Below, piece by piece: positions 1-64,000 of a DNA stretch of 64,000 nucleotides; position 1 is the first letter of the stretch; every line of letters begins with the position of its first letter. Source of the stretch: Xiphias gladius (lineage: Eukaryota; Chordata; Actinopteri; Istiophoriformes; Xiphiidae); NCBI RefSeq assembly GCF_016859285.1, contig NC_053413.1:16325501-16389500 (forward strand), given 5' to 3'. Position numbers and translations under genes: made by a program. Under the pieces are notes generated by a model. That model did not search any database and was not told the origin of the DNA. It saw only the letters and a program-made list of their open reading frames with translations.

Positions 1-546
1 AGATAGCCTGTAACCTCCACAGCCCTCGACCCTTCTCTTTCTCTTAACATAGCCCTTTTTAGAAGCTCAGCTCACTTCCTCCTCTTCTCTGTCTTTTCAT
101 TTTTTCTCTTTCTCTTTCTCTCTCATCCTGTGGTCTCATCCAGTGTCTGCAGATTTATTTTTTACCCAATAAGTGTCAGGATGATGAATTTCAGCTGCAG
201 GCTCCACTAGAGGCGCTGCTATTTTCTGTTTTCACATCCTCATCCTCGCCCCCATCCTCCTGCTGCACTATCCTCACTTCCATGACTATTTCAGCCTACT
301 TCAGTTACAGCTCACACAAGCCAGCTGTGTGTAAGCATAATGTGTTACCTGTTCACCAGTCATGTCATTCATCTATCCATCTATCTTTCCATTTTTCTAT
401 CCATCTATCTATCTATCTATCTATGTATCTACCTTTCTATCCGTCCATCCGTCTATCTGCCTGTCTATCTATCGGTTAAATAGAGTCCATATATTTATTT
501 ATGATGTAGTTTTGACCCAACCATCTGTATATTCTTCATGCTGCAG
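1..546 (+). other. phlpp1 intron (partial) with (CTAT)n microsatellite
   Basis: This stretch lies upstream of the first recognisable phlpp1 exon and ends in a splice acceptor (TGCTGCAG, ending at 546). It is pyrimidine-rich, and positions 366-474 are an imperfect (CTAT)n/(CCAT)n tract. I see no coding exon here, and the open frames through the repeat are artefacts of it. Confidence 0.7.
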
Positions 547-3500
547 GTTGTTATGCAGCAACAGTCTGAGGAAGCTGAGTGCAGGACATAACCAGTTGCA
601 GAAGCTGCCTGAAAGAGTGGAGCGCCCTCTGCTGGAGGTTTTGGACGTACAGCACAATCAACTGGTGGAGCTGCCCTGCAGCCTGTTCCTAAAATCTGAC
701 AGGTAGCATTAATCATCAGCTGGAAGTAATTTTGTGTTTTCATCAGATAACACACGCGACATCTGACAAGAAGATTAAGCGTAGGAAAAAAATGCAGGTA
801 TATGAAGATGAAGGACAGAAATTATAAATAGGATTTTTAATCAAGGACAGGCAAAATACTCAAGGGCAAGGATGACAGGCAAGTAAAAAACCAACCAACC
901 ACTACAAGGAGGGGAAAAGGGATTGTTTTAATGGGCATCATAGAACTAGAAACGCATGCAGAAGTTTGTAATTAAAGTGACTCGTCTCAATTTTCCATGT
1001 CCCTGTCTGACAGAAAACAAAAATGAGCCTGTTCTTTAATTTTTGTTCAGCTTACGATGCATAAATGCATCAGCCAATAAACTGGAGCACCTGCCACCCT
1101 CCAGCCTATCAGAGGAGAGTCATAGCATCCTGCAAGAACTCTACCTCACCAATAACCGGCTGACAGACAAGTGTGTACCCATGCTGACAGGCCATTCACA
1201 CCTTCGAGTTCTGCACATGGCCTACAACCATCTCCAGACCTTCCCAGCCAGGTAAAGAAAGTCAAATTTTACACTCCAGTCTGACCATTTCCTCTTCTAT
1301 TTTCATTATTCTTCACTCTGTTTTTTTTCTTTTATCAAACATTTTTATCAATAATCTCATCTATAAAATATCAGAAAATAGGGAAAATCACAGTTTCTGA
1401 CAGACCAAAAGTCCAAAACCCAAAGAAATAAAATATTAAAGTACTATAAAGAAAGGGGAAAAACAAATTCTCATTTAAGATGGTGGAGCAAATGTTTAAC
1501 ATTTTTTCTTGACAAAAGACAAATTAGTTGTTTCCAACTGGTCTAGAGTCACAGGCCACATGTTGACCAACTAACACTAATTGCTTATATTTCCCTCCAT
1601 GCATTCCACCTGTCGGGGGATTCAAACCCAGGTCATTCCTGCTGTGAGGGGACAGTGCTAAAACTGTGATACTCCTCAGTTTAACCTTACTAATTGAAAA
1701 CTAAAATAACTTAAGTAGTATACACCTGGGGCTAAAGGCTCAATAAAATATGAAGGATTGCAAAACAAAATTTAATAGAAATATTATTAGTAGTATTAGT
1801 ACTACTTAGTCTACTAAAACAATTTTTACAGCATAACATGTCTGGTAAAAAAGAACAAGGCAATACAACAGCTGCAGTTTTAAGGTTTGAACTTTTTTGT
1901 TCGAGCCAGATATATAATATGTGTCTGTTATGGAGCGAGTCTTTGCTACTAGCAGCAAAGACTTTGGAAAAATCGCCGCAGTCATGCAAAGCAAGGGTCA
2001 CACGACTGAGAAAGTCAGCAATCACAGGCTACTTGAACTGTTAAGTTTTCTGGCATTTGACTAATCGATTTATTGTTTCAGCACCGTCTTACACACTTCA
2101 GCTTACCCATTGCTTTGTCTTATCCCTAAGTAAAATGGCCAAGCTTGAGGAGCTGGAGGAGGTGGACCTGAGCGGAAACATGCTGAAGACTGTGCCCACC
2201 ACCATCATGAACTGCCGGCGAATGCACACACTCATTGCCCATTCCAACGCCATCGAGGTCTTTCCTGAGGTCATGCAGCTGATGGAGATGAAAGTAAGCC
2301 AGTAGCAGTAGCACATCTCTATGAGCCCCTAAGCTTGTGCTGCTTATGCATTTGTGTGAGTATTGACAGCCTGTCCTCTGTTGTCAGTGTGTGGATCTGA
2401 GCTGTAATGAGCTGAGCGAGATCACTCTTCCAGAGAATCTGCCTCCCAAGCTTCAGGAACTGGACCTGACTGGAAACCCTCGTCTCAATCTGGACCACAA
2501 GACCCTCGAACAGCTCAAGTATGTCATTGTTTCTCTGCAGATCTTTGCGTTTTATTCAGGACTTCTGTTGATCTGTTAGTTCAACCTGTTTTTCATGTTT
2601 AATATTTCCTTATATATTTAGTGTACAGTCTATGTAGTTTGGAAATAGCCAGAATGGAATCTTCTCAGTGGTTTATGTATCTTTATGCCTCGCCATGGTA
2701 AAGCGTATTTTATCTTTTTCATGTTTTGTTGTTTTCCAGTAATATTCGCTGCTTCCGTATTGATCCCCCTCCAACCTTTTCGTCGAACGAGGCATCTGGT
2801 GGGCCTGCTGTGTGGAGTCATGGTTACACAGAGGCCTCGGGCGTCAAGAACAAGTGAGTTCCATCGCACTTGTCCAGTGAAGCCTCACTAATCCCAAACC
2901 TCTTGAGAATCAGCACTGGCAAAGCCACATGACTGAAATGAAGGGAACAATGAAGTGGCGCTTATTGAAAACATGAATCATTTATACTCGCACATGCCAA
3001 GACATCTCTGTATGAGCCAAACTGCCAATTCAACACTTCAGTGTACAAGCTAAAGAAGTCATTCAAGCAGTTGTAAACATTGATTCCACATTTCTGTATA
3101 CATAAGTGATGTTCAGTAGGCAAGTGGTGATGATGGGGTTTCTGCGGTACAGTCAAATGAATAATAGAAGGCATTATTTCCGAGGTTATAGTTTGTGGAG
3201 TAGTATGAGCAGTATGTGAACAGAGGAGTTATGATGTGTTTGAAGCCCGCATTGTTTCCTAACAGAGCGCATGCCTCAATGACATTATGGCCTCTCTTTT
3301 GTGTGTCGTTTTCATGTCAGACTGTGCGTTGCAGCCCTTTCAGTGAACAGTTTCTGTGGGAGTCGTGAAGCTTTGTACGGCGTGTTTGATGGGGACAGGA
3401 ATGTGGAAGTGCCCTACCTTTTGCAGTGCACCATGAACGATGTGTTGGCTGAAGAAATACACAAGACCAAGAGCGAAGAGGACTACATGACCAACACCTT

Positions 3501-5328
3501 CCTCGTCATGCAAAGGTACGTGGTAGCCTTGACAGGCATATTTGCCTTTTTCATCATTCCATCCATCACTATCCTATTTACAAAACATCTATTGTATGTT
3601 GGAAATTTCTACTTTCTAAAACATAAACCGTAATCTACACAGTTAAAACCCCTTCTCCATTATCCTCTTTCTTCCACCCATGTAGGAAACTTGGGACTGC
3701 GGGTCAGAAACTGGGTGGGTCGGCAGCTCTGTGTCACATTCGCCATGACCCCACTGACCCCGGTGGCTGCTTCACCCTCACGGCTGCTAACGTGGGCAAG
3801 TGCCAGGCCATCTTGTGCCGCGATGGAAAGCCGTTGTCGCTGTCCCTGCTTCACAATGTAGGGCTGGAGGAGGAATACCGCAGGATCCGGCAGCACAGGG
3901 CTATCATCACTGAGGTAAAGATCCTTGAAGTAAACCTTATACTAATGGAAATCAATATGGAGTGTATTATTGTAAGCACTATATTGATGTTTATACCCTT
4001 TTCCATAGGACAACAAGGTGAATGGCGTGACCGATTCCACACGAATCATGGGCTACTCCTTCCTTTACCCATCCGTCATCCCTTGTCCCTATGTGCAGAC
4101 AGTCACTCTCACCCCCCAGGATGAGTTCTTCATTCTGGGCAGCCGGGGCCTGTGGGATGTTGTTTGTCCCACCGAGGCTGTGGAGGCTGTTCGAAACGTC
4201 CCAGACGGCCTGGCTGCTGCTAAGAAGCTGTGCACACTGGCGCAGGGATACGGTTGCACCGACAGCCTCAGCGCTGTTGTGGTTCAGCTCAGTGTGAGTG
4301 AAGACTGCTGCTCCTGCTGCTGTTCTGAGACTGCCCAGCCACCTCCTAGCCCCGGCTTGGGCCCCTATCCCCCATCGTCCTCTGCCATTAAGGAACGGCC
4401 CTCAGACGGCTCCCTCCCTGTGCCCCCTTCGTCCTGCAGTGAAATCAGCAGTGAGATCAGTACCAGCGAGATGAGCAGCGAGGTGGGCTCCACAGCCTCA
4501 TCTGATGAACCACCGCAGAGCTCCTTGGTGCTGCTGCACGATCAGCCCCACCATCCTCACCTCCACCTGCACCATCAGGCCCACTCGCTGTCTTTACAGC
4601 ACCAGCAGGCCCACACAACCACCCAGCCCTGTCAGTACCTGTTCCCAGGCTCAGAGCTACCCTCTGCTCGCAGCTGCTGTGCCCTCCATCCTGCCTGCTT
4701 AGCCAGTTCCTTCCAGAGGCAGCTGTCTAGTGCCACTTTCTCCAGCGCCCTGTCTGACAATGGGCTGGACAGTGAGGATGAGGAGCCCATTGCTGGTGTT
4801 TTCTCTAATGGGAGCCGTGTGGAAGTAGAGGCGGATGTCCACTGCCTCAAAGCAGAGTCCTCCTCCTCTTTGTCATCTCACACATCAATACCCTCATCCG
4901 CCAGCCAGGAGCGCACCCTGCCGACTCTTCCCCCACCTCCTCCACCGCCATGCACCCCAGAGCCCCTGGAGGAAGGGGTCGACCTGAGCATTGGTGAGGC
5001 TGAGAACGGCCTGGAGAGGGACGAGTCGTGGCAGGGAGTCGGAGCAGGAGGTGGGGAAGGAGGAAAGTTAGGTGGAAAGAGGAGGGTTAATGGGTCAGTT
5101 GCACGCCAGGAAAAGAGTCACAACCTTATTGAGGTGGCTGCTGACGCTCCCTCTAAGAAATCCGGGGGCTACTTCACAGCTCCAGCCCAGCCTGACCCAG
5201 ATGACCAGTTCATCATCCCCCCTGAGCTGGAGGAGGAGGTGAAGGAAATCATGAAGCAGCATCAGCAGAAACAGCAGAAGCCCCCTGGGACTGATCAGCC
5301 CACAGATTACTACGACACCCCTCTCTGA
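547..5328 (+). CDS. phlpp1: PH domain leucine-rich repeat protein phosphatase 1, 3' part
   Basis: PHLPP1 dephosphorylates the hydrophobic motif of AKT, PKC and S6K at membranes and in the cytosol. Eight exons are visible: 547-702, 1051-1251, 2131-2293, 2388-2518, 2740-2853, 3321-3515, 3686-3914 and 4009-5328. All introns are GT-AG and all phases close, giving about 835 C-terminal residues; the N-terminal region, PH domain and first LRRs lie left of the window. The first five exons carry LRRs ([25 protein letters not shown]). Exons 5-8 encode the PP2C-like domain, with the family-specific [12 protein letters not shown] in place of DGHGG and GSRGLWD in place of SDGLWD. The last exon adds a long Ser/Pro-rich tail ending in the PDZ ligand DTPL, which marks PHLPP1 rather than PHLPP2. 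Odd points are a CCSCCC cluster just after the phosphatase domain (about 4303-4323) and a His-rich stretch (about 4546-4614). Confidence 0.96.
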
Positions 5329-6370
5329 ACAGCAACACCCCCACCTACAGCCTCATCTCCCCCTCCCAGCGGCAGCATGCACAGAACCCTACATCGACCT
5401 AACCATTCTGATTCTTTCACTCTGAGCCTTCCAGCTCTACACAGCCTCATCCTTGGGGAACCATGCACTGTTAACTGCTCCACCTGTTTTTACCCAAGCA
5501 ACTCATAGAGTAAAACAAGCAAACGAGCCCTTTAAAGACACTCAACCCTCTTGAAAAGCCTGTGGACACAGCTCTTGGTGTCCACGGTCGTGCCCTTTTC
5601 ACAGACTGTGGAACGTTGTTTTTACATTAGACAACCAGCTGAGTATGTAATCAACACTAGTCTCTTTGCAATAGCATTAGCTCACCACTTGTTATTATCG
5701 ATAACAATTCCATGGTTTGTTTGTTTGTTTGTTTTGTAAGAACTTACCATATCTTTTAATGTGAAAGCAGAGAAGTTGCTGAAAGAACTTTTTAAAAACA
5801 GAGACACATAATCTTTTTATTATCAGTGAAATATGTCAAATGGTACACTAGAAAGGCCACAATTAACACTTGTAGATAGGGCACTTAAAATACTCTATTT
5901 CTTCAGTAAATCATGGCTCTTGGCCTGTAAAATGGCATAGAAATTTTTTGTAGAAATTTTAAATACTAACTCCTAGGAGTTGCATACTCTTTATGGTGAC
6001 TCAGTCACTTTTACTAATCTTCTCTGAGAGAAATGGTGATTTTTTTTCTTTTTTTTTTTTCCAATGATTGTAAATAAGTGAAATGTTGTATGCTGATGCT
6101 TTTAAAGGAACTGCGTACCTAGATGTCGGTGAAGGTTTTAATGGTGGTGGAGGATGTGTGGTTCACCAAGAGTCTGCTGTTATGGAGGTGCCCCCCCCCC
6201 CCTTTTTATAACGTAGACCCACAAATACTGCACAGACACATACACACCCCCATACAAAGGTTTCTGTACAATTGCAGGTCTGAAACTCCAACATTCCATG
6301 CAATACAACATCGCTGTATCTAATGAACACTAATAGAAAGATATTTGCATGCACACTTGCATGCACCCAC

Positions 6371-6419
6371 ATACAAACACACACACAAACACACACACAC
6401 ACAAACACACACAAACACA

Positions 6420-6455
<36 letters not shown>

Positions 6456-6465
6456 CACACACATA
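6371..6465. repeat. (CA)n microsatellite in phlpp1 3' UTR
   Basis: An imperfect CA repeat interrupted by AAAC units. It explains the His/Thr-rich and Val/Cys-rich open frames on both strands here, which are not genes. Confidence 0.95.
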
Positions 6466-6616
6466 CATAGACGGACACCCACAGGTAATATTAGTCCCAC
6501 CTCACCTCCCTCCTACAGTAACTGTTATCACCGGCATGACTGGTTCAAGTTCAGTAATACAAACAAAATATATCCACATGGAAAAGAGACAACACAAATG
6601 TTCCTGTCTTTGGTAT

Positions 6617-6622
6617 AATAAA
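6617..6622 (+). terminator. phlpp1: Polyadenylation signal, phlpp1
   Basis: A canonical AATAAA, the first after the phlpp1 stop codon that precedes the convergent mep1b end. It is followed by a T-rich stretch. Confidence 0.6.
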
Positions 6623-6740
6623 TTTTAAATTTGTGAATATAAGTAATCCTGTCTGGGACTTATTCTTAATAATTACTTTTATGTTTTTGCAGTTAAAGTG
6701 TGTTGTTAAGAAATTCACATAAAACTTAGTTATGAAATAA

Positions 6741-6746
6741 TTTATT
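6741..6746 (-). terminator. mep1b: Polyadenylation signal, mep1b
   Basis: AATAAA on the minus strand (TTTATT on plus), about 240 bases past the mep1b stop. It lies only about 120 bases from the phlpp1 signal, so the two genes end tail to tail. Confidence 0.6.
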
Positions 6747-6984
6747 TAACACAATAATATTCTCATATTGCTGTAGTGTTTTTACATTGAATGATCAGAA
6801 GGGGGCAATCTCATATAATGTTATGATCTATAGTGTGCGATGGCTTACCTAAAAGCCTGCTCTACAAGATATTTAGCGTAAACATTGAGCTGAAAAATAT
6901 TGATTTATTCTACTGCAAGTCTTCTTTTTTGTTGCTGTTTTCTTCTTTTTACCAAGTTTTCGTTGGAAAGTTCAGGGTCTCCCA

Positions 6985-9900
6985 CTACAGCGCCTCTGTG
7001 ACCTGCATGTTTGGCATGACAATACTGTTGTCCTTACTGCGTTGCTTATACTTCTTCTTCACACAGATCACACTGACTGCTGTAACCACCAGCATGACTC
7101 CCAGTACAGACAGAGAGGAGGCAAGTGCAACCGTGGTTTTATCCATGACGGAGCCCTTGTACTGACAGCTGTCCCCATAGTACCACCAGTCATCACCCAC
7201 CACACACCTGGGAGCAGAGAAAAAAATCTGACTGGCAGGTATTCCCAGCACTCATACAGAGCAAGTGTAGAAGGTGATGGAAAATTGGTGCAAGGTAAAT
7301 ATAAGGAAAACTCAGACTAAGGGGACAAGGGAAAATGATTTAAAATGGAACTGATTTACTAGCTTTTATAAGGATTCATTTAGATGAGGTTCAGTTCTCA
7401 ATATCAGCATCAAATATTTGTTGTACACACTGGAAAAAAAACAAACTTTTTTTCCAAAATGTAATACCAGAAGGAATAGAAAATAGACATTTTGGGAAAT
7501 AAGAGTAAGCTTAGCTTAGCACAAAGACTGGACACATGGGGAAACAGCTCGCTTGGCTCTGTCCAAAGGTAAAAAAAAGTTACTCCACCTACCAAGAAAC
7601 ATAGTAAAACCACAATGGGTTGTCCTTGTGTGCACGACATAACGTCATTGTTTGTACACATCAAACAAACATGATATAACATGTTAAATGGTGAGCTTAC
7701 ATCTGCTCTTGGCAAGAAAGCCAATGAGCGTATTTCCCAAAATGTCAAACTATTCCTTTAATACTAATATCGAGCAGGAATTTGTATTGCTCAAGTTTAG
7801 TTTTATTGCTCATGGACCCTTTAAACTTGCAGACTGATCCATTAGCTGTTTAGTGGGTGCAGTTAAAAAGTGCTCACCTGCAAGCAGCTTTCCCGTCATC
7901 CACCACACAAACTCCGGCATTCAGACATTGCACATTGAAGCAGACGTCGGAGGGTGAAGAGGTGACAGGTTTCACGGTTGTGGAAGGCAGAGGCTTGGTC
8001 GGAATCAGATGAGACACATCTGAAGAGGGACAGCAGGTGAGAGAGCAGTTAATTGGATCCAAGTGGAGGAGCATTGACGAACATGAAATGAACAGGCAAT
8101 GATTGGATCGCATAATTGACTCTAGTGTTTTTCTGTCAAGTGGGTATATGAATCATGGATGTAATCATACATTACTGGTATACATGATCCTATGAATGTT
8201 GATTGCAGGGGTGGGAGAGATGATTGTGTAGAATACTAATGGATAATTGATGTAATGCGTGACAAGATGGACATGGTCTTACTATGTATATGACTACATC
8301 AAATTGTTAGCCCTCTGTGCAAGACAGTTCTCATATCTTTCATATGTTTGGACACAGTGCAAGCTTCATATGCTGAAATCTTTCAAGTTTGCCAGTTTGT
8401 GGTGCTTTTTACCCTCCATTGTGAGGAGAAAGATGGCGTCCCCTCCCTTGATGAAATCCCTGCTCTTGGCTCTGAGGTGGGTGAGATACACCGCAGTTCC
8501 GGCGCCTGGCCCACGGAAATACTTGGACCCATCTGCATCTATGACTTCAAAGCCCACCTTGCGAGGGTCATCCCAGAAAAATTTGTCAGAGTCTGTTTAA
8601 AAGGATGTTGAAAGGGTGTATTAATATATCATTACAACAAAAGTTGTTTTTTCATGATTTGAAGAATAATTAAATTGAATCTTTTTGACATTGAAAGTAG
8701 CCGCACCTGTTGCCTTCATGTTGGGGTCAGTGGTTACACTGCGCTGGTTAGACATACGCTTTTGGATGTGTGGGTGCTGGTCCATCAGCATCATGGTTAT
8801 CTGTTTCCAGGGGCAGGGCCATTCCTGCAAGGTGTCCTTTTCACGGGCCACCAGGTGAGCATAGGCCGACAACTCACCAGGGTAGCCTGCCTTTCCACTG
8901 GGGTACAGCTTCATTTGGAAAGTGTAACCCTCCTTAGAGGTGAATGTGGGGCTGAAGATAGATGTGTTTGTTGGGGTGTTTTCCATAACATGACTGAAAT
9001 TCTTCACGCGCCATATAAATTCTGGGCAGGTGGTCTCAGAAAGGTTGATGTCATCCAGTGACAGTCCCCCTGTCGAGGTCCCAGATCCCTGCTTGGTCCC
9101 TTGAAAGACAACGCGGAATTTTGTTTTGACGTCTAGACTCACGTGATGTAGCTGCCACAGCTCCTGAGGGGATCCTGTTACAGCACATGAGGTAAAAACA
9201 GAAAAGTTTATTGAACATTTTACCAGCATATTTCTAACAGCCGATTTTGAGAAGTAATAGGATTTACTAATAATCACCATCGATGGTCGTAATAAAGCGC
9301 AGTTTTCCGCTGGGGTTAGCTTTGTCATACTCTCGCACATAGATCTTCAGTGTGTCGCTGGGGCCGGCGCTGTTGTAGTAGAAGAACTGCAGACATTGGT
9401 AACTTCTTTTGGGGTAAAGGAGCCTGCTTTCAAGCAGAGCTGTATCCCCAGTGTTGGCTGTGCCAGTGCTGAAGTGCATGAAATATCCTGAGCCTAAAGA
9501 TCCAAATGTCACTTGTTTAATAATGTCGCCACCTAAGCATTATTTCAATGCACTTCATATTTTTTCAAGTCTATCTTAAAACAACCTTCACATGACTGTA
9601 GGTATATTGAAACAGCTTTTGGTCATTGTAATTGTTACTCCTGTCCACATTTGATGTGAAGAGATCTCCTCTTAATGCAAATTTTATATAAGAGACAGTG
9701 GACAAAATCCACAGTCTTTATTTTAAAATGCATTTTAAAGTTAAGTGGTAGTGTTCAGTAGGCCTTCGTCTGACTAAGTCAGACAAATCAAATGGGTATC
9801 TTCCAAAATTAAGGTCTTGTAGTATGAAATTCCCTGTGTTTTTCTGGTCAGTGTTTTCTTGCTGAGCTATGGTGGAGGGAACTTTCATACTTAAACAGAC

Positions 9901-12900
9901 CATAACTTTAGAAGATAGCAACTTGATTTGTCTAACATAGACTGCCATAGTTTCATATTAGCTTTCCTTGAATTTCAGGAATGTGGATTTAGTCCCCAGT
10001 CAAATACATGATTTTGCATTAGAAAAGGATTTTTTTCAATGGCAGTATGGGGAGGAGGAACAATTGCAGTGACCGAAATCTTTTTCAGTGCAGTGGGTGT
10101 TGTTTTAAGATGGAACTGAATAAGATGTGAACTTATCCTTTAATGCAGAGACATGTATCTGCACCACATGCCATGCATATCCTTCCAAGGTAATTCTCAC
10201 CAGTGCATTTGCCCATGTTGGAGTAGTCAGTGTCGGGCCCTCCAGCAGCTTTGACAACCCTGACCCAGTCTGCATTGTCCCCTTGTCCCTGGATCATACC
10301 ACAGATGTTCTCGCGTTCAAAGTCGCATGAGTCCAGGAAGGTGGAGCCACTGGCTAGAGGACATTTCATAATCACACATACATAGGTGAAGGACTTTGAA
10401 TGGCTATAAATGAATCAATTACACAGTAATGAGAATTGCTTATTAAGACATAAGCCACTGACGGCTGCCATCAACAATATTATTTAGAATTAAAAAATTG
10501 GAAATAAAAAGCCAACAGTGGTGGTTCAAGCTGAAACCACACTTCTATTAAAGACAATGAAATACAAATTGGTGGTTAGTTGTCGACTCTCACTGCAGTT
10601 ATAGAGGCGGTGCAGCTTGAGCAGGTCGCTATCACTGAACTCCATACGCTGGCCGATGACATCGCTGAAAGCAGGGATCTTGGTGACAATGGTGGGCTTG
10701 GTGCCATTGCGAAAGGCGTTTTTACTGTAGTGCATCATGGAGCCATAGTCGTAGGGCACCCCCAATGAGCTGGAGGTGGTGTCACTGTAGGTATTAAAGT
10801 TGTGTTCTTTACCTGTGGATCAAACATAAATAAAGGTGTCAGTGCAGTTGAATTCATTATCCAAATGTAGGGTCGGATTACAAAGAAATGTATTTAGATC
10901 TCTCAGAAAAGTTGCTTATCAACAGCTGATACGGGGGTTAAGCCTTGACAAAAGTTTGCTGACATATCAAAGAACTCTGTACTTTATTCAGACTGTAATA
11001 GATTTGATTTAACAATTTGTTGAGCAGAGGTCAATGCAGCTAAGATACAGAGGGGAAACTGCCTTTTATGTCATGCACATGCTTATCACACAAGCAATAA
11101 ATCAACTGCTGCATGAAGTGCTTTCCTTCAAGTTCTATGTAAGAAACCTCTGGGACACTGCATGGACTGAAGTGATTTTTCTGTTTTTCATTAGAATCTA
11201 AATTTTGTTGTATGAATGTAATGGATGAAAGCTGCTTTACACTCCTCAGTCTGACAAAATTATAATCATACACATGGAAATAAAAATCATGAAGTAGGCG
11301 TGTCGTAAAGGGATAAATGAAATGTGGGAGCATGTTTAAATTAATTATGATTTAGTTGTGAGAGGTTCAGTACCCTGTGAGATGCGGTCCCACATGATTT
11401 TGACATAATCATCACGGTCTGCCCTGGACTGCTCATGCCAGAAACCCAGAGCATGAAGGAACTCATGTTCAATGGTGGCGATGCGGTCACAGTTTTTCCC
11501 TATGGACAACCTCTGCTTCCCAACTCGCCGGTTTCCCACAGAGGAGAAACAACTTTTGTAAGAGAGGAAAAAAAAAGCTTTTATGAACATCACTTGGAAT
11601 CCACAATGACTTTTGTTGTAATGATAAATTACATAATATATTATGCACTAATCCTTGAGAAAGTACAGCTTGTCTTGACAATTTCTATAAAAGAATAAGA
11701 GTTCTTTTTGCCTTACCCGCCCCCTTTAAAAATGGAAATGTAGTTTGCCTCTCCGCTCCACGGCTTGAAGTCAATGCAGGTCTTGAGCCGGTACTGCTCA
11801 AAGGCCTTCAGAATCACAGCTTTTGCATTGATCTCTGCAGAGAAGATGATATCAGTTCTGTTAAAGTTAAAAAAAAAAAAAAATTCCTTCAAATTCCCCT
11901 TTAAGATAGAATATAATTTGGTGTAATTCACATAAGGTTCAAGATTACGTCTACTCCTATAAGGCTGTAAACCGTAGACTCAGAGATTATTTTTGAGGTA
12001 ATTCAAGATGACATAAAATAATGGTAAAGATTTTCTTTACAGTAGGTTACAAAATTATCAGTATGTTGTCAGGTTTTTGTTTGCACCCTTGTGTTTTGTG
12101 GTAGTAATAATAATAATAATGATGATGATGATAGAAAAATCTCTCATTTTAAATAATGTTTTTCTTTTTTTCTGACATCATTAAAACTGAATATGTAGAA
12201 AAGCACTCAAGTGGTAGAAATGAGCTTGCATATTTGATGAAAGTGACAATATATGGAAACCATATGAACATGAAACATTGCTATTACATCAAAAAAGGAA
12301 ATATCTGATTTGTCTATTATAGACTATGAATTAACAAATATATTTATTTTAAAATCTACAGTATATTATCCTACATAGTGACGTTATTTTTGGGGTCAGT
12401 TAGACCCCAGAAAGGTCTAACTCTCCGTTAGACTTTTTTTAAAAATGTCATCAAATAATAATCATTTTTATAAGACACTATCACAAAATTAGGAAAAGTC
12501 ATTAAGTATCCAGTTGATGGATTTGGTGGTAAGACTTTTTTTGAGCTGTTGAAGAAGGCCCAAGATGACAAAAAAGAACCCACACAAAACAATTGAGTTC
12601 ATTAAATTATTAAACAAAAAACGTCCATTGGGTAAAAGAAAGAAATGAATGAAAACCTTTGCCACTAAAATACACAGTTTTATGTGTTCACAGTTTTAAT
12701 AAGCTATATGTTGCCATGCACTACTTACACGAGGTTTGCAGACTTATACCACAGAATTAATATATGTGAAAATATTGCATAAATACATCCATATTCCTCT
12801 AAAACTATACTGAACATGTAGAAACATTCCTTAAGTCCAGATGAACTTAATAGCATTTTTTCACCTTTTCCCCCTTAGTGTTCTAACAGGCACTCTTACC

Positions 12901-13639
12901 TAAGTCATCCTCCATGTAGTATGGGACCGTCTTTGGCCACCTGTACTCATCCCCTATTATGGAATTTCGAGTTTGCCTCTGCAGCGGTCAATAAAAGCAA
13001 TCACAAAGATAGGAACGACATCACAAGTCAAGGTGAAAAAAGGCTTTTCACAAAATTCAATTGTGCAGGGGAAAATTAAGAACAGTTAAATTAACATTAC
13101 CTCATCAAGGACAATGTCCCCCTCGACAAGATTCAACCCTGCCTCTGTGGAGACCATGCACAAAGAAAAACTGGTTTACAGTGGTTATTCCACGATAATC
13201 TGGACACATGAGGAGGAAAAGTGTCCGTTTTTCCTCCTGTCTGCGTACCTTCGTTGATGTCAAAAATGTCAAGGTCCCGTCCACCGTCCACATCATAGTC
13301 TGTAAAAGTAGATTAAGTAAAAAAGAATAGAAGAAAATACAGTTGAAGAAACTTAAACTTCAACTTGAGTCTGTGCCTTCCTCGTTGCAAAAAAAATAAA
13401 ATAAAATAAAATAAAATAAATAAATAAAACACATACCTAATACGTTTCCTGTGGGCTAAACAAAAGAGAATTAAAATAGAAATGTTATTGATTTGCAAAT
13501 GTATTAAAATCAGGTTTCTAGTTATCAAATGACAGTAACTCAACAAAATAAACCAATTTCTCACCAAACAAAGGGTGGTACCACAAAAGAGGCATACAAT
13601 GTATAGAAGGAGTACACCTGTAGGTCTTCTTCCTGCCAT
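6985..13639 (-). CDS. mep1b: Meprin A subunit beta, membrane-bound astacin metalloprotease
   Basis: Meprin beta is a type I membrane zinc endopeptidase that cleaves extracellular matrix, mucins and cell-surface proteins. Fourteen exons join in frame to 721 aa (human about 701): 13565-13639, 13437-13455, 13249-13299, 13101-13144, 12900-12978, 11717-11834, 11374-11552, 10594-10812, 10201-10353, 9278-9493, 8707-9174, 8413-8592, 7878-8019 and 6985-7207. A signal peptide (residues 1 to about 24) is followed by a short propeptide, with the activation site at R67-N68 (TRNSIIG). The zinc motif [12 protein letters not shown] is at 158-169 and the Met-turn SMMHY at 213-217. MAM (about 262-427) and MATH/TRAF (about 428-585) domains follow, then an EGF module (about 615-665), a membrane helix (about 673-698) and a short basic tail. 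The start ATG has G at -3 and +4. Exon 2 is a 19-base microexon. The gene is intact. Confidence 0.96.
7471..7760. mobile_element. MITE with about 30-bp terminal inverted repeats in mep1b intron 13
   Basis: The ends are inverted copies. The left end reads AAGGAATAG...GACATTTTGGGAAATA (7471-7501) and the right end reads TATTTCCCAAAATGTC...CTATTCCTTTA (7731-7760). The body includes the segment TTAGCTTAGCACAAAGACTGG (about 7509-7529). It has no transposase, so it is non-autonomous. From memory this resembles a very common teleost MITE with Tc1/mariner-like TA targets; family assignment is not proven here. It lies wholly inside the intron between exons 13 and 14. Confidence 0.8.
12104..12133. repeat. 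(TAA/TGA)n microsatellite in mep1b intron 5
   Basis: A short trinucleotide run (TAATAATAATAATGATGATG) in the 1 kb intron between mep1b exons 5 and 6. Nothing else is recognised in that intron. Confidence 0.8.
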
Positions 13640-16600
13640 GTCCTAAAGTGTCCCCTTGTGTGGGACAGTAAGTGACAGCTCCTGAGCTCTGACAAACACT
13701 CGGAGAGTTCCTTGCAGGGAATAACATGTGCTTACAAGTTGATATTTGACAGAGCTGTAAAAGGACCTGAGATAAACAACACCTTCAATCCACTCTGCTA
13801 TCTGCTAACAAATCTTTAAACATTTGCAGATTAGGTTTAGTGAAACAGTACATGAGGGGGCAGCGCAACAGCCTTGCGGCCTTCCTACCTACCACAATGA
13901 ACAAAACACAAGTAAGTTAGTAATGCACTTAGTCAACCAGGTTTACTTCCGACAAGTAAATTTAACATTCTCAAATATATTTAAATTTCTCAGATACTTA
14001 AGGCTTTGTTTCCATCAACAAACCTTTTTCTACTGTTTCTATAAATACAAGCTTTAATATAAATGTATAAATACAGATACATTGTGACTGCCATGTATAT
14101 CAGACATACAGACATTTTCTTAAGGCTATTTTTTTCAGCGTAATTTTACATTTAATAAAGAAAAATGTCACCTCCTGATACACTTGGGCAGTTCTGTATT
14201 ATTCTAAAGGCTCTTACAAGCAGTTCAAAGCTCATTATAAACCAAATGTTTAGTTTATCCTTGTCATAGATAAGTATTTCCATGGACTTCCTCACAGTAT
14301 TATTTCATGGACATTTTAGAAATGACTGCTGTGCTATTTATGCTTGGTCTCATTCCTTGAAAAATTATAGCATTGTAAAAGCTTAGTAGTTGAGGATTGT
14401 TGACGAATAGTTTTCAAAAGACTTTCTGACGGTACAGCATATGACAAACATACGCAGAATAGTGCATTGTGCTATATCGATGGTTGAATGGCAACCTTCT
14501 TAGAAAATACAAAAGGAATACATCAAAACAGTCACCCTCATCACTGTACCATTACAGTCCAACAACTGAACAAAGAAGCACACTGACAACTGCCTACGCA
14601 GACCAGGGATCCTGGGCGGTTTTCTTTGTTGGTTTGTTTTTCTACTATTGTCAATATACTGTATATGCTTTGACATTCTGTAGTGGATCCACACAATGCG
14701 GCTCTTTGTGTTTTTGCAGCTGCACTAGAAATTTCTTTTTCTTTAAACCTAGCATTAGTAGACACATACTGCTCATATATAAAAAGAAGCTGAATGTGCA
14801 GTCAAGAATTCAACCAAATACCTTAGTTTTTCCCTTCATTTGAGTGTAACATGGCCTGGTAACACTTACTGTTGGTGCCTTTAAAACTGTGTTGCTAGTC
14901 ACAAACAAAGCCCTTGTTTTGGGGCCACGTTGGTTTGAGGGATTTTGGGGAATATATGCTAACATTGCCATAATTTGTCTAATCCTGGAGAACAAATATC
15001 CATTCATCCCTTTTCTACTCTGGTTCTGTTCAGAGTCAATTGATACAACAAACTAAACACATTTACATCCACAGGATATTGAAGGTAAAATACCTCATGG
15101 AACGATCTTGTACCTCAATGACAACCCCACTTATTTTGCATCTAGCAGGCTGCAGATTTTCCGCAAGAGGGAGCTTTTTTAATCTCCAGTTCTACACATG
15201 ACAATCATCCACCTTACCTATAGGGAAGGAAAGTAAGAGCCACATGAGTATACCTCACTGTTGCAACCAGCAGCTAAAGTACACATGTGCCACCTGCTGG
15301 CAATGACTGCTACTGCTGCATTTCTTTTCTTTTATTTTTTTTTTTTTTATATATATAGCTTTTGTTTTACTTTTTTGTCTGTGACTTACAAGTTATATAT
15401 TTGAAACCTGTGCCACCTGTTTAAGTGTAACTTCTAGTGAAAATGTAGCATCATTGTGTCACACTAACCTGTAACTGATACTCAAATAGACATACTAATA
15501 CTTTTGGAACACTTGATCATCAGACAAATTAGCATAAATTCTAATTGTGATACCGTTCAACCAACTGTTTTTCAATTAAAAAAGAAGAAATGTAATTGCA
15601 ACCTTGGTGGTAGCACTAGCTGTCCGTAGGTGGCATACGGGTGCAGAAGTTATCACTTTCCTTACCTGTAGATGGTGCACATCTTCATACCCACATCTGC
15701 ATGTCTTACTTGACGCTGCTATCATTTTTCTTGCCAGTCAGGTAGGACCGGACGAAAGGCAGATCTGTGTCTGAATGATGTTAGCTTAGCTGCTTTTTAT
15801 GCTTCCATCAGCAACAGTGTGTCCTACTTGTCTACACATCTTTGAATCCATGTTATATATGTCCTGCAGGTTGCAGTAGAGACCCCTTGTGCTCATAACG
15901 GTGGTTCCCTCAACCTAAAAATGAACGCACTGATTAATTTCCAAATTAAAGTTTTTCTCAACCGTTTTGGACCAAGAAATAACAACAAAGCTTTGCACTA
16001 TAGATACGTTTTCAGTACGGGTTACTTTTTATCCCCGGGATTTTGTCTATTTATGCCAATTAAAAAGATAGAGGGGAAAATCAAATCCCATAAGGTTGGT
16101 GATCCCTCATGTGTGTCTTATAAGTAACAGTTTTGCTTTTTAATTAATCAGAGAAGGGTTGTCTCTTACTATGAAACTATAGTCTATAAGGCTGCAGATC
16201 ACTGTCCCCTTGATTATAGCAGAACTAGGATGAGGCAGGGGGAAACAATCAAACACAGCTGCCACATTCAGGCAAACTTTGGCCGCCTCGGTGGTATCAT
16301 ATTTTAGGCTCTGGTGATGACTTAGTGATATTTTCTGCCCTCTGCTTTATATTACTTAAAAGATGGGTTCATGGAATTGATGAAACTGATGGAGCCGAAC
16401 GGACTCAGTTCAGGGTCCGGCCATGTGTTTCCTGTGACTCGCAAGCAACTATGAGATTTTATGCAAAAAGGTTGTAGCGTGTGGTGCACCTGCAATATTT
16501 TTAAGTAAAGGCCCGACATACTGCGGTGCTGGGATGGAACCTTACAGCAGATGAAACCCCCCCAAAGTTTGGTAGGTTTCAGGTTTCACGCAATTTTCTG

Positions 16601-19600
16601 GGTTGTTTGTTAAGAGCTTGTCTGTACTCCGTCATGGGGGTGATGCCTGTACTGCACTGTAAGGAAAAAAGCCTTTTTGTGATGAACTCTCATCCCTCCA
16701 GAGCATACTGTAAAAGATTATATTTCTTGTGATTAATGAAGTTCGCATTAATGTCTCTGCTAAGTTCTTTTTCGCATTCATTCATTACACAGTGTTACAG
16801 TTCTTCCCCTTATTTCCTTAAGGTATAGCTCAGGTTCAGGAAAGCCGTTTCCCTTTGATCTGTTGCCTGATCTCATTTTGCCTCCAGTGGAAAACCCCAG
16901 CATGCTTGTAGATTAGGGGAGTCATATAGAACAGGAAACATTGGCCACTTAAGCAGACAAACATCACACAGTAAAACACCATATAGGAATTTTGTGGAAA
17001 CTTAACAAAGCTTAACGTAAATCTATACGTTTTATAATTTCAAGTTAATTCAATTTAAAATGTCTAGTTTTTATTTTCAGACCACTTCAGAACTTATAAA
17101 CATAAGAACTTATAAGAGTTTTTCTGACTTGAAGCGAAGAGGGGAATGAATGAACTACTGAAGTTCTCTCAATTCATTAAATGAAGTTTTTAAAGAAACA
17201 AAACTAGCATGTTGGCAGAATTCCCAGCATGCACTGTTTGAGGGTTAAAACTCCCCAGAGACTCTACTTTTTGGTAGTTTGAGGGAAACAGACACGACGG
17301 AAGCTCAATGTCTAATAATGAAAACAATGCTAACCATGATGAAAGTACTGTATTTTTTGATTTACATTAAAAAAAATTTAATTAAAAAAAAAATGTTTTA
17401 ATATTTTTTTTACTTGGAACAAGAAGTTATATTCAACGGTGCAAATACTAGCCTCACAACTTACCTACTTTACCGCTAGGTGCTGAATCAGCTTTAGCTA
17501 AAAGGCGTAGAAAATTTAAGTACGATGGAATTTAATCGAGTTATGGTTTCTGGTTCTATACAGTGTATCTGTAAAGCATCAATGGGATATATAGCCATAG
17601 GGTCTAACAGAAAGTGATTTGCTGCTTTGCCATAGGTTCCTTCTCAATATTATTTTATAATATTATTTGCTGTTCCTATCTACAGAGATTATTCCTTTTT
17701 TTTTTTTTTCTTTTTTTAATTGATGATACCCGTGGATGAAACTGCAGTTGGGACATGACATGAATTTGAGGACATAAGACAACAGACAAAGCCATTTAGA
17801 TTGTATTAAACAAACAGTAGAATGTAGAAAAGTTGCTAAATGGTCATATTAGGGCCTATATAATGAATTAATTTTGCCACCTGCAAATTATGTGACCCCG
17901 CTCCACCCTATAAAAATTTCCTTGTTCTTTTAGCACAGAGTTATAAATTACGAATGTGATCTGCGTATGAATATCTTCAGTATTTACAGATAGTAAGATC
18001 GTGTTTAGTAATGCCTGCTGTTCTCTTGCAGATCAGTCCTGCTGTGAGTGGTATTGGCACAGCAAGGCTTCCACCACCACTTTAATAACAGGCTCACCCG
18101 TTTCATTGATCTCATGATCAGAGGATGCATGTATCTGTGCATTTCTCCCACATTCATATTTCCTCATTTCCATATAGATTAAAACTCGCATAGCATGCGG
18201 TATCAAGGATAAGACGTATGGCTACTCTGGTTACTGTTTCTGGAAACTTGTAATGTGAGGGAATAATTAATGTATACAGTATGTTAATTATTAGTTACAC
18301 ACTGAAGTCGTTTAATTTTAAAATTACTAAAGTAAACTGATTTATGAGAATTATTCTGTAGGAACAGTGCATGTCCTTTTTTATTTCTCATGTATTTCTT
18401 ACCTGTCCGTTACTGGTTTTCCACCCTGCTCCTCCCCATCACCACCCAGCACCCAGCCCATGTCCGTGGTCCAGGGAGTTCTTCAGAAGTTTAAGGCCAC
18501 AACAATGAGAGAGTGGATCTAGATGGTGGGACTACTGCCACAACTTGACTGAACTTGACTGAACTGTAAAGCAGTAATGGCCGCTAGAGCAAATCATGCG
18601 AGGTGCTGACGACCTGCACGACAAACTACTATAATGCTCAGAGTAGTTACTGCTTTTCTGTTATTGTTATAATTTGGTTTCCTCTTATTGTTTTGTCTTC
18701 TTTATTGCTGATAATGTGTTGGGTTTTTTACTGTACTGTACAACAAGTTTAGAGGCATCATGCAACGTAAAGTTGTTGAGATAAGACATGGTGATATGGG
18801 ACTCCAGCTTGCATTTAATTCCATAATTCTGAATTAAAAGTCTCACTTTGTAAATCAATAGTACTTGGCAGACAAATGAAAGCAGGTCATTGATTTTTTT
18901 ATTGATTTTTTTTATTACTTACTCTTCAAACAATTGCATATGGTGCTCAAAAACACACTTGGCTATGTTTTTCAAGCCATACTGTCACATACTGATTCTG
19001 TCAAAGCACAACACTGCTCTCTGCCTGAGCTGTAGAGGCTAAACATTTTGATAATTACAATACCACGAGGCAATGCGAACAAATCCCACAAATAACCATG
19101 GCAATGACTGTCAGGGTGGAAGGTAGTCAGTCAAAAAATGAATTTGCAGTGGCTCTGAGCAGTTGTAAATTCAGTCATTTTTTTTTTTAGTTTACCAGCT
19201 GTGATCTGAGCTGTTAGTTGTTGGGTGTTTTTGTTGAAATGGAAATCAGATGAAAATCTGATTTAAGCCACTAAACCTGTCCAAGGAACGATCTTGCTGT
19301 GCTGGTGTGGAAAATTCCCTTTGTCATTCCAAGCTCACTGAGCTATTGTTTCATATTGTTTTCTCATGTTTTTACAGACCACTTGTAAAACAACACACAA
19401 ATTGCCCTCACTCAACTGTGTTACAACATCTTCCTCCATTTCTATTCATTTTTCAAGGATGTTGATTGATTTTTTTCTTAATGATTCATAAGCATCCTCA
19501 TTCTATAAAATTCAATCATGTGAAAAGGGGACCATTTAATTAGTGACTTCTAAAACATTCTTCAAAAATCCGTGGTTAATTATGCACATCTGCCCGTGGC

Positions 19601-22425
19601 TCTTTTGTTCAGCACATGACAGTATGAGTGAGAGTGTTATGGAGTAAATGCACTGGTTTACCACAAAAATGACTCGGCCAGAAAAAAATAGAGGATGAAA
19701 TACAGAGAGGACAAATTCTGCTAGGGCCACACGCAACACACTGGTTGTAATGATTGTATGAAGAATATAAAACAAGGCAACATGTGCTGCATTGGTTAAC
19801 TTTTATATGAAATCAGGAAGAAAAAATATTACTCGTTTAGACACTGAGGCTGGCTTCATTTCTGATTTCCCATTAATGACGTTTGTCCCACCGAAAGGGG
19901 CTAGAGGAGCCTTTCATTTTGCCAAAGTACAAACTACTCCATTAAAACCAGAATGGATGGTTCTACAACATGACTGCACACCTGCACAGCTCAATACAAG
20001 AGAACGATTCATGTGAAAAAAATACCTGAGCAGTTGCAGACATAGCTGAAGGTCTTCCAGGCAAGATTTTACATGGACTCTACTTTCTAACAAAGACAAG
20101 ACGCTAATGCATATCTAAAACAACCTCGTGAATACTGACTCAATCCATATTAAAATTTTTAACTTGAAATCACTGCCCCCAGCCAAGAAATAGTCCCACA
20201 CACCTTGTAAAACATCAAACCGCCATTTTTATACGTTGGCTTTTGTATAGATTAAACAAATATATAACATGTTAAGTAATGATCTTTAAATAACATAGAG
20301 TATGTAAAGGCACAAACATCTAAATAACTGTAATATTGTGGTCAGCTGGCCCTCGGTTCTTTTTCAACTGTAATGTTACACAAATAAAACCCTAGAGGCA
20401 GCCACTGCACCTGCATAAACACTGTTACTGATTTAAAAAAAAAAAAAAAAAAGTAAAGAAAACTAGAAGAAGTGTAATTAATATTCTGCCCAATCTTCTT
20501 TAGTCATGACTATCAACAGGCTGCTGCAGCATTTCCTCTCGAGGCAAAGTTTGTGTTAAATGATTTTTCTGTATTCCTACCAGACCACTTTGATGTCCAT
20601 GCTGTGTTATATCTCATTATGCGCATTCATTTCGTTCTACGCTCCGTGGCCATTACAATTAATTCTTTGACAACACCATTACACCTTGAATACACCTTTC
20701 ATCTCAAGCTTTGGCTCAATCTCTTCCAGCCTCCCTCTGTGGTGTTGGTTTGAGTGTGTGTGTGTGTGTGTGTGTGTCTGAATTCACACATGTAAGAAAT
20801 AAGGAGATCATGTGGCATGCAAGGCAGTATTTTCCCTGTGTGTAATTCTTTTGAAGATAATTCATCCCTGCTCTCAAGGTGTGACAAACTGGATTGTTTC
20901 CCTCTCTGCATTTTCTGAGACAAATTCAAAATTAATTTTCTTGTGCCATCATATGTATGGGCCTTTGATCCACTGTGATTGATTTTAATTCATGCTTATG
21001 TGAGAGATTCATAATAGCGAGTTGTAATTAAAAGCAGTTTTTCAAGAAATTAAGAAATTAGAAATAAAGCGCCGCACTGCTGAAACAATAAAGATTCAGA
21101 TGTAACCATTTCAACCCCAGGAACTCTTTGGTTGAGTCCATTATTACAAACTTGTGAGTGGAACAAGGTTGCTAGGACTCAAAGAATTCCAATTTAAATT
21201 CCAGTAAAGATTGCACGGTCTCCAAAGATGCACTATTATAGTGTGCCATGCTGAATTATAGAGAAATGTGCAAAAAAATGACAAAAATCCATAAAAATGG
21301 AGTCTAGAATTTTAATTATTCACCTGTGTAGAGTGTAGATATTTGAACATTGACATATGTTTTGTTGAGTGGGCGCTGTGCTCAAAATGGCTAAAGGGTA
21401 AGGTGCTGACTTTCAGCTTTGATTTCAGAAAGTTTACTGTGTATTGGGTGAACAGCATCCCTCTTATTGTGCTCCTGAATTTTTCAAAAATTGGAGGACT
21501 GTGTATAAAAAGGTTATGAAGGCTACACTTGATGCAGCCGGTATGGACGTGAACACCCCTCGAACAGCCTTGACTCTGAAAGTCAGCCCTTTCACCTGGG
21601 TTAGTGTTCCATTCCACATCCAATGTACCAAAATTGCAGAGAATAAACACTAGATAACGTGTCACCCTGCAGTGTGATAAATGTGACAAATGTGCTGGAA
21701 CGAGCTGATTTTGTACAGAACACGCAAAATGCACATAGGGAACATTAGTTCGAAACACTGAGATGAGCATTTACTGAAATCCCAAACTAGCTGCAGTCAT
21801 AGTGGAAACTGAAAGGGTATTCTCATTTACACTGGTGATTTTTCTCAAAATGCCATTCACCTTTTCAGTTCGTATCTGTTTACTCTCCTTTTCAAACACC
21901 ATCCCTGTGGTTTTGGTAAATGAAGGATTCCTCAGAAATGTGCACTAACAGCAGCTTGTGTTCATTGCGGCTGCCAGATTACCAGTTACGGATAATATAA
22001 AATAATGGAACCATCATCATGAGAACTGTTGTGTATCTGATATTTGAGTTTTCAAACATTTCAGTATTTTTTTACATTTTGATTTTTCAGAAATACTCTC
22101 TTAAACATACTCTCTTCACTTCACTTCACTTCACATTCCAATAGAAATCACCCTGAGGCGCTTCATGCTTTAGCCAGTCATAAAAATGTACAGTAGTTCC
22201 ATATTCATCATTCAAATGAAGTGGTAAACAGAGTCTGTATTGTTTCAGTTGTGAATGACAAGGGAAAGCATTTGGAACATTTATGGAAGGGGTGGGGTTG
22301 GAGGGGGGTGTCTATTAATAGATCTCTAACAAAAAAGCACGCTCTCATCAAGCAGCACTCAGTAACCCTCACACTTCAAGATTTAAAAAAAACACACACA
22401 CACACACACAAAAGACCAAATCCAG
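13640..22425. other. Intergenic region, no gene recognised
   Basis: This is AT-rich DNA between the 5' end of mep1b and the putative opsin promoter. Open frames are short, start and end arbitrarily, and have no recognisable protein similarity or splice-linked neighbours. Small repeats include homopolymer runs (about 15333-15350, 17697-17716, 20431-20452), a (TG)n tract at 20754-20777 and a (CTTCA)n run at about 22114-22133. The first few hundred bases above 13640 should hold the mep1b promoter, but I could not identify a TATA box or any confident site there. Confidence 0.6.
20754..20777. repeat. (TG)n microsatellite
   Basis: A perfect TG dinucleotide run in the intergenic region upstream of the opsin gene. 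Confidence 0.95.
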
Positions 22426-22432
22426 TATAAAG
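22426..22432 (+). promoter_or_regulatory. Possible TATA box of the opsin gene
   Basis: TATAAAG occurs just upstream of a locally GC-richer segment (22440-22690) that ends in plausible splice donors. If used, transcription would start near 22455. A CRE-like CGACGTCA lies at 22504-22511. The link to the opsin is an inference from position and the splice sites; no transcript evidence is available. Confidence 0.35.
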
Positions 22433-22454
22433 ACGCACTTTCAGGCATGAACGC

Positions 22455-22778
22455 ATTCTAATTTTCGAGACACGATGTTTGCAACACCAATATTCAAAGC
22501 AATCGACGTCATTAATTGATCAGAGCTGCTCACAGTTTGCGAGATCTGAAGCTCCAGCTCATTATAGCGAAGCCTCCTGCTCCTCTGTCTCCAGTCAGCG
22601 TGATACCCCGAAGCCCCTCGGAGCGCTGCTGAGAGCGGAGTGGACATCTCTGGGACTTCATCTGGCGGCAGACATAGCCAGGTTTTAAAGTAAGCTCTGC
22701 AACTCACTGGGATCCTCACTGGATCAAGAATAGCATTAGTAGACGCGGATTTAGGTAGTTCCAAACTTATTCGCCGAG
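22455..22778 (+). other. Candidate 5' non-coding exon of the opsin gene
   Basis: The opsin start codon (25639) directly follows a splice acceptor (CTGTTTTCAG), so an upstream exon is expected. The best candidate is this segment. It begins about 25 bases after a TATA box and has two possible donors: AAA|GTAAGC after 22689 and GAG|GTAAGA after 22778, the latter close to consensus. It carries short upstream ORFs (for example one starting at 22472 and stopping within 15 codons) and no frame that reads through to the opsin, so it would be leader sequence. Confidence 0.35.
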
Positions 22779-25638
22779 GTAAGACATTTTTTTTTCCTTG
22801 GTCATGAGATAAAAGCCAAAACTTAGTGGTCTTGTGAGCAATTTGCGTATAAGTCATGTCAAAGGCGCTAACTGACTGAGATATTCGGCAACATTTTTGC
22901 TTCTACAGTATAAGATATTATGTGTCATTTTTCTTTCTTTAGATTCCTACATCAGTCAGTTGTTTTACATCCACTGCACTAACGCTCTCAAGTTTTCCAG
23001 CCAGCAGTAGCACATGCTATAGTGGTTTCTTGGCCCTAATTAAGTGTGCGTAACAAGGCGCGTCTGGATGACTTTTGCGCCTTTACGCACGGAGCCAGTC
23101 AGTTTAGTTGCTCAGAATTGCCTCTAGTACACGGCTGCACAACTGCTCGTCAGCCTGAAGACGCCTCATGCAGTGCTGTGAGCGCTGACAGTTCTGTTTG
23201 GGGTAGATCTACACTATTTGGAGTTATTATTTCCTCATTTTCCTCTCGTGCGTATGTTTTTTTGTACGGATGCATACTATAGTAATTGTTAGAATAGTAA
23301 TATAAAGTCATTCTTAATCACGTTACTGCCTCATAAGAAGAAATGAGGAAGGTCACCTCACATTTTCATTCATCTGACTCTTTTATATTGGCAGACATGT
23401 TCATTTATTAACTATATTTATGCCCTTGAGCTCATGTTTTTTTTTTTGGATATGTTGATACTTATTTTTTGTTTTAAATTTTCTAATTTGTAGAAAAATA
23501 AATTTGCTCTATAGAGACAGTGTGTGGCTGGCTTTGTGGCTATTTCAACACTCTGTTAAAAGGGATAATTTGTTATATTATATATCGACTTCAAATTTAT
23601 TACAAAGTATAAAAAGTAAGAATCTCCAAGTGTCATCTTTGGAGAGCCACACAGACACATTCTACAAATAAAGAAGAAAAACTGTTTAAATTTTTTGTTC
23701 TATGTAATATTTGTAAAATCTGAGGAATTTTATTGTTTGTCTTCACACTGTGACCCTGAACTGTACAGACCACATTGCAAACAGTTAGAATTAAAAAAAA
23801 TTTTTTTTGAATCTATGCTGCTCTGTTTCACCAACACTTGTGTTTCTCACACGTCCACATGCAACCATGAAAGGCCGATCTTCTCTGGCAAGACCATGTT
23901 TATGCATACAGCATGTGTGGTTCAGCAGCCTATAGCTAACCAGACAGGGACAGATTAAGACAGGTAATGTAGAGGCTACAGAGGAGAGACAAGCATTGTA
24001 CATACTCTCGCACTGTTTCTCCAAATGCTTTATATTTGTTCCATCTGGTGGAATTATTATAAAAATATGTCAAGAGAAATCTGAGAAAGTGAGAGTTTGT
24101 CTATCGAGGCAATATCTAACACAATTTTGCTGGCTGCAACTGGCTCTCCCTGTTTTACCAGGACAAGAGTGTGGACAGTCAATCGAACCAGCAACAGGTG
24201 AACAGAGAGTTTGAGAAAGAAGAAGAGACAGACAGAAGCATTCATACTCACAGCAATACAGACATACATAAAACAATAGAAAGTGGAGAAGGGGAGAATG
24301 GACCAGTCACAAAGTCTGCTGCTCATTAATACGAGAAGAACGAGCTTTGTACCATGTTCAACTAATGCAAGTAAACTTCATCAATTCAGTAACAAATGCT
24401 GACACAATACAGTGTTTATTGTAAAGGATAATTCCCTAAATGGTTAAGGGACATTTATGCTCTATGAGGAATAATACAGGCCTGTATTGTAGTAATAACC
24501 CGTTTTAAATCTTAATCTGCAAGTCAGACACTTCAGGAATTAGCATGTGAAAATGCTTTAATTATTTGTAGCATTCCCTGCACATCTGGCATGTATAAAT
24601 AAAAGTGTAAAAAGTGTTTTATAGGTCTTGCAACACTGAAGTGCAGCAAAAAATGGTTTCTGAACTGCTGAGCATGCTTGAATGAAGAAAGCACGCCAAA
24701 TCCCAGGATTTGTATTCATGTATGAATATAGTTACAGTGCAGTGCGTTATTGTCAGTACGGCTGTCTTTTTTTAATCATACCTGATAAGGTTTGGCTCTA
24801 AAAATCTGTTGCAGTGGTAGAATTTGAAATACTGCTAGAGTTCAGGTTACTGGAAAATACAGTACTGTGTCTGACAATAGGAACAGCACTCGGGGATTTG
24901 TTTAAGCTGAATTTCCCTGTTAACTATTATTGAAGCACTTGCTCATTGACCCTCATGCCATCCATCGATCTATGTCTGTCCATCCCCATCTGATTTTAGC
25001 TGCTTCAGCAGCTCCGTTTCCATGCTTTCCCACGAAAACATGGAAACTGAGAGTGTTGACAACGTGATCACATGGGTATCTTAAAGACATATGCATGCAT
25101 TATTTCTTTGGATTACAGACACATGTAAATCATATTCATTTAATGGTAGTGAAAAAGGCTAATAAAATCACAAACCAAATTCAGTTATATGACTACCCTC
25201 TGACTTAATCTTATTTTTCCATGTGAACATGAAGTTTCACAATTGAAAGGAAGAATTACACATACGGAATAACTTAGATTTTACACATATGGAACAAACG
25301 TTTTTGACAAACAGTGCTGCAGAAAGGTCAACACTGTCGACTGTTAACAGTCAGCAACACAAGGGAGCTTTGAATACATGAAAGCACTTTAGTCTAAGTT
25401 GCCACACTTTAAGGTCACTTGTAAAAATCACCTATGCATTAGTCAAGCAGCTGAGTGCAAAATGTTCTACAGCAGGCAACCTACGGTGGCACGCATTTCT
25501 GTCTGCAACAGTGTCTTTTTCGATCCGACCACTGAGAGAAGCTAAAGTCTGGTTTTAAATACACAGATTTAAAAGCTAATATGTTATCAGTTAGAACAGT
25601 CCCTCACATTAACTCTTGAAAAAAAAATCTGTTTTCAG

Positions 25639-28600
25639 ATGGTGCTGTTAGATGAAAACACTGCATTCCTCTCAAACATACCTGTGCCACTGGATATAAT
25701 AGTGGCTGTGGTCTATTCTGTGTTCGGTGAGTAAAGTCTACAAAAATACAAACTTGTTTTGTCTTTTTTTTTTTTTAATTCCTTAACACACCAATAAAGA
25801 GTAAATAACACTGTCGATGCGATTTCTACTCGTTCTTCTCAAGTTGAAATGAATAATCACATGAAGCAAGACAGCTCACTGAAGCCTTGCAAGCATGTCT
25901 ACTTTTGTATTTTTGACTGTGTTATTGAAGGCACTTCCATCTCTATTTACTGGATAGAGGTATTGAGTCTATACCTGTATGTGTGCTTTAAAATAATCCT
26001 ATCCATCATGTCTTTCATCTCAGTAGCATTACTGGAGCATCCTTACATTTAATGTAGTTGTAGGCTGCGCACGGTTTGAAGGAAACCAAAAAGACACAAC
26101 TGTAATATTGGACTTATTTTGTGTGTGTCCTTGTTTACTGACACTGATTTTACAATAGCAATTTAAAGATGGTAATTTCATATTCAGAGTTGTTTTTTTT
26201 CCTAATAACTGGGTTTTGCTCTACTTCAAACTGCTCATTTGGCTCTAATTGAATTTTTTGCTGCTGTTGGAGTTTAATTGAATTTTCTGCTGCTGCTGGA
26301 GTTCTATTTAAGTCTATGGTAATTAGTAAAGTTACTAAAGGTTCATGTTCATTCATCTCATAATTACCACACAGGTATGAAAGTGGTATCTTCTCATCCA
26401 CAGTAATCTTCTGTAAGAAAACAAATGAGGGACTATCCCAAAATGTCGAACTATTGCTTTAAATATGCAGCATGATTCTGACAACTTGTTGAGACAGTTG
26501 CTGGAAAGCCGAAACCAGTTACCTGACACTTGCAACTACATTTTCCTGCAGGCGTATGTTCACTGTTTGGCAACAGCATGCTGCTGTATGTATCCTTCAA
26601 GAAAAAGCACCTGCTGAAACCCGCCGAGTACTTCATCATCAACCTAGCTGTTAGTGACTTGGGCCTGACTCTGTCCCTTTACCCTATGGCGATAACTTCG
26701 AGCTTCTACCACAGGTACTACACTTGGCACCTACTGTAGCATTAACAGGTAGCAGGGCGAAGACACAAAGACCAAGTGGTTGTTCTCACCAATGAAAAAT
26801 CAGATACTTTCCTGTGATACGCGCTTATAAGGAAGATTGTTTATAGATGTTGCTTTTAATACAGACTCTCTTTCAAATTTCATTGTTCGTTTACATATAC
26901 TGTAGGGTTGGTTAGCAGTATGATTGCCTGTGAGTTCACAGTTATGGAGTGTAATGCTCATGCTACTCTCGTCTTTTCCCTTTCTCACCCTCTCCCTCAT
27001 TGATCTTTCTTCTCTGTCTTTGCTTTGCACTGTCCTCTTTCCCTTTCTCACAACCCCTTGCCATCCCACGCAGGTGGCTGTATGGGAAAACAGTGTGCTC
27101 CATATACGCCTTTTGTGGTATGTTGTTTGGCATCTGCAGTCTGACCACCCTAACCCTGCTAAGCATGGTGTGCTTTGTGAAAGTATGTTATCCATTCTAT
27201 GGTAAGTCTTCAGAGAGGCTATTTTTGCCCACTGAAATGACGCTGGCTTAACCATCACATCCATAAGTGGTTGATCGTTGATTTATCCGTGGAAGAAAAA
27301 GGAATGATAATCCCTCTGTGAAGAACTGCACATTAGCCTTTCTTTGATGACTGCTAAGCCCAGGGGCAGCACTCAATAAGTATTACTTGTGATGTTGGTT
27401 AATGCAGTACAATGGGGTCTTATCTTTTACCATAAGAAAGTGTTTTCCCAGGCAGGGTCACAAAAGGGTACAGAATTTTCAATTAGAAACACTTTTATTC
27501 ATGAAAAAGAAAACGTATGTGAATTTTATGTGAATTATTTTTCAGCGACATAATCAATCATTGTAGATTTTCCTTTGAAATATTGAGCTACGAAAATATG
27601 TCGTATTTGCATTTATTGCATTCAATTTAAAGCCTCACTGTGGTACTGTATTTCACCTCCTGCATATTAACAGAAGCACTCACTTCATTATGACTTGTTG
27701 TCAGTCATATTGTCTACGTATATTAGGCTGACATAGCATCACTTGTCATTCAGTCACGTCTCCTTGATTCAAAGGCCTTATCTTTCACCCGTTGCTTCAT
27801 CACCCGTTGCTCATGCTCCACCTGAGCTAGCTTGACCGTTATGAACTCCAGATAATTACCCTATATTCCTTTAGCACTCCAGCCATATGCTGGTTTAGCA
27901 AGTCTAACCTTAATTCATCTCCTGGAGTGAGAATCCATATTCCTGCAACATGCCCATTCAAGGACCATCTTTCCTGGAGTCTGAAGGTATGGCATGTGTA
28001 CTGCCCATGAAGCCTTGGTAGTGAGAGCTCTTAACATCTGTATATTCAAGGACAGAACAGTGTATGGGGTCACATCGACGCTGCAACACTTTCATTATTT
28101 TCTTGAATAACATTGTGTAATGGTGAGGATTGACAATATGGCCACGGCTGCCTGTATCAACCGTTAAGTTGGGTTGTGCTTCCATTAGTTACGCATGCTG
28201 GCACACAGACTGATTATGTGGAGTAATGCACATATCCTTCTTTGATGATGACACATATTCCTGGCAGTACCCTTTAGGGAGAAGGGGAAACTCGTGGAAG
28301 ATTTCTTTGTGCCACAGGAAATCACCCAGTGTCCCGTTTTTTGCCTAGCACGATCACGATGCGCCCGGACTGGATACACTCACACATGAGCGTCCTCCCG
28401 TTCCTGCTGTACTGGTTTCCTTGCCTTGATTCCCTCCAGCTCTGGTCAGAGTGAAGGAGATATGTCGGAGCCTTACGTATGCCTCGTGTACCCAGTAGGC
28501 AGAAGGTTTCAACACAGACATAATAATGGCCAGCCATTCACAGCTGGTGTAAAGGCATCAACCTGACAAGCACGCCACCTTCATGTCGCAGTTGTCCAGC

Positions 28601-31600
28601 TGTGAAAAAGTATGCAAGATTTAAACTTTTCTCTCTTTGTTAAGGTCTTCATGCATCTACTTCTACTTCTACTACTTCTCTCAAGCAAGAGCAACACCAT
28701 GAATGCCTGTCTGTGCCGTTATCTTATCAATTAGCCCATCTCCCCCTATATTATGGCAGTCTGTTGCCCTACCTTCGAATGTGGCGGTTCAGAAAAGCTT
28801 TATACACTCCTGCCCTCAGATGTGGTCCGATGACAATATGTATGAACATTTTTGTGGAGTAAGTGCTTCTGAGAACAAATGAAGGGGGGCATTCACATGG
28901 TGAGACATCTCACTCATGTAACTCAGAAAACCAGGGTTATTGAATAACCTATAGATTTCCATCATGTAATTTAAACTTTCTTTTGGCAAATCAATACACA
29001 ACAAATATGCCAGAAACATCAAACTACATGAACAATAAAATATAAATCTGATCTGCTTTCACAGGAAACAGGTTTAACTCCGTTCACGGCCGTCTGCTGA
29101 TTGCCTGTGCTTGGGTCTATGCCCTGTTATTCGCCTGCTCCCCGCTGGCACACTGGGGGGAATATGGACCAGAGCCCTATGGCACCGCTTGTTGCATCGA
29201 CTGGCGCCTGTCCAATAAGCACGCCACAGCACGCTCCTATACTGTGGCACTGTTCATCTTCTGCTACATCCTTCCATGCTGTGTTATTGTAGCATCCTAC
29301 ACAGGTATTCTGGTCACGGTGCACGCGTCCCGCAAGACTGTGGAGCAACATACACTGAGACAGACACATATGAGCAGCATCCAGACAATTATTGTTAAGG
29401 TAAGAGTAAAGTCTGATAAATGATGCGAGAGATGCCATTTGGCTAATATACTATTCATTTCTTTTACACTTTATGCTATCTCAATTATATATGCCAACTT
29501 AGAGATAACATGTTCTAAGAATAATCCTTTTAAGCTCAACAGGAAGTCACTATTAAGACGCAATTTTGTGAACTTTGCTTTACTGCTTCCGTAGTCTCCT
29601 TCACTCTCTCAATCTCTTTTCACCTTTACCCGCTTCATGCCCTCATCATTACTGTCTCCGTAGAATCACACCCCAGAAGAGTATCATTAATCCACTTGCA
29701 CTCTTTCAACTATATGCAGGCTACACACAGCCACAGACAAAAATTGTGCTACGTCTGAAACTTAACTCAGAGCAAGACTCATTTATGTTTCATACCTGTG
29801 ATTACTGGTACAAATCTGATCACTTTCACATCCAATTTGTGTTAATCAGAATCTTTAAAACAAATGAAGGACAGAATTGGTTAGAACCATGTTGGCACCA
29901 CACGGTTCTACAGATAATGTGGTAGTGGGTTTTGGGGTTCAGGGCTAAACATCAAAGCAGATTCTTAGAGACCAGAGTCCTCTGTAGAGTTCCTCATTCC
30001 CCCATCTGTTGAAGAAACTGGCAGTGACCTCAATAGATCACCTAGCGGTACAGTTTCTTATTAGCAGAAATTGGCTCTGGTTGTACTGTGATGGATGATA
30101 AGCCGCTGCTGTCTTTGTTGACAAATGATCATCATTATATACTCTTCTCCATAAGAATACCTCTGACACTTTAAAAATGCCTTACTGTCAATGTAGAATC
30201 TGACTGGTACTGTTCAGTTTTTCAGGTTAAGAAGATAATGGCCCAAATTCAGTGAGCCACACCAGACAGTCATAGTTTGTATTTTTTCTTAACCTTTTAA
30301 AAGATAAGTCTTGTTTATATTCTATATTTGTCTCCTTGTCACTAAATCCAATGAAAGGACCAAAACCAACAATAAATTGGTCGTGTAGACAAGTATCACT
30401 TGTGTAGCCAAAACCTGGTAAAGCTTATACTGCTGTGCTGTGGGCCTCAATTTCTGTCAGAAAATGATCAAAAACACATAAATAAGCCACACTGTTGCAC
30501 TGAGTGAAACGTTCTGTCATTACCACGAACATGGGCACTGTAATTAATTTTGAATCAGTCTCACATATACCATCCTGCTGTTGTAAATACTTGCTAAAGC
30601 ATCAAATGTGTATTAATCCATGGCTGAAAATAGTCGCCAACAAAAACACCATTTACTCTAGTTTGACTAATGTTTGAATTTAAAAAAAAAAAAAAAAAAA
30701 ATCAGTGCCCAGATGGTTTAGCTACTTAGCATTTTTTTAAACGTGAAAGTATGTATTCATGTTCCACTTTTTAAGATGGCTGAGAGCCACAGACAGGCTG
30801 GGGAAGCCAGAATGAGGGACGTACTAACACATTGTTGGTTTTGGTTGTTTCATGGGATTTGTTGACAATAAGAAAAATATAGAATAACACCAGACATATC
30901 CTCTAAATACACTGTTCTGTGAAAAACACCAAAAGCTGATAAGTTTTTCTAAATGATGTATTTTTAAAATTAGACTTTTCTCCTCTGTGCTCTTTTTCCT
31001 GCAAGCTAAGTGTTGCTGTCTGCATCGGCTTCTTTGCGGCATGGAGTCCATATGCTGTGGTGTCCATGTGGGCTGCTTTTGGACACATTGAGAACATCCC
31101 TCCTCTGGCATTTGCCATGCCAGCAATGTTTGCCAAGTCTTCCACCATATACAACCCAATCATCTACCTAATGCTGAGGCCGAACTTCCGCAAGATGATT
31201 CCCAGGGACATGGGTACCCTATGCTACGCCTGTCTGAAGAGCTGCCACTGCTCCCAGGGCGCATCAAAGTCCTGCTCTAAGCCAGAGATCAGGGTCAGAC
31301 TTCGTACAACCCAAAGACAGACCAACCAATTCCCCTCATCCAACTCCTCCGCTCAACCTCCTATGGCAGCATTTAAGGATCACAATTGTGAGAAGTGCAA
31401 GGATGCTTTCGAATGTTTCAAACACTACCCTCAAATGTGTGGTGTCACTTACCCAGCTGCTAATGGAGACTCTTCTAAGGATCAAGACACACCAGTTCCC
31501 CAAATACATAAGCAGAAGACTCAAAGTGCGTGCCACAAAAAGTCTCTGCTGGCCACCATGTGTACAAAAAGGACTTCAGAAATAGACAACCTCCATATTA

Positions 31601-31644
31601 ATTTAGAGATGGTCCCAGGGCATGCAAAAGTAGCTTGGCCCTGA
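25639..31644 (+). CDS. opn7: Opn5-group non-visual opsin, probably Opn7 (Opn5L1) type
   Basis: This is a retinal-binding seven-helix GPCR. Five exons (25639-25726, 26552-26714, 27074-27201, 29065-29399, 31006-31644) join to 450 aa. The TM1 region starts near residue 18. Residues 58-66 read IINLAVSDL (TM2). The disulfide pair is Cys92/Cys169. Glu163 aligns with the Glu181 counterion and Tyr95 with position 113. TM6 has AAWSPY (249-254), TM7 has the Schiff-base Lys282 in FAKSSTIYNP, and NPIIY is at 288-292. The E/DRY position reads Val-Cys-Phe (116-118), followed by VKVCYP. Cys169 is followed by Cys170, the position-188 Cys that defines Opn5L1. The 150-residue tail is Cys-rich. The opsin call is secure; the Opn7/Opn5L1 subtype rests on Cys-Cys and CFVKVCYP and is less certain (Opn6/8/9 are alternatives). 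The intact frame argues for function. A 5' leader exon probably exists; no clear AATAAA follows the stop. Confidence 0.88.
26371..26463. mobile_element. Truncated copy of the same MITE family in opsin intron 1
   Basis: The segment CCCAAAATGTCGAACTATTG (26438-26457) matches the right terminus of the MITE in mep1b intron 13. The preceding 60 bases (AAGAAAACAAATGAGG and similar) match its subterminal part with small deletions. No left terminus is visible, so it is a 3' end remnant about 90 bases from the exon 2 acceptor at 26551. Confidence 0.65.
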
Positions 31645-31960
31645 TATTTCTCAAAATTTCTATAATAATGTTTACAGAATATTCCGGGTCATATTTTGCA
31701 GGTTATTTTCCTTAATTTCAGGAAATTTTGTTCAGGAATATACCATATGCTCCCAAAGTGTTCGGGCAGCAGCCATGTAACTTATTTATTTTTTGTCGCC
31801 CTCTATGCATTACTTCGGTTATGATATGATAGAACAGCTTTGAGGGTAAATGCAGAAAGCTTTCATTTGAAAGGTATTTTGTTTGCAACCTAGTTTGCAA
31901 CCCATTATGTTACCTTCTTAGGTGTTGCAAACTAGCTTCAACATAACTTAAATTTCTACC

Positions 31961-32796
31961 TAAAAGGGCAATGTGTAAGAACTGGCCAACTGTCAATTTC
32001 ATTCTCCACACAAATAGGGGTCGGCATATTATCAGAAAGTTGGGGTGTCCACTACTATCGTAAGAGACAATGAAATACAGTCTTTGTTCCCTCCTCCCCT
32101 TCCCCTGTGCCATAGTCGGACTGGCCAACAGGCACTCCGGGACAAATCCTGCATCGGTGGGCTGGTGGAACGTCACAAAATCCATAAGGTTTTTACCGGC
32201 CCTGTCAGTGTCTTTACCAGCCCTCTCTGTCCACCTGTAATTTGGGGTGCGCATGAGAGCAGCTGCGTGCATGTTTTGGGTCGGGGCTCACTGGCCAATC
32301 ACAACCAAGTGTCAACCCTAACCCCTAGGTTGAGCTAAAGTTAGCTTCAATGAATCTAACTTCAGCATTTTCAGCAGTTGTTGACATGTTGCCAAACCTG
32401 CATAGATTGGGGAATAATGTTTTCCACGCAGGTTTACTTTGCAATCTCTATGTAACTGGTAGGTCATTTTCTTCGGTTACTGTTAGACTGACACTGACCA
32501 TTTCACACCCAGTCTGCCGAGTCAGAGAGACAGGGAAGACGTAGCGGTGGCAGGAGTAGAGGGGCGAGCCACGAGAGGTTGAGGAAGCACCAGTAGCTGA
32601 GCTTGAGGAAAGAGTAGAGGAATATCGCAGAGAGAAGATGGCTTCAACACAGGTTTATAGCCTAATCACAGTTACTACTTATCGTCCTCTTACATTGGAC
32701 TGATGGCAGACTGGACGTGGCAGTGACTGACTATTACCTCTTGAGGTTAATTTTTGAATGTTTTAACCTAAATTACTTACATATTGCCCCTTTAAA
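31961..32796. mobile_element. Non-autonomous DNA transposon candidate with 19-bp TIRs
   Basis: The left end TAAAAGGGCAATGTGTAAG (31961-31979) and the reverse complement of the right end CTTACATATTGCCCCTTTA (32777-32795) agree at 17 of 19 positions. The roughly 835-bp interior has no long open frame or transposase motif. No clear target-site duplication is visible, so the boundaries are provisional. It sits about 300 bases past the opsin stop codon and could overlap its 3' UTR. Confidence 0.6.
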
Positions 32797-35700
32797 AACC
32801 ATTGTACTGCCTCAAACATTCCTTGAAGCAATACTAGCATACTCCATCTGGAGATACTGCATTTCTGTTTCACGTTGGATTTAATGATAAAACAACTTTC
32901 AATATTTACAATAATTTGGATGCGTCTTGTTTTAACTTAGCGTCATTTTGAGCCCCTGAAAACCTGACTTCAAAAGTATTTCTCTATATCTTTTATTTAA
33001 AAAACATTGTAGATATTATATTGAGTTTAACACTTAAAAACTCAGCCAATCTGCTTAATAGGGGGTGTGGTTTGATCAGATTTGATAGACAATGAGAAAA
33101 CAATCCTGACACAAACATAAGATTCTGATTCAGATGTTGCCAAATCCTAATTGGTATAAGTACATTACACCACCTTTTAACAAATCAGCCCCACCCACTT
33201 CAAAATCAGTAAGAATAGCACCAAGATACCCAAAACTGTTTTAACTCTGGCAGAAAATAGTGTGGTAGGATCCCATCACTCATCGTAAGAAGCATCTTGA
33301 GAAAACAAGTTTTCAAGGCCTTTGAGGGAATAGAATACTCAAAAATATAACTGATCATTTGAAAAAATATGTTTTTGTTTACAAAAGACAAAAAAGTGAT
33401 ATGCAAAAATATGTTTAGAGATTGAGAGTGTTACTTCATTCCTATGTCTAATGGTATCCTCAAATTAAGGTTGATATTCTGCTCTTTCAACATACTTTTT
33501 GGACAAGTAATGTGCAAATACTCGTGAACCTTATTAAGTGCTTGATATTATTTTTATTGGTCACTGACTCATTTCCTGCTAGCATTATCTTAGTATAACA
33601 TGACTTCAACCCCAGGGAATCACATTGGCTGGGAACAAGATATGACAGTGACTGATGACTAATCATTAATATTTCTATAGTTACCAGATAGTTCACTTGA
33701 TAGAGTAGCCTGAATTTCACCGTTTTACACTGGTTTGTCCTTGATCACAGCTTTGTTGAGAAAGGGGTATAACATGCATTTGGTGATATCCATAGTCAGG
33801 CCTAAATGGCGAGGACTCTCTTTTGGTTAATTATTAAAGCAACATACCTGCACGTGTATGTGAGAACTGAGAGCCATCTCATTTCAAAAGCCAGTAACAG
33901 TTCCTTTACTAGGCCAGCCCAAGTACTGTTTACACATGACAAATGCAGGTATGTAGTTAATGGTGCTTGATAAATTATCTATGCAGAACACAACACTGCT
34001 GCATAATATCATTATTATGACAGGGCATAATGTTTATCTACCTTTATTATTAGAACTTCAAATCACTCTTTATTGTTTGTAGAATGAAAATGGAATATTT
34101 CTTTACTTGATTAACTAACAATACTGTATACATTTATTTCACTACAACCGAGGGAATGGGAATAAAGACTATTTAAACAAAACAATTAAAAAAAAAAAAT
34201 GATTCAGCTGTAGATAAAATTATTCATTAGTGGACAAAGACTACTAAGTTCATGTTATCTGTAATTGTTATTGTGTGTTAATCAACTGTGTAAACAGAAC
34301 TGGAATGGGGTTTGGGCAAGTACTCAGGACTGAATCCCTCTTTGACAAAATCTCAAACTATTGTTTGAGTTTCTCAGCCACTCACAGAATTGTTTCCTTT
34401 GCATCACCCGATCCCCATGGGTCTACGGCTTTTTCATTTAATCGAAATAAAATATCGGTGTTGTATGTTTTATGTTGCAAGGCTTACTTTTAACTAATTA
34501 GATTTTATCTATGGATCAACAGGGTGCCATTTTAACAGCATCCTTAAATCTGATAGAAAACTGATGCAATTACTGAAAATTTAAAGCCTGTCCACATTTG
34601 GGGTCCCAGAACCTTGTCATTAACCTTTCATGGCACAAAGGGATTCATTTTCTTGTGATTAGTGAAGAGATTATTAAACTCACCAGGTTAAAAAAAATAT
34701 ACATTTGATTTGCAAAAACATACTATCATTATATCTATAATCCATTTAAAAAGGTCAATTAAAATGTGATTTCAAACAGTCTTTTCAGTGACAACAGTAA
34801 AAGGGAAAATTTGCAGTCCTGTTGAGTAAACTTGGGTGAGTTAAAGAGGATTATCTGGACAAAAAAACCTGCTGTTTAAATTTTTGCACTAGGAATATTA
34901 ATCGACATTTTAAAGTAAGTGTTTGTGTATTTAGACAAAACTCTTAGTAATTATATGCAGAGCTTTCTAAAGTGTATACTGTAGTTTTATAGCGTTTTCT
35001 GACTTAAGACAATAGATAGGTCAAACAATACACATCGCATTCAACCCTGTTGCAGTAATTTATAAAACAAGACTTATTTCAGGCTCAGACTTGATGTTTT
35101 TAATACGTGTCAACTTGTGGACACTGACTTGTAACTAGCCCAATCCTGTGGCTCCTGCCAGTGGCTTGGAAGGGCAATTTGCTTTGAAGTGACTTGATAG
35201 TATGAATCTAGCTGATGAATTACAGCTATATTCTGCTAGTCTAGCTGATGACTTAGAGGTGACAGCCCTGTAACTGTCTGTCTTTAAAAATACAGTATAG
35301 TAATATCCAGCAACTGGTTGCAGGAGATTACCAATAAAATTGGGAAGAAAATGCTACACTTGAAATAATATTTGGGATCAAGCAATGAAGTTCAGCTGAA
35401 GTTTGGTTGTTTAGCTCAAAATATTAAATACACGAAACAGACATTTGGATTTTGAGAAACATACTATATTGTACACAGTTTATTCAAAATGTTAAAATGG
35501 CTTTCCAGTATATCCATGTCTGGTCAAATCTGTGGATATATGGATGGAGAACAGGATGTTTACTTTTTTTTGTGATACTGCATATCAGTCTAGTATTGTG
35601 TAGTGAGCTACACCAAGACTGCGAGGACCAGTGCCACAAAGTCATTGAATTTTGAACAAACCATGGACACATCTCCAAAATAAAATAATTCTCAGACGGT

Positions 35701-36920
35701 GAGAAAAGTATATTGCAATCCAAAAGACTTGTTTACCGTACAGTGCAGCAACTCATTAGCTGTAGGAAACTGTGATACTCATTACACAAAGCCTACACAC
35801 TGAACACAAACAAATAGCTAACTAGTAATACTTGCATACTTACTCGTTTTGCTGTCATTTGGGGAAATCAAAGTCATCGCAGCACATAATCCACAGCAGG
35901 ACTCAGATTAAAGGACGCTGACACTTTGAATTTCTCATGACTCTATCCTCTACTGACCCTACTGGACACATTGATTACAACAATAATACACATGTATTAC
36001 TGGAACACTGCATTGCGAAGTTTTTATCCTTTTTTCTTCCTTTTTTTCCCCCATAACTCTACTAATGTGTCAGCTTCTTTCAGACCCATTGACTTTACCT
36101 GTTCTGAGTCATTATGTTTGTGTTTGGCTGGAATAATGTTTACCACACACCATTTGGTTGTCCGTGAATATGGGTTCATTATTCTGTTGAAGCTACAGTA
36201 ACCGTGCAGTAAAAGTAAAAAGTACAATTTTTATAGAAAATATTATTTTATAAAAATATTACTTTTGTTATAATTCTTGCTTTGACTTGCTACACGTCAT
36301 GTAACTGGCATATGAACAAGAAAAAACAATTATTTAGGGAATTTTTACTTGATAGCAAACTACAAAATAAAATTCCATGATTTGAAAAAACTGAAACGTG
36401 ACCCCTGTTAATCTTTTGCTCATAAAGATAAACTTGGTAGAACAAGTCCTGCAGAAATTTGAGAAGAAAATTTGAACTTTTTAACTATGACAATATTCCA
36501 ATCCAAGTGATAATTTTATCATTTTATCAGGGAAGGACTACCAGACAGTTTTCAGTTATCTACTAAAGACAATTTCCTTATGAAAGCAGTTAACAGTGAG
36601 CTCTGTTGTTATCATTAAGATTTTTTTTTCTGAAAAAAAACAAAAACAAAACAAAACAAAACACAGATTTGAGTTAACTGTTGAGGTTTCTACATACCAC
36701 TTTCAATGGTTTGAGTAGCACAAAAACATTCCGTTAACCTCTTCTATATTAGAGGGTGACCGGGACGATATCTCAAAACCTTGGCAAAAAAACAAACAAA
36801 CAAACAAACAAACAAATGCGATTTTTTTTTTTTTGGTTGAATTGAGCGTATTCAGAAAATATGGCGACCAGAACAAGTCATTTAGAAGATATGAAGCAAA
36901 TATGTCGGGTGAAAAAAAGT
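32797..36920. other. Intergenic region between opsin and ripk1
   Basis: AT-rich sequence with no recognised exon, RNA gene or transposon protein. Short A-rich runs, (CAAAA)n at about 36636-36663 and (AAAC)n at about 36788-36815, lie just past the ripk1 3' end. The ripk1 3' UTR must occupy the right-hand part, but I found no convincing canonical polyadenylation signal close to the stop codon. Confidence 0.55.
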
Positions 36921-37732
36921 TTATGGGATCGAGGAAGAAGAACCGCAGGTGTCCAGTATTTTCTGGATGACATCTACCTTTGTGTGTCCTGTCAGTGCTC
37001 GACAAAGCTTCCCAACTGTACAGCCAATACTCCCCTCCTTCATTTTCCAGCGCTCCAGCATTTGGTGCACCATCTCGGGCAGGCCGTCACGGTAGCAGTC
37101 ATGCTCTATGGTCTCTATTTCCACACTGGTCAGACCCAGGGACCGAGCACAACGCTTCCATTTGGTCCCAATGTTGTCCCTCACCAGCTCGAGGTGCTCC
37201 TCAGTCACAGCATGGTCCTCTAAATAGCACAGTGAAGATAAAGCTAATAAGGGTAGTGATAAACGGGTAACTACACCAAATTATTATTATTAAGTGCAAC
37301 ACTGTTTGTTGAGCTAGAAAATTCTGTTGCCATGAATTATATGAAAACTGTTTGTCTACACTGCAAATCTGACTTGCCTCTAAAATTGCATAATGCATTA
37401 TCAGCCTTTGAACGTGTTTCTGCTTAATACCAACTACCAAGGCTTAAACAATTAGTGGATTAGTAGATTAGGTGATCGACAAAAAAATAATCAGAAACTA
37501 TTCTGATGATCGAATACCAAACATTTTGATTTCCTCTTCTTACATGTGAGGATTTGATGGCTTTCTTCGTTATATGATGATGGCAAACTGAATATCTTTG
37601 AGTTCTGGAGTGCTGGTTAGATAAAACAAGTAATTTGAAGATTTCATTTTGGGATCTGGGAAATTTGAATGGCCATTTTACTGTTATTTAATGGCAAAGC
37701 AATTAATCAATAAAATTATCTGTAGATTACTA

Positions 37733-37774
<42 letters not shown>

Positions 37775-40700
37775 TGTTTGGGGCAGCGCAAAGAACATAT
37801 AATAGTGTTTGCAAACTGAGGAAAAACAAAAGTGTACAGGCATACTATCGCATCTGTTACATCCAAAAAATTTTGTTATGGTTTACCATATTTCTGAATG
37901 CCTTCTTTGATGAGAAATTTAGCCGAGCTGTTAGTAGGTGACGATGATAAAATATGGGAGGGCTCGTAACCTCTGATAGTCATCAGGTTGTTGCTTCCAA
38001 TCTGGACCCCCCTGGCATTCTGAATGAAAACAGATCCTAAAACAAGCACAAAGCCAACACGCTTAAATGGTAACCCAATACATGTCAGTCAAAGGTAACA
38101 GGAGCAGCTGTGAGCACCCCAGTCCTCTAGATTCAGAATTTGCTCAAGAAATGCTTCATCGCATACCTGGATCTTGTGGCAAGCTGCTCTTGGAAGGGCC
38201 CAAGAGACGCCCAGGAGTAATGTCAGGAGCAGATGTATCCGAGACTGGGTACGCTGGCCAAGACTGCTGGCGGTCATAGTGGGAATGTGGATGTTGCTGG
38301 TTAAAGTGTGGTAGTGAAGTAGCGCTGGCAGACGTTGGCAAGTGGGATAGAGTAGGTATGGTAGAGTTCATGGACTCGTAGAGACCAGAAGTAGGGCGAT
38401 GCCATGCCTCTTCCTGGCTGAAGGGCTGCACTGGCTCAGCTTTAGTCCAGGAATGGACAGAGGATACAGAGGGTTTGTCTTGTTCTGGTTGCCTTATACT
38501 TTGATCTGGAGGGCTTAATTGGTTTTGCAGGAAAGGATTTGGGTTGTTGTGATGGTAGCAGTTAGAAGGGTCAAGCTGGTTCTCACAGTTATAGCTACCA
38601 TATTTGTGGTACTGAAGCTCCCTATGCAGTTTCTCATCCAAAGCTGAAGGGCTGTTAACTGCCTTTGCATCTGTCTGAACAGACTCCATCGATGACTCAC
38701 ATTGGATGTCATGCAGGTCCTCGATACTGGCTTCAACTGGCACAGATACACTTCTTTCTGAACTCACCAAGGGAGCTGGGCAATCTGCAAGGTGAGGACA
38801 GAAGTAAAGCGATAAAGCTACTTAATCCTTTACAACAATTTCTCAAGCTTTGAACATACAGAACATTGAATATAATACAGCATACAAAGAAAGTGTAAAT
38901 TATAGCTAGGCTATCATAATGCCAATAGTGCTCACCACCCGAAAAACATTCATTCGTCAATGATAAAGATTTCATCTTCTCGACAAGTTCATCTGGGCCT
39001 TCATATAATTTCTGCATAAAAATCACAGGGAGAAACATAATGTAAAATACAATTGTATTTATGTGGTTATATTTCAACTTCATATCCATTGCTGAGTGTT
39101 TTCAATATGCAGACATTTTTTCAGTATTACCACATCAAGTCCTAAAAAGGATCTATTTACCCTCAGATGAAGTAAATCTTCCTCTGCAGTGGGTTCAAGT
39201 TTTTCCTTGTAGAAAGGAAGGAAGAAGTTGTAGCCCTCTGCAAAAAAAGGAAAAAGGAGGGAAAGGATGACAAGAAGATCCACATACTAAACCACAGGGG
39301 TTCAAATTATTGAGCTTGAAATTTGCAAAAGAAAGTTTACATACTGTATGCCTGTATGACATAGAGACAAAAACTCAAGAACAGCTGAGAGCAAAAGCAA
39401 TACACTGGTGTCCTTTGAAAATCCTGTTACTCTGATTTTTGGGAAGTGAAAAATGACACCTTCTTTGACACAAGTTCATGAAACTGATGAACTATGAGAT
39501 TTTGGAATTAATATTTATTATAAAACCCATCAAATTCTAACTCTATTTTTTTTTTTTTTTAAAGTAGTAAAAAAGATATAATTCAGCAACAACAGTGTCA
39601 TTATGATTTCATTAGCTCAGACATAACCTGTTCTGCATCACTGGACCATGTGGTATATTGTTTATAATACACACACACACACACACACACACAGAATACC
39701 TTTAAATGTTGGGCGTTGCTGCGGATTGTGATTCCAGCATTTCTTCATAAACTGAATTATTTCTGTGGGCGTGTCCTCTGGAATAAGGTCCTCTGCCGGT
39801 CGGTCACCATTACGAACACACTGGCTGATCTGGTCTTCACTCCTGGCATCTGGACATAAAAAAAGAGACTTTAGTTGTCTGCATGAGGTTCACTTAATGT
39901 AGTTAGGGGTTTCGAATATGGCCTGCTTTACTGCTAAACCAGCATTTCGGCATCCCAGCTCACTTGCATATGGCTCTTCCCCTGTGAGAATGACCCAAAC
40001 CACGATTGCAAAGCTGTAGACATCAGACTTCTCAGTGGAGGCTGTATGCAAACTTTCCAGGTGCTCAGGAGCCATGTAGCTCAGTGTGCCGGCACCTCTC
40101 ACCCCAGTTGATTGGCCTATACAACTCTTCCTGCGAGACTCCTCCTTAGTAAGTTTACTCCATGTCTGGCAGGTGGCCAGGCCCAGGTCTGCAATCTAGA
40201 AAACACAGAGGAAAAAATACTTAGATCACCAAGATTGTACAATTATGCTGTATGAACCGTTAATGTGTCACGGGCCTTAGTGTGCAATATACCTTGATGT
40301 GAAAATCCTTGTCCACTAAAATGTTTTCTGGCTTTATGTCCTTGTGTATGACACATCTCTCTGTGAGGTATACCATCCCTTCCAAAATCTCTAAAATGAT
40401 TCTGCCCTTGATGGATATTGGCACAGAGACCTAAGACCAGGGAGAATTTGGTGTATAAATCTTTCAATTCACATAAAAATACCATAATATGGGTTATTTA
40501 CGTTTGCAAACTGTGGATGAAAACAAGTGGAACTACAGATGTTACAGACATGAATTAATCTTTCCCTTTACAGCCTGACTACACATATCAAACCTTCTGA
40601 CCGTTTCTAGCATGACCAATAGGTTGCCTTTGGGGATGAGTTCCATAACTAGCGAGCAGTCTCTTTCCTCCATGATCACACCCAGCAACTTGACCACTCG

Positions 40701-41676
40701 CTCATGGTTCAGACTTGCCATGATATGCCCCTCCTCCAGCAGTGACCTTTTACTCTCCCTGGAAAGCATAGAAAATATAGTGAGAACCAGATATCTACCA
40801 GACAGGAGGCATAACTTCCAGCATGTTGAGTCTCACGACACAATCATTCAGATACGCTGAATCAGTTTTTAGCACCACAGAAATCGATGCCGTCCTGTTA
40901 TAATACATAAATATTATTAAAATTATTCCCGCACAACAAATTATAGATTTTATATTGGGAGGAAATAGTACTTGACTTGGATCAGTACTTGGTATCAGTG
41001 TACTAAATATACTCTAAGTTTAGGTATAAGGAAAGAAAAAGCTGCATTATTAGTTCCTCCCTTGCAGCACATACAAGAAATCAGACACTGAAATCACATC
41101 TGAGTTCCCATGTTAAGGCTGCAACAATCATATTAATGGAGTTTTTTGAGGGGATGGGCTGTTAATGTAAGTAGTGCATTAAAAAAAAAAAAATTGATGA
41201 TGATGATGATGTTGGTCTGAAAAACGGATGTTGGTCCTACATCCGGCTCTTGAGTCGTGATTCTGTTAAAAGGAAGTACTTAGAAATCATTGCATGCTTC
41301 TCCTTCTCCAGGCTCATCTTTATTTTGCACAGTCAGCATTCTTCCACCCGTGTCACACAAAATAATAAATCGACGTTCTAGACCCTGTCAAATCCCCCAC
41401 GAGTCTCGCTGAGTGGTGCGGAGAGCCTGGCTGTAGTCTTCTGCCGGACACATGATCCGGGTTACCATTAGGCAGGGGGGAATACCCCGCACACTAACAG
41501 ACGCAGAGAACTTACTCGTTGCGAAGAGAGCCCGTATACATGGTCTTCAACACCACCTGGCCGAGGGTTACATGGTAGCACAGGTAAACATCTCCGAATC
41601 CTCCGTAGTCCAGGGGCTCTTTCTTGATAAGATCGGTCGAGCTCATGTGAATCGAAGACTGCGGCGCGGTGGCCAT
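36921..41676 (-). CDS. ripk1: Receptor-interacting serine/threonine kinase 1
   Basis: RIPK1 relays TNF-receptor, TLR and death-receptor signals to NF-kB, apoptosis or necroptosis. Ten coding exons join in frame to 685 aa (human 671): 41516-41676, 40602-40758, 40293-40430, 39964-40195, 39700-39849, 39161-39237, 38936-39011, 38167-38784, 37887-38036 and 36921-37219. The kinase domain (about 17-285) has glycine loop GGFGDVY (25-31), Lys44, the RIPK1-type HKD (135-137, [11 protein letters not shown]), and DLG (155-157) instead of DFG. TWSK places Ser165 at the human Ser166 autophosphorylation site. The intermediate region is Gln/Ser/Pro-rich. The RHIM core is VQIG (547-550) and a death domain fills about 588-672. 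All parts needed for RHIM and death-domain assembly are present. The start ATG has G at -3 and +4. The human caspase-8 site LQLD is not conserved, though Asp331-Cys follows shortly after. Confidence 0.96.
37734..37774. repeat. (TAA)n microsatellite in ripk1 intron 9
   Basis: About thirteen TAA units in the intron between the RHIM exon and the death-domain exon. Confidence 0.95.
39669..39692. repeat. (CA)n microsatellite beside ripk1 exon 5 donor
   Basis: A perfect CA run lying only about eight bases beyond the exon 5 boundary at 39700, so it starts almost at the donor site on the minus strand. Confidence 0.95.
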
Positions 41677-42100
41677 CCCTGGTGAGAAGTCACAACAACA
41701 ACAACATCATCAACAACAACAACAACACCCGAGTGAGAAACACTGCAGCTCATAACAAAGTGGTCAAAACCTGTACACCGTCAATGGCTGCGAATGACTG
41801 GAGCGGCGACTCAACCATCCGTAACAATCAAAACACTCTGACAAAACTCAAAACGAAACCTGGAGCTAACGCCTGGCGCATCTGAAACTTTCGAAAACAG
41901 GACAAACTCCGTTCTCGTGACGTTAACCAAACTCTTCACCTGAAAAAGTGACAGTGTTATACACACCGTTAGCTATCACTATCAACAAAACTGGAGTAAA
42001 CAGTTACCTAAAAGTGGTTTGAAATCCAAGACGGGCACTGTGTTTGTAGTTCCGGGATTTTCCTCGACGGTCTCGCTCTAAAGATCCCACAGCCGACCTA
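41677..42100 (-). other. ripk1: Putative ripk1 5' leader: non-coding exon and intron
   Basis: Directly before the start codon the minus strand reads CTTCTCACCAG|GG-ATG, a good splice acceptor (exon from 41678). About 330 bases upstream, CACTTTTAG|GTAACTG is a plausible donor (exon ending at 42008). The intervening intron would carry a (TTG)n run on the minus strand (41691-41727) in the place of the polypyrimidine tract. The leader exon would be roughly 42008-42100. It is equally possible that the leader is unspliced. Confidence 0.4.
41691..41727. repeat. (CAA)n microsatellite at the ripk1 start
   Basis: A CAA repeat with one CATCAT interruption, 15 bases upstream of the ripk1 initiation codon (TTG on the coding strand). 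Confidence 0.9.
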
Positions 42101-43399
42101 AGAACTACAGACAGCCAAAAAAAGTCGATAACAGAAACAGGTCAGGAAGAATAGCAGATTCAGTTGTTGTTGTTTTTTCTTTTTTTTTTTTTTTCTGTGG
42201 CATAAAAACACATTCCACAAGAAAACACAAATGCGGGATAAGATATAAAGTTGTTTTTCTTTCTAACCTTTTCAATTTTAAACGGGTTTTTGAGATACAG
42301 AATTCCTCTGATATGGGTCCATTTAAAATCTTGTCGTGCGGTTTGGTTGCCACCTACTGGTGAAATTAATAATCGCAGACTTAACAACCCTGTATTGCAC
42401 AGCAGGACTGTAGCTTTGCCAGTTTGAGATATGATGGCAATATAAATACATGTTGTTGTTGTCTTTTCCTTAAGACAGTTTTCAGCTGTGTCTTAACAGT
42501 ATCTGTCATCTGAGAGACCCACAGCTTTTTCGGGAACCTAATGAATGAGGAAGCAAATTGTAACAAACGACAACAAACCAATTTCCAATTTCATATCATT
42601 TCTACTAAAGCAGCACATGATTTAAAAAAAACAAAAACAACAACAAACAAAAACAGATTCATTGATAAAACAAAGTTATTGTGAAACTAGAGTGGGAAAC
42701 CACCTGAACTGTAGCCTCTGACAGCGTGGGCGATGAATGACATGCAGGCCTACATTTTGGGCAGCATATCTGTGAACACCCACACTATAAATTCCTCCTT
42801 TTGCACACTAAAGCCACAACAAAGCATTATTCACATTATTGCTGGGTATCTTCAGGTTATTTAGAAAACCTCCCAGTCATGACAAATTACACTTTACTGA
42901 TCACTATAACAGAGTACTAAACAATCAAATCTGTAATCCGTGTACATGTAAACTAACTTCCATCCACGATTAAAATGGTTTCAATGATTTAAAGATGACC
43001 TAGATCAAGTGGTCAGCCATATTTTCATTTCCTTCTGTCATAAATGAAATACAGTACCATCTACGTTCAGGCATCCAATTTTATTACTAACAGCACAAGT
43101 TTTTTCAGGTTTTCATTAAAGTGAGGCAAACAAAGGTTTAGAGTAATTCATCACTGAACCGCTCTTAATCACACTGAAAAATCTCACAACTGAAATTGTG
43201 AAGAGAAGATTCAGGTGAGAATGACATGGGTACTCATGAAGGAACAGGTTATAAGACTGAAAAAACAGCTCACTCACATACATGATTCAAGAGGCCAGGT
43301 CACCTAGCAGATCTGCTGCAGACAACTCCTCCCATTCAAGCTGTAGTCTGGCGGTCGCACGCTGCCCCACATAGAACAACAACAGATCACCAGGAAGTT
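42101..43399. other. Intergenic region upstream of ripk1, nothing recognised
   Basis: Mixed AT-rich sequence with a T-run (42178-42194) and A-rich runs near 42625-42660. I see no exon or transposon protein here. The proximal ripk1 promoter should lie around 42100-42400, but no specific site could be assigned. Confidence 0.5.
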
Positions 43400-43770
43400 A
43401 AAGAAGCTGGTGCCTGCGGTGTAAATGTGTGGCCTGGGTAAATGTCTCAATGTGGGGCAGTGGGTAGAGTTGCTTCCTGTTGATGTTGATAGTTTGATGA
43501 CTATCAGCACAAAACTGCCAGGTGCCATCCTTTCTTAGTAATAAGACCAGTGTAGCCGCCCATGCTGCTGACTGGCTTGCCCCAGTTGTCCTGCTGGTTT
43601 TCTGTTCAGCTGCCTTTAGCAGAGATGTTGGGGATGGAGGTGGTGCCTCCTCAGACTTGATGGTGTGCTGCAGTAGAGCAGTCCTGCTGCCCTTGTCTCC
43701 CTTGGTGACAAAGATACAAGCCAGTCCTCTAGCAGAGTTCGCAGGAACTGGCACAGCTGAATGTTAGTGG
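43400..43770 (-). mobile_element. Decayed Ty3/gypsy retrotransposon pol fragment (reverse transcriptase start)
   Basis: On the minus strand a frame of about 118 codons ends with TLVLLLRKDGTWQFCAD, then NRKQLYPLPHIETF. This matches the start of gypsy-class reverse transcriptase (VLVKKKDGSxRFCVDYRxLN...YPLPxI). The preceding residues fit the protease-RT linker. The frame stops soon after PLPHIE and the catalytic YxDD region is absent, so it is a dead fragment. Flanking open frames at 43855-44206 (minus) are Pro/Gly/Thr-rich and may be more of the same element, but I could not identify a domain. No LTRs were seen. Confidence 0.7.
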
Positions 43771-44570
43771 CCTGCTGTCACAGATCCACAGGTCTTGGAT
43801 TGCTTGCCATTTCTCAGAGGAGGTTGACGGCCCAGTGTTCCTCTCCAGTGTGGTTTACTTTCCCAGGACAGGGTAATGCAACAGCATTCCTCTAGTTATG
43901 TCTTCTCCTTCTTCCCCTGGAGTTTTGAAAATCTCCCCAGGGGGAGAGTCATGCCCAGGTGGTCGTTTTAATTGGTGGCACCAGTGTCTGTTTCTTTCCC
44001 TGAGGTTTGACGAGCTTATCAGTGGAGGCTGTTGTCCTGATGTCCCTGTCTGGTAGTTGTGCTGGCTCTTCCCCTGGTGTTTGACCGGTCCCAGAGGCAA
44101 GGGTGGTCCCTGGACAACCTTTTCCAATCACAATTGATGCTCTGAAGGTAGAAAGGGTAATCATCCAGGATAATGTAGCCGGTCCTCCCCAGTCCCTCAC
44201 TGCCACTGGAACTGTTTCCCTGCTTCTGAGAAATTATTCGCTTTCATTTGCACAGGGTTGTGACAGTTGCAGGCAAGGTACAGGGGAGGCCGTACACGAT
44301 TCCCTACTGCCACGATGGAACCAGTGACTAGGCCACTGTCTCTGGGTCTGTTGAGCAGCTTCTCTGAGAGCTGCTCACATCTTCTTGCTGCACACCCAAG
44401 TGGTTGTTTTTATAATTATTTATAAAAAATATATCAAATGTACTTATATCTACAAGATTTCAATATTTTGCATCCCCAATTTCCATCCAAAAGAAAACTA
44501 TCCCCCAGTCTTTTTCACAGTGAGTTTATATTCCATCTCGTTTCATGGTATGCTTTTTATTCCTGATTAA

Positions 44571-44603
<33 letters not shown>

Positions 44604-44749
44604 CGTGTGTGTGTGTGTGTGTATTCCTATAATATTCCCGTGGGGGCTTGACTAATTTTGCTCTGGCATGTAGACAGTCAGAATTTAGGATTTCATGTTT
44701 CCTGTCACCGGGCCATTGGGCAGGGTATTAATATTCCAGCCTCATATCT
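43771..44749. other. Possible extension of the retroelement, then AT/GT repeat
   Basis: Positions 43771-44350 are more GC-rich than the surroundings and carry two overlapping minus-strand open frames of 85-90 codons with no recognised domain. These may be upstream gag/pol remains. Positions 44571-44622 are an (AT)n(GT)n microsatellite. No exon is seen. Confidence 0.45.
44571..44622. repeat. (AT)n(GT)n microsatellite
   Basis: A compound AT then GT dinucleotide tract about 450 bases upstream of the dusp22 start codon. Confidence 0.95.
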
Positions 44750-44849
44750 GACTACGAATCCCAGGTTGGGTTTATAACACACCTGTGTTCACGCCGCAGA
44801 GGCGTGGACACGCGCTTTGTACCTGCGAACTACAACTCCCAGCATTCCT
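44711..44849 (+). promoter_or_regulatory. dusp22: dusp22 promoter: ZNF143/STAF motif and CCAAT box
   Basis: ACTACAACTCCCAGCATTCC (44829-44848) matches the long ZNF143/STAF (SBS2) consensus, which typically sits in the proximal promoters of vertebrate housekeeping genes. A second partial copy, ACTACGAATCCCAG, occurs at 44751-44764. An inverted CCAAT box (CCATTGG) is at 44713-44719. The region up to 45020 is GC-rich with several CpGs and has no TATA box. The start codon is 173 bases downstream of the full motif. Confidence 0.65.
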
Positions 44850-45021
44850 CACCGGGAGCCTGGGAAAGCCGTGCTTGGCTTGCCCGGACGCGGAGCTGCC
44901 TGCTTCTGCGCCCCTACAGCGGGTTCGGGGGACACGTCGAGCCGCTGGGTAGTCACTTTTAAACAGCGGAGAGTCGCAGCGTGGCATTTCCTTTCAGCAT
45001 TGTTTTCCAGAGCCTGTCAGC

Positions 45022-46937
45022 ATGGGTAATGGCATCGATAAGGTATGAGTTCACACACACGAGTAGTCCTCGGTGCCTTGAGTGTAAGTAGGCAGAGGAT
45101 AGGCTAGTCGTAATCTTCAGTAGTCTTTGAGATGTCCATCAAAAACTTCAGAAGTTTTGTGTTCTTATCTCTTTGACTCAGTACATTTAGACGTGTCTTG
45201 TTCAAAAGAAGTAGACACAAACCCTCTCAACTTAGGTGGTCTTCTGAAATATTTAGCAGTTATGCTTTTAACCAGACTGGTTTTAACCTGACTAGTTTTA
45301 ACCTGAACGGTTTTTTTTGACAGTCACGTGATCTCAGGCTCCATGGGCTGTTATTTCTAATTATCACCTCATATTTTCAAGGTGTCAATTCAGTCAGCTG
45401 TTTCAAGTTGTCTCAGCTGTTGTACCACTTCACTATATCACTGATGCCTTGACCATGTCTGCTTCAAATGCGCACCTACATTATTCTCTGTCCTCATAGG
45501 TCCTGCCTGACTTATACTTGGGAAATTTCAAAGGTGCGTGTAAGTGTACTTTACATCTATTTTGATTTGATTTCTTTAATAAGGTTGCATACGCCCGACG
45601 GTCTTTGCTTTGTGGTGTTGTCTGTTTCCGTCAGATGCAAGAGACCGAGAACAGTTAGCCAGAAACAACATCACGCACATCCTGTCCATCCATGACAGTG
45701 CAGCTCCTATCCTCCAGGTGAGAGCCCTCCATCTCCTCGTCTTAACATCTCTGCCCTCACCGGCATCATAAACAGTGCGCATCTTACGTTTCTCATTAAA
45801 TTTTAAGCAGCCTGATGAAGGAAAATGAGGCTGAACAGATTTGACCCTCCTGGTCTATTAGTTCGGTGCACAGGACTTGAGCTCTGCCACTTTCCATGAA
45901 CCGGTTTGTCAGGTTGTTCAGGATGAGGTGCCTCAGTGCTCACCTACAGTGCATCTTCCTGAGCAAACAGTCGTCAGTCCAGAGTGAGTAAACAATAGAC
46001 AGGGGAGTTTGTTCCTCATGCGATTCTTGGAGCATCATGAAAAATGGAAGTCAACACCAACTGGTTTGGACGTTGTGCTGAGTTGTGTGCTTGCGTGGGT
46101 TTGAGAGTAGGCGGTTGTTCTTGCTTCAGTGTGGACTCTGCAGTCTCACTTCATTATTATTTTATCTAGGTTATTGGTTTTGATATAAAGTTTCTCTAAC
46201 TCACTGCAAGTACAAAAGCAGCCTCTGTTCTCAGTTTTGTAATATAAAAACAGAGAACATGCAAAGATGTGACTGCAAATCAGCTTAAAACCGCCTTTAT
46301 TCTTTCACATACGGTAGCACAGCCTGTCTCCATCATCAGGAAAACACACGTGTTGTAAAACCGTAAGAGAATTGATGTGTGGTGGTATTTATGACCTGCT
46401 ACTTATTGATTTGTGTTAAATGCATGAGAGCGAGTGACAGCTGACAGGTAACTAGTATACCTTGCCCCTAGGAGATGACCTATCTCTGCATTTCAGCAGC
46501 TGACCTGCCCACACAAAACCTGTAAGTACCAGAACGTGCAGCACAGCAACACAGCAACACAGAACAACGAAAGGCTGAGGTAAAGAGAGTGTACCACATC
46601 CATCTGACGCTGCACTGTGTGGGTGTCTGAGGTTCATTTTCTTTCAAGCTAACGTGTAAATGATATGCTTTCACAAGCTCAACATTTAACTGTGAACTTA
46701 TTCTGTGACTGCACCACAGTAACACGGCTGGGATTCAGCTCTTGGTGCAAGGTTTTTTTTTTTTTTTGTTTGGTTGTTTTTTTGACATGAACACGTGACC
46801 TGTACATATACAGTACCTGTTTTTATGTAACATGAGAAAGTAGGGAAGAAAAATGAAGGGTGGTGTATGTATCACAAAGGGATACCCTGGTTTAAACACA
46901 CATGTGCATTTAAAAACACGCACAAACACACAAACAA

Positions 46938-47025
<88 letters not shown>

Positions 47026-49045
47026 AAATCGTCTTTGGCCAAATTCACATTTCAGCAGGAAGGAAGTGTCGCAGCTCAGTTCTGCACTTTTAGTACGGGG
47101 GTTGGTGCTGTGCCTCTATTTATACACACAACCCCCTCCAGACACTCTCTTATACATATGAACACACACGTATGTACACACAAATACAGTATATGCACAA
47201 TAACACTCCTGTCCCCCTTACAGCCCTGGTTGCCTCATACGTCTGACAATAGGTTCAGAGTCATTGGTGTTCGAAATCTGTAATGTGAAATATGACACTA
47301 ACACTCTCAAACCTGAGACAGGCACACCCTTATCCTGATCCGTCCGGAATTAGAATTGAAAGGGTCTGACAAGTCCGGTGCAAAAACATACACACACCAC
47401 GCACAAAAAAAAACCTCACGTGTATGCAACCAGTCCACCTTTAGATTCATACAGGAGCTCTTAAGTTTCAGTGAGGACCGAATAACAGCACGTAGCACAG
47501 TTGGTACTGTAGTTCTTGCTGTCATTCCTCGCTTATTATAACAAGCATTTTTCTTATGCTCCACAGGATTCAGCACTTTAAACAAAGTATAATGTTCATG
47601 CACGAGTCCCGCCTCAAAGGAGAGGGTTGCCTCGTTCACTGGTGAGAGCAAGATTGCATGTTGTGTCTTTACCTGGACGTTAGAATCGAGGTTCACTCGC
47701 ACAGCCTGTTGCTGCTTAAGTAACTGAAATATACAGATTTCCTCCATCTGTCTTATAATAGAATCATAGACGTATTTTAATATAAATGTACAGTGTTCAT
47801 CTAGAGCTGAAAACAGCCAAGTATGCGAGTGAACCCATGTGTGACGGCTGCACAGAAGAGATTAAACGATATGCAAAGGTCTATTCTTGAACTTCCCAAA
47901 ACAGAGTACAGTAACAAGTCAGACCACATTGTGTTTGTGTAGTAGGGTAGCTGACCTTATGCGCACAGGGGAAAGTCATACTTGGTTTGAAAGCAGGTCT
48001 TCTCAGAAATACAGGAGAACAAGTGGCTTTTTATAAGATTTACATTGTTACAGGTTTGTCGACTTAATACTTCTTAGCCGAAGAATTCAGTTTCTTTCAA
48101 AATATGTATTGTGTAAATTGTGTATTAAGTCAATGTCTTCATGCCAGCCCCCTTGTTTCAACCCACAATTCCTGTATTCTATTTTCTTTCTATCTGTCAC
48201 TGCCTGTGGACTGGTTGGTCTTCCCTAGAGTGCCACTTACTGTAGATATTGAATCTGATATTTATTACTGGGAATCTTTGGGTGTTTTTAACCTCTTGCT
48301 TGCTTGTTTACGTACAGATTATAAGCCTGGTTTTACTCATATTCGGAATATGACGCTTACATGGAACATAGAAAACCTAATCATTCATATCGCTGTCAAC
48401 AAGGCTCTGATATTTATCAGCATGCTGGATTTTGCTTCCTCATTTAATTTTTGATAATGGATGACAAGAGCATCGATAATCTGCTTGTGCTTTCCATGTC
48501 CAATTTAAATTAAAAGCACTTTACACCAATATGTAAAAGTTTTGTGGGAAAATTATGCTAATTATATAGTCTAACAGTTTCATTTCTTGCGTTATACTCT
48601 CTGTTCATCCCTCTCTTCATACAGTTTGGCAGGTGTGTCCCGCAGTGTCACCCTGGTAGTAGCTTACATCATGACAGTGACAGGACTGGGCTGGCAGGAG
48701 GCACTGGCTGCAGTGAGGGCAGTCCGGCCCTGTGCCGGCCCCAACCTAGGATTTCAGCGCCAGCTCCAGGAGTTCGAGGCTACTCAAGCTGATGAAGTCA
48801 GTCCTGGGAACCGAGCAGGGGAAAATAGAGTAGGAGGAGAGAATATATTTACATTGTTATCAACAGACAAACTGTTTTGTTTTTTGTTTTTTTCTCCCCT
48901 ATAGTTCAGAGAATGGCTACGGAGAGAATACGAGGACAACCTTTTCAATGATGAGGCTGATATACGTGACTTGCTTGACAGGGCGACCAAAGTCCCTGGT
49001 GAAGAGGTGAAAAAACCGGCATCTACCCCACCTGGAGGTGTCTGA
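45022..49045 (+). CDS. dusp22: Dual specificity phosphatase 22 (JSP-1/JKAP)
   Basis: DUSP22 is a small atypical dual-specificity phosphatase that modulates JNK signalling and, in T cells, Lck. Seven exons (45022-45042, 45500-45533, 45635-45717, 46472-46521, 47567-47641, 48625-48796, 48905-49045) join to 191 aa (human 184). MGNG at the N-terminus is a myristoylation signal. The fold begins VLPDLYLGNFKDARD. Asp57 in SAADLPTQNL is the general acid. The P-loop HCLAGVSRS holds Cys88 and Arg94; the Cys88 codon is split TG|T across intron 5. The first four introns are short or moderate. Downstream, VTLVVAYIMTVTGLGW and GFQRQLQEFE match the family. The C-terminus (LLDRATKVPGEEV...) diverges from the human one. 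The gene is complete and intact. Confidence 0.96.
46939..47021. repeat. (CA)n microsatellite in dusp22 intron 4
   Basis: A perfect CA run of about 40 units. It explains the Thr/His-rich and Val/Cys-rich open frames on both strands, which are not genes. Confidence 0.98.
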
Positions 49046-49357
49046 TCAGAAATTTCAATGAGATCTTTTTGTAGCTGAGTCTGGAGGATTACACCACTGT
49101 GCGATGCCTAAGTTTTTCTCTGCCTGTCTGGAAGTCTAACGTGCTTTGGGGTGGACTACTGTCAGGATGTTTATTGCAGCTGGAACGATCCTCTAGATAT
49201 AATGGACATGAACACTGGAAGAGACAGTTATTATGTAGAGCAAATACTCATTTTTAACATGGATTGATTGATGTTTCTGGTGCTCTTTTTTTTTTTTAAT
49301 TTATAAATGCTGTTAACTGTGTTTTGTGTATTGTATAATTTTAAATAGTGAAATAAA
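49046..49357 (+). terminator. dusp22: dusp22 3' UTR and polyadenylation signal
   Basis: About 300 bases of non-coding sequence follow the stop codon and end with AATAAA at 49352-49357. A second AATAAA occurs near 49573 and could serve as a distal site. Confidence 0.6.
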
Positions 49358-49966
49358 AGGAGTAAAGTCAAGTGTTTTGTGAAATTGTCAGTCGGTGGGC
49401 TGTCAGTCTGAAGGTGATAAGACACATTCTGTGCTATGTTTACATCTCTGTTTCCTGGATCTCTTCCTGTTTGTCTAATGTGCAAGGGAGGTCATGCATG
49501 GTAGCATCAAAAACACCAAGATCGTGTTCTTTTCTCACTCTTTCTTCTCAACTGCATTTAGATACTATAAAGCAATAAAATCTCCATTAATTTCACCTCG
49601 GTGAGATATTACTCACAGTGTTCTTAGAAGCGCTATCTTGCTGGGCGTGTGCATAGAGAGCCACTGGAGGGCAGTAGTAGTAAGAAAGTACTGGTAAAAT
49701 ATATGTATATTCTGGACTCAACCAAGTGCATCATCTCTTGACACTGGTTCCTCATCGTTCGTCCAGTCAAATTCAGTCTTTCCACAATAACAAATTTAAG
49801 GCTCTATAGACTTTATGTTTCCAGTCAGCAGTTATGTAAGTGGAAATTAGGTTGAATTTACAGACTATTTGAAACATAAAAAATATGGGTGGGGATATTT
49901 GATGATGGTGATGTATGCAGCTAATTGTTCCATTCCGTCCCAGTGTCTGCTCAGGGTGTCACTAAA

Positions 49967-49976
49967 GGGATTCCCC
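49967..49976 (+). promoter_or_regulatory. irf4: Kappa-B site in the putative irf4 promoter
   Basis: GGGATTCCCC fits the NF-kB consensus GGGRNNYYCC at every position. It lies about 100 bases upstream of a TATA-like CTATAACA (50071-50078) and 190 bases upstream of the leader-exon donor at 50159. Mammalian Irf4 is induced by c-Rel through promoter kappa-B sites, so the position is meaningful. Occupancy is not shown. Confidence 0.55.
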
Positions 49977-50099
49977 ACCTCAGCACTGTGTGGGCGCTGA
50001 GTTTCACAGAAATGAACGACTGATGGCTGCACATCTCTTGAACCCTCTCAGAGCCTGAGAGGCTCCTCCCTATAACAAATCAAGATGTGATAACATTTA

Positions 50100-50158
50100 A
50101 GAATAGGACACTGACGGCTTCAAAACGGATTTCAGCGGGGGAGCTCAGATGATCAAAG
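50100..50158 (+). other. irf4: Probable irf4 5' leader exon
   Basis: The sequence GATCAAAG|GTAAGC (donor at 50159-50160) is near consensus. The next exon begins at 50700 after TTTTGCAG, two bases before the ATG. This mirrors mammalian IRF4, whose first exon is non-coding. The 5' limit is only estimated from the TATA-like element. The exon contains an ATG at 50149 that would be in frame with IRF4 after splicing. Confidence 0.55.
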
Positions 50159-50701
50159 GTAAGCGATAGCTCCTTTTAAATTGATAAAGTATTTTCAACA
50201 TCATAATTAATGAAAACTTTTAATGTATCTATTAACCCCAGCAGTGTCAGTCAGGAGAAAATACTTGATCTCAATGATTCAAATCAGTATTAAGTTTGAC
50301 AGGTACAATTTTAAGATAACATCACCTTGGGGTAATTAAAGGTTTGTCACTCAACTTATAACTTCTGTTAATCATAGATCTTGTAAGCCTGAGTTTAAAT
50401 CTAATGAAAGTTGAATTAATGTCCCACAAAACGGATAAAATTAAGTTTAACAAATGTGATAAAATGTCTAAATAACATGTAAATTCATTATAGCTATGTG
50501 ACTTAGGTGTTTATTCATGTATGTATCTGAAATGAGTCACATTTCTTTTTGCCCACTTCAACCCCGACCCTTATAGGCTACCCTTCCCTTGAGTATGAAC
50601 ATGACCAAAAGTGTCAAAGGCACTCCTAAAAAAACTAGGTTAATTGCATTACAATTGATTGCTGTACTGTATTTTGTTTTACTTTATTTTATTTTGCAGA
50701 G

Positions 50702-53700
50702 ATGAACCTGGATGAGGACAACAGCCTGTCAGTCAGTTGTGGCAACGGCAAACTGAGACAGTGGCTGATTGATCAGATTGACAGCAGGAGATATCCCGGC
50801 CTGGTTTGGGAAAATGATGAAAAAACAATTTTTCGGATTCCATGGAAACATGCAGGCAAACAAGATTATAACAGAGAGGAGGATGCTGCGCTGTTCAAGG
50901 TCAGACCATCCCACCTGTCTTCTCACACTGCACCTGAACCCTCTGACAACTGCATTTTGAAAACATTACTGTGCATGAATTTCAAAAAGGAGATTAAGTT
51001 ACCTTAAAAAGCATTCACAAAAAATGCGAATGCTTCTTTAATCTTTGTTACAGATGTGCAATAGTATTGTTTGAAAACGCTAATGTTAAAAGGGCTATAA
51101 GGGTCCATGCATTAATCCATTCCTAAAAGCCCTAACTCTTTAAAAGTCTTTTTACATTGGCATGAGATGAAGTTTATATGAATCTGTTCCGTGATTTTTT
51201 TCAGGCATGGGCAATGTTCAAAGGAAAATATAAGGAAGGTGTGGACAAGCCAGATCCCCCCACATGGAAAACTAGACTACGCTGTGCTCTTAATAAAAGC
51301 AATGACTTTGATGAGTTAGTGGAAAGAAGCCAACTGGACATCTCAGAGCCCTACAAAGTCTACAGAATCATTCCAGAGGGAGCCAAAAAAGGTACGTATT
51401 TAAATATTGTCCATGCAAGATGCAGTAAAGCTTTTTGCAAATTACATCCTGCCCCCAATGTATGTAGTGATAGATGCAACAAGGTGTTAGGGACAAAATA
51501 GTTAATAGTTGGACTTTGATAACAAATATTCAAATCTAAACCCATGCCATAGCAATGGTTCATGTACATATACAGCGTACTGCTGCATTTCACAAAGCAA
51601 CTCATATTGTTTATAGACTGCTGGCACATTTTTCACGTACATATGCACCACTGCAGTTGATTCTATTCAGGCAGGAAGCACAAAGGAAGCCAAAGCATGT
51701 ACCAAAAAGGCCGTAGGGCTTTTTTTAGAGGGCTTCGGTTACTAAGTGCAGGGTGCACATAACACAACCAGACGACCTCCAGCCTTGCATAACTAAGTCT
51801 CTGCCATAGTACAACAGTTTTTTGTCACAGCAGAGCAGTTCTTTGCATCTGGGCTAACACTTAAATCTCGAGCAAGATTTAGATTGGCACTTGCCTGAAT
51901 CATCTGTTGCACTCACTTTGCAAATCACCCTGTCAGTTTTGTTAGTAGCAAGACCTCACAAGTGCACAGTGTGAAACCCGCCAAAATCTATCAGGCTAGT
52001 TAGGTCCACAGGATATTGTGCCTCACATATTTTAAGTTTATAGTTAATCTGCACATTAAAACTATAATATAATCTTGTATTATTATTAAAGATGTTAGTT
52101 CCTTGTTTTTGGAGGAAGAATTGTTATTATAAAGCAATCCCTGTCTTCATAGTAAAGCATGGCCAATATTGTGAACAAACTATCTGACAGATTTTGTACA
52201 TTTACAGGGATGAAGATGAGCAGTATGGAGGAGACATCATCACACGTAAATGCCCTTGGCTATATTCCGCCGTATGCGTCTCTGCACAGCCAGGTCAGCA
52301 GATTTTGTGGCTGCTGTGTCCTATGATCTAACACATTAATAGGGGGAGAGAAAAAATGTTTTGGTTTAAGGACATCTTCTCTGTGTGACCATTCCTATGC
52401 TCCCTTCTCAGGTACCCGGCTACATGGTTTCCCAGGAGAGAAGGGACTGGAGGGATTTCTCACCAGCAGAACAACAACCCCTTCCACCTCCACATCACCA
52501 TGGGTCACATGCAGAGCTGCAGTATGGCCAGTGCCACTACCCGTCACCGATCAGCCGGGCTTGGCCTGGGTCACACACTGAAAATGGTAAGAAATGGCCA
52601 AGCAAGCATCATGGACACAACATTCAGAGCCTATTCACACACATAGGAATGACTATAATGTCTGACTCACATTAAATGTGGTCAAATGGGTTCTAGATGC
52701 GTAACATTTTGATTGTTTTAATGTGTAAAAAATTTGCAATTTTTTTCAGTTTTCATAAATATCCAAATAATAGCATCAGTTTCCAACCACAGAAACCTAG
52801 CTGTGACATCCTGTCAGTCCTTTTATCAAATGAGAAGTCATGTCAAAGTTGTCACCTTACTGATAGAAAATATAAAGAGCACTTACTATAATCACGCTAA
52901 TTTGTGTCGTTGAGTAATGCTTTGATCTAGGCTTTTACAGGTTGTAAGGCAGTATCAGTAATCATGTCATTAGGTACATCAGTAGGTCATTTAAAATGTC
53001 ACCAGTTATCACAATCCTTCACTTGTAGTTTACAGCCAATCCACGTTTGATCTTTAAGGTGAAAAAAAAAAACCCCGCAGACAAGTTCAAAGACTGTTTT
53101 GTCACTAACTTTTTTATGCCTAAAAAGGAACAAGAATATTGTTGACACATTATGAGGTGCATTAAATAAAATTAAATGGAAACATTTCAAATAAGTAAGT
53201 ATCAATATTGTAATATTAGGTTTGTCAATCATTACAGCAGTATCAAGGTTGAAATTACTCTAGAAAGTATGAATGAGTTGATTACACTTAGAATTTTAAA
53301 TGTGAAATTACATGCCATTATTTAAAAAAAAAAAAACATGAGGCAGCAGTTGCCCATTATTCCTTCCTTGTAGATTAAAATATAGTCACCTGAACTTGTG
53401 AACTCATGTAAAAAGAAATCGAGATAAGTGATTATTCAAACAACACAACACAGTATACTGTACTTGTGCTATATAAGATTTACTGTAGCCAAATTGCTGC
53501 TATGTCAGAGACAGCGCAGTAAAAAGTCCCGCAGACTTTTGATGGCTACCAGCTTCCAGTTGAGAATCTACGCAGCTTTGTTGATGGTTGGCGGGATTGC
53601 TACCTGTGATCAAGAATCCGAGGCAAAGTCTGGGAAACAAAACAGTTAAATTAACTTGAACTCATATTGAAAAGACAATATTGTACAGTTCCCATGAATG

Positions 53701-56700
53701 TAAATGCTTATACACGTGGGTACAGGCTGGAGAAGAGACGGCAGGAGTGAAATAGCTGGGAAGTTGTTGATCCAGCAGCTATGCACCAGTGATCAGTGGG
53801 TCTGTGCAGAAACAACTAGGGCCGACTTTTTGTGTGTGGACGGCCAAGTTGTTTTGAGCTATTGTTGCATGTGACCGGAAGATGTGTGAAACGTGTGACT
53901 TCTGTGCCTGCACTATATACAGCAAGGCTCCAACAAATTTACAGTCTCTTATGGGATTTTTCACACGTTCTCCGGACTTGCTTTTGTTTCAGATTAGACT
54001 ACAATAATAATACAAGACTTCCTCAAACCTGTGAAGAAGTGGCCTAACGCCCTTTCACATGTCAATGCTTTCAAATTCACTCTAATCATGACCAGTATTC
54101 ATTTAATTTATTCTGCGCAGGTTTTCAGCTCTCCTTCCACACCTACTTTTCAGAGTCGCAACCACCTGTGTATACAATGGACCACAACAATGCAATAACA
54201 GGTAAAGAATCATCTCGGGCACACTAAAAATAGATGTTTACTCACATGTTTGTTTTTAAATTTTTGCAAATTTGAATTTATTTTGAATTTACAGAAAATA
54301 AACTACAAAAGCACCGTCCATCACTTACTACTTAATGTACTTCCCCATTCTGAACTCAGAGCAGCAAGTCATGACAGTAAATAGTCAGGGTTGGTTTTTT
54401 TTGTCTAAATAAAAGAATAAAGATATTTTTAAAAAAGATGTAAAAAAGGTTTTTAAAAAGATGTTTGGAATGATAAAAGAGAACTGAGTAACAGTCTACA
54501 TGGCAAGATTACTGAGAATTCAGTTTTATTTCAGCTTGGTATTTCAGGGTCTGCATCTGATCAAGCTGTTAGGCTTAAATAATGATGCTGATTTGGTTTC
54601 CTACAAAGATATTTCTGCCTAATGTTCATCCCTTTTTTCCAGATTTCAGCCTGCATGTGTCCCTATACTACAGAGAGTCTTTGGTAAAGGAAGTTACCAC
54701 CAGCAGCCCAGAAGGTTGCCGGATCACCTCTTCCTCCTCCTCCTCCTCTCCATCCTCTTCTTCCCCCTCTTCCCCATGCCCAGAGGACAAGTTTCACAGT
54801 GGGGCAGAAATCATCCTTTTTCCATTCCCATACCCTGAGTCTCAGAGGCAGGGTGCTGAGATGCTTCCTAACGTACTGGAAAGGGGGGTGCTTCTCTGGA
54901 TGATGCCTGATGGGTTGTACGCTAAGCGCCTGTGCCAGGGACGAGTATACTGGGAGGGACCTCTGGCTCCATATATGGATAAACCCAACAAGCTGGAGAA
55001 GGAGCAGCCATGCAAACTGTTTGACACCCAGCAATTCCTTATTGGTAAGCACTCACATGGTGCTGCAGTGTTCTGTTCACACCTACAGGTTACGACAGAA
55101 TGACAGAAACACCTGCGCAAAGCTGCCTGATGTAGTCCAACACAATATTTTTGCAATAAAAACAACTTTTGTGGAGTTTATACTTAAAATGTTTTGTTCA
55201 GACTGTGTCACAGACAGAGGTGGAGGAAGTATTCAGACACGTAACTTAAGTCAAGTCAGTTTTTATTTTTACAGCCCAAAATCACAAATCACAAATTTGC
55301 ATCTAAGGGCTTTTATTTTAAAAAAGGTACAAAAGTATTATCAAAAATATATTTAAAATTAGTATGTTATGGTGGTAATACATTACTTTGACCCCCTCTT
55401 TAGCATTTATAAGCAGTATGTACACATTTAAATGGTTTATAACACACTACAATGTACTTATAAGCAGATATAAGGATATGTAGATTTTTTTGTTAATATA
55501 CAGTATTTTTCAGCAATTACAACTTTTCCTTTGAAGAAATATTTAATATGATTAAATATGTGTTTTACTATATTGATATTCATAAGCCTCCACTTATGGG
55601 TGCCGACAGGAGGAGTTGAAAAATGCATTAATAGACACTTATATCTGCTAACAACTACATTATAGTGTGTTATAAACCATTTATCAAATGTTTATATACT
55701 TATACTTAGAAAAGCTAAATGGGAGGTTAAAGTAAAGTGTTACTCTGTACTGTATGCAGTGTTACTGTATGCAGCTGATTGGGTGGAGCCAGTTTGAACC
55801 ACTGTATATACAGTTTGGTAGTTTGATCCATAGTGATGCATCATATTTTACAAGATGATCATATGTTTTGTAATTAAAATCTGAATCTGTAAAGTAACAA
55901 GTAAGTAAAGCTGTCTGATGAAATGTAGTGGAGTAATTAAGCACAGTATTTCTCCCAAAAATGTTGTAATCTAGAAGTATAAAGTACAAGCGCTTGGAAA
56001 TTGTACTGAGGTACAGAAGTTAAGTAAATGTACTTACTTAGAGGTTCAGTTTTATGGTAACTTGTTAGCTTATTGATTGAGGCGTTATTATTGTATTGAA
56101 TTATATTGGAAGCATTCACAGTATCTTGTTCAACGATGTTTGTACAGGAGGTTGGAGTCTAACATTATGACAAAGATTTTATAGATGATAATCAATGTTC
56201 TTAATAATTTTAAGAACATTAAGAATGCTTTTCAGAATTTTCCAATGAGGTTGTAATTCAAATTACGACTATTGCTTACTGCACGGTCTTTCATGCTGGG
56301 TGTTTAGTCCATTTAAGTGAATGGATCTCCATGCCCATGTATTTTTTATCCTATGGTGTAGATGCTCTTTGTTTACAGTAATGGTATTGTCTTTACTGTG
56401 TATCAAATTATAGACTTATCAAATTCTGTGAGTGAGTAAACTAACCAGAATGCACTAGTAACAATAGTGCTTCAGTATGGTAAGTAAGGTCATGTTGAAA
56501 ATGGCTGTGATGATGTTAATGTCAATGATAAAGGTGAGGCCACAGGTGCTTTAGCTGGTAAGTCCCTTGAAGTGTTGAGGTAGCACCAAGAAGCTGACCA
56601 CATTCTCAGCAGGGGCCCAAAGTATGTGGAGTCCCCACCCACCTCCTCTTTGCCACCAGACAATATGACAAGATGGTATTTTCTGTGCCACTTCGTACTA

Positions 56701-57166
56701 AAATTTCCATCATCCTCATCAGTCATTTCCAGAAAAGCTTTTATCATTAAGGGAAATGTCGTTTGAGTTATTAGGAGTTTTTAATGTTTATTTAATGTAT
56801 ATTTTAAATGTGACAAGCTGGAGTGTATGATAAGTAGCATATAGGGGGTTTTTCTCATTGCATCCCTTCTCTTTTCTTGGTCTTCTTCTCTCAGAGCTTC
56901 AAGATTTTGCCCATAATGGCCGACATGTACCAAGACACCAGGTGGTACTATGTTTTGGAGATGAGTATCCCGACCCACAGCGGCCAAGGAAGATGATCAC
57001 AGCACAGGTACCCATACACTAGGAAACATTACCCAGTACCTGGAACCAATTTTTTTAAGAGCATATGAGCTATTACATTCTCAGGTGGTGAAAACATTGT
57101 GTGTGTGTATATATATGTGTATATATATATATATATTTATATATACAGATATATATATGTATATAT

Positions 57167-57238
<72 letters not shown>

Positions 57239-57309
57239 GTATATACATATGTATTTATATATATATACATATGTATTTATATATATATATATATATATAC
57301 ATATGTATT

Positions 57310-57346
<37 letters not shown>

Positions 57347-58374
57347 ATAATATAGTTTTTGACATCTTTTTAACAATATAAAAACACATTATGTTATAGA
57401 AATGTGTAATTTCTGTGAAAACACCTTTTTAAATTTACAAGAGCTCAAATATAGCTAGACTACAGTAGCTGCAGCAAAAGCAAGAGCAGTATATCATGCT
57501 AGCTGGTGGGATAGTCACGGCTAGCCTTAGATTAAACCAAAGCTATATTTACTCATTGATTTTTCCCTAGCTTTTATCCGTAAGTGGAAAATATTTATAT
57601 GTTATGAACACACATGTAGGTCGTTCAGTTAGTTATTCTCTGACTGTATGAGCTAAATTCAGTTCTTAAAGAGAAAACAGTTTAACTCTTGCTAAAGCTA
57701 ATGTAACCAGCTGATCTCAGTGACCCTCAGTGACTAGTTGAATTGTGACTAGTTAATGTGATTTAATATGTTTAAGCTACAATTAAATGTATTAATGTAT
57801 GTATGAATATGTAAATGAATTTATTGTATTTAATTCAACTTAGTCTTAGTAGTCGGACAGACAGAGACCTAGCAAAACAGAGATACACTGAAATCATATT
57901 TACAGTAAATAATCAAAATAAAGTTTATTTTCCTAAACAAACTATTTAAAATGGAGAAGAAATCTGAAAGAAGTGCAGTATCTGCATACCGTATGTTCGT
58001 AATGATTTATTTGGAAAAAAAAGAAACAACCTGAAAAGACATAAAATGAAGGCAGTACGATCTTTGTTGCGCAGTTTGCTAGCCACCCTGAAAACTTTAA
58101 ACACCTTTTGTTTTCAAGATCACTGCTTATTTAGGTATTGCTCTTTGCCTTTGTCGGGCACAATAGGGTAATGTGATTCAGCAGACATAGACATATTTCA
58201 TACATAAACATTATTTCATTTTAGGTGGAGCCAGTGTTTGCCAGAAAACTGGTGTACTATTACCAGCAGAACAACGGCCACTACCTGCGGGGCTATGATC
58301 ACATCCAGGAACAGAGCCCGTCTCCAACAATCGACTATCCTTCCCAGAGACCTCTTCAGCATATTCAGCAGTGA
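50702..58374 (+). CDS. irf4: Interferon regulatory factor 4
   Basis: IRF4 is a nuclear transcription factor of lymphoid, myeloid and pigment cells that binds ISRE and, with PU.1 or BATF, composite sites. Eight coding exons (50702-50899, 51205-51391, 52208-52293, 52412-52586, 54121-54201, 54643-55044, 56895-57007, 58225-58374) give 463 aa (human 451). The DNA-binding domain (about 16-128) has the five spaced tryptophans W21, W36, W48, W68 and W87 and the recognition helix [16 protein letters not shown]. The linker is Pro/His-rich. The IRF association domain (about 243-420) includes [18 protein letters not shown] and [21 protein letters not shown] Ser tract (272-286) replaces a short loop of the human protein. 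MNLD at the start matches the human MNLE; an in-frame upstream ATG exists in the leader exon. IRF8 is the nearest alternative, but the N-terminus and IAD favour IRF4. The a or b paralogue cannot be told. Confidence 0.96.
55251..55325 (+). repeat. Short interspersed repeat fragment
   Basis: TCAAGTCAGTTTTTATTTTT followed by ACAGCCCAAAATCACAAATC and ACAAATTTGCATCTAAGGGC resembles the fish repeat whose consensus has tatttatatagcccaatatcacaaatcacaaatttgcctc. Recognition is from memory. It is inserted in the larger element. Confidence 0.5.
55381..55745. mobile_element. Fold-back (long inverted repeat) MITE inside the outer element
   Basis: The left arm (55381-55478) and right arm (about 55633-55745) are inverted copies. 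For example AATGGTTTATAACACACTAC (55431-55450) pairs with GTAGTGTGTTATAAACCATT apart from one base at about 55663-55682. The CTTTAGC near 55408 and GCTAAA near 55714 pair in the outer part of the arms. The central spacer is about 155 bases. There is no ORF. Confidence 0.75.
57106..57348. repeat. (AT)n/(GT)n microsatellite in irf4 intron 7
   Basis: About 240 bases of almost pure TA dinucleotide, bounded by GTGTGT on both sides, with three copies of the motif TATACATATGTATTTATA. It generates Tyr/Ile-rich open frames in all frames, which are not genes. Confidence 0.97.
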
Positions 58375-58980
58375 CATGCATGCACGCACGCACGTGCACA
58401 CACACACACACACGCACACAAGCGCACACACGCACGCAAGCACGCACAACATGCTGGAGGGCATGAAGTTGAAGGTAAACCGCTGACCGTGTATCATGCC
58501 TTGTGACTGCAGTGCTGTGTACCTTAAATGGCAGAAAGTGGCATGCTACTGAGGGGTAGAGATGGGGAAGACCCTGTCGTTTTCACCTGCACACCTATGC
58601 ATCGTAGTCTTTGTGTCTGTGACTACGGGGTAATGTCTTTTTTTTCACTAAAAGTATTATTGTGACAGAATGAAGGATGCGGTTTGAGGGTGGGGGGGGT
58701 TGAGGGGAGCGGAGGGCGACTGAGACAGGAAGTACTAGCACAGGTGCACAGGAAGAGTGGCCCCTAAGACGAACACTGATACGTCAAAGTAATATAAACA
58801 GAGTATGAATGAATGCTTAATGCATTTTCACAGGTGACAGCTCACAAATTCATTGTTGCACTCACATACTGAAGCTTCACTCAAGAAAATCGAAGACTCT
58901 GCCCGTTAAACTCAGTTGACAGAACTCCCTCAATGGTTTCGAAACTTTTATCATCTACAGTACTTGATGTGCCAAATAAA
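58375..58980 (+). terminator. irf4: irf4 3' UTR and polyadenylation signal
   Basis: The stop codon is followed at once by a CA/CGCA repeat (58377-58450) and ends at AATAAA (58975-58980). A later signal-like AATAATAAA near 59487 could be a distal end. Confidence 0.6.
58377..58450. repeat. (CGCA)n/(CA)n repeat just after the irf4 stop
   Basis: A compound repeat of GCACGCACGCACG and CACACACA units that begins three bases past the irf4 stop codon. Confidence 0.9.
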
Positions 58981-59599
58981 AACGTTTGCATCAATGAGTA
59001 AGTGAACAGTCAACAATGTCAGTACTAAGGCCATTGAAGACCTCAGAAATCAAGGGTCTGTTGGTGTAGTAAAGGAAGCTGTTATCACAAATTGTTTTCC
59101 ATCTTGGCTACTATATGTATTGCAGGACATGTTTACAATAATCTATTTCTGCTAAATCTGATTGGCTTTTAAAAGTATATATGATTCCTTTAAATTATGT
59201 AATCAAAATAATGAAAGAATTAGAAAAAGCAGTTTGTAGCTCATAATCAAGAAAAATTAACAACTTTGATTGCGTTGGATAAAGACTAAAGCCCATATGT
59301 CCACTTTATATACATGGCAATTTGCTGTATTGTATAATATTTTAAAGCTGACAGTTATTTACAGTTTTAGAATTTTGAAGTAATTTAAATCCATTCAGGG
59401 TTTGTTTACATAGTTGTCTAATGGTTGTTAGCATGAGAAATTAAACCTGTGAATTAAACTATGAGTGTAGACAGCTATGGAATCAATAATAAAAAAATAT
59501 ATTTTGGGTTTGTAGAGAACTCATGCAGACAGTTGCTTTCGCTCTGAAAGACACACAAATGCAGAAAAGGCAAAGAACAGGATTGCCTACAATAGTGGC

Positions 59600-59690
59600 T
59601 ACCCCACCCTGGGGCTCCGGACCACTACAGGGTTAGAAGGTAATTTAAGGTGTCACCAGATGATAATAGAGATAGTAAATCTTTTTTTTT
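59600..59690. repeat. Remnant of a common fish repeat
   Basis: CCACCCTGGGGCTCCGGACC followed by AGGTGTCACCAGATGATAAT resembles the fish repeat starting ggttcccaacctggggtccgg. It is recognised from memory only; the boundaries are approximate. Confidence 0.4.
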
Positions 59691-61325
59691 TTTAAATTTA
59701 ACTCCCTCAGGCATCTAAGAACCCATTTTTAATTGAACTACACAATTTAAAGACATTTAATATGTGAAGTGGGTTTTCAAGTAAACACGGCTATTAAGTG
59801 CTCACAAGCAAGAAAGGTTGGGCACCAGTGGCTAACAACACATTATCAGAGAGCAGCTTGGTGCTCGAGGCCTTTTTCACCAAAAAGACAGGCCATGATG
59901 GGTGGTCTTGACCTGACTGGACTGTGGGAAGTTGACTGGAAAAATCAGACTCATCCCGTAACTTGCAAGGAAACCGTACCTGTTCCTCTTGACCTGAAAC
60001 TAGCGGCCTCACAAATGGGAAGAAAAACTACCTTTATGGTCTGTGTGCAGGTTCAGCCAGGAAGGAGCTCTCTGGTTCCCATGCCTGGGACACTGTAGAG
60101 GTTCGCTGGATGTTACGTCCAATAAAATCTATGCTAAGAGCTCAGCTAAATGTCCGTTACCTGCTTAGGAATCTGTATATAGCATAAGACACAAAATGCA
60201 TTAGTGTCATTAGTCATTAGTGGAATTTGTCATTATGTTGATGTCCTAAAGGCTGATGCAGCAGTAGGAGGGATAGAAGTTGTGTTGCGTTTTTCTTCTG
60301 TGGTCCAGAGTTTCGATCTCTGCATTTACTTCCTTCACACTTAAACCACATCACTTTCACAATGGCTTCAAAAGTCTGACCGAAATCACAGGCGGGAATG
60401 TTTTTCTTTTGTGTGTGTCTATGTGAACCATAAATCCTTTTCCCCCTCAAACATCCAGTCACTACCCCGGTCTGCTGGGTGAAATTTTTAGTTTCGCATT
60501 ACTTTGCAGTCAAACATCTGACTCATTCAAATCAAATCCAAATAGTGAAAATGTTACCATGTCAATGTACAGTGTGCTGCTGTGGTAAACACTGTGTATA
60601 TGCATGTGTGTGTGTGTGTGTGTATGGAAGGGCCATCTGTGTGCATGTGGGTAGGTGGGTACATGTGTATGTCACACAGTTGCGGTATTACTGTTATCAG
60701 GAACTGACATTTATGGACTCAGGATAAAACATGTGACTCACCCACCTACAACATCAGTGACTCAAACAAAGACACACACACACACACATTTCACATTACA
60801 GTTACAGTAAAACATTTGGAGCAAGCTACAGAGAAAATCAAGTCAGTTTGCATACTGAAAAAAACATTGTTCTAACATTTGTGTACATTCTTGTTCTTGT
60901 TAAGTTTTTCAAGAACCATAGCAATAATCAGAGATTAATATGGAGATTGATTAATATAAAACTGCCACATGAATGGATGCTTTATTTTGAAATAAATGTA
61001 TCAGTCTTCTGCTACAGATGTCTATTGTGCTGTTTCCTCTATGAGCTCCCCTGATTTGCAGACAAGGGGAGGAACAATGGGAGAGTCATATTTGGTTAGA
61101 AAAAGAAAGAAAAAGAAAAAAAAAGAAAAGAAAAACACTTTCACACATTTGCCATGGTGTTTCCCCCTCTGCAGGAAGCCACATCATTTGTAGTTGGGCT
61201 TCAGTTTTTCCGCCTATATGAGCCGTTACTCCAAGCGGCATTGTCTGAGCCCTTCACTCGAAGCTTTGGAGCGGACTGTTTAGTCAACTAGTCCACCAAA
61301 TATCGCCAAAATAGCTTTTAGAGAG

Positions 61326-61396
61326 AAATGAAACCACCAACAGGATATCAACGGCATCACTTTCTCCAAAAGAAAGTGATTCTGTTGGTTTCATCT
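61326..61396. repeat. Imperfect inverted repeat / hairpin
   Basis: ATCACTTTCT (61356-61365) and AGAAAGTGAT (61371-61380) form a perfect 10-bp stem around a 5-base loop. Outer arms GAAACCACCAACAGGA and TCTGTTGGTTTC also pair, after a one-sided bulge of about 10 bases. It may be a small MITE remnant. Confidence 0.6.
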
Positions 61397-63875
61397 TGAC
61401 TCAGTGACTATGATGACTTTGACCTATTGTGATGGTAGTAACACATTATACTATATGACACAGTTTAAATCTTAAATGTTTATATTTAATGTTTTCCACC
61501 TCAAAAATAAGTAACTAACTAACCAGAATCATTGCAACATTGTCTGATCCCGTTATTGTTTCTTTTATTACCCTTCACACATGGATCCTCTTATTTTTTT
61601 GGCATTTCACTGCATTTACAGCAGCATTAAACCTGATCGCACCTTCTGTAAAACTTCATCTTATTCTAACTTTGTTTATACTTTTACAGTGAACTTCTTA
61701 GATCTTCATTTTAATAATAATTCTATTATTCAGACTTTGAGCTACATATCCAGAAATACAGTTTGTATCGAAAGCAGCACTTATTTATTAATCCGTGTAT
61801 TAATGTGTGATAATATATCAAGGAACTGAGGCAAGACAAAAATTAGGTGGTATCAAGAACTGTGAAAGAAAAAATTGAAAAGAAAATTGAAAGAAAAACT
61901 TGGCAATGTTTTGCTGACATCTGTTGGTTAGTGTAGCTGCAGCTAAACAAAAAGATGTTTTGGTATACAGATATATGCAAAAAGTTAGGAAAGAAGGATA
62001 AAAACTGATCTGTAAAATTATGTTTGTTTTTTAAGGATATCTGTGTAATAGAATTACCTCTTCAGGCCTCTTAAAATGTATTTAAATTAAACCAACCCTC
62101 ATTTTCCAGGTAATACTGATGATCGTTTTGGGAATTCATTCAATTCTAGGTGTTGTACACACAGTACTGTGGGTGGTCATAGTAGCTTAAAAGTACCAAT
62201 AAAAATACAAACTGCAGACTTGAGGGTATTTAATATCCAACTGCAGCTGCCATTTGGTGTCAGACATAAAAGAGAGATCAGTAAAACTGCCACACTCCCA
62301 AAAAATACTCCCCCTGCTGGCATGACGGGCAAATACTTTTACACTTTTTAGACTTTTCCTGGTTTAGACTCAAAAGTAATTGCATTCTGCATTCACAACT
62401 CAACGTGCAAATGCTGATGAACGCCTGGCTACATTCCCGTACGTTTTACACCTGTGGTAATTTTACACTAGACTCAGATTAAGTAACCCCGGTGTGTATG
62501 GGGTCAGGGATCACTGAGACCCCTGCCCAGGATTTGATGATGGTGCTGTTTAACCCCTGTCGACTTGGGCTGATCCTGCTTCTTGACCCCCCTGCTTATG
62601 AAGGTTTCCTTTTACAAATTTTGACCCCTCCAACTGACACTGCAAATCCACCAATCATCACTCAACGGCCCGCTGCTGATGCTTTGCTCTCATGAAGCTG
62701 TCGCTGATGGGAGCTGATAATGAGAAAATTGCTGACAGATGATTATGTCAAGACTTCTGTCATGAAAGGACACAGGACAATAAAACTGACCTGTGTAAGT
62801 GAGACTGAGTGTATACACATACAATTACTCTCTATTATCCTTGTAACTTAGCATCATTATATTAATATTATTATTATAACCTATTGTTGTAGTTAAATTA
62901 ATTCTCTATATGTGATCGACAGGAGGCATGAGAATTGCTCCCCATCGGCAGTAAATAACATTTTTTATCGTCACCATTAATCAGCTTGAATTGTTCACAG
63001 ATGTCTGTGTATATCTTAGACTCTTCAGATAACAATGTACTTGACCCAATACAATATGATGGCAGGAAAGCAAAAACAGTTGTCGGATGAGGAGCAGCAA
63101 AGTAATGGAAAACAAACAGAAGATGTCAATATGGTGGGCTACCTGGCACTAAAGCAAGGGCTTGGCTGGCGAGTTACAGAGGAGATGAAGGAGAGTAGGA
63201 AATAGTTTTTCTTAAAATATGAACTAGATTTCCTCCAGGGACATATAACATACCAAGAATACAATTTTCAAGCTTAACCAAAGTCAGCCGACCGCGTCGC
63301 TGTGCATGGATGTGGGTGCAGTAAAATAAATGACCAGCAGGGAGTGATGTGTCATTGGTTGGTTGCTGTCTGTATAGGGCTGGAGAGTGGACATATGAAC
63401 CATAATGGTCACACATTTGGATGGTTGGATTGCAGTAATCAGTTCATTCACAAACCGTTTGATAACTCTTAATGGCCCAGGTACTCCGTGTAACACCCCT
63501 GCCTCTAGGACAAACATGCGGGAGTGCACATACACACACACACGATTAATTTTATCATTTACTTCCGAAATTAATTTTGATTCCTTAACATTATCAAATT
63601 GTGCTTTTCGGATTTTCTGCAAACCTTTTTCCTATTAAAAGCAAAAGTTTGGGCTTCCCCTTCTTTCATTTTTCTGTCTTTTTAAACCCAGACACTTTTT
63701 GTGTTTTTGTGTGTCAAATGACATGCAGAAGCAGCGCTGACAGAGAGGCAGAGGTGGTCAGAGTGACAGCTCAAGGGCCGTGTTGCGTGAGAGTGACTCG
63801 GGCTGTTCTCAGACTCTGTGTGGTCTGGGTGTGTGGTCTCAGCTGACGGGCAGGGAGGAAACCCGGGAGAGCCCA

Positions 63876-63876
<1 letters not shown>

Positions 63877-63962
<86 letters not shown>

Positions 63963-63975
63963 TGTGTGTTTGTGT
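63877..63975. repeat. (TG)n microsatellite at the right edge
   Basis: About 40 TG units followed by interrupted TTTGTG units. It explains the Thr/His-rich minus-strand frame at the end of the window. Confidence 0.98.
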
Positions 63976-64000
63976 GTGTGTTGATGCGTGTGTGTTCAAG

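Follow-up and report, generated by a model that had tools for sequence, protein, structure and literature searches.

A gene of Xiphias gladius probably encodes a ray-finned-fish non-visual opsin of the Opn7/Opn5L1 type which, by analogy with chicken Opn5L1, would carry all-trans retinal in an active dark state, be switched off by light, and recover by itself through an adduct at Cys188 (rhodopsin numbering). The gene is situated in a stretch of 64 kb (C14:16325501-16389500, here called the window) of an assembly of 690.8 million bases, and the window contains no N.

Gene Structure and Key Residues

The opsin gene consists of five exons on the plus strand (25639-31644) and codes for a protein of 450 amino acids. 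It was modeled from splice sites and from tblastn matches obtained with an approximate human OPN5 query. The frame is open throughout and all four introns have GT...AG ends, in agreement with the intact frame described in the initial annotation. Exon 1 (25639..25726), with the start codon and the beginning of TM1, was placed by eye solely from its splice sites (AG before, GT after) and the frame into exon 2, and gave no similarity hit. Exon 2 (26552..26714; TM1-TM2) matches the query with 48% identity (E 3e-11), exon 3 (27074..27201; E 1.5e-7) comprises TM3 with Cys at position 110 and Tyr at position 113 of the alignment, and both have proper splice ends. A feature marked within exon 3 (27168..27176, plus strand) is based on tblastn, the splice model and the alignment. 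Exon 4 (29065..29399), delimited by its splice ends, covers TM4, extracellular loop 2, and TM5, and exon 5 (31006..31644), defined by splice ends as well as PDB and Pfam matches, covers TM6, TM7, a long tail, and the stop codon. When joined, exons 4 and 5 match 7tm_1 of Pfam (E 2.2e-22) and rhodopsins of the PDB, squid rhodopsin being the best among them (E 5e-25). With this rhodopsin-family seven-transmembrane core and Lys282 in TM7 (31135..31137), which aligns with position 296 and is the lysine of the retinal Schiff base, the product has the attributes of an animal opsin.

The register of individual residues was obtained from the splice model and an alignment with fragments of bovine and squid rhodopsin and with other opsins of the same genome, in which the window opsin possesses Tyr113, Phe167, Glu181, Cys188, and Lys296. 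Two adjacent cysteines, Cys169 and Cys170, are encoded by TGTTGC on the plus strand (29190..29195) and fall on positions 187, the disulfide cysteine, and 188, the proposed site of the retinal adduct, exactly where the initial annotation had placed them; Glu163 (29172..29174; position 181) and Lys282 had been located correctly as well. Glu163 is the likely counterion, a role presumed from the opsin family. Phe149 (29130..29132) occupies position 167, as reported for Opn5L1 and where Opn5m has Trp, and Tyr194 (29265..29267) occupies position 212, for which Phe is reported in Opn5L1.

The Cys-Cys pair had been proposed as the signature of a reverse photoreceptor. For the pair alone this proposal does not hold. 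Since 1.4 such pairs are expected by composition (25 cysteines in 450 residues) and two are seen (169-170 and 198-199), the occurrence of a pair is unremarkable, and because a gene at C11:13376095-13376232, which we take to be RGR-like, has adjacent cysteines one residue earlier, at 186-187 and followed by Thr188, a Cys-Cys pair by itself is no signature. What stands is its register: the signal is the placement of the pair on rhodopsin positions 187/188. An RGR-like identity of the window gene was rejected in view of this shift of the pair and of an identity of 24% over 133 columns.

Opsins with Cys188 Encoded in the Same Genome

With exon 4 as query, 44 matches were obtained in the genome at E values up to 10, and position 188 was inspected in the best 30 of these 44, the weakest of which may include some non-opsins. 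A letter could be assigned in 27 of the 30, namely Ser (11), Thr (5), Ala (3), Gly (3), Glu (2), and Cys (3). Besides the window gene, the Cys188 carriers are two genes at C18:23337794-23338126 and C18:17921166-17921498, with exon 4 identities to the window gene of 55 and 51%, respectively. The same three genes head the 60 matches of an exon 5 search, at 100, 71, and 63% identity, followed in score by seven matches of 38-51% identity. In their core, the three paralogues are 59-73% identical, the two C18 genes being 73% identical to each other.

At the place of the DRY motif in exon 3, the window gene has Val-Cys-Phe, the C18 gene at 23.34 Mb V-C-C, and the C18 gene at 17.92 Mb V-C-W. The DRY arginine is lost in all three Cys188 genes and is kept in the other ten rows that have a letter there (13 of 15 rows in the alignment table), i.e., nine genes of the same genome and the approximate human OPN5 sequence. 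This loss is the strongest addition to the evidence of the initial annotation. Cys188 occurs in none of the other 12 rows of the table. Phe is found at position 167 in all three Cys188 genes, the remaining 12 rows having Trp (11) or Cys (bovine rhodopsin), and all three have Tyr at position 212. The C18 gene at 17.92 Mb has Asn in place of Asp at position 190.

That Cys188 might be a chance neighbor of the disulfide cysteine in an ordinary bistable Opn5-like pigment could be argued from the richness in cysteine and from the displaced pair in the RGR-like gene. Such a coincidence is very improbable and was rejected because of the register of the pair and of what accompanies it, Cys188 being kept in three paralogues together with a lost DRY arginine and Phe167, and occurring in none of the 24 other lettered matches among the best 30 of 44.

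The replacement of DRY by V-C-F might also be taken as a sign of a pseudogene, or of a receptor whose signalling was lost with the arginine. This seems hardly credible, as the frame of five exons is intact with GT-AG introns, the Val-Cys pattern is kept in both paralogues, and chicken Opn5L1, in which VCC replaces DRY, is reported to activate G protein, with a peak at 510 nm (PMC12579811).

Other opsin sequences were noted in the course of the survey. Clusters of opsin exon matches at C21:25773866-25808372 and C21:15714178-15739538 consist of repeated similar copies and look visual-type by sequence; an in-frame TGA is recorded for one exon 4 match among them, that at C21:25773866. Two further opsins (C15:2049935-2050459 and C11:18958376-18958941), presumably Opn6-like, have Glu188 directly after the disulfide cysteine. 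A Lys at position 296 in an OPN4-like row was dismissed as an artefact of aligning a short fragment. An Opn5m2-like gene is also present in the genome, Opn5m2 having been reported in teleosts and holosteans only (PMC4864311). This gene, the opsin set as a whole, and contigs of chromosome size (22.6-33.9 Mb among the large ones with a displayed length) all point to a ray-finned fish.

Phylogenetic Position of the Cys188 Genes

A maximum likelihood tree was built from 15 rows (276 columns), among them fragments for the two rhodopsins and for several genes of the genome; in it, the three Cys188 genes form one clade (100/100). A separate clade (97/97) consists of human OPN5 (approximate letters), a C4 gene that retains DRY and has Thr188 and Trp167, and a C22 gene with Thr188. 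Two C4 genes with Ser188 adjoin the Cys188 clade, although this branch is not strongly supported (81/90). The initial annotation had asked for a phylogeny with the neuropsin families; over the present rows, none of them a named Opn5L1 or Opn7, the tree sets the Cys188 genes apart from Opn5m as one group, and their likeness to Opn5L1 and Opn7 is judged from published descriptions.

The window gene belongs to the same opsin group as the bistable UV neuropsin Opn5m, and introns occupy the same places ahead of TM4 and TM6 in the three Cys188 genes and in the Opn5m-like gene of the genome. However, this Opn5m-like gene has Trp167, Thr188, Leu212, and DRY, and is 38% identical to the window gene over the aligned core. 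An Opn5m identity of the window gene was therefore rejected, given its Phe167, Cys188, and Tyr212 and its place outside the Opn5m clade.

The two C4 genes with Ser188 (C4:18034619-18038940 and C4:18058645-18067586) lie about 20 kb apart and may be named Opn5L2/Opn8-like by inference from their sequences. At the DRY place they have V-R-L and V-R-Y, the Asp being lost and the Arg kept. With the window gene they share Val at position 134 as well as the nearest branch of the tree, but they differ from it by Ser188, Trp167, and the retained Arg135.

Comparison with Chicken Opn5L1

Chicken Opn5L1 is reported to be a Gi-coupled opsin that binds all-trans retinal, is shut off by light, and regenerates by itself, and its Cys188 adduct was demonstrated partly by mass spectrometry on YGEEPYGTACCIDWK, in which K is engineered; the 270-nm adduct product is abolished in C188T (PMC5871776). 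The initial annotation had described this adduct and the self-recovery in the same terms. Opn5L1 genes are reported from cartilaginous fish to sauropsids, with Cys188 completely conserved in the subgroup, and the loop peptide of the chicken protein is given as YGEEPYGTACCIDW (PMC5871776). Aligned with chicken YGEEPYGTACCIDWK, the corresponding peptide of the window opsin, YGPEPYGTACCIDW, shows 13 identities over the first 14 residues.

The residues reported for Opn5L1 are Phe/Tyr167, Cys188, and Phe212, and those for Opn5m Trp167, Thr188, and Leu212 (PMC8766551). The window opsin resembles chicken Opn5L1 in Cys188 (Cys170), in the loop motif GTACCIDW, in position 167 (Phe149; Phe or Tyr in Opn5L1), and in a replaced DRY arginine. 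It differs in V-C-F, which is V-C-C in chicken, and in position 212, where the descriptive though not defining Phe212 of Opn5L1 is replaced by Tyr194, as in both paralogues. Membership in Opn5L1/Opn7 is probable from the sequence, and the view of the initial annotation that the gene encodes the same type of pigment gains support from Phe167, V-C-F, the loop peptide, and the Cys188 clade (100/100). Tyr212 and a tree free of named Opn5L1 or Opn7 references are the main reservation.

How much weight Tyr212 deserves may be judged from published mutants. T188C alone confers on Opn5m exclusive binding of all-trans retinal and self-recovery, whereas W167F and L212F mainly keep binding 11-cis retinal (PMC8766551), which suggests that position 188 and not 212 sets the type. 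The mutant compared at position 212 is L212F.

Comparison with Opn7 and a Changed Chemistry

Zebrafish Opn7b is reported to be constitutively Gi/o-active and light-inactivated, with about 42% 'homology' to Opn5L1 (PMC8302595). This agrees with what the initial annotation had said of it, and the window gene is likened to Opn7b by description. In the main text of that paper the word 'cysteine' occurs 0 times, and earlier light-induced currents of the same Opn7b, attributed to Gq, are mentioned there (PMC8302595). Biphasic UV/visible absorbance is cited for Opn7d (PMC10729476). Elsewhere, the names Opsin 7a, Opsin 8, and Opsin 9 stand for Opn5L1a, Opn5L2, and Opn5m2, respectively, all described as UV-sensitive (PMC9596584); for Opn5L1 this label does not fit the 510-nm peak of the chicken protein. 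Spotted gar and Xenopus are listed with Opn5L1a and Opn5L1b (PMC12221356). As to expression, opn7b and opn7cd1 account for ~6 and ~9%, respectively, of non-visual opsin counts in Atlantic salmon brain (PMC13193417), and hardly any opn7 mRNA was detected in the Xenopus eye at the stage studied (PMC10547888).

The Gq-attributed currents of Opn7b, the biphasic absorbance of Opn7d, the UV label of Opn7a, and Tyr212 in all three genes speak against the preferred reading. An alternative would be an Opn7-clade neuropsin that has Cys188 but a changed chemistry, and which would also take up 11-cis retinal or be bistable and would not simply be switched off by light. The conflicting coupling of Opn7b (PMC8302595), the Opn7d absorbance (PMC10729476), and Tyr in place of Phe at position 212 would be in line with such a pigment. 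Moreover, bovine rhodopsin G188C recovers in the other direction, toward 11-cis retinal, with no clear 270-nm product reported (PMC8871353), so that Cys188 alone leaves the direction of recovery unfixed. Nevertheless, a changed chemistry seems unlikely in the light of Opn5m, which is moved to all-trans retinal and self-recovery by T188C alone and remains mainly an 11-cis binder with L212F or W167F (PMC8766551).

Proposed Photocycle

For an opsin of the Opn7/Opn5L1 type, every photochemical and signalling step is proposed here by analogy with chicken Opn5L1. All-trans retinal would be taken up on Lys282, and this dark form would be active and signal through Gi/o. Light would convert the retinal to the 11-cis form and turn the receptor off. 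Through its thiol, Cys170 (position 188) would then add to C11 of the retinal, the C11-C12 bond thereby becoming a single bond that can rotate, and breakage of the adduct in the trans form would bring back the active dark state with no second photon.

Genomic Neighborhood

Several genes around the opsin were recognized in the window. A PP2C domain gene, which we take to be PHLPP-like, is located at about 4.0-5.3 kb, and a piece upstream of the PP2C domain that looks like leucine-rich repeats gave no Pfam match. Pieces of meprin beta are found at 8.7-10.8 kb, RIPK1 is represented by a death domain at 36.9-37.2 kb and a kinase piece at 40.5-40.8 kb, and DUSP22 and IRF4 are located at 48.6-48.8 and 54.7-55.0 kb, respectively. 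Together, these genes (4009-55031) possibly constitute an old vertebrate linkage group, and the set may have counterparts on chromosome 2 of chicken and chromosome 6 of frog. Since X. laevis opn7a.L maps to chromosome 6L (PMC10547888), Opn7a/Opn5L1a might be the likelier branch; as a lead, the window gene is perhaps an Opn7a or Opn5L1a.

Significance

In a review from 2025, Opn5L1 is presented as the sole animal opsin for which control by a photocyclic reaction is known, and its physiological relevance is called unknown (PMC12579811). The window gene is otherwise an ordinary family member of an already known opsin type. The three Cys188 genes tie the work on light-off signalling by teleost Opn7 to the Cys188 mechanism. 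As a tentative idea, three reverse, self-resetting opsins (the window gene with V-C-F and those at C18:17.92 Mb with V-C-W and C18:23.34 Mb with V-C-C, each with Tyr212) may divide their job by recovery time, color, or coupling, and might serve as darkness timers on different scales. Three Cys188 genes in one fish provide a natural series of variants with which one could test what residues govern recovery time and coupling.
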